Below are positions 1-64,000 of a DNA stretch of 64,000 bases, in pieces. This DNA is from Gemmatimonadota bacterium (lineage in GTDB: Bacteria > Gemmatimonadota > Gemmatimonadetes > Gemmatimonadales > GWC2-71-9). The position numbers and the translations under genes were made by a program. Under the pieces are notes generated by a model, which was not told where the DNA came from, did no database searches, and saw only the letters and a list, made by a program, of their open reading frames with translations. The stretch lies in assembly GCA_009692185.1 (NCBI GenBank), contig SHZT01000011.1:1-64000 (forward strand), given 5' to 3'. The stretch's first letter is position 1, and each line of letters begins with the position of its first letter.

Positions 1-41
1 GCTTTCCAAGCGTGCGCCTTAAGCCACTCGGCCATCCGTCC
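1..41 (-). tRNA. tRNA-Ser (anticodon GGA), 5' part only
   Basis: Read on the minus strand from position 41, the sequence gives a serine-type acceptor strand (GGACGGA), a class II D-arm (GCCGAGTGGCTTAAGGC) and an anticodon arm with loop TTGGAAA, so the anticodon is GGA and it reads UCC/UCU codons. The rest of the molecule, including the long variable arm, lies outside the window. The extra-long variable arm that would confirm a serine tRNA cannot be seen, but the D-arm and anticodon leave little doubt. A candidate promoter lies 12 nt upstream. Confidence 0.9.
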
Positions 42-53
42 TTTGACGTGATG

Positions 54-82
54 GAATAAAGCAACCTCCACGGGGTGGTCAA
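54..82 (-). promoter_or_regulatory. candidate promoter of tRNA-Ser(GGA)
   Basis: On the minus strand TTGACC (77-82) and TTATTC (54-59) are separated by exactly 17 nt, and the -10 box ends 12 nt before the tRNA 5' end. The second serine tRNA in the window also has a -10-like box (TATTAT, 11500-11505) 12 nt upstream. The -35 box is a 5/6 match to the sigma-70 consensus. The call rests on pattern and spacing only. Confidence 0.5.
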
Positions 83-219
83 CCGTCCGTGGCCAGCGGT
101 GCCCGGGCCCCTTGCGCTTGCGCCGGCCGGCAAGTCGCCCGCAGCTTAGGCGTTAGCCCGACGCGTTTCTGAACGGCCAGATCGTCCATTCTGATAGGTG
201 AGAAGAGGAGGCTGCACCT

Positions 220-1107
220 ATGGAACGAAAGACCGCGCACGACTTCGACCAGGAGCTGCTCATCCTGTTTGACGCCTACGTCCACGGTGGGCTCGACCGC
301 CGCGGGTTTCTGGACAAGGCCGCCAAGTTCGCCGTGGGGGGCGTGACGGCCGCCATGCTTCTCGACCAGCTGAGCCCGAAGTTCGCCGAGGCCCAGGTGG
401 TCCGGACCGATGACGACCGGATCGATGCCGAATACCTCGAGTACCCCTCGCCCAATGGCTACGGCAAGGGGCGGGGGTATTTCGTCGCCCCGGCCGCGGC
501 CGCAGGCAAGAGGCCGGGCATCCTGGTGATCCACGAGAACCGCGGGCTCAATCCGCATATTGAGGACATCGCGCGGCGCCTCGCGCTCGCCAACTTCGTG
601 GCGTTCGCGCCCGATGCGCTGTTTCCGCTGGGCGGCTACCCCGGCACCGAGGACGCCGCACGCGAGCTGTTCCCGAAGCTCGACCAGGCCAAGACGCGCG
701 AGGACTTCGGCGCGGCGGCCGCGTTTCTCAGGGCCCGTCCCGAATGCACCGGCAGGATCGGCGCGGTGGGCTTCTGCTACGGGGGCGGCATGGTCAACTA
801 CCTCGCCACGCGCCTGGGCGACCTTTCCGCCGGCGTGCCCTTCTACGGCTCCTCGCCGAACACGGAAGACGTTGCGAAGATCAAGTCTCCGCTGATGATT
901 CAGTCGGCCGAAGTGGATGAGCGCATCAACGCGAGCTGGCCGGCGTTCGAACAGGCGCTGAAGGCGGCGAACGTCACCTACGAGCGCCATCTCTATCCCG
1001 GCACGCAGCACGGCTTCAACAATGACACGACCCCGCGCTACGATGCGACGGCGGCGAAGCTGGCGTGGGAGCGGACGATCGCGTTCTTCAACAAGCACGT
1101 TCGCTAG
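220..1107 (+). CDS. exported dienelactone hydrolase family protein
   Basis: An alpha/beta-hydrolase of 295 aa from the dienelactone hydrolase (carboxymethylenebutenolidase) family, whose members open lactone or ester bonds. The family nucleophile is the Cys in GFCYGGG (about residue 186). Asp near 233 (EVDER) and His near 264 (QHGFNN) complete the expected Cys-Asp-His triad. Residues 27-31 (RRGFL), followed by a hydrophobic stretch ending near AEAQ, look like a Tat signal, so the protein is probably exported; this form is common in soil bacteria. The start is ATG 220, preceded by GAGGAGG about 7 nt upstream. The substrate is unknown; chlorocatechol degradation genes, the classical partners, are absent. 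Confidence 0.88.
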   Translation: MERKTAHDFDQELLILFDAYVHGGLDRRGFLDKAAKFAVGGVTAAMLLDQLSPKFAEAQVVRTDDDRIDAEYLEYPSPNGYGKGRGYFVAPAAAAGKRPGILVIHENRGLNPHIEDIARRLALANFVAFAPDALFPLGGYPGTEDAARELFPKLDQAKTREDFGAAAAFLRARPECTGRIGAVGFCYGGGMVNYLATRLGDLSAGVPFYGSSPNTEDVAKIKSPLMIQSAEVDERINASWPAFEQALKAANVTYERHLYPGTQHGFNNDTTPRYDATAAKLAWERTIAFFNKHVR

Positions 1108-1150
1108 GGCAACGGTGGCTTGGCCGCTGTCGGGCGACTAAGCTTTTCAT

Positions 1151-1960
1151 ATGACTCGTTTCCCGTGCGTCTACTTCCGGCCGGTTCCGGGCGCGCTCTT
1201 GGCGCTCGCGTTTGCCGCGAGCCAGGCGGCGGCGCAGACCGTACGCGGCACCGTCAGGGACTCGGTCAACTCCAAGCCCATCCAGGCGGCGGTCGAGCTT
1301 CTGAACCGTGACGGATCGGTTGCTGTGCAGGTCATCAGCGGGCGCGACGGCAACTTCGTGGTGAAGGCCCCGGTCGCGGATACGTTCGTCCTGCGGGTAC
1401 GGCGCATCGGGTATCTCGCCATTCGGACCGACGCGCTGCCGTTGGCCGCCTCCACCGACACGACGCTGTCGTTTCGGATCGCCCCCCGGCCCGTGACGCT
1501 GTCCGGCGTGGTGGTGTCGGCCGCGAGAGGGAACCAGTTCCTCGAGAACTCCGGCTTCTACCGCCGCCAGAAGGAGACGACCGGCAAGTTCCTCGACCCG
1601 ATCAGGGTGGACCTGTTGGCCTCGAAGGCGAAGCAGACCGCGGATATCCTGGACGGGATTCCCGGCGTGACGCTGGTGAGCGCCGGTGGGAGCTGGGGGA
1701 TTCGCCAGCCGGTGCTGACCCGCCAGATGGGCTGTGCCGGTACCCTGGTGGGGGACGACGAGAACACGCCAACCCAGTGGCCCCGCATTTACCTCGACGC
1801 ACTCCTGATGAACATGGGGGAGCAGGCCTTCGACCTCAACACGATTCCGCCGGTCGACATTCTCGCCATCGAGGTATACAACTCGGTGTCCGAAATCCCC
1901 CTGCAGTTCGGCGGCACCAACGCCATCTGCGGCGTCATCGTGATCTGGACCAAGCGCTGA
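1151..1960 (+). CDS. carboxypeptidase-regulatory-like and TonB plug-like protein without a barrel
   Basis: A 269-aa secreted protein with a signal peptide (about 1-29, ending QAAAQ). A carboxypeptidase-regulatory-like beta-sandwich (about 30-115: GTVRDSVNSKPIQAAVE) is followed by a region resembling the plug of TonB-dependent receptors (about 165-269), which closes with a GGTNAICGVIVIWTKR segment like the end of a plug. No beta-barrel follows: the stop comes where strand 1 would begin. Proteins of this form recur in Gemmatimonadota-type genomes and may act as partners or decoys for full receptors; their function is not established. Two further plug-like proteins lie in this window (52761-54095 and 57556-58020). 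It stands alone, 43 nt after the hydrolase gene. Confidence 0.75.
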   Translation: MTRFPCVYFRPVPGALLALAFAASQAAAQTVRGTVRDSVNSKPIQAAVELLNRDGSVAVQVISGRDGNFVVKAPVADTFVLRVRRIGYLAIRTDALPLAASTDTTLSFRIAPRPVTLSGVVVSAARGNQFLENSGFYRRQKETTGKFLDPIRVDLLASKAKQTADILDGIPGVTLVSAGGSWGIRQPVLTRQMGCAGTLVGDDENTPTQWPRIYLDALLMNMGEQAFDLNTIPPVDILAIEVYNSVSEIPLQFGGTNAICGVIVIWTKR

Positions 1961-2026
1961 TTCTGGCCGAACCGGTCATCGCGCCTTAGTATTCTCCCCG
2001 ATTCTCAATCAAGGCAACTCCAGCCA

Positions 2027-3310
2027 ATGACCGAAAACGCAACCACACCCCAGGGCGACGTGCGGGCGCTGATCGCCGGACGCTGGTGGCAGCTGGTCCT
2101 CGGCATCGTCTGCATGTCGATGATCGCGAACCTGCAGTACGGCTGGACCCTGTTCGTCAATCCGATCAACGAGAAGTTCCAGTGGGGCCGCCCCGCGATC
2201 CAGGTGGCCTTCACCATTTTCGTACTGACGGAAACCTGGCTGGTGCCGGTCGAGGGCTGGCTGGTGGACAAGTACGGGCCGAAGGTGGTGGTGGTTCTCG
2301 CGAGCATCCTGGTGGGCGTGTCGTGGGTGCTCAACTCCGTGGTCACGTCGCTTCCCATGCTCTATTTCGCGGCCGCCGTCGGTGGCATCGGCGCGGGAGC
2401 GGTGTACGGGACGTGCGTCGGCAACGCGCTCAAGTGGTTTCCGGACCGCCGCGGTCTCGCGGCGGGCCTGACCGCGATGGGCTTCGGCGCGGGCTCGGCG
2501 CTCACGGTCATCCCGATTGCCAACATGATCAAGGCCAGCGGCTACGAGGCGACATTCTTCCGGTTCGGCCTGGGGCAGGGCCTGGTGGTCTTCGCGCTCG
2601 GCTGGTTCCTCAAGCCACCGGCTCCAGGGTTCTCCGTGCCGAGTGCGCGGCGGGGGTCCGCCACCGTGGTGCCCGACCGCACGCCGATGGAAATGGCCCG
2701 GACGCCCGTGTTCTGGGTCATGTACGCGATGTTCGTGCTGATGGCGACGGGCGGTCTCATGGCGACGGCCCAGCTGGCGCCGATCGCGCGGGATTTCAAC
2801 GTCGCCGACATTCCGGTGAGCCTGATGGGCATTACGCTGCCGGCACTGACGTTCGCCCTGTCGCTGGACCGGATCCTCAACGGCGCGACGCGGCCCTTCT
2901 TCGGCTGGGTGTCGGACCGCATCGGGCGCGAGCAGACGATGTTTATCGCCTTCTTCCTCGAGGGCATTGGCATCCTCGCGCTCAGCCGGTACGGCCAGCA
3001 GCCCGTGGCCTTCGTGCTCCTTACCGCGCTCGTCTTCTTCGCGTGGGGCGAGATCTACAGCCTTTTTCCGGCCACCTGCGGCGATACCTACGGCTGGAAG
3101 TACGCCTCGGCGAACGCGGGCCTGCTGTACACCGCCAAGGGCACGGCGTCCCTCCTGGTTCCGTTTACCAGCGTCATGGCGGCGTCCGGCGGGTGGCGCA
3201 CCGTGTTCGTCACAGCGGCCGTCATGAACATCATCGCGGCCCTGATGGCCCTCCTGGTGCTCAAGCCCATGCGCGCACGGTTCATGGCCCGGCCCCCGGC
3301 GCCGGCGTGA
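2027..3310 (+). CDS. oxalate/formate-type MFS antiporter (OFA family)
   Basis: A 12-helix major facilitator of 427 aa. The N-terminal stretch RWWQLVLGIVCMSMIANLQY and the run YGWTLFVNPINEKFQWGR match my memory of bacterial oxalate/formate antiporters. Lys371, in a predicted late helix (LLYTAKGTASL), is a plausible equivalent of the essential TM11 lysine of OxlT, which binds the dicarboxylate; this assignment is inference. The gene overlaps the next start by 4 nt (GTGA). Downstream are a TRAP carboxylate transporter and an acyl-CoA synthetase resembling oxalate-CoA ligase, which supports a carboxylate role. Some OFA members carry pyruvate or other monocarboxylates, so the substrate is not proven. 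Confidence 0.82.
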   Translation: MTENATTPQGDVRALIAGRWWQLVLGIVCMSMIANLQYGWTLFVNPINEKFQWGRPAIQVAFTIFVLTETWLVPVEGWLVDKYGPKVVVVLASILVGVSWVLNSVVTSLPMLYFAAAVGGIGAGAVYGTCVGNALKWFPDRRGLAAGLTAMGFGAGSALTVIPIANMIKASGYEATFFRFGLGQGLVVFALGWFLKPPAPGFSVPSARRGSATVVPDRTPMEMARTPVFWVMYAMFVLMATGGLMATAQLAPIARDFNVADIPVSLMGITLPALTFALSLDRILNGATRPFFGWVSDRIGREQTMFIAFFLEGIGILALSRYGQQPVAFVLLTALVFFAWGEIYSLFPATCGDTYGWKYASANAGLLYTAKGTASLLVPFTSVMAASGGWRTVFVTAAVMNIIAALMALLVLKPMRARFMARPPAPA

Positions 3311-4311
3311 AGTTCGCGGTCGTCGGCGCCGGGGCGATCGGCGGGTACCTCGGCGGGTTGCTCGCCGCGGCCGGCGACCAGGTGACGTTCATCGCCCGCG
3401 GGCCCAACCTGGAGGCGATTCGTCGCTCCGGCATGAAGGTGACGCTGGAGGACGGCCGCGAAGTCACAGGGAAGGGCAAGGCGACCGCCAGCATGGCGGA
3501 GGCCGGACCGCACGATGTCGTCCTGCTCACCGTGAAGGCGCACCAGGTCACGCCGATCGCGTCCGACCTCAAGCACCTGTGCAATGATCAGACGTCCATC
3601 GTCACGATGCAGAACGGCATTCCCTGGTGGTATTTCCAGCGCCACGGGGGCGAGCACGACGGGAAGCCGGTCACCTCGGCGGACCCGGACGGAGCCATAT
3701 CCCGGGCGGTGGATCCCGCACGCCTGATCGGGTCCGTGGTGTACCCGGCGGCCAACCTCGAGGCCCCGGGCGTCGTCCGGGTGGTGGAAGGGCGGCGGTT
3801 CACGCTGGGCGAGCTGGACGGAACCACCACGCCGCGCATCGAGGCCATCGCGGCCGCGTTTGCCATGGCGGGGTTCAAGGCCCCCATCATCGACAACATC
3901 CGCTCGGAGATCTGGCTCAAGCTCTGGGGCAACCTGAGCATGAACCCGATCAGTGCGCTCACCCATGCCACGCTGGCGGGCTTGCTCCGGTTTCCGCCCA
4001 CCCGGCAGTTGTGCGTCGAGATGATGCGCGAGGCCGAAGTGGTCGCCGGCAAGCTCGGCGTGACGTTCCGGACGTCCATCGAGCGGCGGATCGCGGGGGC
4101 GGAACAAGTGGGCGAGCACAAGACGTCCATGCTCCAGGACGTGGAAGCCGGGAAGCAGTTGGAGGTCGAGGCGCTGATCGGCTCCGTTGCCGAGTTGGGG
4201 CGGCTGACGGGAACGCCCACGCCCCACATTGACGCGGTGTACGCGTGCACGAGCCTGCTCGCGCGACGCCTGGCCGAAGGTGGGGGAGGCCTAGCCATAA
4301 CCCGTCGCTGA
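3307..4311 (+). CDS. ketopantoate reductase family oxidoreductase
   Basis: NAD(P)-dependent enzyme of 334 aa from the 2-dehydropantoate 2-reductase (PanE/ApbA) family, which reduces 2-keto acids to 2-hydroxy acids. The Rossmann loop VGAGAIGGYLG lies at about residues 6-16. The C-terminal helical domain carries the family motif IWLKLWGNLSMNPISAL. The start is GTG 3307, overlapping the carrier's stop codon. The same frame stays open upstream through the carrier gene, but that stretch has no recognisable domain. No other pantothenate pathway genes are close, apart from coaX 29 kb away. Its place between an oxalate-type carrier and a TRAP system suggests a keto acid other than ketopantoate may be the real substrate. 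Confidence 0.82.
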   Translation: MKFAVVGAGAIGGYLGGLLAAAGDQVTFIARGPNLEAIRRSGMKVTLEDGREVTGKGKATASMAEAGPHDVVLLTVKAHQVTPIASDLKHLCNDQTSIVTMQNGIPWWYFQRHGGEHDGKPVTSADPDGAISRAVDPARLIGSVVYPAANLEAPGVVRVVEGRRFTLGELDGTTTPRIEAIAAAFAMAGFKAPIIDNIRSEIWLKLWGNLSMNPISALTHATLAGLLRFPPTRQLCVEMMREAEVVAGKLGVTFRTSIERRIAGAEQVGEHKTSMLQDVEAGKQLEVEALIGSVAELGRLTGTPTPHIDAVYACTSLLARRLAEGGGGLAITRR

Positions 4312-4327
4312 TAGTGTACTTTGATCA

Positions 4328-5284
4328 GTGCGTCATCACATGCCTCACACCAGATACCTGCACCAACTGCTCACGGGTCTCCTCGTCCTGTCGCTGACGG
4401 GGTGTTCGGTGAAGCGCTTCGCGGTCAACAAGCGCGGCAACGCGCTGGCGGAGTCGGGCACGACCTATTCATCGGACAACGATCCCGACCTGGTCGAAGG
4501 CGCCATTCCGTTCAGTCTCAAGCTCATCGAAAGCCTCCTGGCCGCGTCCCCGAACCACCGCGGCATGCTGTTCGCCGCGGCCAGCGGTTTTACCCAGTAC
4601 GCCTACGCGTTCGTGCAGCAGCGGGCCGACTCGCTGGAGGACCACAACCTCGCGGCGGCGGCCGAGACGCGGACCCGGGCCCGGAAGCTCTATATCCGCG
4701 CACGGGACTACGGTCTCCGCGGGCTGGAAACGCGTCACCGGGCGTTTCGGGAGGGTTTGATGCGGGACCCCCGCGCGGCCGTCAGGGCCACGACGGTCAA
4801 GGACGTGGCGCTCCTCTACTGGACGGCGGCGGCGTGGGGCGCGGCGATCGCGATCTCGAAGGAGTTCCCCGAGATCGTCGCCGACCAGACCCAGATGGAG
4901 GCCCTGATCGACCGGGCGCTGGAACTGGACGAGCAATTCGATTTTGGCGCGATACACGGCCTGCTGATCAGTTACGAGCCGTCGCGCCAGGGCGTGCCCG
5001 GGGACCCGTACGAGCGCTCACGGAAACATTTTGAACGGGTGGTAAGTTTGACGAACGGACAATTGGCGTCACCCTACGTCTCGCTGGCCGAGGCGGTGTC
5101 TGTGAATACGCAGAACCGCGAGGAGTTCGAAGCTTTGCTCAAGAAGGCGATCGCCATCAACCCGGATACCCGTCCCGAGTGGCGTCTGTCCACCCTGATC
5201 ATGCAGCGGCGGGCCCGGTGGCTCCTGGGCCGAACGGACGACCTCTTCCTGGATGCGCCCAAGTCTCCGGCGGGGGGCCGATGA
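4328..5284 (+). CDS. TatT-type TRAP-associated TPR lipoprotein
   Basis: A 318-aa helical repeat protein of the TRAP-transporter T-component family. Known TatT proteins are periplasmic lipoproteins that form trimers with the DctP-like binding protein and probably pass hydrophobic or carboxylate ligands to it. A lipobox (LSLTGC) places the lipidated Cys at residue 26 of the longest form. The start is GTG 4328 or ATG 4340; the short spacing to a TAGTGT box (4312-4317) would make the GTG form leaderless. It overlaps the binding-protein gene by 4 nt (ATGA), which is the TatT-DctP order expected for this transporter subtype. Confidence 0.87.
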   Translation: MRHHMPHTRYLHQLLTGLLVLSLTGCSVKRFAVNKRGNALAESGTTYSSDNDPDLVEGAIPFSLKLIESLLAASPNHRGMLFAAASGFTQYAYAFVQQRADSLEDHNLAAAAETRTRARKLYIRARDYGLRGLETRHRAFREGLMRDPRAAVRATTVKDVALLYWTAAAWGAAIAISKEFPEIVADQTQMEALIDRALELDEQFDFGAIHGLLISYEPSRQGVPGDPYERSRKHFERVVSLTNGQLASPYVSLAEAVSVNTQNREEFEALLKKAIAINPDTRPEWRLSTLIMQRRARWLLGRTDDLFLDAPKSPAGGR

Positions 5285-6282
5285 GGCGCTGGGCGGCCGT
5301 CGTCGGGATGGTTGCCGGGCTCGCGGGCGTGCTCGATGCCCAGACGCCCACGCGCATCCGGCTCGGGACGCTCGCGCCCCAGGGGACGTCGTATCATCGA
5401 ATCCTCCAGGAAATGGGAGAGCAACTTCGCACCCGGACGAACGGGTCGGTGCAGCTGACGGTCTACGCCGGCACCATGGGGAGCGAGCTCGAGATCGTGC
5501 GACGGCTCCGCCTCGGCCAGCTCCAGGCCGGCGCGCTGACGGTGGTGGGCCTCCGCGAAATTGACCCTGCCGTCAGCGCGCTGGCCCAGATCCTCCTCAT
5601 GTTCCATTCGCTGGACGAGAGCGAATGGGTGCGCGAAAGACTGGCGCCGGATCTCGCGACGCGGCTGGCCGACAAGGGCGTCGTGGTGCTGTTCTGGGCC
5701 GACGCGGGGTGGGTCCGCTATTTCACCAGCGTGCCCGTCGCCCATCCCGACGAATTCAAGAAGCTCAAGATCTTCGTGACGGCGGGAGACAACCTGCAGT
5801 TCGACATGATGAAGTCCTCGGGGTACACGCCGGTCAGCCTCGAGTACAGTGACGCCCTCACCGCTCTGCAAACCGGCATGATCGACGCGGTGCCGACCGT
5901 CCCGCTCTACGCGCTGGCCGGGCAGTACGCCACAGTGGCCAAGTACATGCTCGAGGTGAACTGGGTTCCGCTCGCCGGCGCCACCGTGATCAACAAGAAG
6001 ACGTACGACGCGCTCACGCCGGCGGAGCGGACCGCCCTGCACGACGTGGCGGCGACCGCAGGCCCGCGCTTCCAGACGGCCGGGCGCGAGGAGGGTGACT
6101 CAGCCGTCGCGGCGATGAAGCGGCGCGGCCTCACCGTCGTGGCGCCCGGCGCGGCGTCGGAGTGGAAAGCCATGGCGGAGGGCTTCTACCCCAAGATCCG
6201 CGGCCGCATGGTGCCCGCGGACATGTTCGACGAGGTCGTCAAGCTCGTCGCGGAATACCGGTCCACGCACCCCGGGAAGTGA
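5281..6282 (+). CDS. TRAP transporter substrate-binding protein (DctP family)
   Basis: Periplasmic solute receptor of 333 aa with a signal peptide of about 20 residues (ending LDAQ). The body is a DctP-type venus-flytrap fold: after RIRLGTLAPQGTSYHRI come the EMG and GSELEIVRRLRLGQLQAGA segments that follow the first strand in this family. These proteins deliver carboxylates to a QM permease driven by an ion gradient. The start ATG 5281 overlaps the TatT stop, and the permease begins 3 nt after the stop. A family Arg that clamps a carboxylate group is expected, but I cannot place it without an alignment. The ligand is unknown. Confidence 0.9.
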   Translation: MRRWAAVVGMVAGLAGVLDAQTPTRIRLGTLAPQGTSYHRILQEMGEQLRTRTNGSVQLTVYAGTMGSELEIVRRLRLGQLQAGALTVVGLREIDPAVSALAQILLMFHSLDESEWVRERLAPDLATRLADKGVVVLFWADAGWVRYFTSVPVAHPDEFKKLKIFVTAGDNLQFDMMKSSGYTPVSLEYSDALTALQTGMIDAVPTVPLYALAGQYATVAKYMLEVNWVPLAGATVINKKTYDALTPAERTALHDVAATAGPRFQTAGREEGDSAVAAMKRRGLTVVAPGAASEWKAMAEGFYPKIRGRMVPADMFDEVVKLVAEYRSTHPGK

Positions 6283-6285
6283 CCG

Positions 6286-8130
6286 GTGACTGACGCCACC
6301 GTCGCTCCCGCGCCGGTGGACCGGCGCGCGTGGGTCATGGCGGAGGAATACGCGCTGGCGCTCGCGCTTGGCGCCATGATGATCCTCCCGCTCATCGAGG
6401 CCGTCCTCCGCAAGGCTTTTCATACCGGCATCTCCAACCAGACATCGATCGTCCAGCACCTCGTCCTGATCGCGGGGATGCTGGGCGCGGCGATCGCCGC
6501 GCGACAAAAGCGCCTGCTGACGCTCGGGTTCGGCGAGACCCTGCTCAAGGGCAAGTTCCGCCCCATCGGGCGGGTGATTGCCGCCTCGATCGCGGTGCCG
6601 CTCAGCGCCTGGTTGAGTGTGGCGGCGGCGCGGTTCGTCCTCAGCGAACGGATCGGTGGCAGCATCCTGGCCTACAGCATCCCGGTCTGGTGGGTGCAGC
6701 TGGTGCTTCCGCTGGGGTTCGCGGTGATCACCGCCCACATCCTGTGGCATTCGGCGGATGGGTGGCGGGGTCGGCTGGTGACGCTGCTCGTGTCGGGACT
6801 GCTCGTGTTCATCGCCGGGCGACCGCCGATCGCGCCGCACACGCTGGTCGTGCCAGCGCTGATCCTGATTGCCATCGCCACGCTCCTCGGTGCGCCGTTG
6901 TTCACGGCACTCGGCGGTGCGGGGCTGGTGCTCTTCTTCGGCGACGGGTCGCCGATCGGCTCGCTGACGGTGGATCACTACGGCCTGGTCACCAATCCCA
7001 CGCTCCCGACCGTGCCGTTGTTCACGCTCGCCGGATACTTCCTGGCCGAAGGCGGCGCGTCGCGGCGGCTCATCCGCCTGTTCCAGGCCCTGGTGGGCAA
7101 CGTTCGCGGCGGTCCCGCGATCCTCGTGGCGCTGGTATGCGCCTTCTTCACGTCGTTCACCGGCGCATCGGGCGTCACGATTCTCGCCCTGGGCGGGCTT
7201 CTCATGCCGGTCTTGCTGGACGCCGGCTACTCCCAGCGGACGTCCCTGGGCCTGCTGACGGGGACCGGGTCGCTCGGCCTGCTCTTTCCGCCATGCCTGC
7301 CGCTGATTTTCTACGCCGTCATTGCGAACGTCGAAATCGAGGACATGTTCCTGGGCGGAATCCTCCCCGGCGTTCTCCTCGTGGCGATGACCGCCGCATG
7401 GGGCATCAGCCAGGCGCCCAAGCGGTCGGCGTCGCCGGCCCGCCCGGATTTCGCGTGGAAGGAACTGCGCGCCGCGTTCTGGGGTGCCGGCTGGGAGCTC
7501 CTGATCCCGGTCGTGGCGCTCGGGGGAATCTTCAGCGGCCTGGCGACACCGGTCGAGGCCGCCGCGGCCACCGCGTTCTACGCGTTCGTGGTCGAAACGT
7601 TCATCTATCGCGACCTGCATCCTTTGAAAGACGCGCCGCGCGTGATGACGGAGTCGGGCGTCCTGGTGGGCGGCGTGCTGCTGGTGCTCGGTGTCGCCCT
7701 GGGATTCACCAACTACCTGGCGTTCGCCGAGGTCCCGGCGCACGCGGTGGAATGGGTGCTGGCGTCGGTCCATTCCAAGTGGCTGTTCCTGCTGCTGCTC
7801 AATTTCTTCCTGATTGCGGTGGGCGCGCTGATGGACATCTACTCCGCCATCGTGATCGTGGTGCCGCTCATCGTCCCGGTCGGCCGGGCCTTCGGGATCG
7901 ACCCGGTGCACCTGGGAATCGTGTTCCTCGCCAACGCCGAACTGGGGTTCCTCATGCCGCCGGTGGGGGAGAACCTGTTCCTGGCGTCGTTGCGGTTCAA
8001 TCAACCGGTATCGAAGGTGTTCCGCGCGGTGATTCCGATGGTGATCGTCTTCTTCATTGCGGTGCTCCTCATTACGTACATTCCCGCCATGACCACCACC
8101 CTTCCGCACTGGTTCGGCCACAACCGATGA
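6286..8130 (+). CDS. fused TRAP transporter permease (DctQ-DctM)
   Basis: Membrane protein of 614 aa. The first 170 or so residues contain about four helices and match the small DctQ subunit. The rest is the large DctM subunit with its repeated long hydrophobic segments, including FTSFTGASGVTILALGGLL and GFLMPPVGENLF. Q and M are separate in most TRAP systems but fused in a sizeable minority, including some TatT-linked systems. The start is GTG 6286, 3 nt after the binding protein. The stop overlaps the start of the acyl-CoA synthetase by 4 nt, so uptake and substrate activation look co-translated. Confidence 0.92.
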   Translation: MTDATVAPAPVDRRAWVMAEEYALALALGAMMILPLIEAVLRKAFHTGISNQTSIVQHLVLIAGMLGAAIAARQKRLLTLGFGETLLKGKFRPIGRVIAASIAVPLSAWLSVAAARFVLSERIGGSILAYSIPVWWVQLVLPLGFAVITAHILWHSADGWRGRLVTLLVSGLLVFIAGRPPIAPHTLVVPALILIAIATLLGAPLFTALGGAGLVLFFGDGSPIGSLTVDHYGLVTNPTLPTVPLFTLAGYFLAEGGASRRLIRLFQALVGNVRGGPAILVALVCAFFTSFTGASGVTILALGGLLMPVLLDAGYSQRTSLGLLTGTGSLGLLFPPCLPLIFYAVIANVEIEDMFLGGILPGVLLVAMTAAWGISQAPKRSASPARPDFAWKELRAAFWGAGWELLIPVVALGGIFSGLATPVEAAAATAFYAFVVETFIYRDLHPLKDAPRVMTESGVLVGGVLLVLGVALGFTNYLAFAEVPAHAVEWVLASVHSKWLFLLLLNFFLIAVGALMDIYSAIVIVVPLIVPVGRAFGIDPVHLGIVFLANAELGFLMPPVGENLFLASLRFNQPVSKVFRAVIPMVIVFFIAVLLITYIPAMTTTLPHWFGHNR

Positions 8131-9656
8131 CGACCGCCTCGACCGTACGCACACTCCTGGACACGGGGCACGCGGGAGCCACCGCGCTGAGCGCGCCGGG
8201 CGGCGTGCCGCTGACCTATGGCGCATTGCGGGCCCTCGTGGCCGAGACGGTCGCCGCGCTCGGGTCCCGGGGCATCGGCCAGAATGACCGCGTGGCGATC
8301 GTGCTGGATAATGGCCCGGAAATGGCCGCCGCCTTTCTTGCGGTGGCGAGCGGGGCGGCGGCGGCGCCGCTCAATCCGTCCTACCGCGCGGACGAGTTCG
8401 AGTTCTATCTCACAGACCTCAAGGCGAAGGTGCTGCTGGTCGCGAAGGGCAAGGAGTTGCCCGCGGTCGCGGTCGCCGAGCGGCTCGGCATTCCAGTGGC
8501 GCGGCTCGTTCCCCATCCTGAGCGCGGGGCCGGGACGTTCACGCTCGAACTTCCGGAAAGCCTCGGGCTGGGCGGGGCGGCGCAGCCCCGGGCGATCACG
8601 CCCGAGGATATCGCGCTGGTCCTGCATACTTCGGGAACCACGTCCCGGCCGAAGATCGTGCCGCTGGCCCACGGGAACGTCTGCGCCTCGGCCCGCAACA
8701 TTCGCGGGACGCTGGCGCTGACGGCGAAGGACCGCGGCCTGGTCATCATGCCCCTGTTTCACATTCACGGGCTCATCGCCGCCCTCCTCACGCCGCTCTC
8801 GGTGGGGGGCGAGGTGTGCTGCACGCCCGGGTTCAACGCGCTCAAGTTTTTCGGGTGGATGGGCGAGGTGCACCCGACCTGGTATACCGGTGTGCCCACG
8901 ATGCACCAGGCGATCCTGATGCGCGCGGCGAAGAATGCCGACGTGATCAAGGCGAATCCGCTCCGGTTCATCCGGTCCTCGTCGTCGTCGTTGCCCACGA
9001 CCGTCATCGGCGAACTCGAGGCCGTATTTGGTTCGCCGGTGATCGAGTCGTACGGAATGACCGAAGCGTCACACCAGATGACGAGCAGCCCGCTCCCTCC
9101 AGGCGCCCGGAAGCCCGGCTCGGTGGGCCCGGCCGCGGGTCCCGAGGTGCGCGTGGTCGACGCTGACGGGACGACGGTGCCGGTGGGCGGGACAGGCGAG
9201 ATCGTGATTCGCGGCGAGAACGTCATGGGGGGCTACGAGAACAACCCCGAGGCCAATGCGACCGCGTTCATCAACGGCTGGTTCCGTACCGGGGACCAGG
9301 GCGTCATGGATGCCGAGGGCTATCTCACCATTACCGGGCGGCTCAAGGAGATCATCAACCGGGGTGGTGAGAAAATCTCCCCGCGCGAGGTGGACGAGAT
9401 CCTGATGGAGCACCCTGCGGTGCGCCAATGTGTCACGTTCAGCGTGCCACATGCCATGCTGGGTGAAGAGGTGGCGGCGGCGGTGGTCCTCCGCGAGGGT
9501 CACCAGGCGAGTGACAAGGAGTTGCGGCAGTTCGCGGCCGTTCGCCTCGCCGATTTCAAGGTCCCGCGGCAAATCCTCTTCGTCGCGGAGATTCCCGTGG
9601 GCGCGACGGGCAAGCTGCAGCGCATCGGGTTGGCGCAGAAGCTGGGACTCGCGTGA
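8127..9656 (+). CDS. AMP-forming acyl-CoA synthetase, oxalate-CoA ligase-like
   Basis: A 509-aa ANL-superfamily adenylating enzyme. The P-loop (HTSGTTSRPK, about 167-176), the ESYGMTEASHQM motif, the GRLKEIINRGGEKISP hinge and catalytic Lys496 (GATGKLQ) are all present. The run YGMTEASHQMTSSPLPPG with KPGSVG closely resembles oxalyl-CoA synthetases of the plant AAE3/yeast Pcs60 type, as I remember them. The likely reaction is oxalate (or another small carboxylate) + CoA + ATP to the acyl-CoA. The gene is translationally coupled to the TRAP permease, and the oxalate/formate-type carrier is five genes upstream. No oxalyl-CoA decarboxylase is in the window, so the oxalate assignment remains tentative. 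Confidence 0.85.
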   Translation: MTTASTVRTLLDTGHAGATALSAPGGVPLTYGALRALVAETVAALGSRGIGQNDRVAIVLDNGPEMAAAFLAVASGAAAAPLNPSYRADEFEFYLTDLKAKVLLVAKGKELPAVAVAERLGIPVARLVPHPERGAGTFTLELPESLGLGGAAQPRAITPEDIALVLHTSGTTSRPKIVPLAHGNVCASARNIRGTLALTAKDRGLVIMPLFHIHGLIAALLTPLSVGGEVCCTPGFNALKFFGWMGEVHPTWYTGVPTMHQAILMRAAKNADVIKANPLRFIRSSSSSLPTTVIGELEAVFGSPVIESYGMTEASHQMTSSPLPPGARKPGSVGPAAGPEVRVVDADGTTVPVGGTGEIVIRGENVMGGYENNPEANATAFINGWFRTGDQGVMDAEGYLTITGRLKEIINRGGEKISPREVDEILMEHPAVRQCVTFSVPHAMLGEEVAAAVVLREGHQASDKELRQFAAVRLADFKVPRQILFVAEIPVGATGKLQRIGLAQKLGLA

Positions 9657-9735
9657 GGTCGAGAGGCCTGCTCGCCTCGGGGTTCAATCTTCTCGCATTG
9701 GCGATGTTGCCCCTTCGTGCCGACGCCGGGTCCCT
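9653..9735 (+). other. signal-peptide-coding stretch out of frame with the next gene
   Basis: GTG 9653 overlaps the synthetase stop as GTGA, the junction style used throughout this operon. It encodes a convincing signal peptide (MRSRGLLASGFNLLALAMLP then LRADA). That frame then decays into arginine- and proline-rich nonsense, while the outer-membrane barrel is encoded one nucleotide later in the neighbouring frame. One extra base between about 9705 and 9756 would explain it; a run of five C lies at the right edge of that interval. Either this is a sequencing or assembly error, or the gene is broken. Confidence 0.5.
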
Positions 9736-10919
9736 CACTTGCCGCCAAAGACCGCCCCCGCGTGTTCCTCGATTGCGGTTTTCATTGCGATTTCGACCAC
9801 TTGCGGCGGGAGATCGGGTTCGTGGACTGGGTGCGAGACCGCGCGGACGCCGACGTCCACGCGCTGGGGACGGAGGAGGACACAGGCGGTGGCGGGAGCG
9901 AATTCACGTTCACGCTGATCGGCCTCAAGGGCTCAGCGGGCCGCCGGGACACCCTCCACTTCGTGTCCAAGTCCACGGACACGGAGGCCGAGAAACGGGT
10001 GGGCCTCACCAAGGCGCTCTCGCTCGGCCTCGTGCGATTCTCCATCGGGTTCAACGTTGCCGATCGGATCACGGTGACCTACGCAGCGCCCACCGGGGCT
10101 GCCGCCGCCCCCAAGGTCCAGCGCGATCCCTGGAACTTCTGGGTGTTCCGCGTGCGCGTCGGCGGTTACATGAACGGCGAACAGCGCCAGGGCTCCTTGT
10201 CGTTCAATGGCGGCGTCGATGCCAACCGCGTGACCGAGCGCCTGAAGATCAACATCAACACCAACGGCAACTACCAACGGAACAGCTACGACCTCGACAG
10301 CGTGACCACCTACACGAGCTCGAAGAAGAACTACTCACAACAGTTGCTGGTCGTGGGCAGTCTCGGCGGTCACTGGTCGGCCGGGTTCCGGCAACGGGCG
10401 AACAAGTCCACGTTCAACAACCAGGACCTCGCGTTAGAGGCCGGGCCAGCGGTGGAGTACGATATCTACCCCTATAAGGAGTCGAGCCACCGCCAGTTCA
10501 CGTTCACGTACATGCTCGGCGTGACGCATCTCGACTACCAGGAGACGACCGTCTACGGGAAGTTGTGGGAGACGCTGCCGCTCCACCGGCTGGCGGCGGC
10601 CCTCTCCGCGAAGCAAACGTGGGGTTCGGTCGAGATGAGTCTCAATGCGACGCAGTACCTGCATGACCTGGCCAAGCATCGCATCAACCTCTTCGGCGGG
10701 TTCGACGTGCGTCTGTTGAAGGGGTTGACATTCAATGCCTATGGAGAGGTGGCACGAATCAAGGACCAGTTGAACCTGGCCGCCAGCGGCCTGACGCCCG
10801 AAGAGATTCTGTTGCAGCAGCGACAGCAGGGCACGGACTACAGCTACTGGGCCAATTTCGGCCTATCCTACTCGTTCGGCTCGATCTTCAACAACGTCGT
10901 CAATCCTCGAATGGACTAG
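9717..10919 (+). CDS. outer-membrane beta-barrel protein, family unnamed
   Basis: A 400-aa reading frame from GTG 9717, rich in alternating strands (LKININTNGNYQ, LLVVGSLGGHWSAGF, QFTFTYMLGVTH), with a C-terminal YSFGSIFNNVVNPRM. The whole resembles DUF481-like salt-induced outer-membrane proteins seen in Gemmatimonadota-type genomes. As written it has no signal peptide, which cannot be right for such a protein. The signal peptide sits just upstream in another frame (see 9653-9735). The true product is probably about 420 aa, starting at GTG 9653 after correction of a 1-nt shift. It closes the TRAP/synthetase operon and could serve as its outer-membrane channel, but that is only an inference from position. 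Confidence 0.6.
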   Translation: MPTPGPSLAAKDRPRVFLDCGFHCDFDHLRREIGFVDWVRDRADADVHALGTEEDTGGGGSEFTFTLIGLKGSAGRRDTLHFVSKSTDTEAEKRVGLTKALSLGLVRFSIGFNVADRITVTYAAPTGAAAAPKVQRDPWNFWVFRVRVGGYMNGEQRQGSLSFNGGVDANRVTERLKININTNGNYQRNSYDLDSVTTYTSSKKNYSQQLLVVGSLGGHWSAGFRQRANKSTFNNQDLALEAGPAVEYDIYPYKESSHRQFTFTYMLGVTHLDYQETTVYGKLWETLPLHRLAAALSAKQTWGSVEMSLNATQYLHDLAKHRINLFGGFDVRLLKGLTFNAYGEVARIKDQLNLAASGLTPEEILLQQRQQGTDYSYWANFGLSYSFGSIFNNVVNPRMD

Positions 10920-10961
10920 CCCTGACCCTCACCCCTGTCTCCTCCCTGACGGGAGAGGGGG
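10920..10961. repeat. REP-like intergenic element, copy 1
   Basis: Between two convergent genes lies a sequence of the form CCCTGACCCTCACCCCTG, then CTCCCTGACGGGAG and a G run. Read on the minus strand it matches the element at 16900-16936 (the CCCCTCTCCCGNCAGGGAG core followed by CAGGGGTG), with a few indels. Both copies sit directly after a stop codon between convergent genes. Here the central stem is imperfect (CTCCC/GGGAG). It may double as a bidirectional terminator. Confidence 0.6.
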
Positions 10962-10969
10962 ACTGCCGG

Positions 10970-11389
10970 CTACACCGCACGCATCCCGGCGCGAACCTGC
11001 TCAGGCAACGTGGTCTTTGCACCGCGTGCGTAGTCGAAGGACACAACAACCGCCGTTCCTTCCGCCACGACCGCGTTCTGCGCCGTAGAGTGCGCCACGT
11101 ACTCCATCGTGAACCGGTCGTCGCCCACCTCGGTCACCCGGGTGCGGACCTCGTTGGTGTCGGGATGGAAGACCGGTTTCCGGAACCGGCAGCTGGTGGA
11201 GTGGATGATGGCCCCGATCTTGTCCGTTTCGTACGACCGGATGAACCCGACCTGCGCCAGATATTCCATACGCGCCTGCTCGAAGTAGCGGAACAGGACG
11301 GCGTTGTTGACGTGGCCGTATGCGTCCAGGTCGGACCAGAGGACCGTGATCGAGACGACGACGGGGAACGTGGGGTGCGGATCGGGCAT
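10970..11389 (-). CDS. hotdog-fold acyl-CoA thioesterase
   Basis: A 139-aa single-domain thioesterase of the 4-hydroxybenzoyl-CoA thioesterase/YbgC/FadM group. The N-terminal motif WSDLDAYGHVNNAVLFRYFE (residues 18-37) carries the conserved Asp of the active site followed by GHVNN. The central helix contains FEQARMEYL. Such enzymes hydrolyse acyl-CoA, often with broad specificity. The start is ATG 11389. It sits 11 nt downstream of tRNA-Ser on the same strand and could be transcribed with it. The actual acyl substrate cannot be read from the sequence. Confidence 0.9.
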   Translation of the reverse strand: MPDPHPTFPVVVSITVLWSDLDAYGHVNNAVLFRYFEQARMEYLAQVGFIRSYETDKIGAIIHSTSCRFRKPVFHPDTNEVRTRVTEVGDDRFTMEYVAHSTAQNAVVAEGTAVVVSFDYARGAKTTLPEQVRAGMRAV

Positions 11390-11400
11390 GGTTGGTATTA

Positions 11401-11487
11401 CGGAGAGGGAGGGATTCGAACCCTCGAGACCCTTACGAGCCTACCGGTTTTCGAGACCGGCTCCTTCAGCCACTCGGACACCTCTCC
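11401..11487 (-). tRNA. tRNA-Ser (anticodon CGA)
   Basis: A complete class II tRNA on the minus strand. Acceptor GGAGAGG (from 11487) pairs with CCTCTCC next to a G discriminator at 11401. The anticodon stem CCGGT/ACCGG encloses loop CTCGAAA, so the anticodon is CGA (UCG codons). A long variable arm (TAGGCTCGTAAGGGTCTC) and a TTCGAAT T-loop follow. CCA is not encoded. TATTAT at 11500-11505, 12 nt upstream, is a candidate -10 box with a poor -35. Confidence 0.96.
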
Positions 11488-11545
11488 CTGGCGCACAGGA
11501 TAATAGATTGGGCCCGATGTTCTTACCACCTCAGGCGGAGCTGGC

Positions 11546-12481
11546 ATGGCTGACGTGATCATCGCGGCCGAGTTGCGGGAACTGGTCGGTGACGACCCGG
11601 TCCCCGGGCACGCCGTGCGCTGGCTTAAGGCCGAGGAGCCGACCCCGAAGGGCGACTATGTCGCGATCGTGCCGATCCTCTCCCGGTGGATGGGGGGAAC
11701 GGAGTTCAAGCAACTCCCGAAGCTCCGGATCGTGGCGAATTGTGCCACCGGTGTGAATAATGTCGACCTCGTTGCGGCCGAGATGCGCGACATCATCGTG
11801 ACGAACACGCCGGACGTCCTCACCGAGTCTACGGCGGACCTCGCCTGGGCGCTGCTCCTGGCGGTGACTCGCCGGCTCAAGGAAGGCATGCAGCTGATTG
11901 CGTCGGGCGAGTGGAAGGGTTGGCACCCGACCCAGCTCCTCGGCACGGAGCTTATGGGCCGGACGCTGGGGCTGGTGGGCGCCGGTCGGATCGGGAAGGC
12001 GGTGGGCCGCCGCGCCCGCGGGTTCGGCATGCGGGTCGTCTATGCGGACCGCGCGGCCCAGGCGGAATTCGACGACGCCACCGGAGCCACGCGAGTGGAC
12101 CTCCCGCGGCTCCTGGCCGAAAGTGATGTCGTCAGCCTCCACGTCCCGGTGACGCCGGAGACGAAAGGCCTCATGAACCGCGAGCGGTTCCAGGCCATGA
12201 AGCAGGGGGCGGTGCTCATCAACACAGCGCGGGGCGATGTCGTCCGCGAATCCGCCCTGATTGAGGCATTGGAACAAGGGACCTTGGGCGGGGCGGGGCT
12301 CGACGTCTTTGCCGACGAGCCAAACGTCGATCCGAGGCTCATCGCTCACCCCCGGGTCGTCACGCTGCCACACATCGGGTCCGCCACGTGGGAAACTCGG
12401 CGGGGCATGGCCGACTTGGCCCTCCGGAATGTGCGGGCGGTGTTGGCCGGGGAGCCGCCGGTTACACCGGTTGTCCACTAG
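11546..12481 (+). CDS. D-2-hydroxyacid dehydrogenase (glyoxylate/hydroxypyruvate reductase-like)
   Basis: NAD(P)-dependent dehydrogenase of 311 aa interconverting 2-hydroxy and 2-keto acids. The dinucleotide loop LGLVGAGRIGKAVG lies around residues 140-150. The three catalytic residues of the family are present: Arg229 (TARGDVV), Glu258 (ADEP) and His276 (LPHIGSAT). Overall it resembles glyoxylate reductases more than phosphoglycerate dehydrogenase, and it lacks the ACT domain of SerA. It stands alone: tRNA-Ser lies upstream on the other strand, and pyrR begins 50 nt downstream with its own promoter. With the oxalate-type genes nearby, glyoxylate is a reasonable but unproven substrate. Confidence 0.88.
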   Translation: MADVIIAAELRELVGDDPVPGHAVRWLKAEEPTPKGDYVAIVPILSRWMGGTEFKQLPKLRIVANCATGVNNVDLVAAEMRDIIVTNTPDVLTESTADLAWALLLAVTRRLKEGMQLIASGEWKGWHPTQLLGTELMGRTLGLVGAGRIGKAVGRRARGFGMRVVYADRAAQAEFDDATGATRVDLPRLLAESDVVSLHVPVTPETKGLMNRERFQAMKQGAVLINTARGDVVRESALIEALEQGTLGGAGLDVFADEPNVDPRLIAHPRVVTLPHIGSATWETRRGMADLALRNVRAVLAGEPPVTPVVH

Positions 12482-12491
12482 GCGAGGGTCG

Positions 12492-12520
12492 TTGACTATC
12501 TCCTTGTAGCTCTTTAGGTT
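12492..12520 (+). promoter_or_regulatory. promoter of the pyr operon
   Basis: TTGACT (12492-12497) and TAGGTT (12515-12520) are separated by 17 nt. The same two hexamers at the same spacing occur upstream of rpsT (17235-17263, minus strand), which supports both. The -10 box ends 11 nt before the pyrR ATG, so transcription should start only a few nucleotides before the start codon, leaving no room for a leader attenuator. Confidence 0.72.
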
Positions 12521-12531
12521 GCGCGCGGACA

Positions 12532-13092
12532 ATGACACCAGCCGGCCAGCGCAGCGCACTGCTCGACGCCCGCGCCATCACGCGGGCGCTCGATCATATG
12601 GCTGTTGGCATCACTGAGCTGGCCGGCAAGGACGGCGCGAACGAATTGATGCTGGTCGGCATCCAGCGCCGAGGTGTTGAGCTGGCCGACCGTCTGTCCG
12701 CGCTCATTGCCTCCCGCACCGGCGCGCCGGTTTCCCGCGGCGCCCTCGACATCACGCTCTATCGCGACGATCTGGCCACCGTGGGTCCCAAGCCCCTGGT
12801 GGGCGAGACACGTATTCCGGGAGACCTGTCCGGAAAATGCGTGGTGATCGTGGACGACGTGCTCTACACCGGCCGCACGATTCGCGCGGCGCTGGATGAG
12901 CTGGCCGATTTTGGTCGGCCAGCGCGCATCGGCCTCGCGGTGCTCATCGATCGCGGCGGGCGTGAACTACCGATCCATGCGGACGTCGTCGGGAAGGCTG
13001 TGACGGCCGGGCCCGGCGATCGGGTGGACGTCCTGCTCACCGAGGTGGATGGCCGCGACGCCGTCGAGCTGGTGACCGGGGGCGGGGCATGA
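12532..13092 (+). CDS. pyrR: PyrR, pyrimidine operon regulator / uracil phosphoribosyltransferase
   Basis: A 186-aa phosphoribosyltransferase-fold protein. The PRPP-binding loop [20 protein letters not shown] is typical of PyrR, as is the [15 protein letters not shown] segment. In Firmicutes PyrR binds the pyr leader RNA and causes attenuation when UMP is high; it also has uracil phosphoribosyltransferase activity. It is first in pyrR-pyrB-pyrC and overlaps pyrB by 4 nt. The promoter leaves almost no 5' leader, so control by a leader terminator as in Bacillus is not possible here. Binding near the start codon, or a purely enzymatic role, is more likely. Confidence 0.94.
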
Positions 13093-14051
13093 GCGCGCCG
13101 GCCCTCGCCAAAGACCTCCTCGGTATCGAGCACCTCTCCGCGGAGCAGATCCGGCTGGTGCTCGACACGGCGGAGCCGTTCAAGGAAGTGAGCGAGCGCG
13201 CGATCAAGAAGGTCCCGACGCTCAGGGGCAAGACGATCGTCAACCTGTTCTATGAATCCTCGACCCGCACGCGCACCTCGTTCGAATTCGCCGAGAAACG
13301 GCTCTCGGCGGACACGGTGAACATCGCCGCGAGCGGCTCGTCCATCGAGAAGGGCGAGAACCTGGTGGACACGGCGCGCAACCTCGAGGCGATGCGGATC
13401 GACATGGTGGTGATCCGCCACCCGGCCTCCGGCGCGGCGGAGTTCCTGGCCAAGCGCATCCGCTCCAACGTGATCAACGCCGGGGACGGCATGCACGAAC
13501 ACCCGACGCAGGCGTTCCTGGACTTGCTGACGATTCGCGACCGGCTGGGAAAGATCGAAGGCGCCAAGGTGTGCATCTGCGGCGACATCCTGCACAGCCG
13601 GGTGGCGCGGAGCAACATCTGGGGCCTGCTCAAGCTCGGCGCGGAAGTGGCGGTGTGCGGGCCGCGCTCGCTCCTGCCGCGCGGCATCGAGTCGCTGGGA
13701 GTGCGGGTGTTCCGGCGGATTGACGAGGCGATCCAGTGGGCCGACGTGCTCAATGTCCTGCGGCTGCAACTCGAACGCATGCAGGCCGGATTCATTCCAT
13801 CGCTCCGCGAATACAACCGGGTCTTCGGCGTGACGGTGGAGCGGCTGGCCAGGGCGCCGAGGAAGACCCTGATTCTCCACCCGGGACCCATGAACCGAGG
13901 CGTCGAAATCGATTCGCTGGTGGCCGACGGACCGCAGAGCGTGATCCTGGACCAGGTGACCAACGGCGTCGCGGTGCGCATGGCGGTGCTGTACCTGTTG
14001 GCCGGCGGGAATCCGGAGCGGGCGGAAGCCGCGAAGGGAGGAGCCGAGTGA
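13089..14051 (+). CDS. pyrB: aspartate carbamoyltransferase catalytic subunit
   Basis: Cytoplasmic enzyme of 320 aa making N-carbamoyl-aspartate from carbamoyl phosphate and aspartate, the committed step of pyrimidine synthesis. The carbamoyl-phosphate loop [15 protein letters not shown], the [13 protein letters not shown] segment, the [13 protein letters not shown] stretch and the [11 protein letters not shown] aspartate-binding loop are all intact. The length matches catalytic chains. No pyrI regulatory chain is present, and the arrangement beside dihydroorotase is that of the class working as a PyrB-PyrC pair. The ATG overlaps the pyrR stop and the stop overlaps pyrC. Confidence 0.97.
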
Positions 14052-15325
14052 AGCCGATCGTCCTTCGCGGCGCGCGCGTGATTGACCCCTCGCAGTCCCA
14101 TGACGGCGTGACCGACGTGCTCATCGAGGACGGCAAGATTGCCGCCTTCGGGCGCGGTGCGACGCGGGACGGGGCGGAGGTCATCGACGTCAGCGGGAAG
14201 GTCGTGACGCCGGGGCTGATCGATATCCACGTCCATCTACGCGAACCCGGCCGGGAGGATGTCGAGACCGTGGCCACGGGCGCACGAGCTGCCGCCGCGG
14301 GCGGGTTCACGGCGGTCTGCGCCATGCCCAACACGGACCCGGTGACCGACAACCAGGCCGCGGTGGGATTCATCGTGAAGCAGGCCGAGGCGGCCGGCGC
14401 ATCGCGGGTGTACCCGATCGGCGCTATTTCGCTCGGGTCCAAGGGCCAGCAGCTCGCAGAGTTCGGTGAAATGGTGGGTGCGGGCGCGGTCGCGGTCAGC
14501 GACGACGGGAAACCGGTCGTCTCGAGCCACCTTATGCGCACCGCGCTCGAATACGCGCAGACGTTCGGCATTCCGGTGGCGGATCACTGCGAGGACCCCA
14601 CGCTCTTCCACGGCGGCTGCATGCATGAGGGCGTCGTCTCGGCCCGCATGGGCCTCCGCGGAATCCCCTCGGCCTCGGAAGAGATCATGGTGGCGCGTGA
14701 CCTCCTCCTGGCCGAGCTGACCGGGGGACATATCCACCTGTGCCACATGTCCACGCGGGGATCGGTCGAGCTCATCCGGCGGGCGAAGGAGCGCGGCGTG
14801 CGGGTCACCGCCGAGGCCACCCCCCACCATTTCACGCTGACTGATAGCGCCTGTCTGGGGTACAACACGAACGCGAAGATGAACCCGCCGCTCCGCGAGG
14901 ATCCGGACGTCGCGGCCATCCGGGCGGCCATCAAGGACGGCACGATCGACGTGATCGCGTCAGACCACGCGCCACACCACTACGATGCCAAGGAACGGGA
15001 GTTCGATGACGCGCCGTTCGGCATAGTCGGGCTGGAAACGGCCCTCGGCCTGGGGCTCACCGAGCTGGTGCGGGGCGGGGTACTGACGCTTCCCGAGCTG
15101 GTGCGGCGGATGACCACCGAGCCGGCAAGGGTGTTCGGCCTTCCGGGCGGTACGCTCAAGCCCGGCAGCCCGGCCGACGTGTCGGTGTTCGATCCCGAGG
15201 TGCGCTGGTCGGTGGATGCGGGCGCCTTCCAGTCGAAGAGCCGGAACACACCCTTTGCCGGCCGGGAACTGTGGGGCAGGGTGGAGCGGACGATCGTGGG
15301 CGGCAAGTCCGTGTACGCGCGATGA
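14048..15325 (+). CDS. pyrC: dihydroorotase (long, type I)
   Basis: Zinc amidohydrolase of 425 aa cyclising carbamoyl-aspartate to dihydroorotate. Metal and substrate motifs are complete: [38 protein letters not shown] and [12 protein letters not shown]. The length and the HVHLREPG form mark the long class, as in Aquifex and Bacillus, rather than the short E. coli form. The start is GTG 14048, overlapping the pyrB stop. The stop overlaps the aldolase start, so all four genes read as one coupled unit. Confidence 0.96.
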
Positions 15326-15999
15326 GAAGCCAGGATGCCAGGGATATCGTCCACTGCTGCCGGCGCCTGGCCGAGGCAGGCCTGATCGCTGGACAGGACG
15401 GGAACGTCACGGTCCGGCTGGGGAATGACCGGGTGCTGGCGACGCCGGCCGGGCTCATCAAGGGCGACCTGGGCGTGGACGACCTGGTGGAGATTGACCT
15501 CCGCGGGAAACAGATCCGCGGGCACCGGCGTCCGTCGAGTGAAATCGACATGCACCTCCGAATACTGCGGGCCCGGCCGGACGTCGGGGCCGTAGTGCAT
15601 GCACACCCCCCCGTGGCCACCGGGTTCAGCGTGGCCGGGGAGGCATTCGACGCTTGCGTGCTTCCTGAACTTATCTTTCAGGTCGGCTGGGTCCCCCTGG
15701 TCCCCTATGGGACCCCGGGTACGGCCGAACTTGGCGAGCAACTGGAGCCTTTTATCAAGGATTATGATGCGTTGCTGCTGGCGAACCACGGTGCGGTGAC
15801 GATGGGAGCAACATTGACCGACGCGCGCATTCGCATGGAAAGCCTGGAACACGCCGCGAAGATCCTGCTCACGGCGCGGCTCCTGGGGCGCGTCGTGGAG
15901 TTGGACAAGTCCGCGGTGGCGCGTCTGGAGGAGTTGCGCCGCGCCCGGACCACCCCCGGTCCCTACCCGGGGTGTCCTGCGCCCGGAACGGAGAGCTGA
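15322..15999 (+). CDS. class II aldolase/adducin family protein
   Basis: Zinc-dependent aldolase-fold protein of 225 aa. The metal-binding pair HAHPP and the third His in LLANHGAVTMG are present, as is the catalytic-region Glu of PSSEIDMHLRI. Relatives include L-fuculose-phosphate aldolase, L-ribulose-5-phosphate epimerase and methylthioribulose-phosphate dehydratase; the sequence does not choose between them. The start ATG 15322 overlaps the pyrC stop, and the stop overlaps the next start (TGATG). It has no obvious role in pyrimidine synthesis and may be present only because of operon growth. Confidence 0.88.
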   Translation: MRSQDARDIVHCCRRLAEAGLIAGQDGNVTVRLGNDRVLATPAGLIKGDLGVDDLVEIDLRGKQIRGHRRPSSEIDMHLRILRARPDVGAVVHAHPPVATGFSVAGEAFDACVLPELIFQVGWVPLVPYGTPGTAELGEQLEPFIKDYDALLLANHGAVTMGATLTDARIRMESLEHAAKILLTARLLGRVVELDKSAVARLEELRRARTTPGPYPGCPAPGTES

Positions 16000-16892
16000 T
16001 GGCGAAGGCTGGGGATAAGACCGGGACCAACAAGTCGCTGACGGCGATTCAGAAACTGATGGCCGAGAAGGTGCAGATCGAGCGCTGGCTCGATCGCCTG
16101 TCGCTGGCCAGCGACAAGACGCCCGAAGCGGTCCGGCAGAAGGTCAGCACCGACTACCGGAAAAAGCTGGAGGAGGTCACCCGGGAGCTGGGGGCGTTCG
16201 GTGACGAACTGTCCGCGGCGCTCAAGCGTGCCAAGGCCTCCCGCGACGGGCTTGCCCGGCAGGAAGAGACGGTCCAGGCGCAGTTGTCGGAAGCGGAAGT
16301 GCGCCATGCCGTCGGCGAGTTTGACGAGACCAAGTGGCGGCTGATGAACGCGGAGTTCCTCCAGTCGCTGGTGCGCGTCCGCGAGGAGCTCAAGAACGCT
16401 GACGAGGAAATCGCCAAGCTCGAGGACGTGGTCAAGGGCCTGTCGGACGCCGAAACCGCGGCCAAGGCCGCCGCCGACGCGGACCCGACGGTCCCCGCGA
16501 TGCCCACCGGACCGGTGATCGGCAAGACGGCCGTAATCGAGGCGGTCAAACCCATCAAGGACGAGCTGGCGTTCCTCAAGTCCGTCACCGAAGACGACAC
16601 GCAGGGCGTGTCGGCCCAGCGCGCCAGCGGTGGCATGAAGAGTATGGAGCCGACCCCTCCGGCCGCTGCGGCCCAGCCGCCGCCTCCTCCTCCACCCCCG
16701 CCTCCTCCTCCGCCCTCAAAGCTGAGGACGGACATCGGTGCGTCAGGCATTAATCCGATTGACCAGGGTGGGCAGAGCAGGAACCTCTCCGCCACCGCGG
16801 ACCGGTCGCTCAAGTGCAAGGAATGCGGGACGATGAACTTGCCTACGGAGTGGTACTGCGAGCAGTGCGGGGCGGAACTCTCCGCTATCTAG
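15999..16892 (+). CDS. coiled-coil protein with proline tract and C-terminal zinc ribbon
   Basis: A 297-aa protein in three parts: a charged, heptad-like coiled coil over about the first 145 residues, an alanine/proline linker with a run of prolines (about 226-239), and a zinc ribbon with Cys273, Cys276, Cys287 and Cys290 (CKECG and CEQCG). There is no signal peptide or membrane segment. The layout resembles small cytoplasmic scaffold or adaptor proteins, but I do not recognise a characterised family. The ribbon could bind nucleic acid or a partner protein. It is coupled to the aldolase by a 1-nt overlap and ends the pyr operon. Confidence 0.75.
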   Translation: MAKAGDKTGTNKSLTAIQKLMAEKVQIERWLDRLSLASDKTPEAVRQKVSTDYRKKLEEVTRELGAFGDELSAALKRAKASRDGLARQEETVQAQLSEAEVRHAVGEFDETKWRLMNAEFLQSLVRVREELKNADEEIAKLEDVVKGLSDAETAAKAAADADPTVPAMPTGPVIGKTAVIEAVKPIKDELAFLKSVTEDDTQGVSAQRASGGMKSMEPTPPAAAAQPPPPPPPPPPPPPSKLRTDIGASGINPIDQGGQSRNLSATADRSLKCKECGTMNLPTEWYCEQCGAELSAI

Positions 16893-16899
16893 TCACGTT

Positions 16900-16936
16900 C
16901 CCCTCTCCCGCCAGGGAGAGGGGTCAGGGGTGGGGC
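16900..16936. repeat. REP-like intergenic element, copy 2
   Basis: A perfect 9-bp palindrome, CCCTCTCCC (16901-16909) and GGGAGAGGG (16914-16922) with loop GCCA, is followed by a TCAGGGGTGGGG tail. It lies between the convergent zinc-ribbon gene and rpsT and is the inverted counterpart of the element at 10920-10961. It probably serves as a shared terminator. Confidence 0.65.
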
Positions 16937-16940
16937 CCTC

Positions 16941-17195
16941 TTACTTCAGACCGGTGACCACCTTGTGCAGCCGCGACTTCTGTCGGGCGGCGTTGTTGCG
17001 GTGGACCAATCCCTTTCGGGCGGCACGATCGAGCAGGACCTCGGCCAACTTGTAGGCAGCCTGCGCATCGGCCTTGGTCGTGGCGGTGCGAACCCGCTTG
17101 ACTGCGGTGCGCAGCGTCGTGCGCTGGGCGCGGTTCAGCGTCCGGTGGACCCGGGACTGACGCAGCTGCTTCTTGGCGGAACGTATTCTCGGCAC
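16941..17195 (-). CDS. rpsT: 30S ribosomal protein S20
   Basis: An 84-aa basic protein that binds 16S rRNA in the 30S subunit. The N-terminus MPRIRSAKKQLRQSRVH, the following NRAQRTTLRTAVKRVR stretch and the C-terminal KGLVHRNNAARQKSRL are diagnostic for S20. It is monocistronic on the minus strand with its own strong promoter and ends at the REP-like element. The length is normal for the family. Confidence 0.97.
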   Translation of the reverse strand: MPRIRSAKKQLRQSRVHRTLNRAQRTTLRTAVKRVRTATTKADAQAAYKLAEVLLDRAARKGLVHRNNAARQKSRLHKVVTGLK

Positions 17196-17234
17196 TCGAA
17201 ACCTCGGCGTGACTGACTTGGAAAACGGAGGCGG

Positions 17235-17263
17235 AACCTACCCCGCAAGTGCTGATGAGTCAA
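17235..17263 (-). promoter_or_regulatory. promoter of rpsT
   Basis: On the minus strand TTGACT (17258-17263), a 17-nt spacer and TAGGTT (17235-17240) give boxes identical to those of the pyr promoter. The leader to the rpsT ATG is about 30 nt. Finding the same pair upstream of a highly expressed ribosomal gene suggests TTGACT-N17-TAGGTT is close to the housekeeping consensus in this genome. Confidence 0.75.
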
Positions 17264-17275
17264 GGCGCTAGGTCT

Positions 17276-17303
17276 TTGATACTCCCTCGTAACCTGTTAG
17301 TTT
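17276..17303 (+). promoter_or_regulatory. promoter of the 17.3-33.7 kb gene series
   Basis: TTGATA (17276-17281), 16 nt, then TAGTTT (17298-17303). The -10 box ends 7 nt before GTG 17311, so the predicted transcription start coincides with the start codon and the first gene would be translated from a leaderless message. The promoter is divergent from that of rpsT, and the two sit back to back. Confidence 0.55.
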
Positions 17304-17310
17304 TTCCCCC

Positions 17311-17997
17311 GTGCAGGACTTCCTTCTCGCTCTTCCAGTACTCCTGTTTTCCATGGTGGCGCACGAGTACGCGCATGGTTACGCGGCCCTCAAGCAGGGG
17401 GATGACACGGCGTTGATGCTGGGTCGTCTCACGTTCAATCCGGTCAAGCACATTGACCCGTGGATGTCCATCCTCCTCCCGACCATGCTGTGGTTCGGCT
17501 CGAACGGGCGATTTATTTTCGGTGGCGCGAAGCCCGTCCCGGTGAACCCGCGGAAATACCGGCGCTATGTGCGTGGAGACATCATCGTGTCGTCCGCCGG
17601 CATTGTGGTCAACATGATTCTCGCCGTGCTGTTCACCGCCGGTTTTGCGCTCCTTGGCATGCTGGGGGCGTCGCTCGGCGCGGCGTCCCCCGCGCACCCG
17701 CTGGTCCTGCTCCAGCGCATGGCGCTGATCGGCATCAGCCTGAACCTGGTCCTGGCGTGCTTCAACCTGATCCCGATCCCGCCGCTGGACGGCTCGCACA
17801 TCTTCTATCACCTGCTGCCCCCGTCACTGGGGGCCCGGTACCGCGCTTTCACGCCCTACGGGCTCATGGTCTTGCCGTTGCTCCTGTTCATGGCTCCGAG
17901 CGTCTTCAGCCTGCTCCTCTCGCCGGCGTTCGCGCTCAACGATGCGGCCCTCAGCCTGGTCGGGCGTTACAGCATTCAGCCGGCCGCCGGGTGGTAG
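17311..17997 (+). CDS. site-2 protease family membrane metalloprotease (M50)
   Basis: A 228-aa integral membrane protein. The zinc motif HEYAH (His18-His22) lies in the first helix, and the third ligand is Asp160 in NLIPIPPLDGSH, the LDG motif of the family. There is no PDZ domain, so it is the short form (as in Rip3/YwhC-like proteins), not RseP. Such proteases cut membrane proteins within the bilayer; the substrate is unknown. The GTG start is leaderless by promoter prediction. The gene is adjacent to scpA, a neighbourhood shared with many bacteria. Confidence 0.9.
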   Translation: MQDFLLALPVLLFSMVAHEYAHGYAALKQGDDTALMLGRLTFNPVKHIDPWMSILLPTMLWFGSNGRFIFGGAKPVPVNPRKYRRYVRGDIIVSSAGIVVNMILAVLFTAGFALLGMLGASLGAASPAHPLVLLQRMALIGISLNLVLACFNLIPIPPLDGSHIFYHLLPPSLGARYRAFTPYGLMVLPLLLFMAPSVFSLLLSPAFALNDAALSLVGRYSIQPAAGW

Positions 17998-17998
17998 C

Positions 17999-18733
17999 AT
18001 GACGGCAACCATGGCCCCCACGCCCGACCGGGCGTTCATGGTCGAACTGGAGGAATTCTCCGGGCCGCTCGACCTCCTGCTGCACCTGATTCGCGAGCAG
18101 GAAATCGACATCACCGATATTCCCATCGCGAAGATCGCCGAGCAGTTTCTCGGTGCCATCGCGGCCCTCGGCCTCAACCAGGCCGCCGACTACCTCGAGA
18201 TGGCGGCCCAGCTGCTCCGGATCAAGATCCAGCTGCTCCTGCCGCGCCCGTTCGACGATTCCGACTGGGAGGATCCGCGCGCCGAGCTGGTGCGCCGTCT
18301 GCTGGAGTACGAACAGGTGCGCGAAGTGGCGCGCTGGCTGGGCGAACAGGCCGAGTGGCGTTCGGACCATTTCCCCCGCGGGTTCCTGCCCGACCCGCCG
18401 GACCTGCCGCCGGCGCCCATCGTGTTCAACCTCGACGACCTGATAAAGGCCGTGAACGACGTCGTGGACGCGATGCCGCGCGCGGTGATTCACCGCGTGG
18501 TGCCGCGGCCACTCGACGTCGAAGGCGCGACCCGGCGGCTCCGCGAGCTGCTGGAGACGCTGGAGCGTGTCGAGTTCCGCGAGGCCCTGGGTGGCGCGCC
18601 GACCGTTGCCGACGTGATTTCGATGCTGATCGCGGTGCTGGAGTTGTCCCGCGTGGGACAGGTGGGCCTGGCCCAGTCCAGTCCCTTCGGTCCCCTGGAG
18701 ATATCCCGTGCAACAGCTGACCAGGCTGCTTGA
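17999..18733 (+). CDS. scpA: segregation and condensation protein A
   Basis: Kleisin subunit of 244 aa in the Smc-ScpAB condensin, which compacts and separates chromosomes. The N-terminal motif FSGPLDLLLHLIREQEIDI and the following AEQFLGAI and YLEMAAQLLRIKIQLLLPR segments are classical. The C-terminal winged helix (VADVISMLIAVLELSRVGQV) binds the Smc head. The start is ATG 17999, 1 nt after the protease stop; ATG 18011 is an alternative. The 3' end overlaps scpB by 26 nt. Confidence 0.96.
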   Translation: MTATMAPTPDRAFMVELEEFSGPLDLLLHLIREQEIDITDIPIAKIAEQFLGAIAALGLNQAADYLEMAAQLLRIKIQLLLPRPFDDSDWEDPRAELVRRLLEYEQVREVARWLGEQAEWRSDHFPRGFLPDPPDLPPAPIVFNLDDLIKAVNDVVDAMPRAVIHRVVPRPLDVEGATRRLRELLETLERVEFREALGGAPTVADVISMLIAVLELSRVGQVGLAQSSPFGPLEISRATADQAA

Positions 18734-19259
18734 GGCCGCGCTGTTCTCGGCGTCGCACCCGCTGTCACTGGCGGAGCTTGCCGTGCTGGACCCGCTCGCC
18801 AGCGAGGACGATTGGCGCGCGGCCCTGGCAGAGCTCCGGGACGTGTACGACAACGGGGGGCACGGCGTCGAGCTTGCCGAAGTGGCGGACGGATTCCAGG
18901 TGCTTACGCGCCGGGAGTTCGCCGACGCCATTGCGCAGGCGCAGATCGTCATCCGCCCGCGGAAGCTTTCCGTCGCGGCCATGGAAACACTGGCCATCGT
19001 CGCGTACCGCCAGCCGGTCTCCCGCGGGGAGATCGAAGAGGTCCGTGGCGTACAGGCCGACGGGGTCCTGCGGCTCCTCCAGGAGCGTGCGTTGATCGAC
19101 GTGACCGGGCGGGGCGAAGGCCTTGGGCGCCCGCTGCTCTACGGTACGACGCCGGCGTTCCTGGAAATGCTCGGCCTCAAGGAACTGACGGAACTGCCGC
19201 GGGCGGAAGAACTGTCGGTGGCGCTCCGTCCGCCGGAACGGGTGACGCCGGACCTATGA
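18708..19259 (+). CDS. scpB: segregation and condensation protein B
   Basis: A 183-aa double winged-helix partner of ScpA. The conserved central region KLSVAAMETLAIVAYRQPVS followed by RGEIEEVRGVQADGVL is diagnostic, and TGRGEGLGRPLLYGTT closes the second winged helix. ScpB dimers clasp the kleisin middle region and modulate the Smc ATPase. The start is GTG 18708 inside scpA; the stop overlaps the next gene by 4 nt. Confidence 0.96.
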   Translation: MQQLTRLLEAALFSASHPLSLAELAVLDPLASEDDWRAALAELRDVYDNGGHGVELAEVADGFQVLTRREFADAIAQAQIVIRPRKLSVAAMETLAIVAYRQPVSRGEIEEVRGVQADGVLRLLQERALIDVTGRGEGLGRPLLYGTTPAFLEMLGLKELTELPRAEELSVALRPPERVTPDL

Positions 19260-19972
19260 CGGAAATGCGGTTGCAGCGCGCGCTGGCGCGGGCGGGTGTC
19301 GCCTCGCGGCGCGCGGCGGAGGAGCTGATTCGAGCGGGCCGGGTCAAGGTGAACGGCACCGTCGCGCTCATCGGCATGAAGGTGAACGCCGACACCGACG
19401 TGATTACCGTCGGCCGGCGCCGGGTGACGCAGGTCCGCAAGGTATGGATCGCCCTGCACAAGCCGGTTGGGTACGTGGTGACCAAGCGGGATCCGCAGCG
19501 CCGGCAGACCATTTTCGAACTGGTGCCGGACGTGCCCGGAATGACCTACGTGGGGCGGCTCGACGTGATGACGTCGGGCCTGTTGCTCCTCACCAACGAC
19601 GGTGAAGCGGCGCACCAGTTGATGCACCCCAAGTTCGAGGTTGAGCGGTCGTACCGGGTCGTGGTACACGGCAAGTCTGACGAGCAGATCCACGCGGCGT
19701 TTTCGAAGCCCATCGTCATCGAAGGCCGCGCTGTGAACGTGAAGACGCTCAAGACGCGGCCGGACCGCGCCAACTCCATCGAGATGCTGCTGGTGGTGGC
19801 CGAAGGGCGGTACCGCATCGTCCGGCGCATCTGCGAAAAGCTCGGTCTTGCGGTGGAACGTCTCGTGCGGCTCACCTATGGCCCGATCCGCCTGGGAGAT
19901 CTCGCGCCGAGCACGTGGCGCTACCTCACGCGCAGCGAGCTGGCGGCGCTGGCGAGCATGTGGGTGAAATGA
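19256..19972 (+). CDS. RluB/RsuA-type pseudouridine synthase
   Basis: A 238-aa RNA-modifying enzyme with an N-terminal S4 RNA-binding domain (MRLQRALARAGVASRRAAEE) and the RsuA/RluB catalytic domain. Asp103 in GRLDVMTSGLLLLTNDG is the nucleophile. Members convert a uridine in 23S rRNA (RluB, U2605) or 16S rRNA (RsuA, U516). The position next to scpB is the usual place for the RluB form. Length is near the lower end because the basic C-terminal tail of E. coli RluB is missing. Confidence 0.93.
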   Translation: MTEMRLQRALARAGVASRRAAEELIRAGRVKVNGTVALIGMKVNADTDVITVGRRRVTQVRKVWIALHKPVGYVVTKRDPQRRQTIFELVPDVPGMTYVGRLDVMTSGLLLLTNDGEAAHQLMHPKFEVERSYRVVVHGKSDEQIHAAFSKPIVIEGRAVNVKTLKTRPDRANSIEMLLVVAEGRYRIVRRICEKLGLAVERLVRLTYGPIRLGDLAPSTWRYLTRSELAALASMWVK

Positions 19973-19999
19973 GAGCTTCCAGCGACACCAGGAGGTTGG

Positions 20000-21019
20000 T
20001 TGGCTGACGTACCCCGTCCGAGCGGATCCTCCCGGCCGAGCCTGGCGGGCGCGCGCGCGATCAAGCCCACGGACACGACGCTCACGCAGGCGATCGTGGC
20101 CGAGGTGGCCAAGCGCGTCGTCGGCCAGGACGCGATGGTCGAGCGGCTGCTGATCGGGCTGCTCACTGGTGGGCACATCCTGCTCGAGGGCGTGCCCGGG
20201 CTCGCCAAGACGCTCGCGGTGCGCTCGCTGGCGGAATCGGTGCGCACCTCGTTTTCCCGGATCCAGTTCACGCCCGACCTGCTTCCCGCCGACATCATCG
20301 GCACGATGATCTTCGACCAGAAGACGAGCGAGTTTCGGCCGAAGCGCGGGCCGCTGTTCGCGAACATCGTGCTGGCGGACGAGATCAACCGGGCGCCGGC
20401 GAAGGTGCAGGCGGCCCTGCTCGAAGCCATGCAGGAACAGCAGGTGACGATCGGCGGCGAGACCCACGCGCTGGAACCGCCGTTTCTCGTGTTGGCGACC
20501 CAGAACCCGATCGAGCACGAGGGGACGTACCCCCTGCCGGAAGCGCAGCTGGACCGGTTCATGCTCAAGATCCACGTCGGGTACCCGTCGCGGGACGAAG
20601 AAAAGGAAATCCTCTGGCGCATGTCCTCCGGCCGGCCCATTCCGGTGGAACCGGTGTGCGATCCGCAGGAGCTGCTGGCGCTGCGGCAGACCATTGCCGA
20701 GTTGTACATGGACCAGAAGATCGTGGACTACATCGTAGACCTGGTGCGGGGCACGCGGGACCCCCAAAAACTCGGTTTGCACGACGTCCGTCAGCTGGTG
20801 GCGTACGGCGCCTCGCCGCGCGCCTCGATCTACCTGGCCCAGGCGGCGCGGGCGCACGCGTTCCTCCGGGGACGCGCGTACGTGGTGCCGGAAGACGTGA
20901 AGGCCATGGCGTTCGACGTGCTCCGGCACCGGGTCCTGCTCACGTTCGAGGCCGAGGCGGAAGACCTCACGTCGGACGACGTGATCAAGAAGGTGCTGGA
21001 GCACATAGACGTCCCATGA
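20000..21019 (+). CDS. MoxR family AAA ATPase
   Basis: A 339-aa AAA+ ATPase. Walker A (EGVPGLAKT), Walker B (VLADEINRAP) and the pore-region motif PIEHEGTYPLPEAQLDRFML are all typical of the MoxR branch. Such ATPases act as chaperones for proteins with von Willebrand A domains, and four VWA/DUF58/Bat genes follow directly. The start is TTG 20000, with AGGAGG ending 4 nt upstream; no ATG or GTG lies near enough to replace it. The spacing to the ribosome site is short. The stop overlaps the DUF58 gene by 4 nt. Confidence 0.94.
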   Translation: MADVPRPSGSSRPSLAGARAIKPTDTTLTQAIVAEVAKRVVGQDAMVERLLIGLLTGGHILLEGVPGLAKTLAVRSLAESVRTSFSRIQFTPDLLPADIIGTMIFDQKTSEFRPKRGPLFANIVLADEINRAPAKVQAALLEAMQEQQVTIGGETHALEPPFLVLATQNPIEHEGTYPLPEAQLDRFMLKIHVGYPSRDEEKEILWRMSSGRPIPVEPVCDPQELLALRQTIAELYMDQKIVDYIVDLVRGTRDPQKLGLHDVRQLVAYGASPRASIYLAQAARAHAFLRGRAYVVPEDVKAMAFDVLRHRVLLTFEAEAEDLTSDDVIKKVLEHIDVP

Positions 21020-21912
21020 CGGCCGGCACGCGGGCGGTGAGCCCGGAGGTGCTGCGGCAGGTCAAGGCGATCGAGCTCCGCACCCGCCGGCTGGTCACCT
21101 CCCTCTTTACCGGCGACTACCGGTCGGTCTTTCGCGGGCAGGGCATCGAGTTTGCCGAGGTCCGCGCCTACCAGCATGGCGACGACTTCCGCTCCATCGA
21201 CTGGAACGTCTCCGCCCGGATGGGCTCCCCCTACGTCAAGACGTACGAAGAAGAGCGCGAGCTGACGCTGCTGCTGGTGGTGGACCGCTCGGGCTCGGTG
21301 GAGTTCGGCCGGCCGGTGGCCAAGGCAGAACGCGCCGTCGAGGTGGCGGCGGTGCTGGCCCTCGCCGCCGCGCGGCACAACGACCGCGTGGGGGCCCTCG
21401 TGTTTTCCGAAGGAATTGACCGAGTGGTGCGGGCGGCCAAGGGCCGGCCCCACGCCCTGCGCGTGATTCGCGATCTCCTGGCATTCCAGCCCGAGCACCC
21501 CGGCACCAACCTCGGTGGCGCATTGCGGTACGCGTCGCGGCTCCTGCGGCACCGCTCGGTCGTCTGCGTCCTCTCCGACTTCCGCGCGGCGGACTGGGAG
21601 AACGATCTCAAGCACCTCGCGGCCCGCCATGAAGTCGTCGCGATCACGGTGGACGACCCGCGCGAGATCGAACTCCCGGACGCCGGGTGGGTGGAGCTGA
21701 AGGACGCGGAGACCGGCGAACGCCTGCTCGTCAATACGACCAAGCGGGAGATGCGCGTCCGCCTCCGCATTGCCGCGGATGCCATGCGTACCGCCCGGGC
21801 GCGGACGCTGGAGCAGATCGGTGTGGACCACGTCGCCCTCCGGACAGACGAGCCGTATGCCCAGGCTCTGCATCGCGCGTTTGCGCGCCGGGCACGGCGG
21901 ATGCGGCGATGA
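21016..21912 (+). CDS. DUF58 domain protein (VWA-like)
   Basis: A 298-aa protein with the DUF58 signature (RAYQHGDDFRSIDWNVSAR, then VKTYEEERELTLLLVVD) running into a VWA-type fold whose metal site begins DRSGS. It is soluble, with no membrane segment. DUF58 proteins nearly always accompany MoxR ATPases and Bat proteins. In Bacteroides and Leptospira, Bat modules are linked to oxidative-stress tolerance, but the mechanism is unsettled. It is coupled on both sides by 4-nt overlaps. Confidence 0.92.
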   Translation: MTAGTRAVSPEVLRQVKAIELRTRRLVTSLFTGDYRSVFRGQGIEFAEVRAYQHGDDFRSIDWNVSARMGSPYVKTYEEERELTLLLVVDRSGSVEFGRPVAKAERAVEVAAVLALAAARHNDRVGALVFSEGIDRVVRAAKGRPHALRVIRDLLAFQPEHPGTNLGGALRYASRLLRHRSVVCVLSDFRAADWENDLKHLAARHEVVAITVDDPREIELPDAGWVELKDAETGERLLVNTTKREMRVRLRIAADAMRTARARTLEQIGVDHVALRTDEPYAQALHRAFARRARRMRR

Positions 21913-22739
21913 ACATCGTCCTCCTGTTCGCCCTGCAGGCGGCGGAACCGTGGGTCATCTCGCCCCCCGCGCCCACCATCGGCGACACGGTCGTGGTGGA
22001 ACGCCTGGTGGCCGTCGGCGGTGATGCGCGGCTCCGGGCGCAGCCACTCGGTTCGAGTCTTTTGGTCGAGTCGCTGGCCGACCCCGTGGTGATCCGGTCC
22101 GACAGCGGCGTCCTGGTTCGTTACGTGCTCGCGCTCTTCGAGCCGGGCCGGCACGCGGTCGCGATGCCGGCCGCGGAAGCGCTGTACCGCGATGGTCGCG
22201 TGGAGCAGGTCCCGTCGGACACGGCGTGGATCACCGTTGCCGCCGTCCTTCCCGCGCAGGACTCCCTCGCGCCCCCCCAGCCGTCTCAGCCGCCGCTCGC
22301 GAGGTTTCCGACGCGCCCGCTTCCGCTGGTCCTTTTCCTGGGTCTGGTGGGCGCCCTCGCCGTGGCGTGGGCGGTTTGGCGGCGGCGGAGGCACGGCGTC
22401 GAACCGGGCCCGGTGGCCATTCCAGGGTCGCCGGCGCCGCTCGCGCGGTGGGTCTCCGCGGGTGAGGGCCGGGCCGTTACGACGGTGGCGGCCGGGAGAT
22501 TGCGTGAGCGGATCGCCGCTCTCGAGCCGCGGGCCGCGCGCACGCTCTCGGTGGAGGAGTGCATTGCGGTGCTGGAGGACACGCGGTCAGACTGGCCGCT
22601 CCGCGCTGTCGTGGATACGCTGCGGGGGCTCGAGCGTGCCCGTTTCGCGCCCGCCGTAGGGACCGACGTGGATGCCCTGGTCGCCAGGGTGGACGACCTG
22701 ATGACCGGGCTCGAACCCGCGCCCGCGCCGGTGCCATGA
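21909..22739 (+). CDS. single-pass membrane protein of the Bat module
   Basis: A 276-aa protein with a short N-terminal hydrophobic stretch, an extracytoplasmic beta-rich part (about 18-115), a proline-rich linker, one membrane helix (about 137-157, LVLFLGLVGALAVAWAVW) followed by an RRRRH stop signal, and a cytoplasmic helical part. The layout recalls the DUF4381/BatD-tail proteins found between DUF58 and BatA genes. I cannot assign a function beyond membership of the module. It overlaps its neighbours by 4 nt at both ends. Confidence 0.75.
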   Translation: MNIVLLFALQAAEPWVISPPAPTIGDTVVVERLVAVGGDARLRAQPLGSSLLVESLADPVVIRSDSGVLVRYVLALFEPGRHAVAMPAAEALYRDGRVEQVPSDTAWITVAAVLPAQDSLAPPQPSQPPLARFPTRPLPLVLFLGLVGALAVAWAVWRRRRHGVEPGPVAIPGSPAPLARWVSAGEGRAVTTVAAGRLRERIAALEPRAARTLSVEECIAVLEDTRSDWPLRAVVDTLRGLERARFAPAVGTDVDALVARVDDLMTGLEPAPAPVP

Positions 22740-23716
22740 GTTTCGCCCGACCATTGATCCTGATCCTGCTCGGCGCTGTCGCCGCATGGTGGTGGTGGCG
22801 CCTGCGTCGTCCACGCCCGGCCGGCAGGTACAGCGACCTGCGCCAGCTCGTCACGGTGGCGGGGCCGCGTCACTGGGTAGGCGAGCTGCCGGCGTGGCTC
22901 AGGACCGTGGCCCTCACTGCCTGGATCATCGGGGCGGCGGGGCCCGAGCTGGGCGATGCGACCAGCGAGACGACGCGCGAGGGAATCGCCATCGTCCTCG
23001 CGGTGGACGTGTCCACCAGCATGCTCGCGGAAGATTTCGCGCCGGACTCGCGGCTGGACGTCGCGAAGGAGCGCTCGGCAGCGTTCGTCCGCGGCCGGAA
23101 GTACGACCGCATCGGGCTGGTGACCTTCGCTGGTGAGGCGCTCACGCGCGTTCCGATCACCGTGGACTACGCCGTCGTGGAGCAGGCCATCCGGAGCATG
23201 CAGACCGGCGAGCTGGAGGACGGCACCGCGATCGGCACGGCGATTGCGACGGCGGCGAACCGCTTGCGGAAGGCGCCGGGCGCGTCACGGGTCGTGATCC
23301 TGCTGACGGACGGTGTCAACAATCGGGGCCGGGTGGATCCGCGTACTGCCGCCGCGGCGGCGGCGGAGCTGGGGATCAAGATCTACGCGATCGGTGTGGG
23401 GACCGAGGGTGAGGCGCGCCTGCCCATCGGGCGCGGGCCCGAGGGCCAGATGCGCTACGAAATGATGCCGGTCCAGATTGACGAAGAGCTCCTCAACGAC
23501 GTGGCCCAGAGCACCGGCGGGCGCTACTTCCGCGCGACCGACGCACAGGCATTGGGCCGCATCTATTCCCAGATCGACCGCCTGGAGCGGGCGCCCGTGC
23601 AGGTGACCGTGTACACCGAGCGGGACGAATGGTATCGAACGCCGCTGCTCATCGGGTTGGCGGCGCTGGCGCTCGAGCTGCTGGTGGCGGCGGCGTTCGT
23701 GGTGCGGGTGCCATGA
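22736..23716 (+). CDS. batA: BatA-type VWA membrane protein
   Basis: A 326-aa protein with two N-terminal hydrophobic segments, a VWA domain and a C-terminal helix (about 303-322). The metal site is complete: Asp91-Val-Ser93-Thr-Ser95, with a downstream LLTDGVNNRG. The fold faces the periplasm if the N-terminal segments form a hairpin, as proposed for BatA. The partner is probably the next VWA protein. It is coupled at both ends by ATGA overlaps. Confidence 0.92.
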   Translation: MSFARPLILILLGAVAAWWWWRLRRPRPAGRYSDLRQLVTVAGPRHWVGELPAWLRTVALTAWIIGAAGPELGDATSETTREGIAIVLAVDVSTSMLAEDFAPDSRLDVAKERSAAFVRGRKYDRIGLVTFAGEALTRVPITVDYAVVEQAIRSMQTGELEDGTAIGTAIATAANRLRKAPGASRVVILLTDGVNNRGRVDPRTAAAAAAELGIKIYAIGVGTEGEARLPIGRGPEGQMRYEMMPVQIDEELLNDVAQSTGGRYFRATDAQALGRIYSQIDRLERAPVQVTVYTERDEWYRTPLLIGLAALALELLVAAAFVVRVP

Positions 23717-25341
23717 TCACGTTCGACGCGCCGCTCGTCCTCTATTCGGCTCCGCTCGCGGCCCTGCTGGTGGGACTGCTGGCACTGTGGGCGCGCCGCT
23801 CACGGGTCGGTCACGCCAGCCGCTGGTCGGAGGAACTCGCGTCCGTTTCGCGCCGGGCAGGGCGGTGGGGCTGGGCCGGCCTGGCGGGTGCCGCCCTCGC
23901 GGCAACCGTGGCGCTTTCGGGCCCGCGCTGGGGGCACCGGGTGGTGACGGCCGAGTCCAAGGCGCTGAACCTGGTTATCGCGCTGGATATCTCCCGCTCC
24001 ATGCTGGCCGAGGATGCCACGCCCTCGCGGCTCGGCCGCGCCCAACGCGAATCCCGTCGCCTGATCCAGGACTTGGCGTCGGACCGCATCGGTCTCGTGG
24101 CATTCGCCGGCCAGAGCTACATCATGTCGCCGCTCACGGTGGACGGCAGCGCGCTCCAGCTGCTGGTGGACGGGCTGGATCCCGACATTGTGAGTTCGGG
24201 CGGCACGGCGCTTGCCCGGGTTCTCAAGCAGGGGACTGAGCTGCTGCTCGGCGAAACGGACGTGGCCGACCGCGTGCTTGTCCTGTTCACCGACGGCGAG
24301 GCGCAGGATTCGCTTCCCGAGGTGCTCGCCCAGGCCGAACGACTGGAGCGGGCCGGGGTCCGGCTTATCATCGTGGCGGAAGGCGGGCGCGAGCCCGCGC
24401 CGATTCCGCTTCGGGGACCGGACGGCCGCGTGCTCGGTGAACAACGGGACGGAAATGGGGAGGTGATCCGCACCGCGAGGCAGGACGCCGTACTCACGGC
24501 GATCGCGGATGCGGCGCAGGGCGCCGTCATCTCCGCGGATTTGCGGGACCAGGCCGGCGCAGTACGGGAGCTGGTGCTGGCCTACAAGCGCTCCCCGCAG
24601 GCCACGGCCCTGACCTCCTCGGGCGTGCCGCGCGCGTGGATTCCATTGCTCATTGGAGTCGTGCTCCTGCTCGGCCATGCGGTCACCCGGCGTACGGCGG
24701 CGCTGGCGGTGCTGTTCCTGGCACTGGTGGCGCCCGGTGAAGCGGCGGCGCAGGGAATTCCGCATCCGGGTGACGAACGCTGGCGGCGGGGTGATTTCCG
24801 GGGTGCGGCGGCAAAGTACATCGCCGACGTGAAGAGCGGCGTCGGTGGAGACACGGCGTTGCTTGCCGCCGGGACCGCGGGACTCGCGATCAACGACACG
24901 ACGCTTGCCATCGCGGCGCTCTCCCGTGCCGCGGAGTCTGTTGATCCCGAAGTCCGGTTCCGGGCGGTGTACAACCTGGGCCTTCTGCATTTGCGGCAGG
25001 CCGCGGCGGATTCGGGCTCGCGCGACCGATTGCTGGCCGAGGCGCGGCGGCGCTACCGCGAAGCGCTATTGCTCAAGCCGGGCGACGCCGCGGCCAAGTG
25101 GAACCTGGAGCTCACCATCAAGCGGACCCCGCCGCAATCCGGCGGAGGCGCGTCCGATGCGCCGGCGCCAAACGCCAACGCCGGAGGGGAGCCCAAGGAG
25201 CGGCCCCAGCCGCAGTCACTCACGGCGGCGCAGGCCGAGCAGATCCTCAACTCGATCTCCGAGGATGAGCGCAAGACCCGACAGGACATGAACCGTCGCA
25301 TGGCCCAGGCGCGGCAGGTCACGGGGGACCGGGACTGGTGA
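23713..25341 (+). CDS. batB: BatB-BatC fusion: VWA domain with TPR tail
   Basis: A 542-aa membrane protein. The N-terminal half is BatB: two helices, a VWA domain with Asp92-Ile-Ser-Arg-Ser at the metal site and LFTDGEAQDS downstream, then a third helix. After GEAAAQ, which resembles a signal-peptidase site, the sequence becomes a TPR region (about 340-470: RWRRGDFRGAAAKYIADV, RYREALLLKPGDAAAKWNLE) and a disordered acidic/proline tail, matching BatC. In many genomes these are separate genes; here one reading frame joins them. Confidence 0.9.
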   Translation: MITFDAPLVLYSAPLAALLVGLLALWARRSRVGHASRWSEELASVSRRAGRWGWAGLAGAALAATVALSGPRWGHRVVTAESKALNLVIALDISRSMLAEDATPSRLGRAQRESRRLIQDLASDRIGLVAFAGQSYIMSPLTVDGSALQLLVDGLDPDIVSSGGTALARVLKQGTELLLGETDVADRVLVLFTDGEAQDSLPEVLAQAERLERAGVRLIIVAEGGREPAPIPLRGPDGRVLGEQRDGNGEVIRTARQDAVLTAIADAAQGAVISADLRDQAGAVRELVLAYKRSPQATALTSSGVPRAWIPLLIGVVLLLGHAVTRRTAALAVLFLALVAPGEAAAQGIPHPGDERWRRGDFRGAAAKYIADVKSGVGGDTALLAAGTAGLAINDTTLAIAALSRAAESVDPEVRFRAVYNLGLLHLRQAAADSGSRDRLLAEARRRYREALLLKPGDAAAKWNLELTIKRTPPQSGGGASDAPAPNANAGGEPKERPQPQSLTAAQAEQILNSISEDERKTRQDMNRRMAQARQVTGDRDW

Positions 25342-27002
25342 TCGGGCTCCTCCTGGTATTGGCGCTCCAGCAGGGAGCACAGGTGAAACCCGTGGCCACG
25401 GCGAGCGTGGACCGCGCGGACGTGGCGGCGGGAGACCTGATCACGCTCATGCTCCGGGTCGAGGTGAGGGGGAACCTGCCGGTGGAAATCGGCGAGCCCA
25501 TCCTATCGGGCCTCGAGCGGCGCGGGTTCCGCGAACAGTCACAGGTGTCCATCCAGGGTGGGGTCGCGACGCGGGTGACTACGCGTCAGATCCAGCTGCT
25601 GGCCAGCCGCGCCGGCGCGGCCACGATCGGGCCGATTCGGGTGCGGCAGGGCAGCGAGACGGTCGAGACCGAGGCCCTCACTGTGCAAGTCGTGCAGCGG
25701 GCTGCCGTGGCGGCCACCGCCGGGTTGTCAGCGCGCGCGCGCGCCTTGATCACCGACATGCCGCCGCCCGATGGCATCGAGAGCGTGGCGTTGGGCATCA
25801 TCGCTTCGCCCCGGGCGGTCATGGTCGGGACGCAGGTGGACGTGATTGTGGCCGCGTGGTTCCCGCGCGAGGTTCGGCTCCAACTGAGAACGCCGCCGAC
25901 GCTCACGGGGCCCGCGTTCCAGGGTGCGTGGGTGTATCCGCAATCGGGGCCCGCGGGAATCGCCGCGAGCCGCCTGGTGAACGGTCGCTGGTATGACCTG
26001 TTCGTGACTCACGACGTGGCTTTTCCCCTGGCGCCGGGGCGGCTCGAGATCGGCCGGGCGCGCGTGTCGTACGCCCTGCCCATCACCTACTCGTTCCTCA
26101 CGCGTGAACTCCGCCATGAAGTCCAGAGCGAGCCGCTGGCCGTGACGGCTACCGCGCAGCCGGCGGCGGGACGGCCCGCGACGGCGAACGGCATGGCCGC
26201 CGGCGGCCTCAGGCTCACGCTCGAGGCAACCCCGCGCAACATGGCGCTGGGCGACGCCAGCATGGTCACGGCGACCCTGTCGGGCAGGGGGAACGTGTCG
26301 CTCTGGCCGGAGCCGGAGATTCCCTGGCCGGCCGACGTGCGGGTGTACCCGGGGGACGTCGAGCAGGTCATCCGGTCCGATGGCGGCGTGATTTCCGGCA
26401 ACAAGGTGTTCCACTACCTGTTCGTTCCCGATTCTGCGGGGCTCCACGGGATTCGTGGTGCGCACGTGGCGTACTTCGACACGGACGCCCGCCGCTACGC
26501 GACAGCGCAAACCGGCGCGGTGGAAATTGTGGCGGGAGAAGCTGCGGCCGTCGCCGCTGCACGGGGGCCCGGATTGCCGCTGCTCGAGGGCAGCGAGCCG
26601 GGGATCGGTGCTCGGGACATGACTCCCGGGGGACTCGCGCTGCTCTTCATGGTCCCGCCATTCCTCGCGCTGCTGGTCCGGATGGCGCCGCGCATTCGCC
26701 GGTTGCTGAAGCGCAGGCGGCCGGCGCCGCCGGATACGCTCGACTCGGCCCACCGGCGGTTCCGCCTGGCGCTGGAGCGGCTCGTCCCGACGGCGGGGCA
26801 GCGCGAGGGGGACGAACTGGACAGCGCGTTGCGTGCGGCGGGTGTGGAGCAGGCCGTGGCGGCGCATGCGACGCTCATCCGGGACCGCTTGCGGCACGCG
26901 AGCTACGGGTCCGGCGGCGCCAGTGACCCGGAAGAACTGACCGCCGAGACCAACGAGGTAGTGAACGCGCTCGTTGGCGGACGGACACGGAGTTGGCGAT
27001 GA
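25338..27002 (+). CDS. batD: BatD-like protein
   Basis: A 554-aa protein with a short N-terminal hydrophobic signal, a long beta-sandwich ectodomain typical of BatD (VDRADVAAGDLITLMLRVEV; VATRVTTRQIQLLASRAGAA), one helix at about 431-452, and a basic cytoplasmic tail of about 100 residues. BatD ectodomains are thought to bind partners at the outer face of the membrane. The start is GTG 25338, overlapping the BatB-BatC stop. The stop overlaps the next gene by 4 nt. Confidence 0.88.
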   Translation: MIGLLLVLALQQGAQVKPVATASVDRADVAAGDLITLMLRVEVRGNLPVEIGEPILSGLERRGFREQSQVSIQGGVATRVTTRQIQLLASRAGAATIGPIRVRQGSETVETEALTVQVVQRAAVAATAGLSARARALITDMPPPDGIESVALGIIASPRAVMVGTQVDVIVAAWFPREVRLQLRTPPTLTGPAFQGAWVYPQSGPAGIAASRLVNGRWYDLFVTHDVAFPLAPGRLEIGRARVSYALPITYSFLTRELRHEVQSEPLAVTATAQPAAGRPATANGMAAGGLRLTLEATPRNMALGDASMVTATLSGRGNVSLWPEPEIPWPADVRVYPGDVEQVIRSDGGVISGNKVFHYLFVPDSAGLHGIRGAHVAYFDTDARRYATAQTGAVEIVAGEAAAVAAARGPGLPLLEGSEPGIGARDMTPGGLALLFMVPPFLALLVRMAPRIRRLLKRRRPAPPDTLDSAHRRFRLALERLVPTAGQREGDELDSALRAAGVEQAVAAHATLIRDRLRHASYGSGGASDPEELTAETNEVVNALVGGRTRSWR

Positions 27003-27673
27003 AGGCGGGAAGCGCAGTCTCGCTTCTTGTGCTTTTACTCGGAGTCCCGAGCGTGGCCGTCGGTCAGACAGCCGAACGACTGTATGAGGCCGGCGCGTTT
27101 CGTGGCGCGGCAGACAGCTTCGCCGCGAGGACTCGCACCGATCCGCTCGTCGCGGCCTATTGGTTCAATCTCGGCAGCTCGTTGTACCGGACGGGGGAGG
27201 TGACCGCCGCCCGCGCAGCGTGGGTGCGGGCGGCGCGCCTTGATCCCAGGGAGCCGGCGATGGATGCCGTACTCCGACTGGTGCCCGCGCCCGATCCGCT
27301 CACCCGGGCCCTGGTTCCGGTCGAGCCGTTCACGCCAGCCGAGGCATGGATGGTGTCGGCCGTGCTCTGGCTTGCCGGATGGCTGGTCGTGGCGTGGGGG
27401 AAACGCCGGCGCCTCGCCGCCGTGCCGCTGGTGCTCGCGCTCGTGATGGGGGGCTGGGCCCTGCGCACGACCCAGCGCTACCACCGGACAGTGGCCCTGG
27501 TACGGCGGGCGAACACGCCACTCCGCTCGGCTCCCTACACCAGTGCGGCCTCCCGCCGCACGGTGAACGAGGGGTTCGCGGTGCTGGTCACGCGAAGCCG
27601 CGGTGCATGGATCCTGGTCGAGCGGGGCGAGGAAACCGGATGGTTGCTCGCGTCCGAAGTCGTGGGGCTCTAG
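26999..27673 (+). CDS. BatE-like TPR and SH3 membrane protein
   Basis: A 224-aa protein with a signal peptide (about 1-25, ending SVAVGQ), a TPR unit (AYWFNLGSSLYRTGEVTAAR), two membrane helices (about 117-160) and a C-terminal bacterial SH3-like domain (about 172-224: NTPLRSAPYTSAASRRTVNE ... WILVERGEETGWLLASEV). This TPR-TM-SH3 layout is that of BatE. It ends the Bat module, and mutL starts 4 nt after its stop. Confidence 0.85.
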   Translation: MKAGSAVSLLVLLLGVPSVAVGQTAERLYEAGAFRGAADSFAARTRTDPLVAAYWFNLGSSLYRTGEVTAARAAWVRAARLDPREPAMDAVLRLVPAPDPLTRALVPVEPFTPAEAWMVSAVLWLAGWLVVAWGKRRRLAAVPLVLALVMGGWALRTTQRYHRTVALVRRANTPLRSAPYTSAASRRTVNEGFAVLVTRSRGAWILVERGEETGWLLASEVVGL

Positions 27674-27677
27674 GTCC

Positions 27678-29390
27678 ATGGGCAAGATCGCCGTTCTTCC
27701 CCGAACGGTGGCCGACCAGATCGCGGCTGGCGAGGTCGTCGAGCGACCAGCCTCCGTGGTGAAGGAACTGGTCGAGAACGCGCTCGACGCGGGTGCATCG
27801 GCCGTCACGGTCGAGCTGGAAGAGGGCGGCCGCGGCCTCGTTCGCGTCAGCGACGACGGCACCGGCATGGACCGGGACGACACCGTGCTCGCCGTCGAAC
27901 GGCACGCCACGAGCAAGATTCACTCGGCGGCCGAGCTGGTAGGCGTGGCGACGTACGGATTCCGAGGCGAAGCGCTCTCGGCCATTGCATCCGTATCGAA
28001 GTTCGAGATGGAGACGGCAAACGGGACGGACGGGACGAAGGTGACGGTGACCGGCGGGCGACTTGAGCGCGTGGAACCGGTCGCGCGGCAGCGGGGCACG
28101 ACGGTTGAGGTGCGCCAAATCTTCTACAATACGCCCGCGCGCCGGAAATTCCTGCGCTCCCAGCGCAGCGAGACCCGCGCGGCGTCTGAGGCGCTCACCG
28201 TCCTGGCCCTCGCTCGGCTCGACGTCCATTTCAAGCTGGTGAGCGATGGCCGCGTGTTGCTGGATGCGCCGCGCGCCTCCAACGTGGCCGACCGAATCGC
28301 CTTGCTGTTTGGCGCGGTAACCGCCACCGGGCTGATTCCTGTGGACGGGGTGAGCGGTGGCATTACGGTGCGCGGGTTCATTCAACGGCCTGCGGAGGCC
28401 CGGCCCGCCGGACGGAAGGCCTACCTGTTCGTGAATGGGCGGCCATTCCGGGACCATTTCCTGGTTCGCGCCGCCGAGGCCGGGTACCGCTCGACGATCC
28501 ATCCGGGTGGACGCCCCACCTTGTTCCTCTCGATTGGCATTCCGGGTGATGCCGTAGACGTGAACGTGCATCCGGCGAAACTCGAGGTCCGGTTCCGGGA
28601 CCGCATGCTCGTGGAGCGAGCCATAGAGGATGCGGTTCGTGGGGCTCTCGGTGGGGGAGAGGCGGCGGCGGAATTCAGGGGCGAACGAGGGAACGAGGGA
28701 ACGGGGGAACGTTCGCTCGTTCCTCTGTTCGCTCGTTCCTTCGATTCCGGGGCGCAACTCGACTCGCTGTTCGATCAGCGATCCACCGGCGCTTCGTCAC
28801 CAGCCGCCGCGCCCTGGCATGGTCCGACCGCGATCCTCCAGGTGCTCAGCACGTACCTGCTCTTCGAAACACCGGAGGGCATCGCGATCGTGGATCAGCA
28901 CTCCGCGCACGAACGCGTGCTGTACGAGCGGACGATGGCCCAGTTGTCGGGTCCTGGCGCGCCGTCCCAGCGCCTTCTGCTTCCGCTGACGCTCGACTTG
29001 TCGCCACCCGAATTGGAAGTGATTGAGACGCACGGGGACCTGTTGAACGCGGCCGGGTTCGAGGTCGAGCCGTTCGGCGGGCGGAGTGTGGTCGTGCACG
29101 CCGTGCCGAATCCGCACCCGCGCTTCGATGCGAAGCGCTGCCTGGAGGAAATGGTAGCGGACTTCGCGCGCGGGCGGTTCGGGGGGTGGCACAACCGGCT
29201 GGAGCGCTTCGCGGCGACGTACGCCTGCCGAGCCGCGATCAAGGCGGGGCAGACGCTGGGCACGGACGAGATGCGGGACTTGCTGGCCCGTCTCTTCGCC
29301 TGCGACCTGCCGCCACACGACGTACATGGCCGGCCCACCATTGTGCAGTTGCCGCGGGACGAGCTGGAGCGGCGGTTTGGCCGGGCCTAG
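27678..29390 (+). CDS. mutL: DNA mismatch repair protein MutL (endonuclease-type)
   Basis: A 570-aa GHKL ATPase that couples MutS to strand removal. The N-terminal motifs VADQIAAGEVVERPASVVKE, VSDDGTGMD and TYGFRGEALSAIAS are intact. The C-terminal domain carries DQHSAHERVLYE, the endonuclease metal motif DQHA(x)2E(x)4E with Ala changed to Ser, plus TYACRAAIKAG and CDLPPHDVHGRP. It is therefore the nicking type, as expected in a genome without MutH. The linker near residues 335-355 (ERGNEGTGERSLVPLFARS) is encoded by a palindromic repeat (28682-28741). No mutS is in the window. Confidence 0.96.
   Translation: MGKIAVLPRTVADQIAAGEVVERPASVVKELVENALDAGASAVTVELEEGGRGLVRVSDDGTGMDRDDTVLAVERHATSKIHSAAELVGVATYGFRGEALSAIASVSKFEMETANGTDGTKVTVTGGRLERVEPVARQRGTTVEVRQIFYNTPARRKFLRSQRSETRAASEALTVLALARLDVHFKLVSDGRVLLDAPRASNVADRIALLFGAVTATGLIPVDGVSGGITVRGFIQRPAEARPAGRKAYLFVNGRPFRDHFLVRAAEAGYRSTIHPGGRPTLFLSIGIPGDAVDVNVHPAKLEVRFRDRMLVERAIEDAVRGALGGGEAAAEFRGERGNEGTGERSLVPLFARSFDSGAQLDSLFDQRSTGASSPAAAPWHGPTAILQVLSTYLLFETPEGIAIVDQHSAHERVLYERTMAQLSGPGAPSQRLLLPLTLDLSPPELEVIETHGDLLNAAGFEVEPFGGRSVVVHAVPNPHPRFDAKRCLEEMVADFARGRFGGWHNRLERFAATYACRAAIKAGQTLGTDEMRDLLARLFACDLPPHDVHGRPTIVQLPRDELERRFGRA
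28682..28741. repeat. palindromic repeat element in frame inside mutL
   Basis: The left arm repeats GGAACGA-like units (CGAACGAGGGAACGAGGG, then AACGGGGGAAC). It is followed without a gap by a right arm, GTTCGCTCGTTCC TCT GTTCGCTCGTTCC, that is close to its reverse complement. The right arm itself is a direct duplication of GTTCGCTCGTTCC. The element adds about 20 residues to the flexible MutL linker without breaking the frame. It looks like a mobile or expandable short palindrome. Confidence 0.7.
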
Positions 29391-30300
29391 GCCGCTGGTC
29401 CCGGTCATCGTGGGGCCGACCGGAGTGGGGAAGACGGCGGTCGTCGCGGCGCTCAGCGTCCACTGGTCGGTGACGGTGGTATCCGCCGACGCGCGCCAGG
29501 TGTACCGGTCGCTCGATATCGGCACCGCGAAGCCCGACGCGGCGACGCGCGCGCGCGTGCCGCACTTCGGCGTGGACGTGATCGATCCCGGTGAGCGATA
29601 CTCCGCTGGGCGTTTCGCGCGGGACGCGGCGGAGTGGATCCGCGCCCTGGACCCTGACCGGCGGGCGGTCGTCGTTGGCGGGACGGGGTTTTATGTCCGC
29701 GCTTTGGCCGACGGGCTGTTTCGGGAACCGCCGATGGACCCCGAACGGCGGACGCGGTTCCGCGATTGGAGCGACCGCCAGCCGCCGCTCGCGGCCTGGG
29801 CCACGCGGCTCGATCCCGCGTACACGGGGGGAGGCAGACAGCGGGCGGCTCGCACGGTAGAGATCGCGCTGTTCACCGGCCGGTCCTTGTCGTGGTGGCA
29901 AAAGGAGGCACGGGCCGAGGGAGCCATCCGCCCGTGGTACGTGCGGCTCACCGCGCCGCGGCCCGTGCTGCACCAGAGGATCCGCGCCAGGGTGGACCAG
30001 ATGCTGGCGGCGGGCTGGGTGGACGAGGTGCGGGCGCTTCGCGCGGGCGGCCTTCCCGCGGACGCGCCTGGCCTCGACGCCCTGGGGTATGGGGAAGTCG
30101 TGGCCCACCTCGAGGGCCGGCTGCCCGCGGACCAACTTGCCGAGAGCATTGCGGCGGCCACGCGCAGGTACGCGCGGCGGCAGGAGACCTGGTTTCGCCA
30201 TCAACTCGGGTCGGGGCCGGTGGTTACCTTAGACGCGGGAGAGGCGCCGGAACAACTGGCGCAGCGGATTGTTGAGTTGTGGGAGGCGAGAGGCGACTAG
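29377..30300 (+). CDS. miaA: tRNA dimethylallyltransferase
   Basis: Transfers a dimethylallyl group to A37 of tRNAs reading UNN codons. The enzyme is 307 aa. The P-loop IVGPTGVGKTA, the motif VSADARQVYRSLDIGTAKP, the VDVIDPGERYSAGRFARDA segment and VVGGTGFYVRAL are all as expected. The start is TTG 29377, which overlaps mutL by 14 nt and gives the usual N-terminus just before the P-loop. ATG 29326 in the same frame would add 17 unconserved residues inside mutL and is less likely. The mutL-miaA neighbourhood is widespread in bacteria. Confidence 0.94.
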   Translation: MAGPRPLVPVIVGPTGVGKTAVVAALSVHWSVTVVSADARQVYRSLDIGTAKPDAATRARVPHFGVDVIDPGERYSAGRFARDAAEWIRALDPDRRAVVVGGTGFYVRALADGLFREPPMDPERRTRFRDWSDRQPPLAAWATRLDPAYTGGGRQRAARTVEIALFTGRSLSWWQKEARAEGAIRPWYVRLTAPRPVLHQRIRARVDQMLAAGWVDEVRALRAGGLPADAPGLDALGYGEVVAHLEGRLPADQLAESIAAATRRYARRQETWFRHQLGSGPVVTLDAGEAPEQLAQRIVELWEARGD

Positions 30301-30302
30301 AC

Positions 30303-31436
30303 ATGCGAATCGGGATCACCTGCTACCCCACGTACGGCGGCTCCGGTGCCGTCGCGACCGAACTGGGCCTCGAGCTTGGCCGGCGCGGTCACGAAGTGCA
30401 CGTGATTTCCTACGCGTCGCCGTTCCGGCTCCGCGGGTACAGCGAACGGGTGTTCTTCCACGAAGTGGACACGGGTGGGGAGCACTACCCCTTGTTCAAG
30501 TTCTATCCCTATTCGCTGGCCCTGGCCGCCAAGCAGCATGAAGTGGCCCTGCACGAGAAGCTGGACCTGATGCACGTACACTATGCCATTCCGCACGCCA
30601 CGACCGCGTATCTCGCCAAGCAGATGCTTGCGGGCGTGCGGGACCTGAAAGTCATCACGACGCTTCACGGCACGGACATCACCCTGGTCGGGCAGGAGCA
30701 TTCGTTCTTCAGTATCACCAAGTTTTCCATCGAGCAATCGGACGCGGTCACCGCGGTCTCGCAGTTCCTCAAGGACGAAACGATCAAGGCGTTCGGGTGC
30801 GATGACTGCCAGATCGACGTGATTTCCAACTTCTTCAACCCGCGCGAGTACTACCCCGCCGCGCCGGGTTCGGACAAGCGGCCTACGCTTGCGCCGCCCG
30901 GGGTCAAGGTCCTGATGCACGTGTCCAACTTCCGCGAAGTGAAGCGCGTGGCGGACGTCGTGCGCATTTTCGCGCGGGTCCGCGCGGAGACACCCTGCGT
31001 GCTGGTGATGGTGGGCGACGGCCCCGAGCGGCAGGCGGCCGACGAGGAAGCGAAGAAGCTCAACGTGGCAGAGGACGTGCGGTTCCTCGGGAAACTGTCG
31101 TCGAGCGCCGATCTGCTCCGCTCGGCGGACCTGTTTCTCCTTCCCAGTGCGACCGAGTCGTTCGGCCTGTCCGCCCTCGAAGCCATGGCGTGCGGTGTCC
31201 CGGTCATTGCGAGCCGCGTGGGTGGTCTACCCGAGGTGGTGGTGCACGGGGAGACCGGCGCTCTGGCGCCGGTGGGCGCGGTCGAGACCATGGCGAGCGC
31301 CGCGCTCCAGATTCTGTGCGATCCGGAGCGGGGCAAGGCGGCGCGCGAGGCATCGATTCAGCGGGCCTCGCTGTTCACAGCCGAGAAGATCGTTCCCCAA
31401 TACGAGGATCTCTACCGCCGGGTGCTCGCGCGGTGA
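30303..31436 (+). CDS. bshA: N-acetyl-alpha-D-glucosaminyl L-malate synthase BshA
   Basis: GT4 glycosyltransferase of 377 aa for the first step of bacillithiol synthesis (UDP-GlcNAc + L-malate). The N-terminus GITCYPTYGGSGAVATELG, the DLMHVHYAIPHATTAYLAKQ motif, the TTLHGTDITLVG segment and the C-terminal ATESFGLSALEAMACGVPVI donor site match BshA rather than general GT4 enzymes. bshB and bshC are not in the window. The ATG lies 2 nt after the miaA stop, and the stop overlaps uppP by 4 nt. Confidence 0.92.
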   Translation: MRIGITCYPTYGGSGAVATELGLELGRRGHEVHVISYASPFRLRGYSERVFFHEVDTGGEHYPLFKFYPYSLALAAKQHEVALHEKLDLMHVHYAIPHATTAYLAKQMLAGVRDLKVITTLHGTDITLVGQEHSFFSITKFSIEQSDAVTAVSQFLKDETIKAFGCDDCQIDVISNFFNPREYYPAAPGSDKRPTLAPPGVKVLMHVSNFREVKRVADVVRIFARVRAETPCVLVMVGDGPERQAADEEAKKLNVAEDVRFLGKLSSSADLLRSADLFLLPSATESFGLSALEAMACGVPVIASRVGGLPEVVVHGETGALAPVGAVETMASAALQILCDPERGKAAREASIQRASLFTAEKIVPQYEDLYRRVLAR

Positions 31437-32221
31437 CCTTGTGGGACGGCCTGGTTCTCGGGCTCATCCAGGGCCTCACGGAGTTCTTGCCGGTTTCCAG
31501 TTCTGGTCACCTGGCACTTGGTGAAGCGGCGCTCGGGCTCAAGACGCCTGGACTCGTCGTGGAGGTCGTGCTCCACGTGGCCACGCTGCTGGCGGTGTTC
31601 ATCGCGTTTCGCGTCCGGCTCATGGAACTCACGCGTGGCGCGCTCAGCCGGGATCCCGCGGCGTGGCGCTACATCGGGCTCCTGGTGCTGGCCACGATTC
31701 CCGCGGGGGTGGCGGGGGTGCTGTTCGAGGACTTCTTCAAGCGGGCGTTTGGTTCGCTTTTCGAAGTGGGAATCGAGTTCATCGTGACCGGCGTGATCTT
31801 GTGGAGCACACGATGGGTTCGGGAGCCTGCGCCCGTTGACCGGCTTACGGCCGGCAACGCCACGCTCATCGGGGTGGCGCAGGCGGTGGCCATTCTCCCG
31901 GCCATTTCGCGCTCCGGCAGCACGGTGGCGGCGGGCATGTGGCTCGGCATCGACCCGGTCCGTGCCGGCGAGTTCTCCTTCCTCTTGTCGATTCCCGCGA
32001 TTGGCGGGGCGGCGGTACTCGAGTTGCCCAAGCTTGCGGGGGCCACGCACCAGGTTGGAGCCGCGCCGCTCGCCCTGGGATTCGTGGTGTCGCTCCTGTC
32101 CGGGTTGTGGTCCATTCGCTGGCTCGTGAGCCTCCTCAAGCGGCGCGCGTTTCACTGGTTCGCGCCGTACTGCTGGGCCATCGGTGCCGCGACGATCGCG
32201 TGGGCGGTGTTCGCGGCATGA
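31433..32221 (+). CDS. uppP: undecaprenyl-diphosphatase (UppP/BacA)
   Basis: A 262-aa polytopic membrane enzyme that recycles undecaprenyl pyrophosphate to the monophosphate for peptidoglycan synthesis; overproduction gives bacitracin resistance in E. coli. The active-site stretches GLTEFLPVSSSGHLAL and PAISRSGSTVAAGM are both present. Length is normal. The start is GTG 31433, overlapping the bshA stop; the stop overlaps birA by 4 nt. Confidence 0.96.
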   Translation: MTLWDGLVLGLIQGLTEFLPVSSSGHLALGEAALGLKTPGLVVEVVLHVATLLAVFIAFRVRLMELTRGALSRDPAAWRYIGLLVLATIPAGVAGVLFEDFFKRAFGSLFEVGIEFIVTGVILWSTRWVREPAPVDRLTAGNATLIGVAQAVAILPAISRSGSTVAAGMWLGIDPVRAGEFSFLLSIPAIGGAAVLELPKLAGATHQVGAAPLALGFVVSLLSGLWSIRWLVSLLKRRAFHWFAPYCWAIGAATIAWAVFAA

Positions 32222-32958
32222 ACTACGACGGCGTGGCCCCGGAGGAACTCGCGGCGCGGCTCAAGGCGCCCGGGTGTCTGTCGCTGGTCAGCGTGACGAG
32301 CACGATGGACATCGTGCACGAACTGGCGGGGGAAGGCGCCCTGGCGGGGAGCGTCGTGCTGGCGGATGAGCAGGTGGCGGGGCGGGGGCGGCAAGGCCGC
32401 CGCTGGCACAGTCCCCGCGGGGGGGGCGTGTGGCTGGGCTACCTGGCCCGTCCGGGGAAGGCGACAGAGGCCGGCGTACTCTCGTTGCGTGTCGGCCTGG
32501 CGGTGGTGGACGCGATCGCGGAGGTCGGGGCGTCCACCCGGCTCAAGTGGCCGAACGACGTGCTCCTGGAAGACCGAAAGCTCGCCGGTATTCTCTGCGA
32601 GGCGCGTTGGGTCGCGGACCGGCTCGCGTGGGTCTCGGTTGGTATCGGCATCAACGTGCATGGGCCCCTCCATGGCGACGTGGCCGATCGGGCGATCGCG
32701 CTGACGGAAGTCGTGCCTGGGGCGACGCGCGTGGCGGTGCTCGAGGCTCTCGTACCACGCCTCCACCGGCTGCCCGACAAGTCCACGCTGACCGATGCCG
32801 AGCGTGCGGCATACGAGAAATGTGACTGGCTCGCGGGCCGGACCATCCTCCAGCCCGTACGCGGCGTGGCGCTGGGCGTGGACACCGACGGCGCGCTGCT
32901 GGTGGAAACCGGGCGCGGCGTGAGCCGCGTCGTGGGGGGAAGCATCGAATGCTCCTGA
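32218..32958 (+). CDS. birA: biotin-[acetyl-CoA-carboxylase] ligase, no DNA-binding domain
   Basis: A 246-aa enzyme that forms biotinyl-AMP and transfers biotin to the carboxylase carrier protein. The motif GRGRQGRRWHSPRGGGVW binds biotinyl-AMP, and LKWPNDVLLEDRKLAGIL and GIGINVHG complete the site. A small C-terminal SH3-like domain follows. There is no N-terminal winged helix, so this is the class I form that cannot repress the biotin operon. The 3' end overlaps coaX by 10 nt. Confidence 0.95.
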   Translation: MNYDGVAPEELAARLKAPGCLSLVSVTSTMDIVHELAGEGALAGSVVLADEQVAGRGRQGRRWHSPRGGGVWLGYLARPGKATEAGVLSLRVGLAVVDAIAEVGASTRLKWPNDVLLEDRKLAGILCEARWVADRLAWVSVGIGINVHGPLHGDVADRAIALTEVVPGATRVAVLEALVPRLHRLPDKSTLTDAERAAYEKCDWLAGRTILQPVRGVALGVDTDGALLVETGRGVSRVVGGSIECS

Positions 32959-33737
32959 GCCTGGATGTTGGCAACACCGAGATTACGGGCGCCTTGTTCG
33001 CGGGCGACGAGATCAGGGGCCATTTCCGGCTGACCACGGTAGGCCCACGGACGCCGGACGAGTGGGCCGCGACGCTGACCACGCACATCACGCTGGCCGG
33101 CCACTCGGTTCGCGAGGTGAAGGCGTCGGCGATCGCCTCGGTGGCCCCCGCGGTTACCGAGGACATTGCGGCCGGGGTTGAGGCCGCGACGGGCCGGCGG
33201 CCCGCCGTCGTGGGGCCGGGGTCGATACTGCCGCTCCGGCTCGATGTAGACGAGCCGCTCACCGTAGGAGCGGACCGCGTGGTCAACACGCTCGCCGCGG
33301 TCGAGCTCTACAAACGCGATACCATCGTCGTGGATTTCGGGACGGCGACCACGTTCGACTGCATCACGGCCGACACGCCGCCCCGGTTCATCGGCGGTGC
33401 GATCGCGCCCGGGCTTGTGACGGGGGCCGATAACCTCGTGCGGCTGGCCGCCAAGCTGCCGGCGACGGAGCTCTCGCCTCCCGCGCGGGCCATCGGCCGC
33501 CGTACCGAGGACTGTATTCGCGCCGGCGTTCTGTTCGGGGCCGCTGACGGCGCCGACGGCATGATCCGGAGGATCAAGGCCGAGTGGCCCACGAAGTCGA
33601 AGCCGTACGTGGTGGCCACTGGCGGGCTGGCTGGCCGGGTGGCGCCGCTCAGCAAGGAAATCGAGCATGTCGAGCCCCACCTCACGCTGATCGGCATCCG
33701 CCTCGCGGCCGGGCACCTGGGGTTGAGGTGGCTGTAG
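32949..33737 (+). CDS. coaX: type III pantothenate kinase
   Basis: A 262-aa kinase that phosphorylates pantothenate in CoA synthesis without feedback inhibition. ASKHA-fold motifs are in place: SLDVGNTEITGALF (phosphate 1), VVDFGTATTFDCI (phosphate 2) and GGAIAPGL, with the GADRVVNTLAA segment between them. The birA-coaX order is common in bacteria. It is the last gene of the 17-gene series; the next 94 nt contain no gene. Confidence 0.95.
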   Translation: MLLSLDVGNTEITGALFAGDEIRGHFRLTTVGPRTPDEWAATLTTHITLAGHSVREVKASAIASVAPAVTEDIAAGVEAATGRRPAVVGPGSILPLRLDVDEPLTVGADRVVNTLAAVELYKRDTIVVDFGTATTFDCITADTPPRFIGGAIAPGLVTGADNLVRLAAKLPATELSPPARAIGRRTEDCIRAGVLFGAADGADGMIRRIKAEWPTKSKPYVVATGGLAGRVAPLSKEIEHVEPHLTLIGIRLAAGHLGLRWL

Positions 33738-33831
33738 CCGTGCCGGCTCCAGCGCTGACGCGGAACCCGAGCCTTGCGAGGTGAGTCCCGGAGCGGGATA
33801 CTTTGAGCACGACTTCGGTGAGCGATTCTGC

Positions 33832-34209
33832 GTGAAACGGCAAACAGCCGTGCTGCTATTCCTCCTCGTCGTGCTGGTTGCGGGCGCGTGCATCTTCCCG
33901 CGCCGCGCCGCGGACCCTGGTGACCTGCCAAGTGATCCGTGGGAGGGACCCATAACGGTGTCGGTCGAGAACCAGAACTTCTATGACGCGACGATCTATG
34001 CCGTGTCCGGGACGTCTCGCGAGCGCCTCGGCAATGTTCGCGGCCTGGGCGCCGATCGCTTCTCGTTCACATGGAAGGCCACGGAGGTCTACTTCATCAT
34101 TGCTCTCCTGGCCGTGGGTGAGTATCCGACCGAGCAGATCTCCATCAATCCCGGCGATCAGCTGGAGCTCACGATCGATCCGGCGCTCCACCACAAGAGC
34201 CGCCGTTAG
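33832..34209 (+). CDS. small lipoprotein of unknown function
   Basis: A 125-aa protein starting at GTG 33832. A hydrophobic leader (AVLLFLLVVLVAGAC) ends in a good lipobox (VAGAC) with Cys20 as the lipid site. The mature part is short and beta-rich (PITVSVENQNFYDATIYAV; EQISINPGDQLELTIDP), about one small sandwich domain. I do not recognise the family. A weak promoter-like pair (TTGCGA 33774-33779, TACTTT 33799-33804, spacer 19) precedes it. The sugar dehydrogenase gene starts 27 nt downstream and may be co-transcribed. Confidence 0.7.
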   Translation: MKRQTAVLLFLLVVLVAGACIFPRRAADPGDLPSDPWEGPITVSVENQNFYDATIYAVSGTSRERLGNVRGLGADRFSFTWKATEVYFIIALLAVGEYPTEQISINPGDQLELTIDPALHHKSRR

Positions 34210-34236
34210 GTTCATGAGGTTCGAAAGGATGTGCGC

Positions 34237-35541
34237 ATGGCGCCCGCGTTCCGGTTGAGGCCTGCTGTGACCTGGTCCGTCGGGGTCCTGACACTCCTCG
34301 CCGTGGGTGCCGACGTTGGCTACGCCCAGGTTCCGCCGCAAGGCAGCTCACGGGTGTTCGACACGTCCCGGGAGCGTTTTCGGGTGGTGACGGTGAGCGA
34401 CAAGCTTGACCGCCCGTGGAGCCTGGCCTTTCTTCCCGATGGCAGCATGCTGATCACGGAGCGGGAAGGACGCCTGCGCATCGTCCGCAACGGCGTGCTC
34501 GACCCTCAGCCGATCGCCGGCCTGCCCAAGGTGCAGCCGGGAGGATCCGCGGGGCGGCGGAACGGCCTGATGGACATCGCCATCCACCCGCGGTTTGCGG
34601 AAAACGGGCTGATCTACATTACCTATACCAAGCCGGGTGAGCATGGCGCCATCACCACGGCGCTTCTGCGGGCGCGGTATGACGGCGGCCATGCCTTGGC
34701 GGACGTCCGCGAGGTTTTCGTCGCGGATGCCTGGACCGACTCGAGCATTTCCCAGACGGCCGCTTCGCGGATCGTGTTTGGTCGCGATGGCATGGTGTAC
34801 ATGAGCATCGGTGCCCCGAATGCGCCGGCGTCGAGCGGCGTCTTCGCCGACACCCGGGGGGGCCGCGCGCAGGAGCCGGGCAACCACGGGGGAAAAGTGC
34901 TGCGACTGCGGGACGACGGGAGCGTCCCCAATGACAATCCGTTCGTCGGCCGCGCCGGATACAAGCCCGAGATCTTTACCCTGGGGCATCGCAATATCCT
35001 GGGTATGGTGGTTCATCCCGTGACCGGTGCCATCTGGACCAGCGAGGCCGGGCCGCGCGACGGTGACGAGGTCAACATCCTCAAGGCCGGGGCCAACTAT
35101 GGCTGGCCCACCGTTGGCATCGGCCGGGACTATACCGGGGATTGGATCGGGAGTCCGGTGGCGGCGGGCGCAAAAGCCGGCCGGGCCGACGCCCAGCGGT
35201 TCTGGATGGAAGGCATGGAGCAGCCGTTCCTCTTCTGGGTGCCGGCGGTCACTCCCGCGGGAATGGTGTTCTACACCGGCGACCGGTTCCCCGGTTGGAA
35301 GGGCAGCTTGTTCATCGGTATTTTGTCAGACGCGCGGGTGGAGCGTTACGGGTTCAATGCCCGGGGCGACCCGGCCGGGGCCGAGAACCTGCTCGGCGAA
35401 TATGGCCAGCGGATCCGTGACGTACGGCAGGGCCCCGACGGGTTGCTGTACCTTTTGACGGATCACAAGGCCCCGCTGCGGGGTTCATCGGGCGTGAGTA
35501 CGGATCCGGGGTACCTGTTCAGGATCCAGCCGGCCAAGTGA
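34237..35541 (+). CDS. PQQ-dependent sugar dehydrogenase family protein (GSDH)
   Basis: A secreted six-bladed propeller protein of 434 aa. A signal peptide (about 1-33, ending GYAQ) precedes the family motif RPWSLAFLPDGSMLITEREG. DIAIHPRFAENGLIYITYT, GHRNILGMVVHPVTG and EAGPRDGDEVNILKAGANYG all belong to the glucose/sorbosone dehydrogenase family. GHRN corresponds to the GHRN site that binds PQQ in soluble glucose dehydrogenase. The oxidised substrate is probably a sugar or sugar alcohol. Some relatives (for example Aldose sugar dehydrogenase YliI) have broad substrates. The start is ATG 34237, after AAAGGA. Confidence 0.86.
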   Translation: MAPAFRLRPAVTWSVGVLTLLAVGADVGYAQVPPQGSSRVFDTSRERFRVVTVSDKLDRPWSLAFLPDGSMLITEREGRLRIVRNGVLDPQPIAGLPKVQPGGSAGRRNGLMDIAIHPRFAENGLIYITYTKPGEHGAITTALLRARYDGGHALADVREVFVADAWTDSSISQTAASRIVFGRDGMVYMSIGAPNAPASSGVFADTRGGRAQEPGNHGGKVLRLRDDGSVPNDNPFVGRAGYKPEIFTLGHRNILGMVVHPVTGAIWTSEAGPRDGDEVNILKAGANYGWPTVGIGRDYTGDWIGSPVAAGAKAGRADAQRFWMEGMEQPFLFWVPAVTPAGMVFYTGDRFPGWKGSLFIGILSDARVERYGFNARGDPAGAENLLGEYGQRIRDVRQGPDGLLYLLTDHKAPLRGSSGVSTDPGYLFRIQPAK

Positions 35542-35553
35542 GGCCGGCTGGAT
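35524..35553 (+). terminator. hairpin terminator spanning the dehydrogenase stop codon
   Basis: A perfect 12-bp stem, ATCCAGCCGGCC (35524-35535) and GGCCGGCTGGAT (35542-35553), encloses loop AAGTGA and is followed by TGTCCTT. The stop codon TGA is in the loop. The U tract is poor, so termination may be partial. A perfect -35 hexamer TTGACA (35569-35574) follows, but the matching -10 is unclear. Confidence 0.6.
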
Positions 35554-35636
35554 TGTCCTTGGCGCGTCTTGACAAGCACGGGAGCCCGAAGAGACTCTCT
35601 TTCGGCCCATTCTACTACCTCCAGGGAGGAACAGCC

Positions 35637-37724
35637 ATGAAGAGATCGTCCACCCGGGTGATTCAGCTACTGGCGGTCATCGCCGGGATAGCCGTCGCGC
35701 CTTCCAGCCTCTTCTCTCAGGCTGCGCGCGACTACATCAGTGGCCGGGTCGTTTCGGAGGGGGGGCGCCCCGAAGCCGGCGTGTGGGTGATCGCGGAGTC
35801 CAAGGACGTCATGCCCGATGACGGGCGCGGCGCGGACAACTACCGGAAGATCGTGGTCACCGATCCCACCGGAAAGTACGTGCTTCCGGACCTTCCCAAC
35901 GGGACGTATGACGTGTGGGTCCGCGGTTATGGGCTGAAGGACTCACGCGCCACCTGGACCGTGCCGGGGAAAGTCATGGCCAAACCGGGAGCGCGCGATC
36001 TCGAGCTCGCGGTGGAACGTGCCACGACGCCGCAGGAAGCCGCCAAGGTCTATCCCGCGAACTACTGGTATTCGCTGCTCCAGCTTCCCCCAAAGAGCAT
36101 GTTCCCCGGCGATGGCAAGTACATCTCGGCGGGTATCAAGTCCCAGGACCAGTGGATGGGCAACCTCAAGCTCAACTGCAACCTCTGCCACCAGATCGGG
36201 ACCGCGGCCACTCGCCTGCCCAACCGGGCTGCGTGGGAAGTGGCGGTCCACAAGTCGCCGAACATGTTCAGCCAGGCGAATAGTTTCGGCTACGAATCAT
36301 TGATGGATGCTTTCGGGGATTGGTCCAAGCGGATTCAGGCCGGTGAGGTTCCCCCTGCGCCGCCGCGCCCCAGCGGGCTCGAGGCCAACGTGGTGCTGAC
36401 GCTCTGGGAGGTCTCCGATCTCTACGCCCATACCCATGACCTGGCCGCGTCAGACGACCGGAATCCCAACCTGAATGCCAACGGGCCCATCTATCTGGTG
36501 GACTATGCCCAGGACTGGCTCATCATCCTGGATCCCGTCAAGAACAGCTGGAAGCGGGTTCGCGTCCCCATCTACGAGAAGTCTCAACGTCGGCAGGGGT
36601 ACATGGCATTGGGTACGCCCGTACCCGGGGGGCACACGAACTTCGGCGGGATCTACGACCACTCCAATGCGACCCCGCACAACTCCGCGATCGATGAACA
36701 CGGCCGTGTCTGGCTGACGACGAGCCTGCGGGGATATCGGCCGCCCTACTGTCCTGCGCCCGCGGCCCAGACCGCCGGCGGCATCGCCGCCGCCACGGGC
36801 GGCGAAGGCGGCGGTGGCGCGGGGTCCTTCACGATGTACGACCCCAAGACCGGAAAAATGACCGTGGTCCCGGTGTGCTTCGGCACCCACCACCTCGAAT
36901 TCGCGGTCGGGCCCGACGGTCGGCTGTGGACGTGCAGCCTGGGTTACATCGACACCAACAAGTTTGATCCGGACAATCCCGACCTGGCCGACCTTTCCAA
37001 GGCGTGGGGCCAGGCCGACTACATGATCGATTCGGATGGCGATGGCAAGAAGGACATGAAGTGGCAGAGCGGTGGCTACGGCATGTATCCGACCGCTGAC
37101 GGGGCAATCTTCGGCACGCAACCCGGCCCCTTCCCGGGAAAAATCGACTACTACAATCCGAAGACCAACGTCTTCGAAGTGTACGAGCCGCCGTATGGCA
37201 GCGGGCCTCGCGGAATCGCGGTGGATTCCAAGGGCGTCGCCTGGACCGCCCTGGCCGGCAGCGGCCACCTCGCCCGGTTCGATCGCAGCAAGTGCAAGCA
37301 GACGTGGGGCACCGGCAAGCAGTGTCCGGAAGGCTGGACGCTGTGGAAGACCCCGGGGCCGACGTTCAAGGGCTTTGAGCCAAGCCGCCCGGAGGAAAAC
37401 GCAAGCGCGGAGCAGCTCTATTACATCTGGGTGGACCGGTTCAACGCCTCCGGCTTTGGTGAGGACGCCGTGATCGTCAACGGCACCGGGGGTGATAACC
37501 TTCATATCATGGATCCGAAGACCGAAAAGTTCACGACGGTCCGGGTGCCGTATCCCCTGCAGTACAACTCCCGTGGAGCGGATGCGCGCATCGACAATCC
37601 GAACGGCGGGTGGAAGGGTCGCGGCATCTGGAGCGTCTACAGCTCCACGAGCAGCATTCTGACCGAGACCAAGCGGCCGTCGATCGTACAGACTCAGTTC
37701 CGCCCCGACCCCTTGGCGCATTAG
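35637..37724 (+). CDS. secreted CxxCH heme protein with CnaB-like and propeller domains
   Basis: A 695-aa exported protein. In order: signal peptide (about 1-28), a carboxypeptidase-regulatory-like domain (about 32-125: YISGRVVSEGGRPEAGVWVI), a single c-type heme site Cys181-Asn-Leu-Cys184-His185, and a long C-terminal part with repeated hydrophobic/Gly turns (VGPDGRLWTCSLGYIDTNKF; GPRGIAVDSKGVAWTALAG) like streptogramin-lyase (Vgb) propellers. The order suggests an electron-transfer or sensory role at the cell surface. The start is ATG 35637 with an AGGGAGGAAC ribosome site. The heme's sixth ligand cannot be chosen from sequence alone. I do not know of a characterised homologue. Confidence 0.8.
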   Translation: MKRSSTRVIQLLAVIAGIAVAPSSLFSQAARDYISGRVVSEGGRPEAGVWVIAESKDVMPDDGRGADNYRKIVVTDPTGKYVLPDLPNGTYDVWVRGYGLKDSRATWTVPGKVMAKPGARDLELAVERATTPQEAAKVYPANYWYSLLQLPPKSMFPGDGKYISAGIKSQDQWMGNLKLNCNLCHQIGTAATRLPNRAAWEVAVHKSPNMFSQANSFGYESLMDAFGDWSKRIQAGEVPPAPPRPSGLEANVVLTLWEVSDLYAHTHDLAASDDRNPNLNANGPIYLVDYAQDWLIILDPVKNSWKRVRVPIYEKSQRRQGYMALGTPVPGGHTNFGGIYDHSNATPHNSAIDEHGRVWLTTSLRGYRPPYCPAPAAQTAGGIAAATGGEGGGGAGSFTMYDPKTGKMTVVPVCFGTHHLEFAVGPDGRLWTCSLGYIDTNKFDPDNPDLADLSKAWGQADYMIDSDGDGKKDMKWQSGGYGMYPTADGAIFGTQPGPFPGKIDYYNPKTNVFEVYEPPYGSGPRGIAVDSKGVAWTALAGSGHLARFDRSKCKQTWGTGKQCPEGWTLWKTPGPTFKGFEPSRPEENASAEQLYYIWVDRFNASGFGEDAVIVNGTGGDNLHIMDPKTEKFTTVRVPYPLQYNSRGADARIDNPNGGWKGRGIWSVYSSTSSILTETKRPSIVQTQFRPDPLAH

Positions 37725-37757
37725 CCGAGAGCCTCGGTCCAACGTGAATTGAACAAA

Positions 37758-37790
37758 GGGGAAGGTGGCCTGCGCCGCCTTCCCCTTCTT
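37758..37790 (+). terminator. rho-independent terminator
   Basis: A 12-bp stem (GGGGAAGGTGGC 37758-37769, GCCGCCTTCCCC 37774-37785, one G-U pair) with a 4-nt loop CTGC is followed by TTCTT. It lies 33 nt after the heme protein stop and should end its transcript before the solute-binding gene. Confidence 0.8.
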
Positions 37791-37813
37791 CCTGTGAAGG
37801 AACACCTCTTCGC

Positions 37814-38875
37814 GTGACTTCTCATTCGCGTCTTGCACTTGCCGGCCTGGTCGGCGTACTGATCGGGATCATCACCGTCCCCCTGATCAGGGCACGCGGG
37901 ATGGGCCCAACCGGGGGAGCGGCAGGTGCGGGACACCGGCTTGATGACATCCGGCGCAGGGGATTCCTGACCTGCGGCGTGTGGCCCGAGGTCGCCGGCT
38001 TCTCGCAAAAGAATGGCCCGGAGAGCTACACGGGTCTCGATGTCGATATGTGCCGCGCGCTGTCCGCCGCGATCTTCGGAACGCCGGACAAGGTCAGGTT
38101 CGTCGAGACGTCCACCGTGGAGCGGTTTCTGCAATCCACCGACGTTGACCTGGTTTCGCGGAGGCTCACCTGGGAGCTCCGGCGCGAGGGGTCGCTCGGC
38201 CTGCTGTTCGGGCCGATCATGTTCTACGACGGGCAAGGCTTCCTGGTCCCCAGGAGGCTCGGGATTACCAGTATTCGGCAGCTCTCCGGCAGGAATATCT
38301 GCGTGAGGCCGGTCAGTCACACTGAAGTCACGCTGGAGCACTACTTCCGGGCCCAGGGGCTCGACTTGAGAAAAGTGCCATTGGACACCGCAGCCGACCT
38401 GGGCGCTGCGTTCGCCGGAGGGCGATGCCACGCATATACCCACGACGCCACGATGCTCGGCGCCATCCGCACCCGGTTGCCCAGGCCTCGCGACTATTCG
38501 ATCCTGTCGCAGCAGATCACGAAGGAGCCGCTCGCGCAGATCGTGCGGAAGGGCGATGACGAGTTTTTCGACGTCCTCCGGTGGACGGTGTTTGCCGTGA
38601 TCCAGGCGGAAGAGCTGGGCGTGACATCGAACAACGTGGACGACATGCTCCAGAGCGACAATCTGGACATCAAGCGCCTGCTCGGTGTTGTTCCGGGGAA
38701 CGGCAAGGCCCTGGGGCTGGACGAGCGATGGGCCTATGACGTCATCAAGAGCCTGGGAAACTACGGGGAGATGTTTGACCGGAACGTCGGGATGCCGAGT
38801 CCTGTCGGGATGGAGCGCGGGCTCAACCGGCTATGGACGTCGGGGGGCCTGATGTACGCTCCGCCCCTCCGCTGA
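37814..38875 (+). CDS. orphan family-3 solute-binding protein
   Basis: A 353-aa periplasmic binding protein of the amino-acid (SBP family 3) type: LTCGVWPEVAGFSQKNG followed by YTGLDVDMCRALSAAIFG is the typical first lobe, and the KEPLAQIVRKGDDEFF stretch is the hinge region. The nearest known relatives are amino-acid receptors such as AapJ. The N-terminus (LALAGLVGVLIGIITVPLI) is an uncleaved-looking signal anchor. No permease or ATPase is adjacent. The start is GTG 37814. In the mxa and xox methanol operons the J protein has the same fold and no transporter; a similar helper role here is an inference from the dehydrogenase and heme genes upstream. Confidence 0.82.
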   Translation: MTSHSRLALAGLVGVLIGIITVPLIRARGMGPTGGAAGAGHRLDDIRRRGFLTCGVWPEVAGFSQKNGPESYTGLDVDMCRALSAAIFGTPDKVRFVETSTVERFLQSTDVDLVSRRLTWELRREGSLGLLFGPIMFYDGQGFLVPRRLGITSIRQLSGRNICVRPVSHTEVTLEHYFRAQGLDLRKVPLDTAADLGAAFAGGRCHAYTHDATMLGAIRTRLPRPRDYSILSQQITKEPLAQIVRKGDDEFFDVLRWTVFAVIQAEELGVTSNNVDDMLQSDNLDIKRLLGVVPGNGKALGLDERWAYDVIKSLGNYGEMFDRNVGMPSPVGMERGLNRLWTSGGLMYAPPLR

Positions 38876-38888
38876 AAGCGGAGGGGCG
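38862..38888. terminator. terminator shared by convergent genes
   Basis: A perfect 12-bp stem, CGCCCCTCCGCT (38862-38873) and AGCGGAGGGGCG (38877-38888) with loop GAA, includes the stop codon of the solute-binding gene and lies 11 nt before the 3' end of the minus-strand gene. It has no strong U run on either side. Confidence 0.65.
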
Positions 38889-38899
38889 TTCGTCGGGCG

Positions 38900-39322
38900 C
38901 TAGACTTTCTCCATCAAGAAATCGATGTTGATCGTGCCCTTCGTCTTGTTGGGGACCTTCCCGCTGATCGGCCGGACCTGCTTCCACCCGGGCATGACGA
39001 TGTCGATGCGGATCGCCGAAGGATCGACGTCCACCCCCATCTCCTTGTGATACGCACCGATGTCCGGGCTGCGGTAGTGGCCGGGCTTGTCGGGCATGAA
39101 GGGGAAGTGCATCTCGAGGTTGTCCACAAAAACGCGGAGAATTGCTGTCTCCGTGATGAGCTTCCCGTTGGTGTCCTTGATGAAGCCGAAGTACACCAAG
39201 TCTACCTTGCCCGAGCCGGCCGGCTGGAAGAACTCCCCGCCATTCGCCAGCGTAAACCCGGAAGTCGCCAGTGCGAACGCGACGCACGCCAGCAAGGCGG
39301 CACGTCTCGAATTCCTGATCAT
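38900..39322 (-). CDS. secreted protein of unknown function
   Basis: A 140-aa protein from ATG 39322, which has a strong ribosome site (AGGAGG). A signal peptide (about 1-27, ALLACVAFALATSGFTLANG) leads into a mature domain of about 113 residues with a central FVDNLEMHFPFMPDKPGHY segment rich in aromatic and acidic residues. There is no recognisable domain and no cysteine after the signal peptide. It ends a minus-strand series with two membrane proteins, a flavin oxidase and two cupredoxins, and is probably periplasmic with a role in that system. Confidence 0.72.
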   Translation of the reverse strand: MIRNSRRAALLACVAFALATSGFTLANGGEFFQPAGSGKVDLVYFGFIKDTNGKLITETAILRVFVDNLEMHFPFMPDKPGHYRSPDIGAYHKEMGVDVDPSAIRIDIVMPGWKQVRPISGKVPNKTKGTINIDFLMEKV

Positions 39323-39339
39323 TGGTTTCCTCCTCGGTT

Positions 39340-39654
39340 TCACAAGAACCAGTGCCTCTGAGATACAAGTATAACGACAAGTGTGATGGCCGGGAGCAGC
39401 CACGTGTATCCGTGCCAGAGGCGGTCCGCCAACCGTCGGGGAACGATCAGCGCCAGCACGGCGCTCGACACAAGGGCGGCGGCGACCCATCCGTACCACA
39501 GGATGGGAGGGCCCGCTTCCGGCCCCTCGATGGGGGCCAGGGAGAACTTGTTGAGCATCGGGTAGTAGCGGAACGGCGACCAGAGCGAGATGAAGAACGC
39601 CGTATAGAACGCGCCGAACGCGATCGAGAAGATCTTGAATGAACTGTATTTCAA
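39340..39654 (-). CDS. small membrane protein of unknown function
   Basis: A 104-aa protein with three predicted helices (about 8-26, 52-70 and 82-99). A short polar loop containing FSLAPIEGPEAGPPILW sits between helices 1 and 2. No metal-binding or catalytic motif is clear; only His80 and His101 are histidines, so heme ligation is not obvious. It directly abuts the next membrane protein gene upstream (zero gap), which suggests a two-subunit membrane complex. Confidence 0.7.
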   Translation of the reverse strand: MKYSSFKIFSIAFGAFYTAFFISLWSPFRYYPMLNKFSLAPIEGPEAGPPILWYGWVAAALVSSAVLALIVPRRLADRLWHGYTWLLPAITLVVILVSQRHWFL

Positions 39655-40119
39655 TCAGAGTCCCCGGATGTTGTTCAGCACGTGGCCGACCAGGAAGCCC
39701 CACCAGACGAGAAATGCCAATATCCACGTGAGATACTTCCGGGTGCCGGCATGTTCCGGCGCCAACGGCGCCCTCCAGTACAACCAATACGACGGCAGCA
39801 GCCCCAACCCTACAGCAATGAGGTGTTCCTTGATCTCGAAAACCCCATTCGCGGCGGGCAATTGGAGGTCTTCCAGAGTCGTCCGAACCTCGATCCGATA
39901 CTGGGGGTACAGCAGCGCACCCATGATGGCCGTCGCCACGAACAACATGACGATCGGCTGGGCATAGGAAGCCGCGGGCACGCTGCCGAACCGGCTGACA
40001 AAAGACCTGGGCCCCGCTCCGGCGCGGGGCCTTCTTGCCACGCTGAACGCCTGGTGCGTGATGGCCCCCAACAGGGTCACGGCCAGCAGCCCGTGAACAA
40101 TCAGCATGACGACTAGCAT
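39655..40119 (-). CDS. four-helix membrane protein with conserved-looking histidines
   Basis: A 154-aa protein with four predicted helices: LVVMLIVHGLLAVTLLGAIT, YAQPIVMLFVATAIMGALLY, EHLIAVGLGLLPSYWLY and LTWILAFLVWWGFLVGHVL. Histidines lie in or at the edge of helices 1 (HGLL, THQ), 3 (KEH) and 4 (GHVL). That arrangement would permit b-heme binding as in small cytochrome b-like proteins, but this is speculation from residue positions. The gene starts 1 nt after the flavin oxidase stop and runs into the three-helix partner without a gap. Confidence 0.7.
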   Translation of the reverse strand: MLVVMLIVHGLLAVTLLGAITHQAFSVARRPRAGAGPRSFVSRFGSVPAASYAQPIVMLFVATAIMGALLYPQYRIEVRTTLEDLQLPAANGVFEIKEHLIAVGLGLLPSYWLYWRAPLAPEHAGTRKYLTWILAFLVWWGFLVGHVLNNIRGL

Positions 40120-40120
40120 G

Positions 40121-41551
40121 TCAGGCCATTACCTCGCCAGCGGCGCGTTCCCCGGATTGCAGAGCTCCTTCCATCCAACCCATCCAGGACGATGTGTGTT
40201 CCCCGGCAAAATGCACTCGGTCTTCCGGGGTGGCAATGTGAGGCATGATAGACGATCCCTGACCGGGGTACCAGACTGCAAATGCGCCCCTGGACCAGGG
40301 CTCCAGCCCCCAGCGATGGGCCACCCCCTGCTCAAAATTCCCGCCGATTTCCGGGAATGCGTCCGCCACCAGACCCTTTCCGAACGCGACACTCTCTTCC
40401 GGAGTCATCTCGAGAACGGCACGACCGACCGCGCCACCGGCCGTGACTCCCAGTATCCCCCGGGGTCCTGGCAGGTCGTGGGTGCAATCCCAGATCTCCG
40501 CCGGCCGGTCGGTCCGCGCGTACGCACTCAATCCGGACGCGCGCCAGAACCGTGTTCGAGACTGGATGAGAAATCGGGTCGCCGGGAAATATGGGAGGTT
40601 CTCGATCGCCCGCTCCTTCTGGCCGGAGAACGGCGGCCGGATTTCGATCTGCCGAAGGGTGGAAAACGGAATGGCAAGGATGACTCGGCTCGCCACGATG
40701 CTCTCCGACCGTGTGTTCTGAACGTAATCAACCTTGATTGCGTCCGGAAGCTGGTGTATCCGGACCACGGCCGCATGGTATCGAACAATGTCGCCGAGTG
40801 CGGCGGCCATGGCGCGCGGCAGCAGGTCCATGCCCCCACTGATCTTGAAATCGAGCTCACCGGCGCCCCTGATGAGGGCGATCTGCCGCAGCACGTACAA
40901 CGCGGAAAGCTCCTTCGAGTCCCCACCGACCGTCATGAGCGTGATCGCACCGGCAGACGCGCCGCGGGATCGAAGCCATTCGGGCCAGGTCACGCGATCG
41001 AAGGCCTGCCAGTCGGCGTACGACCCGGGCGGGGCGGGGTCCGCCAGGTCGGGCGGCAGATCGCGAAGGTAGCGCTCGAGCAGTTCCCTCGGGCTCAGGC
41101 CGCGCTCCTCGGGCTTCAAGTCGAGCCGCAACCGTGCCGGCTCGAGGGGCTGGTCAGACCGGGCGGTGACGCCGTGGATGGTGACCAGCGACGACCCGGC
41201 GGGAGGGGAGAACGGTACGAGCTTGAGCCCGAACTCCCTGACCAGCCGGAGAACGGTGCGATGCCTTGCCTTTATCCGGATAGGTCCGGCCTCGGCGTAG
41301 AGACCATCGTCGAACGGCAGCCGAACCGTTTGAACCCGTCCTCCTGGAATCGGCCGCGCCTCGAGGACGACGACCTCTCGCCCCGCCTTTCGGAGCAGGT
41401 CGGCCGCATGCAGACCCGCGAGCCCTGCACCCACAACGACGATGGTTTCCGCGGCGCCGGTCGTCCCCCTGGGGAGATGATCCCGATAGGCGGGCACCAC
41501 GGCGGACACTCCCGCCATGGCGGAGAATCGGACAAATGTCCGGCGGTCCAC
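40121..41551 (-). CDS. Tat-exported flavin amine oxidase
   Basis: A 476-aa FAD protein of the monoamine oxidase/L-amino-acid oxidase family. Residues 3-4 are RR in DRRTFVRFS followed by a hydrophobic stretch, a Tat-type leader, so the folded flavoprotein is probably exported. The FAD loop VVVGAGLAGLHAADLLRKAG and VLEARPIPGGR give the Rossmann and GG motifs, and the C-terminal VHFAGEHTSSWMGWMEGALQ closes the flavin site. The substrate is likely an amine or amino acid. It lies directly upstream of two membrane genes and downstream of two cupredoxins on the minus strand, which may be its electron acceptors in place of oxygen. Confidence 0.87.
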   Translation of the reverse strand: MDRRTFVRFSAMAGVSAVVPAYRDHLPRGTTGAAETIVVVGAGLAGLHAADLLRKAGREVVVLEARPIPGGRVQTVRLPFDDGLYAEAGPIRIKARHRTVLRLVREFGLKLVPFSPPAGSSLVTIHGVTARSDQPLEPARLRLDLKPEERGLSPRELLERYLRDLPPDLADPAPPGSYADWQAFDRVTWPEWLRSRGASAGAITLMTVGGDSKELSALYVLRQIALIRGAGELDFKISGGMDLLPRAMAAALGDIVRYHAAVVRIHQLPDAIKVDYVQNTRSESIVASRVILAIPFSTLRQIEIRPPFSGQKERAIENLPYFPATRFLIQSRTRFWRASGLSAYARTDRPAEIWDCTHDLPGPRGILGVTAGGAVGRAVLEMTPEESVAFGKGLVADAFPEIGGNFEQGVAHRWGLEPWSRGAFAVWYPGQGSSIMPHIATPEDRVHFAGEHTSSWMGWMEGALQSGERAAGEVMA

Positions 41552-41614
41552 TTCTAGGTCACCCCGGTGCAGTCATTGGCCGCCTTCATTCCCGATCGGG
41601 CAAACATCGTCGCG

Positions 41615-42145
41615 CTACGTCGGGGTCGTGACGCCGGCCTCCTGGCCTGCCGCGACGTCGAAGTTGACCCACATGCCGGCGATGGCATGACTGGGGATGA
41701 GGCATATCAGGATGTATTTGCCGCGCTTGGACGCCGTAAACCTGAGCGTCTCCGACTCCCCCTGGTCGGTCGCCTGATCGTTGGGGTTGGACGACATGGC
41801 GCCGGGAAACACGGGCGTCGCGTCCGGAAGCGTGGGCATTTCGCCGGTCGGACGAGCCACGAGGCCAACACTGTGCTTCATGTAGTCGTCGTTCGTGAAC
41901 TCGATGGTAATCGCGTAACCCTCGGGCACCGTGATCGTCATGTTCCCATGGTCGTGATCGTTGAAGGCCCACGCGGTGTGACTCGGGTTCTGGGAGGCCA
42001 CGACCTTCATGCTCACCGTGCGGGCCTTGTGGTCTACGCTGAACCAGTCCGGTTCCTTTCTGCCGCCTGCCGGTGCACCCGGATTGGCGGGGGAAAGGGT
42101 CGCGCACAATGTGAACAGCAGCGGGGCGGTGCCAAATATTCCCAT
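41615..42145 (-). CDS. sulfocyanin-like blue copper protein, complete site
   Basis: A 176-aa exported cupredoxin from ATG 42145, with AGGAGA upstream. A signal peptide (about 1-19) is followed by a single cupredoxin domain (HDHGNMTITVPEGYAITIEF). All type 1 copper ligands are present: His91 (MKHSVGL), Cys148, His153 and Met158 (CLIPSHAIAGM), spaced C-x4-H-x4-M as in sulfocyanin and rusticyanin. A periplasmic electron carrier of high potential is expected. It is a close paralogue of the gene at 42193-42717. Confidence 0.88.
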   Translation of the reverse strand: MGIFGTAPLLFTLCATLSPANPGAPAGGRKEPDWFSVDHKARTVSMKVVASQNPSHTAWAFNDHDHGNMTITVPEGYAITIEFTNDDYMKHSVGLVARPTGEMPTLPDATPVFPGAMSSNPNDQATDQGESETLRFTASKRGKYILICLIPSHAIAGMWVNFDVAAGQEAGVTTPT

Positions 42146-42154
42146 GGGTTCTCC

Positions 42155-42184
42155 TGTATTGAGCGAGGCGGTGTATTGAGCGAG
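42155..42184. repeat. short tandem duplication between the two cupredoxin genes
   Basis: TGTATTGAGCGAG occurs at 42155-42167 and again at 42172-42184, and each copy is followed by GCGGT (the second after an extra CA). The gap is only 47 nt, so this may be a scar of the duplication that produced the cupredoxin pair, or simply a slippage product. Confidence 0.55.
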
Positions 42185-42192
42185 CAGGCGGT

Positions 42193-42717
42193 CTAGCGGT
42201 CGTCCCGCACGCCTGCCTCCCGGCCGGGGGCGACGTTGAAGTTGATCCACATGCCCCCTGTCGCGAAACTCGGGACCAGGCACATCAGCACGTAGCGGCC
42301 CTTCCTGGACGCAACGAAAGTGATGGTCTCCGACGCCCCCTCCCTGGTGGCGCCGGTGCTGGATGTCGCATTCGACGAGACCGCGCCCGGAAACGCCGGG
42401 ATCGAGTCCGGGGTGGCTGACGGTTCGATAACCCAATGCTCCAGGACCCCGATGCTGTGCGCCAGGTTGTCCAGGTTGAAGAAGTTGATCGTAATCCCGT
42501 AGCCCTCGGGTACCGTGATCGTCCCGTTTCCGTTCATGAATCCGTTGAGGTTCCAGGAGATGTGGGACGCGTCCTGCTCGGCCGCAATTGTCATGGTGAC
42601 CGTGCGGGCGCTGTGGTCCACGCGGAACCACCCGGGCGCCGCGTTGGTCGAGCGCTGGGCGCTGGCCGCGGCGCTCACAGTGAGGAGGATCGCCACTGCA
42701 CCCAGGGTTTGTCTCAT
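42193..42717 (-). CDS. sulfocyanin-like cupredoxin lacking one copper ligand
   Basis: A 174-aa exported cupredoxin from ATG 42717 (AGGAGA upstream), clearly paralogous to the gene at 41615. It keeps His87 (LAHSIGV), Cys146 and Met156, but the second histidine is replaced by Phe151 (CLVPSFATGGM). A type 1 site with His-Cys-Met only would be much altered, or empty. The rest of the fold, including GNGTITVPEGYGITINFF, is well kept, which argues against a decaying gene. It may bind a partner, store copper, or carry a low-coordinate site. A longer start (42741) is possible but lacks a ribosome site. Confidence 0.84.
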   Translation of the reverse strand: MRQTLGAVAILLTVSAAASAQRSTNAAPGWFRVDHSARTVTMTIAAEQDASHISWNLNGFMNGNGTITVPEGYGITINFFNLDNLAHSIGVLEHWVIEPSATPDSIPAFPGAVSSNATSSTGATREGASETITFVASRKGRYVLMCLVPSFATGGMWINFNVAPGREAGVRDDR

Positions 42718-42737
42718 GGGTCTCCTGGCACTGCAGG

Positions 42738-44942
42738 TCAAAACGACAACCAGGTTCCGACGAGCGGCCGCTGCTCGATGCCCGGCCGGGACCAGTCACA
42801 GACGCCGTCCGGGAAGATCTTCCGGAGCCGCGCCTGCTCCTCGGGGGTGAACGCTACCGAGTAGTCGGACGGCGGGATCGGCTTGAGCTGGCATTTGATG
42901 ATGTCGCTGGCCAGCGGCCCGCCGGCAACCAGCCGGGGGTCACGAAAGACCGGGTACAGCGCGTGACACTGCCCTCCGGTGTGGCTCTGCGTTTCGACGA
43001 TCTTCTTCGGGATCGAGTCTGGAGTCCAGCAGGCATCCACCAGGTCCGCCGGCTTGGCCCGCGCCACCCTGGTTGCCCTGGGATCGCCGGACGTGTCCCG
43101 TGACAGGTTGTCCAGCCACCGATCCATCTGCGCGAGCGCCTCGCGCAGGACAGGGCTGTTAGTACTGAACAGGCCGTAGCGGTTGTCCTGCACGAGCATC
43201 ACGTGCCCGGCGTGGTTGCCGTTGACTTTGTCGAGACGTGCCCGGGTCATGAAGGACTGGATTCGCTTGTGTGCATCGCCACCGTCCGGATTCGTTCTCG
43301 GGTTCTCATTGAGGTCGGCGTACGCCCGGTAGTCGATGATCGGGGTGCCGGCGAGTCCGCCCCCTCCGCTCAGGAGTCGTCCTGTCTCGTACGCAGCCCG
43401 CATGGCCTGCGGGTCGGCAATCGAGCGCTGGGGAACGTAGTTGAAGTCGAGGTCGTACCCGCCAATCCGGTCGTTCAGGTCCAGGAACTGGGCCTTGGTG
43501 ATGCCTCCAGAGTTCAGAATACCCAGCCCATACTGGACGCCGACATTGTCGAGCGCCCGGCGCGCGAATCCGGTTTTCGGATCTCGCCCGTAGACGTTGA
43601 CGGTGTGGTCATAGATCTCGCAGCGGGCCCCCCGAGGGTTGGTGACGGGGTGGTACCTGAGCGGCACGGGAAGGTCGGCGTGACACGAGGACGCGCCGTC
43701 GGGGTCGAGCCGGTCGGCCCGCCCCACGTCACGGGCCAGGTCTCCGTGCTTGCCGTACCCGGCCACCTGGCGTTGCTGCTCGATGGTGAAGACCCCGGGT
43801 GCCGTCTTCGTGAAGTAGTTGAGGAGCAGTCCTCCGTCTGCGATGTCGAGGCCCTGGCCCCCGAACCCCACATCCGGGAAGCTGCAGCCGGGAATGATCC
43901 CGTCGAACAGGCCGGGATAGTTGTCCCCGATCTGGTGGACTTGAAACGAGCCGCCCGAACAGCCCATGCCGATGGTGTACCGCATGATGCCGTATCGCTC
44001 GATGAAGCGTTCCTTGACCATCATGACGGTCTCGGCCGCGAGCACGTCGTTGGCGTTCTGCCCGAAGACGTTCAGTGACGAGGACGCAATGGCATAGCCT
44101 TGCGAAAGGACGGAGGTGTCGAGGATGACCCCGGTGGTCTGGCCCTGGATGTACCAGCCCGGTTGCACTCCGCCACCGAAGGTGTAAACCAGCCGCCCAT
44201 TCCAGGCGGGGGCGGGCACCGACGGGCTGGGCATCGGGAGGGCAGGGTCGTGGAGAATGGCCGTCTGGTAGATGCCGCGATTGACCGTTCCCGTTTCGAT
44301 CAGGACGATGTATGGGACTGTCTTGCCCTCGCTGGTGGTCGTGCTCGCCACATCGGTCGGACGCGGCACGCCGGCGGGCAGGGGCTTGAACGTCCCGTCG
44401 AGCGCCTTGTACCGATGCTCGACTCGTGTCTCGACGGAGCAGTCTCGATCGAGTGGCTTGCCGAGTCCTCCCGGCACGCCCCTGAAGGTCTCCGTCATGC
44501 AGATGAAGGGCTGTTCGTGGAGGCCCGAAAAGATCGGGCCGGTGATTGGGTAATTCACCATGGTCAGCGACCCGGACACACCCGTCCGGTCGTTCATCCG
44601 AGCCACCAGTGTGTTGCTGCCCACCCGGAGACCAGTCACCAGACCGGTGAGCGAGCGGGCCGATTCGTTGGCGTGAAATGCGCGGGTGACATCGGTCCCG
44701 TTCAGCTCCACGGCCAGCTGGTTGGCGAGCCCGGCCACCGGGAGGTCAATGCGGACGAGCACGTCTCCTCCGCTCACCATGTCGGCCCGGGCCGACAGCG
44801 TGCTGATCTTGAACTCTTCCGCCGGGGGAGGTCGCTGCTGCGACAGGGCCGGCTTCACGGCTGGCAGGGCGGTGAGTACCAGCAACGCGACTGCCTGGAA
44901 CGAAACGCGCCGCGCCCCGCGAGAAGAACCGGTGTCGTTCAT
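42738..44942 (-). CDS. DUF6351-like secreted alpha/beta hydrolase
   Basis: A 734-aa exported protein with a signal peptide (about 1-34). An Ig-like N-terminal domain (about 40-135: FKISTLSARADMVSGGDVLV) is followed by a long hydrolase-like domain with GMGCSGGSFQVHQI, in which Ser329 is the probable nucleophile of a GxSxG-type elbow. The length and this motif match the DUF6351 family as I recall it, whose substrates are unknown. A carboxylic ester such as a phenolic or polyester bond is a reasonable guess. It starts at ATG 44942, 45 nt after the CoA-transferase operon, and precedes the cupredoxins by 20 nt. Confidence 0.75.
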   Translation of the reverse strand: MNDTGSSRGARRVSFQAVALLVLTALPAVKPALSQQRPPPAEEFKISTLSARADMVSGGDVLVRIDLPVAGLANQLAVELNGTDVTRAFHANESARSLTGLVTGLRVGSNTLVARMNDRTGVSGSLTMVNYPITGPIFSGLHEQPFICMTETFRGVPGGLGKPLDRDCSVETRVEHRYKALDGTFKPLPAGVPRPTDVASTTTSEGKTVPYIVLIETGTVNRGIYQTAILHDPALPMPSPSVPAPAWNGRLVYTFGGGVQPGWYIQGQTTGVILDTSVLSQGYAIASSSLNVFGQNANDVLAAETVMMVKERFIERYGIMRYTIGMGCSGGSFQVHQIGDNYPGLFDGIIPGCSFPDVGFGGQGLDIADGGLLLNYFTKTAPGVFTIEQQRQVAGYGKHGDLARDVGRADRLDPDGASSCHADLPVPLRYHPVTNPRGARCEIYDHTVNVYGRDPKTGFARRALDNVGVQYGLGILNSGGITKAQFLDLNDRIGGYDLDFNYVPQRSIADPQAMRAAYETGRLLSGGGGLAGTPIIDYRAYADLNENPRTNPDGGDAHKRIQSFMTRARLDKVNGNHAGHVMLVQDNRYGLFSTNSPVLREALAQMDRWLDNLSRDTSGDPRATRVARAKPADLVDACWTPDSIPKKIVETQSHTGGQCHALYPVFRDPRLVAGGPLASDIIKCQLKPIPPSDYSVAFTPEEQARLRKIFPDGVCDWSRPGIEQRPLVGTWLSF

Positions 44943-44987
44943 GTCCCCGTCCTGAATGAGGTTCGCCGCCCTGGCGCTACCGGGCGC

Positions 44988-45647
44988 TCAGGCCAGCCGC
45001 ATCTCCGGAACGACTTCTGGAACCTGGAGCCTGCCGGCCGTCGCCCGCTGGATCTCCTCGACCGAAACGCCGGGCGCGCGTTCCCGAAGCGCGAGGCCGT
45101 CGGAGGTTACGTCAATGACGGCGAGCTCGGTGACGATCCGCTTCACCACGCCGACACCGGTCAACGGGAGCGTGCAACGGGGCAGGATCTTGCTCGAGCC
45201 GTCCTTCGCGACGTGGGCCATGGCGACGATCACGTTCCGGGCACCGGCGACCAGGTCCATCGCCCCCCCCATGCCCTTGACCACCTTGCCGGGAATCATC
45301 CAGTTGGCGATGCCCCCGTGCTCGTCCACCTCCATTGCACCGAGGACCGTCAGATCCACGTGCCCGCCGCGGATCATGGCAAATGAGTCGGCGCTGGAAA
45401 ACACGGCGGCTCCCGGGATGGTCGTGACGGTCTCCTTGCCGGCGTTGATGAGGTCGGGATCAACGTCGTCCTCACGGGGATACGGCCCCATGCCGAGCAG
45501 CCCGTTCTCGCTCTGAAAGATGACGGTCATTCCCGCGGGCACGTAGTTGGCGACCAGTGTCGGGATGCCGATTCCCAGGTTCACGTAATAGCCTTCGCGA
45601 AGCTCCTGCGCGATGCGCTGGGCGATCTGTTCACGACTCAGGGTCAT
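44988..45647 (-). CDS. scoB: 3-oxoacid CoA-transferase subunit B
   Basis: A 219-aa beta subunit of a succinyl-CoA:3-ketoacid CoA-transferase (SCOT). The catalytic glutamate is Glu47 in [12 protein letters not shown], which forms the glutamyl-CoA thioester. [17 protein letters not shown] upstream is the conserved oxyanion region. With ScoA it interconverts acetoacetate and acetoacetyl-CoA. The ATG overlaps the scoA stop by 3 nt. Genes follow in the same direction 45 nt downstream. Confidence 0.93.
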
Positions 45648-46354
45648 TGGCGGGAGGGCTCGGGCTTGCGGACGACGCGCCGCTCGACACGCTTCTCATA
45701 GTTCTTCCCCTGGAATATCCGCTGCACATAGATCCCGGGGGTGTGAACCTGGTCGGGATCGAACGATCCGACGGGGACAAGCTCCTCGACTTCGGCAATG
45801 GTGACCCGGCCGGCCGTGGCGATCATCGGGTTGAAGTTCCTGGCGGTGAGGCGGTATACCAGGTTTCCCATCGCGTCCCCCTTCCAGGCCTTGACGATCG
45901 CGAAGTCGGCGCGAAGCGAGCGCTCCAGCACGTACTTCCGGCCTTCGAACTCGCGCACCTCTTTTCCATCCGCGACGACGGTTCCCACCCCGGTGGCCGT
46001 GAAAAAGGCAGGAATGCCCGCTCCACCGGCGCGGAGTTTCTCGGCGAGGGTCCCCTGGGGCGTCATCTCGAGCTCAAGCTTCCCCGAAAGCACCAGCTGT
46101 TCGAAGAGCTTGTTTTCCCCCACATAGCTGGAAACCATCTTGCGGACCTGGCCCCTCTGCAGCAGGAGCCCGATGCCGAAATCATCCACGCCGGCGTTGT
46201 TGGAGATACAGGTGAGATCCGTCACCCCTTTTTCCGCCAGGGCGGCGATCGAATTCTCCGGAATCCCGCAGAGCCCGAAGCCCCCGAGGGCGAGCACCGC
46301 TCCGTTCGGGATGTCGTGCACGGCTTCGCGTGCATCGGCTACGATCTTGTGCAT
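45644..46354 (-). CDS. scoA: 3-oxoacid CoA-transferase subunit A
   Basis: A 236-aa alpha subunit partnering ScoB. The N-terminus has [20 protein letters not shown] and [19 protein letters not shown], the CoA-binding motifs of the family. The long N-terminal extension available in the same frame has no conserved residues; ATG 46354 follows a GGAGAG ribosome site. The start codon overlaps the HMG-CoA lyase stop, so HMGCL-ScoA-ScoB are coupled. Confidence 0.93.
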
Positions 46355-47271
46355 CAGCTCTCCTTGGCGACCACCGGTTGCACCCCCGCGCGCAGGACGT
46401 GTCCCGGAAGTCGATGCCCGAGCACCCCCTCGAGCCATCGGCCGAGCTCGATGAGCGGTTCCACGCGGACTCCGGTGCGCACGCCCATCTCATTGAGCAT
46501 GTTGACGAGGTCCAAGGTACACACATTGCCCGTCGCACCGGGGGCGAAGGGGCAGCCACCCATGCCGCCGAGCGACCCGGCAAACTCTACGATGCCTGCG
46601 TCGATCGCGGCGACAACGTTCGCCAAGCCCAAGCCCCGAGTATCATGAAAATGCAACTCAAAACGCATGTCGGGGAATTCACGGCGCAGCTGCTCGCAGA
46701 GCGCGTATACCTGCCTGGGATTGGCCACGCCGATCGTGTCGCAGATTTCTACCCGAAGCATACCGGCCCGCCCGGCAGCTTCAACCAGGCGGGTGACCGC
46801 CTCTACGGGCACGTCACCTTCGTACGGGCACCCAAAGCAGGTTGACACGCTCAACATCGCGGTCGCGCCACCACGGCGGGCTGCCGCCGCAACCGCGTGC
46901 AATTCGCTCGAAGACTCCGCGACCGAGCGCCGCACATTCTTCCGATTAAATGTCTCCGAGGCTCCGATGACCTGTAGCAGCGCCGGCGCCCCGGCCTGGA
47001 GTGCCCGCTCTGCGCCCCTGAGATTCGGCACCAGAGCCCGTACGCGCGTCGACAGGGTCGCCAGCGCCGTCCGAAGCACCTCCTCCGCGTCCGCCAGCTG
47101 GGGAATCAGGTCGGGCCGGACGAAGGAGGTGACCTCGATCTCCGGGAGGCCCGCCGCGGCAAGCCCCGCGATCAGCCGCAGTTTGTCGGACGTTGCCACC
47201 AGGACGGTTTCGTTTTGGAGCCCGTCCCGCGGCCCGACCTCACAGACGTGCACTTCAGGTGGTGTCAGCAA
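46354..47271 (-). CDS. hydroxymethylglutaryl-CoA lyase
   Basis: A 305-aa DRE-TIM enzyme that splits 3-hydroxy-3-methylglutaryl-CoA into acetyl-CoA and acetoacetate. The motifs CEVGPRDGLQNE (metal-binding), HFHDTRGLGLANV and the catalytic-cysteine loop GGMGGCPFAPGATGN are intact. The start is TTG 47271, overlapping the CoA-transferase stop by 17 nt; GTG 47253 is a good alternative that begins just before the first conserved motif. Its acetoacetate product is the substrate of the ScoAB enzyme encoded next to it. Confidence 0.92.
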   Translation of the reverse strand: MLTPPEVHVCEVGPRDGLQNETVLVATSDKLRLIAGLAAAGLPEIEVTSFVRPDLIPQLADAEEVLRTALATLSTRVRALVPNLRGAERALQAGAPALLQVIGASETFNRKNVRRSVAESSSELHAVAAAARRGGATAMLSVSTCFGCPYEGDVPVEAVTRLVEAAGRAGMLRVEICDTIGVANPRQVYALCEQLRREFPDMRFELHFHDTRGLGLANVVAAIDAGIVEFAGSLGGMGGCPFAPGATGNVCTLDLVNMLNEMGVRTGVRVEPLIELGRWLEGVLGHRLPGHVLRAGVQPVVAKES

Positions 47272-48490
47272 GGACCTCTTCCCGGATCACGCCTGCCGCG
47301 GCCAGTTTCTGGAAGTCCTCGTCGGAAATCCCCAGCACTCCCTGCAACACCGCCCGGTTGTGCTCGCCAATCCGCGGCCCGGCCCAGGAGATGCGCCCCG
47401 GTGACTCGCTCAGCTTGGGAAACACGCCCGGCATCTTGAGTCGGCCGAGCCCCGGCACATCGACGTCCTGAATCGCTCCCCGGGCCAGATAGTGCTCGTC
47501 CTTCGCGATGTCGGCGATGGTGTAGATCGGTCCAGCGGGCACACCGGCGGCGTCCATCGCCGAAAGCGCTTCCTCGAGCGTGCGACCAGCCGTCCACGCC
47601 CCGATCGCGGCGTCAAGCTCGTTGGCGTGCGCGGCCCGCCCCGGGTTGGTGGCGAACTTGGGGTCGCTGGCGAAGTCGGGCCGACCGATGGCTTGCATGA
47701 GACGCGGGAAGATGCGGTCGCCGTTCCCGGCGATGATGACTTCCTTCCCGTCCCGCGTCTGGTACGTATTGCTCGGTGCGATGCCCGGGAGCGCCGTGCC
47801 GCTCCGCTGGCGAACGATTCCGGCGTAGCCGTACTCCGACAGCGTGCTCTCAAGCAGCGCGAACACTCCTTCATACAGCGCGACGTCTACCAACTGGCCG
47901 GTGCCCTTTCCTGCCACGTCGCGGTAGTAAATAGCGTTGAGGGCGCCGATCACCCCCCACATCGCGGCCACGCTGTCGCCGAGGCTGAGGTTGATCCGGG
48001 TCGGTGGTCGATCCGGCCAGCCCGTAAGGTATCGGAGCCCGCCCATGCTTTCGCCCACCGCGCCGAAACCAGTCCGATCACGGTAGGGTCCGTCCTGACC
48101 GAACCCCGAGATCCGCACCATGACCAGTCGGGGGTTGATCGCCCGGAGCTGTTCCCACCCCAGGTTCCAGGATTCGAGCGTGCCCGGACGGAAGTTCTCG
48201 ACCACGATGTCCGCCTGGGCGATCAGTGCACGGGCTACGTCCTGTCCGGCCGGAGTGCGCAGATCAACGGCGATGGACTGTTTGTTCCGGTTCAGGTTGT
48301 ACCACCAGAGCGACGTGCCACCGTGCAGTTCGCGCCATCGGCGCAGCGGGTCGCCTAAAGGCGGCTCGACTTTCACAACCCGGGCGCCGAAGTCCGCCAT
48401 GATTTGTGCGCAGAAAGGCCCGGCCAGGAACTGCCCCAGTTCCACTACCCGGAGGCCCTCCAAGGCGGCGCCGTTAATCTTCGGATCCAT
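47255..48490 (-). CDS. family III (CaiB/BaiF) CoA-transferase, SUGCT-like
   Basis: A 411-aa CoA-transferase with the interlocked-ring fold. The N-terminal LEGLRVVELGQFLAGPFC, the VENFRPGTLESWNLGWEQLR segment and the central SLGDSVAAMWGVIGALNA, which holds the likely catalytic Asp, are typical. Its nearest known relatives appear to be the SUGCT/C7orf10 group, which moves CoA from succinyl-CoA to glutarate or 3-hydroxy-3-methylglutarate. As HMG-CoA lyase is next in the operon, HMG is the favoured acceptor. First gene of the minus-strand block; the 283 nt upstream contain no recognisable gene. Confidence 0.86.
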   Translation of the reverse strand: MDPKINGAALEGLRVVELGQFLAGPFCAQIMADFGARVVKVEPPLGDPLRRWRELHGGTSLWWYNLNRNKQSIAVDLRTPAGQDVARALIAQADIVVENFRPGTLESWNLGWEQLRAINPRLVMVRISGFGQDGPYRDRTGFGAVGESMGGLRYLTGWPDRPPTRINLSLGDSVAAMWGVIGALNAIYYRDVAGKGTGQLVDVALYEGVFALLESTLSEYGYAGIVRQRSGTALPGIAPSNTYQTRDGKEVIIAGNGDRIFPRLMQAIGRPDFASDPKFATNPGRAAHANELDAAIGAWTAGRTLEEALSAMDAAGVPAGPIYTIADIAKDEHYLARGAIQDVDVPGLGRLKMPGVFPKLSESPGRISWAGPRIGEHNRAVLQGVLGISDEDFQKLAAAGVIREEVLADTT

Positions 48491-48773
48491 CTACTCTCCG
48501 TTCGCCTCCGGCAGTCACCAGCATGCGTGTCACGGCCCCCCTGGGTTTGACATCCCCGAATTGATGGCGAATGGTCTGACCGGACGTTAACATAGCCCGA
48601 CTTCCCGCAACCGAGTTCCCGTGAAGAGGTGTCCTGGTCTCCGGCCACCCTCGATCATGCGCTCGCTCGCACCTGCCGTGACGCGGGATGACCTTTCAGG
48701 ATGGGATCATCCGCGCCGCATTTGAATTCATTGAGTCCCCCCGGTGATCCTCCCCTCTCAGCGGAGTAGCCTG

Positions 48774-49211
48774 ATGAAACTCGCCTGCGTCGCGATGATC
48801 CTGCTCCTGGCGGCCGACGCCTCCGCTCAGACCTCCCCTCGCTTGATAGTCCAGCGTGATTCCGTCCCCACGTATGTCAACGAGGCCCGTAACATCGGGA
48901 TGACGGTGCTCCTGGACAAAGCCTCGGTGGGTTCTGATGTAGGGGTGAGCATCGGGACTTTCCTGCCGGGCACAGTCGTTCCGGAACACGTGCACGCAGG
49001 GTCGGCGGAAATCATGTACGTCCTGAACGGCGAGGTTGAAGTGACCATCAATGGCAGGACGATCGTCGCCCGCGCGGGCTCGGCGGTATACGTCCCCGCC
49101 GACGCGCCCCACAGCGCCCGCGTGCTGGGTTCTATCGAACCCTTCAAGATGGTTCAGGTCTACGCGCCGGGTGGGCCGGAGCAGCGCTTCAAGGCCTGGA
49201 AACCGCAGTAG
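48774..49211 (+). CDS. secreted cupin protein
   Basis: A 145-aa single-domain cupin with a signal peptide (1-19, ending ADASAQ). The first metal motif PEHVHAGSAEIMYVLNGEVE gives two His and a Glu, and PHSARV in the second motif supplies the third His, so a bound metal is likely. Cupins of this size include dioxygenases and small-molecule-binding proteins; no substrate can be assigned. The ATG follows GGAG by about 7 nt. The CocE hydrolase follows 36 nt later and may share the transcript. Confidence 0.85.
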   Translation: MKLACVAMILLLAADASAQTSPRLIVQRDSVPTYVNEARNIGMTVLLDKASVGSDVGVSIGTFLPGTVVPEHVHAGSAEIMYVLNGEVEVTINGRTIVARAGSAVYVPADAPHSARVLGSIEPFKMVQVYAPGGPEQRFKAWKPQ

Positions 49212-49247
49212 GTCGCCGCTGAAAACGTTCTTCCCCAGGAGGCTTCC

Positions 49248-51173
49248 TTGAGAACGCATTTGAGACTACGGCCCTCGTTGGCTTTGTGGCTGTTTGGAGG
49301 CGTCGTCGCCATTCTTGGCGGCCCGACACCGGTGTACTCCAGGCAGGCCGCTGCCGTCGCCGACCCGACGTACGAGGTCAGCGTCATGGGCAACGTCATG
49401 GTGCCGATGCGAGACGGCGTTCGTCTGGCGACGGACATCTTTCGGCCCGCGATGAATGGCCAGGCCGTCGTTGGCAAGTTTCCCGTCATCCTGGGCCGCA
49501 CGCCATACAACAAGACTGGAAACACCGTTCCCGACCGGACGGCAACGTATTTCGTTCAGAATGGCTACGTCTACATCAACCAGGACCTTCGCGGTCGGTA
49601 TGCGTCGGAAGGCAGCTTCCGGCCCTTCGGCGATCAGGACGTAAACGATGGCTACGACGTCGTCGTGTGGATCACGAAGCAGCCGTGGTCGAACGGCAAG
49701 GTGGCCACAATGGGTGCGTCGTACGGCGGGCTGACCCAGCTGGAGCTGGGGCTCGGCAATCCCCCGGGGCTCGTCGCGCAGGTCGTGCAAAGGATGTGGG
49801 ACAACGCGTTCAAGACCGGCATTTACACGGGTGGCGCCTTCGAAATGCGCCGCCTCCCGTGGCCGGTGCAACGGGGCTATCAGGGAGCCGTGCAAGCCCA
49901 GCGCGACACGGCCATCAGGGTCGGGCTCGTGCAGATGGAAAAGGACATGGCCCTGTGGCTCGAGCGTTTCCCCGCCGGGTGGAACACCGGTGCATCCCCG
50001 CTCAAGATGCTGCCGGAATACGAGCGCTTCCTGGTGGACGTCATCGGGCACTGGACCTACGACGACTTCTGGAAGAAAGACCGGGGCGTCAACATCGAGG
50101 AGCATTGGGACGATTATGCCGATGTGCCGGTCTACTGGATCGGGGGTTGGTACGACATCTACGCTGCGCGTTCCCCCATCGAGTACATGGAAATGAGCCG
50201 GCGCAAGACGAGTCCCCAGAGACTCATCATGGGTCCCTGGTGCCACTGCGCGACCGAAGCGACGTCGGTGGGGTCCGTGGACTACGGCCCGGCGACCCGG
50301 GTGTATGGCGACTCGTTGCGGCTGGTGTGGTTCAATCAGTTTCTCAAGGGAATGGATACCGGCACCCTGCGGGAGGCTCCCGTGCGGATCTTCGTGATGG
50401 GGACGGGGGACGGGCACAAGACGCCGGAAGGCCGCATTTATCACGGAGGCGAGTGGCGCTCGGAATCCGACTGGCCGCTGGCCCGGGCAAAGAACACTGC
50501 CTTCTATTTTCACGGCGACCACTCGCTGGCCACGACTCCGCCCGCGGCGAATGCGTCTTCAACTACTTACACGCATGATCCGGAAAACCCGGTGCCCACG
50601 GTGGGTGGCCAGAGTGCATTTCAGGGAAGCTGGACCCCGCCCGAGCCGATTGAGAAGGGAGCCGGCGGGTTTGATCAGCGTGACATGAAAGGCGTCCCGC
50701 TCCGGCAACGGCCGGATGTGGTCGTCTTCGAGACGGCGCCGCTGGGCGAGGCCATGGAAGTAACCGGGCCGATTACCGTCAAGCTGTTTGCGTCGTCCTC
50801 CGCGGTGAACACGGATTTCACGGCCAAGCTCATTGACGTCTACCCGGCGAGTCCCGATTGGCCCGAAGGCTACGCCATGATCTTCCAGGACGGGATCATC
50901 CGGGCAAGCCACCGGGAGTCCATGACCGACATTTCGCCGCTGGTGCCGGGAAAGGTCTACGAGTTCACCATCGCGATTCCGCCGACCAGCAACGTGTTCA
51001 AGAAGGGCCACCGTATTCGCGTGGACATCGCCAGCTCCAACTATCCGCGCTTCGACCTCAATCCCGGGACCATGGACCCGCCGTTCCAGCGCCGGGGTCA
51101 CCTGAAGGCCGAGAATCGCGTCTACCACGACCGCCAGCACGCCTCGCATGTGGTGCTGCCGGTGGTGCCGTAA
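49248..51173 (+). CDS. CocE/NonD family hydrolase
   Basis: A 641-aa secreted alpha/beta hydrolase of the X-Pro dipeptidyl-peptidase S15/cocaine esterase family. A signal peptide (about 1-37) is followed by VMVPMRDGVRLATDIFRPA, a nucleophile elbow ATMGASYGGLTQ with Ser158, and a C-terminal jelly-roll domain (AMEVTGPITVKLFASSSAVN ... PGKVYEFTIAIPPTSNVFKK). Members cleave esters, beta-lactam side chains or peptide bonds. The start is TTG 49248 with AGGAGG 5 nt upstream; no ATG is available. The gene converges on a DASS transporter, 9 nt between the stops. Confidence 0.88.
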   Translation: MRTHLRLRPSLALWLFGGVVAILGGPTPVYSRQAAAVADPTYEVSVMGNVMVPMRDGVRLATDIFRPAMNGQAVVGKFPVILGRTPYNKTGNTVPDRTATYFVQNGYVYINQDLRGRYASEGSFRPFGDQDVNDGYDVVVWITKQPWSNGKVATMGASYGGLTQLELGLGNPPGLVAQVVQRMWDNAFKTGIYTGGAFEMRRLPWPVQRGYQGAVQAQRDTAIRVGLVQMEKDMALWLERFPAGWNTGASPLKMLPEYERFLVDVIGHWTYDDFWKKDRGVNIEEHWDDYADVPVYWIGGWYDIYAARSPIEYMEMSRRKTSPQRLIMGPWCHCATEATSVGSVDYGPATRVYGDSLRLVWFNQFLKGMDTGTLREAPVRIFVMGTGDGHKTPEGRIYHGGEWRSESDWPLARAKNTAFYFHGDHSLATTPPAANASSTTYTHDPENPVPTVGGQSAFQGSWTPPEPIEKGAGGFDQRDMKGVPLRQRPDVVVFETAPLGEAMEVTGPITVKLFASSSAVNTDFTAKLIDVYPASPDWPEGYAMIFQDGIIRASHRESMTDISPLVPGKVYEFTIAIPPTSNVFKKGHRIRVDIASSNYPRFDLNPGTMDPPFQRRGHLKAENRVYHDRQHASHVVLPVVP

Positions 51174-51182
51174 CGCGGGCGG

Positions 51183-52649
51183 CTACCACAGCCCGAGCAC
51201 TTTCCACCAAAGGCTGCCCACGCCGAGCCAGATGATGACGTTGGCCACACTGACCACCGCACCGAGCTTCCACCAGGTGCCCAGCTCCACGTTGCCGGAG
51301 CCGAAGAACATGGGGCCCGGCGCCGTCCCGTAGTGGGTCATCCCGGCAAACAGGCTGCTGAAGAAGCCCAGTACCAGGGCCGCCAGGAGCGGCGGCGTGC
51401 CCACCGCCAGCGCGACGGCGAGAAAGGGCGCGTACATGGCGACGACGTGCGCCGTATTGCTGGCGAAGAAGTAGTGGCTGTAGAAGTAGGCCAGGCTGAG
51501 GCCCAGAAAGGCGGGAAGCCAGGGGCCGTCGCCCAGCACGCCGGCGACGCGGCCGCTGAACCACCCCGCCAGGCCCAGTTCGGCGAGTTGGTTTGCCATC
51601 ATGATGAGGACGGCAAACCAGGTCAGCGTGTCCCAGGCGCTGCGCTCTTCCAGCAGATCCTCCCAGCGAACCGTTCCCGTGAGGAGCAGGGCACCGACGC
51701 CTCCAAGAGCCACCGCGGTGGTGTTGAGGCCCAGGCGATCTCCGAACGTCCATAGCGCGAGGAGGAGGACGAAAACGGCCGTCAGCACCCATTCGCCCCC
51801 GGACATGCGACCCATCTCCTGCAGCCGCCGCTTCGCGAGTGCCGGTGCCTCCGAGGTTTCCCTGACCTGCGGCGGATAGAGGCGGAAGATCAGGAGCGGG
51901 ATCAGGATCAGGCTCAAGGCTCCGGGGACCAGCGATGCCAGCGCCCATCGCGCCCAGGTGATCTCCACTCCCTGCCGCCCGGCCAACTCCGCCGCCATGG
52001 GGTTCGCGGCCATGGACGTCAGGAACATGGCGCTGGTGATACAGGTACCCTGGTACGCAACGACCGTGAGGAAGCTGCTGATCCTCCGCTCGGTACCGGA
52101 GGCGGCCTCACTCCCCAGGGATGCACCCAGCGAGCGGAGGATGGGGAACACCACACCGCCCGCCCGGGCCGCATTGCTGGGAATCACGGGTGCCAAGACC
52201 AGGTCCGTGGCCACCAGTCCGTAGCCAAGGCCCAGGGTCGTCCGGCCGAGGACTCGAAGGAAATGATAGGCGATCCGGACGCCCAGGCCCGTGCGGATGA
52301 AGCCGACCGAGAGGAAGAACGCGGCCACCACGAGCCACACAACCGGACTACTGAACCCGCTCATTCCCTGCGCGATGGTCAGTGTTCCTGTGAGGACGGT
52401 CAGGGCGACTGCCACGAGCGCCGTGGCGCCCATGGGCAGGGGTCGAAGGATGATTCCCACGATCGTCGCGACGAAGATCGCCAGGAGGTGCCACGCCCGG
52501 GGATCGACCCCCGTCGGGACCGGCATGTGCCACAGAACGGTTCCCACGATCAAGGCTGCGACCAGACGCCCGAACCGGACCCGGGATGGCGACGCCGTCC
52601 CGGGCGTCGGGGAACGAGCGGGGGCGGTATGGAAGGATGGGTGGCTCAT
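51183..52649 (-). CDS. DASS (SLC13) family anion transporter
   Basis: A 488-aa polytopic protein of the divalent anion:Na+ symporter family, which carries C4 dicarboxylates, citrate or sulfate. The motifs VIPSNAARAGGVVFPIL (near helix 5) and the C-terminal region with SNTAHVVAMYAPF match the SNT signatures of the family; the first has SNA in place of SNT. It is the third carboxylate-type transporter in the window besides the OFA carrier and TRAP system. Start at ATG 52649; a GTG at 52688 would add 13 unconserved residues. There is no adjacent regulator. Confidence 0.87.
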   Translation of the reverse strand: MSHPSFHTAPARSPTPGTASPSRVRFGRLVAALIVGTVLWHMPVPTGVDPRAWHLLAIFVATIVGIILRPLPMGATALVAVALTVLTGTLTIAQGMSGFSSPVVWLVVAAFFLSVGFIRTGLGVRIAYHFLRVLGRTTLGLGYGLVATDLVLAPVIPSNAARAGGVVFPILRSLGASLGSEAASGTERRISSFLTVVAYQGTCITSAMFLTSMAANPMAAELAGRQGVEITWARWALASLVPGALSLILIPLLIFRLYPPQVRETSEAPALAKRRLQEMGRMSGGEWVLTAVFVLLLALWTFGDRLGLNTTAVALGGVGALLLTGTVRWEDLLEERSAWDTLTWFAVLIMMANQLAELGLAGWFSGRVAGVLGDGPWLPAFLGLSLAYFYSHYFFASNTAHVVAMYAPFLAVALAVGTPPLLAALVLGFFSSLFAGMTHYGTAPGPMFFGSGNVELGTWWKLGAVVSVANVIIWLGVGSLWWKVLGLW

Positions 52650-52760
52650 TCGTTCTCGCAGAAATGGGTGCGCAGTACTTGCACGCACCGGGTTCGACCG
52701 CGCATGTTACCAAGGCAGCCTCAAGGACGTGTCCGAGGCATCCTACGTCGTCGGCGGAAT

Positions 52761-54095
52761 ATGGCAATCAGCGCTGCGCAATGGAGCCTCTGCGGCTCCG
52801 CCCGACTCTTTCTCACCGCTCGATGCGTCGCCTTGGTGTGCTCCCTCGGTGCCCTGGTGGGTACCCGAGCGGACGCACAGGCCGGGGACGTCCTGATGGG
52901 ACGGGTGGTCGATGAGGCCACCAGCAGGCCCATCCGCGACGTGACGGTTGAGCTCCGGCGCGCTGATGGAACTGCGTTCGGTCCCGGATTCGAAGCGTTC
53001 ACCGACGCGCAGGGACGGTTCGAGTTCACGGGCGTGCCCAATGGCATGCACATGGTGGAGGTGCGGCACCTTGCCTATGGGGTGCGGCGTCACACCGTGA
53101 TGGTGCAAGGGACCGGCGCCGCCGCCGTTACGATCTTCCTGTCCGCAACCGCCATTCGTCTCGCCCCGCTCATGACCGAGGTGGAACCGGCCGCTCCGGC
53201 GGTCCGTGCCGTTCGCTCGTCCCGGACCGTGGCGTTGCGTGATGAGATCGCGGACGCGGCGCGCGGGGGAACCAGCCTCGTCGAGTTCATCCGCCGGAGG
53301 TTCCCCGGAATCCAGGTGCGAATCTCCGGGCAGATTGGAATGCCGACTTGCGTGGAGTTCCGGCAGGTGGATTTCCGCCAGCAGTGCCGCGTCCCGACGG
53401 TGCATCTGGACGGCATGGCCACGTCGTCTACCTCGGCGCTCCAAACCCTGAGCTCGATTCCGCTGATCGACGTCACCCGCGTAGAAGTCATCGCGCCATC
53501 GTTCGGAGCCGGCGGGAGTTACGGCCTCGATGGCGCGTGGGGGGCAATCGTCGTGGAGACGCACGCCCAGGCAGACCAGGGATCCTCCTTCGGGTCGGCT
53601 GCTCCGAGGACGCGGGAATTCCAGCCGTGGTACGACTGGGCGCCCGAGCCCCGTCCATACCTCGGGACCCGGGTGTATGCGGCGGCCTTTGCCGGGAACG
53701 CTGTGGGTCTCGCTGCCGGGCTCGCGGCGGTAGCGCAATGTGTCGATCTGGAAGCCGGTGTGTTACGCACTCGAGAGACGTCGCTGTTCGGACGCCGTGC
53801 GTACCGTTGCCATCCGAGCGTAGTGCTGGCCACCGGCTTACTGGCAACCGTCCTCCCGGCGGTCACCGGCGCGGTGACGGCCCGAATGGCGGGCGCGACG
53901 GATCGGTCCAGCGGGGCGGTCGTCTACTCCGCGCTCGCTTCGCAGGCCGTCTTCATTCCGGCAGCCGTCATCTTCATTACCGGGACCAATGGCCGGGCCA
54001 TAGGTCCCGGTGAGGTGGCGGGGCTGGCGCTCGTAACCCTCGGCGCCCCGCTCCTTAACGCCCTGAGCGACAGATTCTTTCGCATCCTGCGCTAG
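52761..54095 (+). CDS. carboxypeptidase-regulatory-like, plug-like protein with membrane tail
   Basis: A 444-aa protein. After a signal peptide (about 1-39) it has a carboxypeptidase-regulatory-like domain (about 43-125: LMGRVVDEATSRPIRDVTVE) and a TonB-plug-like part (about 155-270: LVEFIRRRFPGIQVRISG; VEVIAPSFGAGGSYGLDGAW). Unlike the other plug proteins, it ends in about four hydrophobic segments within the last 140 residues (YAAAFAGNAVGLAAGLAAVA, VVLATGLLATVLPAVTG, AVFIPAAVIFITG, VAGLALVTLGAPLLNAL). An outer-membrane plug with an inner-membrane-like tail is odd. The ATG at 52761 is chosen because it gives the signal peptide; the frame stays open much further upstream but without recognisable content. 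Confidence 0.68.
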   Translation: MAISAAQWSLCGSARLFLTARCVALVCSLGALVGTRADAQAGDVLMGRVVDEATSRPIRDVTVELRRADGTAFGPGFEAFTDAQGRFEFTGVPNGMHMVEVRHLAYGVRRHTVMVQGTGAAAVTIFLSATAIRLAPLMTEVEPAAPAVRAVRSSRTVALRDEIADAARGGTSLVEFIRRRFPGIQVRISGQIGMPTCVEFRQVDFRQQCRVPTVHLDGMATSSTSALQTLSSIPLIDVTRVEVIAPSFGAGGSYGLDGAWGAIVVETHAQADQGSSFGSAAPRTREFQPWYDWAPEPRPYLGTRVYAAAFAGNAVGLAAGLAAVAQCVDLEAGVLRTRETSLFGRRAYRCHPSVVLATGLLATVLPAVTGAVTARMAGATDRSSGAVVYSALASQAVFIPAAVIFITGTNGRAIGPGEVAGLALVTLGAPLLNALSDRFFRILR

Positions 54096-54168
54096 TCGTG
54101 CCCGCCGGTAGCCCGGGAACGCCCGGCCTGACGGAACGCCACGCCTCCCCAGACTGAAACAGCGCACC

Positions 54169-54744
54169 ATGGCTCAACGGGCACGCTCGACTATGCGGAG
54201 AGCCGGAGCCGCACTTTGTATCCTGGCGGTCACGCTCGACGCGTGCGGTCTCGGCGCCGATGCGAGGAGCAACATTCCGGTGCGGTACGATGGCGAGACC
54301 CTGTACCAGGGCCTGCTGCTCGCGTACGGCCCAGTGGCGCGAAGATTCCCGGAGATCTGGGGCGCCCTTCGGGGTCAGCTGCCTTCGGTGGGCGAGGCAC
54401 AGGCCGCCAAGGTCGACGAGGGAATCACGAGGAAGATCAAGGCTCGCGACCCTGGATTCCTCGATCGCTTCGCCCTGGACATACAGAGCGGTGATCCGGT
54501 GCTGGTTGAGGCAGCGCTGGTCGAGGCTGTGAGGCTGGGGAAGGGGGCACTGACCAGTTCAGGCGTACGGCCAGCGTCCCTGGTCTGTGATCCGGACGAT
54601 CCCTTTCCGCCTCCAGAATGCGGCGGCGAAAACGTGGTGACATTCTTTGCGTTCACGGCCATCGCGGCGATGGTCGATGGCGGCCGGCTGATGAGAGACC
54701 AGGCCGTGCGTTTGATCTCCGACCGTCTCTCCCTGCAGCCGTAG
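54169..54744 (+). CDS. sdpC: SdpC-like antimicrobial peptide precursor
   Basis: A 191-aa exported protein. A signal peptide (about 1-24) is followed by YDGETLYQGLLLAYGPVARR, which matches the opening of the sporulation-delaying protein SdpC (EDYFRGLLFGQGEV). The C-terminal region has Cys140 and Cys151, then NVVTFFAFTAIAAMVDGG, a hydrophobic helix. In B. subtilis the active peptide is a 42-residue C-terminal piece with a disulfide (Cys141-Cys147) before a hydrophobic stretch; the same layout is seen here, with a wider Cys spacing. It is the first gene of a C-A-B operon. The cleavage site is unknown. Confidence 0.82.
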   Translation: MAQRARSTMRRAGAALCILAVTLDACGLGADARSNIPVRYDGETLYQGLLLAYGPVARRFPEIWGALRGQLPSVGEAQAAKVDEGITRKIKARDPGFLDRFALDIQSGDPVLVEAALVEAVRLGKGALTSSGVRPASLVCDPDDPFPPPECGGENVVTFFAFTAIAAMVDGGRLMRDQAVRLISDRLSLQP

Positions 54745-54750
54745 GACCTC

Positions 54751-55302
54751 GTGCCGGTTCAGAAACCAGGAACAGTCGGTGCAGGTGTCCTTGGTATCCT
54801 GCTTCTGTGGGTGGTCGTGGCTGCGTATTCCCTTCAGGCGGTTCTGCCGCACAACCCGATTCGCCTGCCGCTGGAACGGGAGATCGAGGCGCGCCGATGG
54901 CTTCCAGAAGGGTGGGCGTTCTTCACGCGCAGTCCACGCGAGGCCGATGTCTCGTTTTATGCCCTCCGCGACGGCGATTGGGTTTCGCTGGTGCGTTCGC
55001 CGCATGGTCGTCCCTCGAACATGTTCGGCTTCAACCGCGCGTCCCGCGCTCAATACGTAGACGCAGCGTTGATCATGACAACGATCCCTGCCGACGCGTG
55101 GACCGGTTGCCGGGGAACGCCTGCAGCCTGCCTCGACCGTGCCAAGAGGGCCCCGAAGGACTTTGTCAGCAAGGCCGGGCACCCGACACTTTGCGGAGAA
55201 ATTGGACTTGTTCGCCAGCAGCCGGTGCCATGGGCGTGGGCGGCAGGCGGCAAGCCGGTGGCGATGCCATTCTCGGTTGTGCGAATAGCCGTCCAATGCT
55301 AG
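54751..55302 (+). CDS. sdpA: SdpA-like maturation protein
   Basis: A 183-aa protein with an N-terminal membrane helix (about 8-31) and the family signature WLPEGWAFFTRSPREADVSF, after which comes a soluble domain containing four Cys (GCRGTPAAC, LCGEIG, and the last residue Cys183). SdpA is needed with SdpB to turn pro-SdpC into toxic SDP in B. subtilis, in the cytoplasm or at the membrane; the chemistry is not fully established. The start is GTG 54751, 6 nt after sdpC; the stop overlaps sdpB by 7 nt. Confidence 0.85.
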   Translation: MPVQKPGTVGAGVLGILLLWVVVAAYSLQAVLPHNPIRLPLEREIEARRWLPEGWAFFTRSPREADVSFYALRDGDWVSLVRSPHGRPSNMFGFNRASRAQYVDAALIMTTIPADAWTGCRGTPAACLDRAKRAPKDFVSKAGHPTLCGEIGLVRQQPVPWAWAAGGKPVAMPFSVVRIAVQC

Positions 55303-56243
55303 CCCGCCTCGCACGGCGGGCCGAGCGGCTCGTGGAGAACCGGGAGCCGTGGTCCGACGTGGTTGGGGTCGCTCGTACGGCTCTGGCGCTCGGCACCATG
55401 GGAACACTGCTGTTCAGTCACTCGTCGTCGATGTTCAGGCCGGTGGTCGGCCTGCCGACCCCGCCCCTCTGCCAGGGCCTTTCAGCCCTGTCGCTCTATT
55501 GCCTCGTCCCGGCCGGGAATCTCGAATTGGTCCGCTGGATATCCGTGATCGTGCTTGTCGTCGTGGCGTCCGGCTGGAGGCCTCGCATTACCGGATTGCT
55601 TCATTGGTGGGTCGTATTCAGTCTTGCGGCGTCCACGTCCCTGGTGGACGGGGGCGATTTGATCGCAAACAATCTAGCCCTCTTGCTCCTGCCGGTGACG
55701 CTGACAGACCGGCGAACGTGGCACTGGGAGGCGAGACGGCAAGGCGACAGCGAAGGGGTCCTGACTCGTTTCTTCGCGCTGTCTGCGGTCTGGGCCATTC
55801 GCGTTCAGGTCAGCGTGATCTATTTCGACGCGGCCCTGGGAAAGACCCGGGTGGAGGAATGGGTTGATGGGACGGCGCTCTATTACTGGTTGCTCGATCC
55901 CGTGTTCGGGGCCCCGGAGTACCTGGCGCCCCTGGTCCGTCCGTTCCTGCTCAACGGGGTCACGGTGGCCCTGGCGACATGGTCGGTGATCCTGCTCGAG
56001 TTGTTGTTGTTCGCTGGTTTGTTCATGGAGAAACGGTACCGACCCATGCTGCTCGTGGCCGGACTGCTGTTCCACGTGGGCATCGGAGCCCTCCAGGGGC
56101 TCAGCAGCTTCGCCCTCACAATGTCGTCAGCGCTCATTCTGTACTTGTGGCCCCTCGAGAAAGAGTTCGGAGTCGCCAGGCTGCCGGCGTGGGTTCGGGG
56201 CGTTCTCCAGGACCGGTGGCGACTCGGCGGTGTGAGCCGATAG
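55296..56243 (+). CDS. sdpB: SdpB-like HTTM membrane protein
   Basis: A 315-aa polytopic protein of the HTTM (horizontally transferred transmembrane, gamma-carboxylase-like) superfamily. About six to eight helices are visible (ARTALALGTMGTLLFS, LELVRWISVIVLVVVASGW, FALSAVWAIRVQVSVIYFDA, LLNGVTVALATWSVILLELL). AALGKTRVEEWVDGTALYYW is the conserved loop of SdpB and related HTTM proteins. It is required with SdpA for toxin maturation in B. subtilis. No SdpI immunity protein follows; the next gene is on the other strand. The ATG 55296 overlaps the sdpA stop. Confidence 0.85.
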   Translation: MLARLARRAERLVENREPWSDVVGVARTALALGTMGTLLFSHSSSMFRPVVGLPTPPLCQGLSALSLYCLVPAGNLELVRWISVIVLVVVASGWRPRITGLLHWWVVFSLAASTSLVDGGDLIANNLALLLLPVTLTDRRTWHWEARRQGDSEGVLTRFFALSAVWAIRVQVSVIYFDAALGKTRVEEWVDGTALYYWLLDPVFGAPEYLAPLVRPFLLNGVTVALATWSVILLELLLFAGLFMEKRYRPMLLVAGLLFHVGIGALQGLSSFALTMSSALILYLWPLEKEFGVARLPAWVRGVLQDRWRLGGVSR

Positions 56244-56272
56244 GTGAGCGGGACGAAGGCGCGGCCATGCAC

Positions 56273-57559
56273 CTACTGGAGGTACGCGGCTATCTCGTCT
56301 CTGAGCGCCGCCAGGGTCGCTTGCTGCGGCGGCGTCAGTTTCGGAGCGGCAGCGTTGAACACCGAACTGATCGCCTCGGTTGCCTGCTGCCGTCGCTCGA
56401 CCGGCGGAACATCGCCGTCTTTCACCCGTGCGAGGAGGTGCGCGTAACCGAACTTGACCACCGGGAAGGCCCAGCCGCCGGGAGCAAACTGCGTTGCGAA
56501 AACGAGGTCGTTGTAGGGGATCGGGCTCCCGCGCGGACGGGCGACCTGACTTCGGAGGATGGTGAACACGGCATGCCGGCGCAGCCCGAGCAGCGTCAGG
56601 GCGTCCCCCAACCACACGCTGGTTTCGTTGGAAGCTCCGAAACTCCACCCGAGGTACATCCAGGTGGCCCAGTTGGCGATGCCATTCTCGAAATCGCCAT
56701 CCCGGGCCCGTCCGATCCGGGCGGCATCCCCGACGTCCCACCACACGTTGTACAGGGCGGTATCGACGGTCTCGGACGTCCCAAACCGCAGGAGGTGTTG
56801 CGCGATCAGGGTCGCCGTCCAGCGCCTGACCTCGAAGCATGCGCGGGGCTGAAAGCGGGCGAGCGGAGGCCTGACGCACGGGGCAGCCGCGTTCAACGAA
56901 TCGCGCTCCGCCCGGCGAACAGCGGAGACCGCCGCTCGAAGATTCTCTGACGATCGATGCCCGAGGTACGCGTCCAGATATTTTCTCGCGGGCTCGTCGC
57001 CGTAGTCCAGCAGGCTTCCGGAGAGGGGATCGTCCGGCATCCAATCCATGTTCCCCTGTTCCTGGGACCAGAGCGGGAAACGGAGGGCAGTGGGGACCTG
57101 CCGGAGATCGATCGCCCGAAGCCCTTCGCTCGTCAGATCCGCCGGCCATGCGTCGGTGCCGAACAGGCGAAGGGCGAACGCCAGGTCAGTATCCGCAAGT
57201 GCGTCCCGGGGCTGGAACGGACGGTTGTCTCGCGCCACCGGTTGGACCGACAGCGTGCGGACGTAGGCCACGATGTCCCGGGCGGTGTTGCTGTCCACGT
57301 GGGCGACGGCCCGCCGGATGATCGTGCTGTCCGGATAGGAGAAATAGGCAAGATCAAATCCGTCGCCCGACGCATGGCACACCGCGCAGGAGACCGCGAA
57401 TGCCGCTGCCCCCAGCGCCGGATTCGGTTGGATCCTCCCGAGGTCGGGTGCAGCCACGGATAAGGAATCGCACGCCGCCAGGGACGGCAGCACGAGGGAC
57501 ACGACGGTCCGACTCCGGAGCAGGTGCGTCAAGAGCACCCATCCTTCGCGCCGCATCAT
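56273..57559 (-). CDS. c-type cytochrome lipoprotein (monoheme)
   Basis: A 428-aa protein with a signal peptide ending at a lipobox (SLAAC, Cys30) and one heme site Cys58-Ala-Val-Cys61-His62 near the N-terminus (SCAVCHASGDGFD). The next 70 residues (IVAYVRTLSV) resemble a class I cytochrome c. The remaining 300 residues form a helical region of unknown fold. Possible axial Met residues lie in GNMDWM. It is the third gene of a minus-strand operon whose genes overlap by 4 nt, and it lies 29 nt from the convergent sdpB stop. Confidence 0.8.
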   Translation of the reverse strand: MMRREGWVLLTHLLRSRTVVSLVLPSLAACDSLSVAAPDLGRIQPNPALGAAAFAVSCAVCHASGDGFDLAYFSYPDSTIIRRAVAHVDSNTARDIVAYVRTLSVQPVARDNRPFQPRDALADTDLAFALRLFGTDAWPADLTSEGLRAIDLRQVPTALRFPLWSQEQGNMDWMPDDPLSGSLLDYGDEPARKYLDAYLGHRSSENLRAAVSAVRRAERDSLNAAAPCVRPPLARFQPRACFEVRRWTATLIAQHLLRFGTSETVDTALYNVWWDVGDAARIGRARDGDFENGIANWATWMYLGWSFGASNETSVWLGDALTLLGLRRHAVFTILRSQVARPRGSPIPYNDLVFATQFAPGGWAFPVVKFGYAHLLARVKDGDVPPVERRQQATEAISSVFNAAAPKLTPPQQATLAALRDEIAAYLQ

Positions 57560-58020
57560 CGTGCCTGAACCGCAGTCTGCGTGGTGACGTCGATCAATCC
57601 GTTCACGTAATCGGGTCCGTACCGCGTAGTTGCTTCGCGCCCGGTGAGGAACCGGACGGTCTTCACCGTTCCGACCGGGACGGAGTGGAGGATGTCCCGG
57701 TTCTCCGACACCATCTGGTTCACGGCGACGGCGGGGAGTAGCCCGAATGGTGGTGCCGCGATTCCAACGCTGGCAGTGTCGGCCCCGTGCATGACGCCGA
57801 TCGGTCCCCGGGTGCGAAGCCAGGCCGGGCGCAATTGCTGGATCGCCTCGAAGAGTGAAGCGGATCCGGCGACCGCGCTGGCGAGTTCCTCCTGCGCGAT
57901 AACGTCGAGGGATCTCGCTCCACCTGCCGGCCGTGGCGTGGTGGCGCAGGCGGACATGAGGCTTGCGACGACAACGGCGAGTACTGTCGCTGCCGCGAAA
58001 TGGCGCGGGCCGCCGTTCAC
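57556..58020 (-). CDS. mini-plug lipoprotein
   Basis: A 154-aa lipoprotein from GTG 58020. A signal peptide (AAATVLAVVVASLMSAC) ends in a lipobox with Cys25. The C-terminal 90 residues resemble a TonB-receptor plug: VKTVRFLTGREATTRYGPDY followed by VNGLIDVTTQTAVQAR is the usual end of the plug domain. No barrel follows. It overlaps the genes on either side by 4 nt and so is tightly coupled to a cupredoxin-like lipoprotein and a cytochrome. Confidence 0.72.
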   Translation of the reverse strand: MNGGPRHFAAATVLAVVVASLMSACATTPRPAGGARSLDVIAQEELASAVAGSASLFEAIQQLRPAWLRTRGPIGVMHGADTASVGIAAPPFGLLPAVAVNQMVSENRDILHSVPVGTVKTVRFLTGREATTRYGPDYVNGLIDVTTQTAVQAR

Positions 58021-58907
58021 GGCACGACGGTGATGTAGCCTGTCATCCCGGCAGTAAGGTAGAGGTACTCGCACAGATACGAATAAATGCCCGGGTTGTT
58101 CAGGACGATTTCGAACTGCTCGCCATGCCGGCTCATCTCCACGACGCGCCACGCCCAGTGTCCGCCCGGCGAGATGGTGTGCGGCTTATCAAAGATGTTG
58201 GTCCACCGGATCCTGACCCCCGGGGGCACGAAGACGTCATCCGGGTCGTAACTGTCGAGCAGGAGCGAGATGTCGATGGTGATCGGTCCGCCGACTGGCG
58301 CCAGCAGGATGTTGACGGAGACGGAATCGTTCCCGCCCACCGTTACCGCACGGGATTGCGGTTGCCCGACGGCCATGCTGAAATAGGACGGCGGCCCCAC
58401 GTCCAGGACCCCACTTCCCGCGTCCACGCCCTGCAGGCGGAAGCGGCCGTCATCTGCCGTGGTGAAGCGCGCCTCCCGGCCGCCCGCACCGTGGAACATG
58501 AGCTGGACGGCCCCGACCCCGGTGCCACCGTGCGTAACCTGACCGACGATTGTGCCCCTGAGAGGGCCGGGTACGACACGAATCTGTTGCACGACAGTAC
58601 TGTTTGACGAAACCGAGACCGGCCTCTGCCCGAGCTCGCCCGGGCCCAGGTTGAAGCCACCGCCGGCCTCCGCCGCCAATGTCCAACTCCCCGGCGTCAC
58701 GCCGGCGAACACAAACGTTCCGTCATTCCCCGACATACCGCTCAGGGGATCCCGGCCCGTTCGGCTGAGGGTCAGCCGGATTCCCAGCACGCCGTGATTG
58801 AGATCGTCCGTGACGATGACCTGCAGCGAGCCGGGATCGACGCCCAGGACATTGAGCGCGTCTGGGTGTCCGCACGCCGATACGAGAAGGAGAATCAGGA
58901 CCCGCAT
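58017..58907 (-). CDS. CnaB-like and cupredoxin-like lipoprotein
   Basis: A 296-aa protein from ATG 58907. The leader is very short (MRVLILLLVSAC) with lipidated Cys12. Two carboxypeptidase-regulatory-like sandwiches follow (about 20-100, LQVIVTDDLNHGVLGIRLTL; and about 105-205, GTIVGQVTHGGTGVGAVQLM). The C-terminus is a cupredoxin-like domain (about 215-296). It has a candidate His ligand in KPHTISPGGHW, Cys279 and Met288, but where plastocyanin-type sites have His after Cys there is Leu282 (CEYLYLTAGM; CTC versus CAC, a one-base difference). A normal type 1 site is therefore unlikely. First gene of the operon, divergent from susC. Confidence 0.76.
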   Translation of the reverse strand: MRVLILLLVSACGHPDALNVLGVDPGSLQVIVTDDLNHGVLGIRLTLSRTGRDPLSGMSGNDGTFVFAGVTPGSWTLAAEAGGGFNLGPGELGQRPVSVSSNSTVVQQIRVVPGPLRGTIVGQVTHGGTGVGAVQLMFHGAGGREARFTTADDGRFRLQGVDAGSGVLDVGPPSYFSMAVGQPQSRAVTVGGNDSVSVNILLAPVGGPITIDISLLLDSYDPDDVFVPPGVRIRWTNIFDKPHTISPGGHWAWRVVEMSRHGEQFEIVLNNPGIYSYLCEYLYLTAGMTGYITVVP

Positions 58908-59320
58908 CCCCACGTCTCCACGGCCCTGCCTAAAAGGAGGCACGGAGGCCAGGGGAGGGACTACAGGCACACGCTTGGCCACGTAAGGTATTACCGCCGG
59001 TGAACTGGAGGTTTGCATTCAAGTCTAAGCGGCGTCCGTTGGCCTGCAACCCCTGACGGCGCCGCGGACAGGACGCCCCGGGGGGGGCACGGCGGTTCGC
59101 ACGCGCGTCCCCCCGCAGTATTGACGACCTTCCGATCCAACCGTATCGTAAACGCCTGTCCCGTCGCGATTCGAGCCTCTGGTTCTTGGGGCCGATCGGA
59201 GGATCCACTGAATCACGCGTCCGAGTTATCGGTCCTGCCCGATTTCGGGTCCTCACTGCTGTTCGACACAGTCGAGGCGTCCCGCGAGTCAGTCTGCCAC
59301 CAAGAAAATGGAGATACGGC
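58908..59320. other. intergenic region between divergent operons
   Basis: 413 nt without a recognisable gene. It holds the predicted susC promoter (59121-59149) and a 5' leader of about 165 nt. Toward the minus-strand operon I see a ribosome site (GGAG about 8 nt before ATG 58907) but no convincing promoter. A CGGGG-rich stretch (59083-59100) has a G run long enough to be a sequencing hazard. The long susC leader could hold a regulatory element, but no known riboswitch is recognisable. Confidence 0.6.
59121..59149 (+). promoter_or_regulatory. promoter of the susC-susD pair
   Basis: TTGACG (59121-59126), a 17-nt spacer and TATCGT (59144-59149), followed by an A/T-rich start region. It fits the housekeeping type seen for pyr and rpsT in the -35 half but has a different -10. 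Transcription should start near 59156, giving a leader of about 165 nt before ATG 59321. Confidence 0.6.
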
Positions 59321-62300
59321 ATGAACACCTTACAGAGTCCGATCACCAGGTTGCTAACGATGGGCGGTGTGCTTGCCTGCTTGTGCCTGCCCGGGCAGGC
59401 CTTCGCCCAGGGAACCGTGAACGGGAAGGTGGTAGATCAGAGCGGGCAGCGGCCGATCCCCTTGGCGACGGTGGTCGTGCAGGGGACGACCCTGCAGGCG
59501 CAGACGGACGTCGCGGGCAGATTCGTAATCCGCAATGTCCCGGTGGGAATAAAGGTGTTGTCGGTGCGAATCATCGGCTTCCGTCCGGTGCAGCAAAGCG
59601 TTGAAGTGCGGTCCGGCGCGTCGACCGTCGCCGATTTCACGCTGGAAGCTCAGTCGGTGATGCTGGACCAAATTGTCGTGACCGGCACCGCGGGCGGCAC
59701 CCAGCGCCGCGCGGTCGGGACCGATGTGTCGCGGATAGCCGCCGCAGCGGATGTCGTGCTGGCGACGGGCGCCCAGACCGCGCAGTCGCTCATTTCCGGC
59801 CGGGCGGCAGGCGTCCAGGTTCAGCTTCCTTCAGGTGAGGTCGGCGGCGGCGGCGCCATTCGCATGCGCGGCGTGGGGTCCCTGACCCTGGGAACCGACC
59901 CGATTCTCTTCGTCGATGGGGTGCGGGTGAATAACAGCGCCGGCGGGGCCAGTGGAACGCGCAGTTCCCGCGACATGAGCCGGATGAACGACTTCAAGGC
60001 CGAAGACATCGAGAGCATCGAAATCATCAAGGGCCCGGCGGCAGCGACGCTGTACGGTACGGAAGCGTCGGCCGGCGTCATCCAGATCATCACCAAGCGT
60101 GGCGTGAGCGGAGCCCCCAAGTTCGAAATTGTGATGCGCCAAGGCGTCAACTTCCTGATGAACCCGGTGAGCCGCCTCGACTGGAGCTATTTCATCAACC
60201 CGGGAGTGGACATCACCTGCGGGCCCGCGACCGGCCCCGCCTGTCTCTCCGCGCCCAACCCCGCCAAGGCCGGCGTGCTCGAGAAGTGGCACCCGATTCT
60301 CAGCGATCGGGAGAGAGGCTATTCGGAGTGGCTGCAGAAAGGCCCGATTCAGGAATACCAAATGAATGTGACGGGCGGACAAGATCGGGTTCGCTATTAC
60401 GTCGGGGGTAACTACGGTTACTCGGAAGGCTACGTTGACTGGAATTGGTTCCGTGACGGCGGGCTGCGAGCCAACCTCGACGTGAACCTGAGTTCCAATA
60501 TGGACGTCAAGATCAATACGAGCGTCAGCAAGTCCAACCGCCGGGCCGGCATGACGCCCAGCCCGTACTCCCTTCCCACCGCGTGGCCCTACGGCCACCC
60601 CCTTCGGCTCCAGACCCGGGGATACTACTCCGCCACGCCGGAGCAGGAGCGGCAGATCGAGGTCACCTCTGTCGCCAACCGCTCCACGAACAGCATCCAG
60701 TTGCTCCACAAGCCATTCAAATGGCTGAATCAGCGCGTGGTGCTGGGCTATGACTTCACCGATGAGGGCAACGATGTGCTCTTCAACGCCCTGATCGAAG
60801 GCGCGACTCACCCGGTATTCGGGGCGCTGGCGCAAGGGGACCGGCGAGGTGAAACGATCCGCTCCACCTACACCTCGGGGGACTATTCGCTGACGGGGCG
60901 CGCGAACATCCTGCCTGCCCTGGCGAGTGCGACGTCTGCCGGCATGCAGTATTACAAGCGGCAGACCGAGACCCAGACTCTGAGGGGGCAGAACTTCGCG
61001 GCCCCGGGGCTCACGGCGTTCAGCGCCGCGGCCGTGACGAGTGCCAGCGGCAGCTGGGTTGAGAACGCGTCCCTGGGTTTGTACATCCAGCAGCAGCTCG
61101 AATGGAAAAACCGTATTTTCCTCACCGCCGCCCTGCGGGGTGACGACAACAGCGCTTTCGGGGTCGATTACAATGCCGCGCTCTACCCGAAGCTGAGCGC
61201 CTCCTGGGTGCTCAACGAGGAGCCGTTCTGGCCGCTGCCGGTAATCAACACGTTCCGCGTGCGCGGGGCCTGGGGAAAAGCGGGTCGGCAACCTTCGACG
61301 TTCGCCGCCGTGACGCTGTACAACCCCGGTACCGGCCCCGGCAACCTGCCGGTGGTATTCCCGGGCTCCCTCGGAAACCCGGACCTCGGGCCCGAAGTCG
61401 GCGAGGAAATGGAATTGGGATTCGAGGCGAGTGCACTCGACGACCGCGTCGGCATCAATTTCAGCTATTACAACAAGGTCACGAAGGACGCCCTGCTCAG
61501 CCAGCCGGTCGCAAATTCGACGGGCTTCTTCAGCAGCAAGACCGTCAACCTTGGCAAGATCCAGAACAACGGCATCGAGGCGGCGTTGAGCCTCGGGATC
61601 CTCCGGCTGGAAAAGCTCCGGTGGGACTTCTCCTTCAACATCGCGACCAACAAGAATCGGATCCTCGACCTGGGCCCGAACTACGTTCCCGTGACGATCG
61701 GCAATCACCGCAACCTGGTCGGGTATCCCATCGGGAGCGAGTGGCACGCGAAAGTGGTGAGTGCGCAGTGGGACCGCGTCAACAAGAAAGCCATCAACCC
61801 CATGTGCCAAACGGCAGACGGGGGAACCAAGCCCTGCGACGCGACCGGCTATGCCGACCAGATCTACACGGGGCGCTCGGGCACGCCGAAGTTTTTCGGC
61901 GGCCTGAGCAGCACGGTGACCCTGTTCCGACACCTCCGCCTGTTCGGCAACGTGGACTACGTTGGCGGTCACATCATCCAGTATCACGGGCTCGGGGCGG
62001 CGCACCCCGTCATGAACAACACCTACGAGATGAACGGTGACCCGCTGAACGGAGTCGACCCCGACCCGGTGGTGTGGTTCTATGCTCGCAGTCCCAACCC
62101 CTCCTTCAGCGCGGGCAATGCGCATGTGCTGGGGGACTACAACGCCGGTTTCGCGCGGATACGGGACTTGTCCGTGAGCTGGGACCTCCCGGCTTCGGTG
62201 GCGCGGCGCATCGGCGCTTCCCGCGCTTCGTTCACCGCTTCCGGCAAGAACCTCTGGTTCCTCTGGTGGGAGCAGAAGAAACGGTTCGGCCGGCTGGTGG

Positions 62301-62395
62301 GCGATCCCGAGGCCGGCGTCAGCGGGAGTACGGGTGGGGTCGCGCAGTTCTATCCCTCGACCTCGGTGTCGGCCTCGCTCCGGCTGAGTTTCTAA
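59321..62395 (+). CDS. SusC/RagA-type TonB-dependent receptor
   Basis: A 1024-aa outer-membrane receptor. Signal peptide (about 1-29, ending QAFAQ), carboxypeptidase-regulatory-like domain (about 31-110: GTVNGKVVDQSGQRPIPLAT), plug domain (about 125-262: AQTAQSLISGRAAGVQVQLP, LFVDGVRVNN, YGTEASAGVIQIITKRG), then a long 22-strand-type barrel ending STSVSASLRLSF with the terminal Phe of outer-membrane proteins. SusC receptors import oligosaccharides or peptides with a SusD lid. No TonB box is clear before the regulatory domain. The start is ATG 59321 with GGAGA 5 nt upstream. Confidence 0.95.
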   Translation: MNTLQSPITRLLTMGGVLACLCLPGQAFAQGTVNGKVVDQSGQRPIPLATVVVQGTTLQAQTDVAGRFVIRNVPVGIKVLSVRIIGFRPVQQSVEVRSGASTVADFTLEAQSVMLDQIVVTGTAGGTQRRAVGTDVSRIAAAADVVLATGAQTAQSLISGRAAGVQVQLPSGEVGGGGAIRMRGVGSLTLGTDPILFVDGVRVNNSAGGASGTRSSRDMSRMNDFKAEDIESIEIIKGPAAATLYGTEASAGVIQIITKRGVSGAPKFEIVMRQGVNFLMNPVSRLDWSYFINPGVDITCGPATGPACLSAPNPAKAGVLEKWHPILSDRERGYSEWLQKGPIQEYQMNVTGGQDRVRYYVGGNYGYSEGYVDWNWFRDGGLRANLDVNLSSNMDVKINTSVSKSNRRAGMTPSPYSLPTAWPYGHPLRLQTRGYYSATPEQERQIEVTSVANRSTNSIQLLHKPFKWLNQRVVLGYDFTDEGNDVLFNALIEGATHPVFGALAQGDRRGETIRSTYTSGDYSLTGRANILPALASATSAGMQYYKRQTETQTLRGQNFAAPGLTAFSAAAVTSASGSWVENASLGLYIQQQLEWKNRIFLTAALRGDDNSAFGVDYNAALYPKLSASWVLNEEPFWPLPVINTFRVRGAWGKAGRQPSTFAAVTLYNPGTGPGNLPVVFPGSLGNPDLGPEVGEEMELGFEASALDDRVGINFSYYNKVTKDALLSQPVANSTGFFSSKTVNLGKIQNNGIEAALSLGILRLEKLRWDFSFNIATNKNRILDLGPNYVPVTIGNHRNLVGYPIGSEWHAKVVSAQWDRVNKKAINPMCQTADGGTKPCDATGYADQIYTGRSGTPKFFGGLSSTVTLFRHLRLFGNVDYVGGHIIQYHGLGAAHPVMNNTYEMNGDPLNGVDPDPVVWFYARSPNPSFSAGNAHVLGDYNAGFARIRDLSVSWDLPASVARRIGASRASFTASGKNLWFLWWEQKKRFGRLVGDPEAGVSGSTGGVAQFYPSTSVSASLRLSF

Positions 62396-62407
62396 CGGTC
62401 CGCGGCC

Positions 62408-62505
62408 GCCGGCCTCATGGCGGGGCCGGCAGCCAACGAGCGGAGCTCGCCGGCGAAAACGCATTTCGCCCCTAACTAACGAAAGTGGTGGCGGGGTCTC
62501 CCCGC
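62408..62505 (+). other. hairpins between susC and susD
   Basis: The 134-nt gap between the receptor and its lipoprotein holds two stem-loops: GCCGGCC (62408-62414) with GGCCGGC (62424-62430), and GCGGGG (62491-62496) with CCCCGC (62500-62505) around a 3-nt loop. Neither is followed by a U run. They could lower the yield of the downstream message or stabilise the susC end, as seen in other SusC/SusD pairs; the sequence does not decide. Confidence 0.4.
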
Positions 62506-62529
62506 GAGCCATGATGAGGAGGGACAGCT

Positions 62530-63882
62530 ATGTGGTGTTCTGGTCAATCCGCTGGCATTGGAAGAAAGCCGGCAACTCGTCTTTGGAAAGCCGCGGCCGT
62601 CGCCGCGCTGGCGGGCAGCTTTGGGTGTAGTTCCTTGTTGGACGTCTCCCTGCCCGGAAACATCCCGGCATCACAGCTCGACGATCCGGGTTTCGCCGAC
62701 GTTCTGACCCGAAGCGTGATCGCGGAGTATGAATGCGCCCTGTCAGAGCATGCGGGGGCCCAGGGTCTGTTCGGCACGGAAATGCGGCAATCCGGCAACC
62801 TCGCCGGCCGGGACCATTTCCATAATCGCATCGAGGGTAACGTCCAGGGCGCTTCCGATTGCAGCGGTGCTTCCGTCGTCTTCGGTACGTCGGGCGCCCA
62901 GTTTATTGCCATGGCCTACGGCCGCGACGTTGCGCGCCGGTACGAAGCCCGGACCGATGCCGAGCAGCCGAACCGGCTCCGGCATCTCGCCACCGCCACG
63001 ATCTACACGGCGTATGCCGTCACGATTTTCGGCCAGGGCTATTGTTCGGCGGTATTCGAGGCGAATGGTACGGAGCAGACCCCGAAACAGATGCAGGCGA
63101 TCGCGGAAACGTGGTTTACCAACGGCTTGACGGCCGCGACGACGCTGGGAGACGCGAACCTGATCAACCTGGCGAGGCTGGGGCGGGCGCGCGTTCGGAA
63201 CTACCTGGGCAACTCTGCCGGTGCTATCGCCGATGCCACGGTGATACCCAACACTTTCTCCGTTGATGGCACGCGTGCCGCCACCCCGCTCACCCGGAAC
63301 AACAGAATCTATGGCGAGACGTGGAGGGACCGGCACGTCACCATCCATCCGTCGTTCTACAACCTGGCGATCAGCAACACCACCGGTCGCTTCGTGCCGC
63401 TGGGGGCGGATGCAACGGCGGATCCGCGGGTACAGGTTGTTCAACCAACCCCGGGCGCCAAAGGCACGGATGGCACCACGGACGCCTGGTATCCCAACAA
63501 GGCCAATGCCGCGCAGTCGCCGACTCGCATGGCGAGCTACGCGGAGGCACAGCTCATCATCGCCGAGGGGCGCATTCGGCAGGCCACTCCTGACCTCCCG
63601 GCGGCGTACGCCGCCATCAACGCGGCTCGCGCCCGGAGGACGATCGTCGCCTACACTCCGGTGGCCCCGACCGACGCTGTTGAGGCCTTGAACACACTCC
63701 TCGAGGAACGCCGGCGCGAGTTGTTCCTGGAAGGTTTCTGGACGGCAGACATGATACGCTACCCCGGCCGCTCGATGACGCAGTGGGACGAGGGCCTGAA
63801 CCACCAAGGCCAGGGGACATACCGCGCGCTCTACTGTATCCCATTGTCCGAGCGCGAGCGGACCAACAATCCCAACCTGTGA
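62530..63882 (+). CDS. SusD/RagB family lipoprotein
   Basis: A 450-aa surface lipoprotein that forms the lid over the SusC barrel and binds the ligand. The leader ends in a lipobox-like GSFGCSS with Cys33, followed by LLDVSLPGNIPASQLDDP, a typical SusD N-terminus. TPR-like helical pairs follow, and the C-terminal RRRELFLEGFWTADMIRYPG motif is the family hallmark. The start is ATG 62530 after a strong GAGGAGGGA site. Nothing in the pair reveals the imported ligand, and no hydrolase follows in the window. Confidence 0.94.
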   Translation: MWCSGQSAGIGRKPATRLWKAAAVAALAGSFGCSSLLDVSLPGNIPASQLDDPGFADVLTRSVIAEYECALSEHAGAQGLFGTEMRQSGNLAGRDHFHNRIEGNVQGASDCSGASVVFGTSGAQFIAMAYGRDVARRYEARTDAEQPNRLRHLATATIYTAYAVTIFGQGYCSAVFEANGTEQTPKQMQAIAETWFTNGLTAATTLGDANLINLARLGRARVRNYLGNSAGAIADATVIPNTFSVDGTRAATPLTRNNRIYGETWRDRHVTIHPSFYNLAISNTTGRFVPLGADATADPRVQVVQPTPGAKGTDGTTDAWYPNKANAAQSPTRMASYAEAQLIIAEGRIRQATPDLPAAYAAINAARARRTIVAYTPVAPTDAVEALNTLLEERRRELFLEGFWTADMIRYPGRSMTQWDEGLNHQGQGTYRALYCIPLSERERTNNPNL

Positions 63883-64000
63883 AACGCGGTAGTCGGAGCC
63901 CTTACCGGTCGCTCGAGCACGTAGCGTAGAAGGTCGGCTCGGTTCCCGTGGACCCCGGGTTGCCCGGTATCCTTGGCAACCCGGTTGAAGCCCTTCCAAC
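63883..64000 (+). other. 3' region of the susCD operon with a hairpin
   Basis: 118 nt after the SusD stop without a recognisable gene. A perfect 10-bp stem, CCGGGTTGCC (63955-63964) and GGCAACCCGG (63975-63984) with a 10-nt loop, is present. No U tract follows (TTGAAG), so a terminator role is possible but weak. The window ends 16 nt later. Confidence 0.4.

Follow-up and report, generated by a model that had tools for sequence, protein, structure and literature searches.

Two adjoining cupredoxin genes on the minus strand of a Gemmatimonadota contig raise the question of what becomes of a sulfocyanin-like protein when one of its copper ligands is replaced by a residue that cannot bind copper. 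The genes, here called A and B, lie within the window, the whole stretch of 64,000 nucleotides that was analysed. A first-pass annotation had described them as tandem sulfocyanin-like paralogues, and this description is borne out: they adjoin, their products share 48% identity across 171 aligned positions, and both score above the cut-off of the SoxE/sulfocyanin family PF06525. The annotation had also placed B and its Phe151 correctly, and the His-to-Phe difference that it noted at the second copper histidine is there, as His153 in A and Phe151 (TTC) in B. The features of the pair are as follows.

42193-42717, minus strand: gene B, sulfocyanin-like cupredoxin of 174 amino acids with Phe for the second copper His
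42265-42267, minus strand: Phe151 codon TTC, the slot of the second copper His in B
42457-42459, minus strand: His87 codon of B, first copper His, retained
42280-42282, minus strand: Cys146 codon TGC of B, copper Cys, retained
42250-42252, minus strand: Met156 codon ATG of B, axial Met, retained
42722-42726, minus strand: AGGAG, ribosome-binding-like stretch of B, with a similar one 5' of A
41615-42145, minus strand: gene A, tandem sister paralogue of 176 amino acids with the full His-Cys-His-Met set
41687-41689, minus strand: His153 codon (CAT) of A, counterpart of Phe151 in B

The ligand loop of B reads Cys146-LVPS-Phe151-ATGG-Met156 (sequence CLVPSFATGGMW), and that of A reads Cys148-LIPS-His153-AIAG-Met158, with His91 as the first copper histidine (sequence CLIPSHAIAGMW). 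The N-terminus of B looks like a signal peptide by eye, CAGGAGA stands immediately 5' of the ATG in both genes, and the codon-position GC periodicity of B is strong (0.55/0.54/0.87). In the 2.63-Mb genome, which is assembled in 30 contigs, A and B are the only SoxE matches; there are two COX2 matches.

B belongs to PF06525 over residues 33-162 (48.6 bits, against 59.5 for A and a cut-off of 21). Both proteins stay below the cut-off of the sulfocyanin equivalog TIGR03094 (48 bits for B and 57.1 for A, cut-off 168.4), and B stays below that of the rusticyanin family TIGR03095 (19.6 bits, cut-off 146.7). Sulfocyanin is the best family match over the whole length of B; the ligand columns are occupied by His, Cys and Met and the loop, C-x4-[slot]-x4-M-W, is shared, but the second histidine is Phe in B. 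The type-1 ligand set comprises His, Cys, His and an axial Met or Gln, and the order His, Cys, His, Met with a C-x4-H-x4-M loop is given for sulfocyanin Q53765 and rusticyanin in the accessible part of PMC517927, with the rusticyanin order likewise in that of PMC10654088. B departs from this type-1 (blue) copper set: His87, Cys146 and Met156 are present, and Phe151 stands for the second His.

A structure model of B (residues 23-174, built from 73 sequences) has a pLDDT of 91.9 and a pTM of 0.87, and it matches many cupredoxins and copper oxidases, among them reduced rusticyanin (1a3z; Z 12.8, rmsd 2.4, 119 aligned). By this model B has the cupredoxin fold, a Greek-key beta sandwich. The model speaks for the fold and not for the copper site, because such models are insensitive to single residues.

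To place the Phe among relatives, B was used to search 102 genomes of its family, 288 of its order and 395 of its phylum, its own genome counted. Nearly all places found were taken as loci, the exceptions including the short fragments G063:C239 and G059:C358; 171 loci plus the window gave 176 matching reading frames, which collapsed to 152 rows. His occupies the slot in 140 of these rows, Asn in six, Thr in one, Phe in one (B itself) and Met in one (the frameshifted L117), with three gaps, so that His fills 140 of the 148 readable in-frame rows. The first-His column (His87) holds H in 151 rows with one gap, the copper-Cys column (Cys146) C in 147 and S in two with three gaps, and the axial-Met column (Met156) M in 139, E in nine and C in one with three gaps.

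No orthologue of B turned up among the 102 genomes of the family, the 288 of the order or the 395 of the phylum, and the single other genome of B's genus has no match whatever. Close homologues do carry His in the slot, yet they are the paralogue A or distant homologues. In a collection of named genomes, a single-protein scan with B gave no match; an alignment scan gave ten loci, in Gemmatimonadales bacterium UBA2988 (L039), eight others titled as Gemmatimonadota and Candidatus Kutchimonas, and all ten have His in the slot. Plasmids yielded three weak homologues of B at 29-30% identity. A DNA-level search of the 395 genomes for C-x2-P-x-F-x3-G-M-W, a pattern that requires Pro two before the Phe and Gly-Met-Trp after it and that looser variants would escape, found three matches: B, L079 and L080. 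L079 was rejected as a frame of 43 residues, and L080 as a frame lying opposite longer reading frames, one of them GAPDH-like by eye. Among the sequences examined, Phe in the slot is unique to B.

The same alignment contains other irregular sites. In L117 (G154), L048 and L140 (G243) the cupredoxin frame is shifted or split, which marks assembly faults or broken genes; the L048 cupredoxin is split over two frames, with the loop in the second. Nine rows (L009, L013, L037, L150, L154, L158, L159, L169 and L170; genera g4, g14 and g45, B's own family) have Glu at the axial-Met place and keep both His and Cys, in a loop C-G-V-P-x-H-A-x-x-G-E-W/Y. To our knowledge, an axial Glu in a C-x4-H-x4 loop is not among the usual type-1 ligands.

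How B arose can be read from a tree built on 98 rows over 138 columns, from which the slot column was omitted. A and B are sisters with an SH-aLRT of 98, a value to be read with the caveat that the method was quick, the columns few and the B branch among those flagged as long. Their end branches measure 0.47 (A) and 0.49 (B), and L050 and L039 lie nearest to the pair. Relative-rate counts against four outgroups (A versus B: 16 and 11, 15 and 12, 13 and 9, 14 and 9) give no excess of change in B with any of them. The sister relationship and the absence of a rate excess mark B as a lineage-specific duplicate of long standing whose evolution has not accelerated. A crude estimate of A-B divergence gives a dN of 0.40 and a dS of 0.81, the latter probably underestimated at the GC of this genome.

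We then asked how much of B is constrained, using the 25 columns that the other 85 subfamily rows share at a level of 95% or more. All 25 are intact in B and two are broken in A, whereas neutral simulation to 36% amino-acid divergence breaks about nine. Both columns broken in A fall in a loop that reads FNGYxNG in relatives and FNDHDHGN in A, with His64 and His66 as additional histidines. The absence of stop codons is itself weak evidence against decay, because no stop arises in 28-55% of the neutral runs that reach 36% divergence. Equal branches and unbroken columns, set against about nine broken under neutrality, argue against decay, and on these comparisons B is a retained protein. The earlier statement that the fold is otherwise kept agrees with both the model confidence and the unbroken columns. 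Its companion claim, that the change looks selected rather than decaying, holds as far as decay is concerned; the comparisons do not extend to selection on the Phe itself.

In type-1 copper proteins, the histidine of the C-x4-H-x4-M loop is a surface-exposed ligand and the usual electron path. We hypothesize that B has given up type-1 electron transfer and persists as a redox-silent paralogue that carries either no copper or Cu(I) alone and binds a partner, and we give this reading a probability of roughly 55%. The ancestor would have been a normal sulfocyanin-like electron carrier that was duplicated in tandem within B's lineage. Copy A would have retained the complete type-1 copper site and copy B would have lost it, since Phe, being unable to bind copper, would leave B with His87, Cys146 and Met156. 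With the slot histidine, one of three strong ligands and the exposed electron route would both be gone, and the loss of electron transfer is what the ligand residues of B would predict. The intact A would leave B free to abandon electron transfer while retaining a binding role. B would then be a folded, secreted, redox-silent protein, either copper-free or with Cu(I) held by His, Cys and Met as its three ligands. Retention of Cys146 and Met156 leaves room for the Cu(I)-only form, and retention of all three other ligands argues against a copper-free B, which would not need them.

A second case of slot-His loss is found in genus g77, of B's class but a different family. Here six rows carry Asn in the slot and one carries Thr (L083, L085, L086, L093, L096, L102 and L115), with His retained in L073, and in L093 and L115 the Cys has become Ser too. 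These proteins resemble B in belonging to the same subfamily, in lacking the same His and in showing signs of purifying selection. They differ from B in having Asn or Thr instead of Phe, one match per genome and a distant position in the tree, and on this evidence the loss in g77 is independent of that in B. The seven His-less rows may form a single clade (p-AU 0.43), although the tree does not recover one.

The median dN/dS over all eight g77 rows is 0.25 (28 pairs), compared to 0.18 for eleven His-keeping rows of genus g81, and the two Cys-less rows give 0.21 with each other. By these ratios, the g77 proteins without the slot His are under purifying selection, even those that lack the Cys, a parallel that favours the redox-silent reading of B. 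The Ser codons of the two Cys-less rows are AGT and TCG, so the loss of Cys was probably two events. Cys is lost in two of the eight His-less rows and in none of the 140 His rows (one-sided Fisher 0.003, with kinship ignored). B differs from the two Cys-less rows in still having its Cys, which again counts against a copper-free B.

An alternative to the redox-silent reading is that B has a working site of altered coordination, with copper held by His87, Cys146, Met156 and a water, small ligand or partner side chain, and that this site is of high potential or carries Cu(I). We consider this unlikely, although it is the better of the alternatives. The three other ligands are kept in B, as is the Ser that follows His87, and rusticyanin, which shares the ligand order and the fold of B (2cal; Z 12.4, rmsd 3.2, 121 aligned), is known as a stable protein with an engineered change of the equivalent histidine. 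According to the accessible part of its record, PDB 2cal is the crystallised His143Met protein, which implies that a protein altered at the slot ligand can still be stable and may go on binding copper. That protein is a laboratory mutant to a copper-capable Met, however, whereas B is natural and its Phe cannot bind copper. Bulky and greasy, Phe would tend to close the site rather than open it, and the g77 rows, in which loss of His is followed in two by loss of Cys, also weigh against an altered site. Retention of the three other ligands does not by itself decide between a copper-free and an altered-copper B.

Somewhat less probable still is a recent or near-neutral change, in which B is redundant with the intact A and the Phe is an unselected loss in one species or strain that has so far left the remainder undamaged. 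Such a change would fit a gene that is found in a single genome among the family, order and phylum sets, and homologues in which the filled slot is mostly His. The slot codon is CAT in A and CAC or CAT in 90 of the 98 tree rows, however, and to reach TTC requires at least two base changes, so that Phe151 is more than one-letter noise. The remainder of B has also been conserved as well as A over a long branch, an observation that speaks for constraint on the gene but says nothing about the age of the Phe. A sequence or assembly fault at the Phe151 codon is very improbable: the evidence does come from a single assembly in 30 contigs, but the fault would have to make two changes in one codon without shifting a reading frame that is clean elsewhere. 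Copper storage, which the first-pass annotation had also offered, is rejected, as nothing in the sequence supports it.

For a redox-silent B, the gene neighbourhood is where a partner might be sought. The neighbours in the window are as follows.

42738-44942, minus strand: tannase-like DUF6351 protein, upstream neighbour, ending 20 bases before B
40121-41551, minus strand: flavin amine oxidoreductase (PF01593), downstream neighbour, with a start that looks twin-arginine-like by eye
39340-40119, minus strand: two small hydrophobic proteins of 154 and 104 amino acids, of no known family

Together with B, A and a secreted-looking protein of about 140 amino acids, these form a same-strand run (38900-44942), the last three proteins of which belong to no known family. 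The gaps within it are at most 63 bases, and the run may be one transcript; promoter and terminator scans gave nothing above shuffled sequences. When fifteen window genes were compared with the homologous loci over 3 kb, none except A and B had a match. The 154-residue neighbour has no match in other genomes among the 102 of the family and only two, marginal and partial, among the 395 of the phylum, neither a clear relative. The run is not conserved, so no conserved operon backs a partner for B, and this counts against the partner role. Our guess is that B works through a partner to which it binds, which might be A or another product of this gene run. Around the g77 genes, four stretches (one with His, three with Asn) have an aligned frame of about 745 residues at 80-87% identity that adjoins the cupredoxin by coordinates and whose end is thioredoxin-like by eye. 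In these stretches the neighbour does not differ between g77 genes with and without the slot His, because this frame lies beside both kinds.

Cupredoxin-fold proteins kept without copper have precedents by analogy. SufI/FtsP is a secreted bacterial protein of copper-oxidase (cupredoxin) fold that lacks bound copper and has been proposed to act as a scaffold, although it has three domains and keeps two of 12 copper residues, whereas B has one domain and keeps three of four (accessible part of PMC2661564). The plant ENODL proteins, as described in the accessible part of PMC10048054, are a branch of the cupredoxin family without the residues needed for copper; unlike B, they are plant phytocyanins of an unrelated branch, mostly glycoproteins. 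The open-licence literature yielded nothing on cupredoxin paralogues with a substituted histidine ligand, on quinol-oxidase cupredoxin domains that have lost ligands, or on His143Met rusticyanin, and nothing on azurin H117G beyond a reference-list mention.

Cupredoxins are usually taken as electron carriers from a domain match alone. Annotation would name both A and B sulfocyanin-like, though B is without the ligand that usually passes the electron. We tentatively suggest, at somewhat less than even odds, that the sulfocyanin-like proteins of the Gemmatimonadota form a natural series of stepwise dismantling of the type-1 site, at least two independent times: through Phe in B, and in g77 through Asn or Thr followed by Cys to Ser, with the protein still selected for a role without electron transfer. 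The genome itself supplies A as a matched control, and a single genus offers relatives with His, Asn, Thr or Asn plus Ser. With A and the g77 series, both the succession of steps by which a metal site disappears and the later role of the protein are directly testable.
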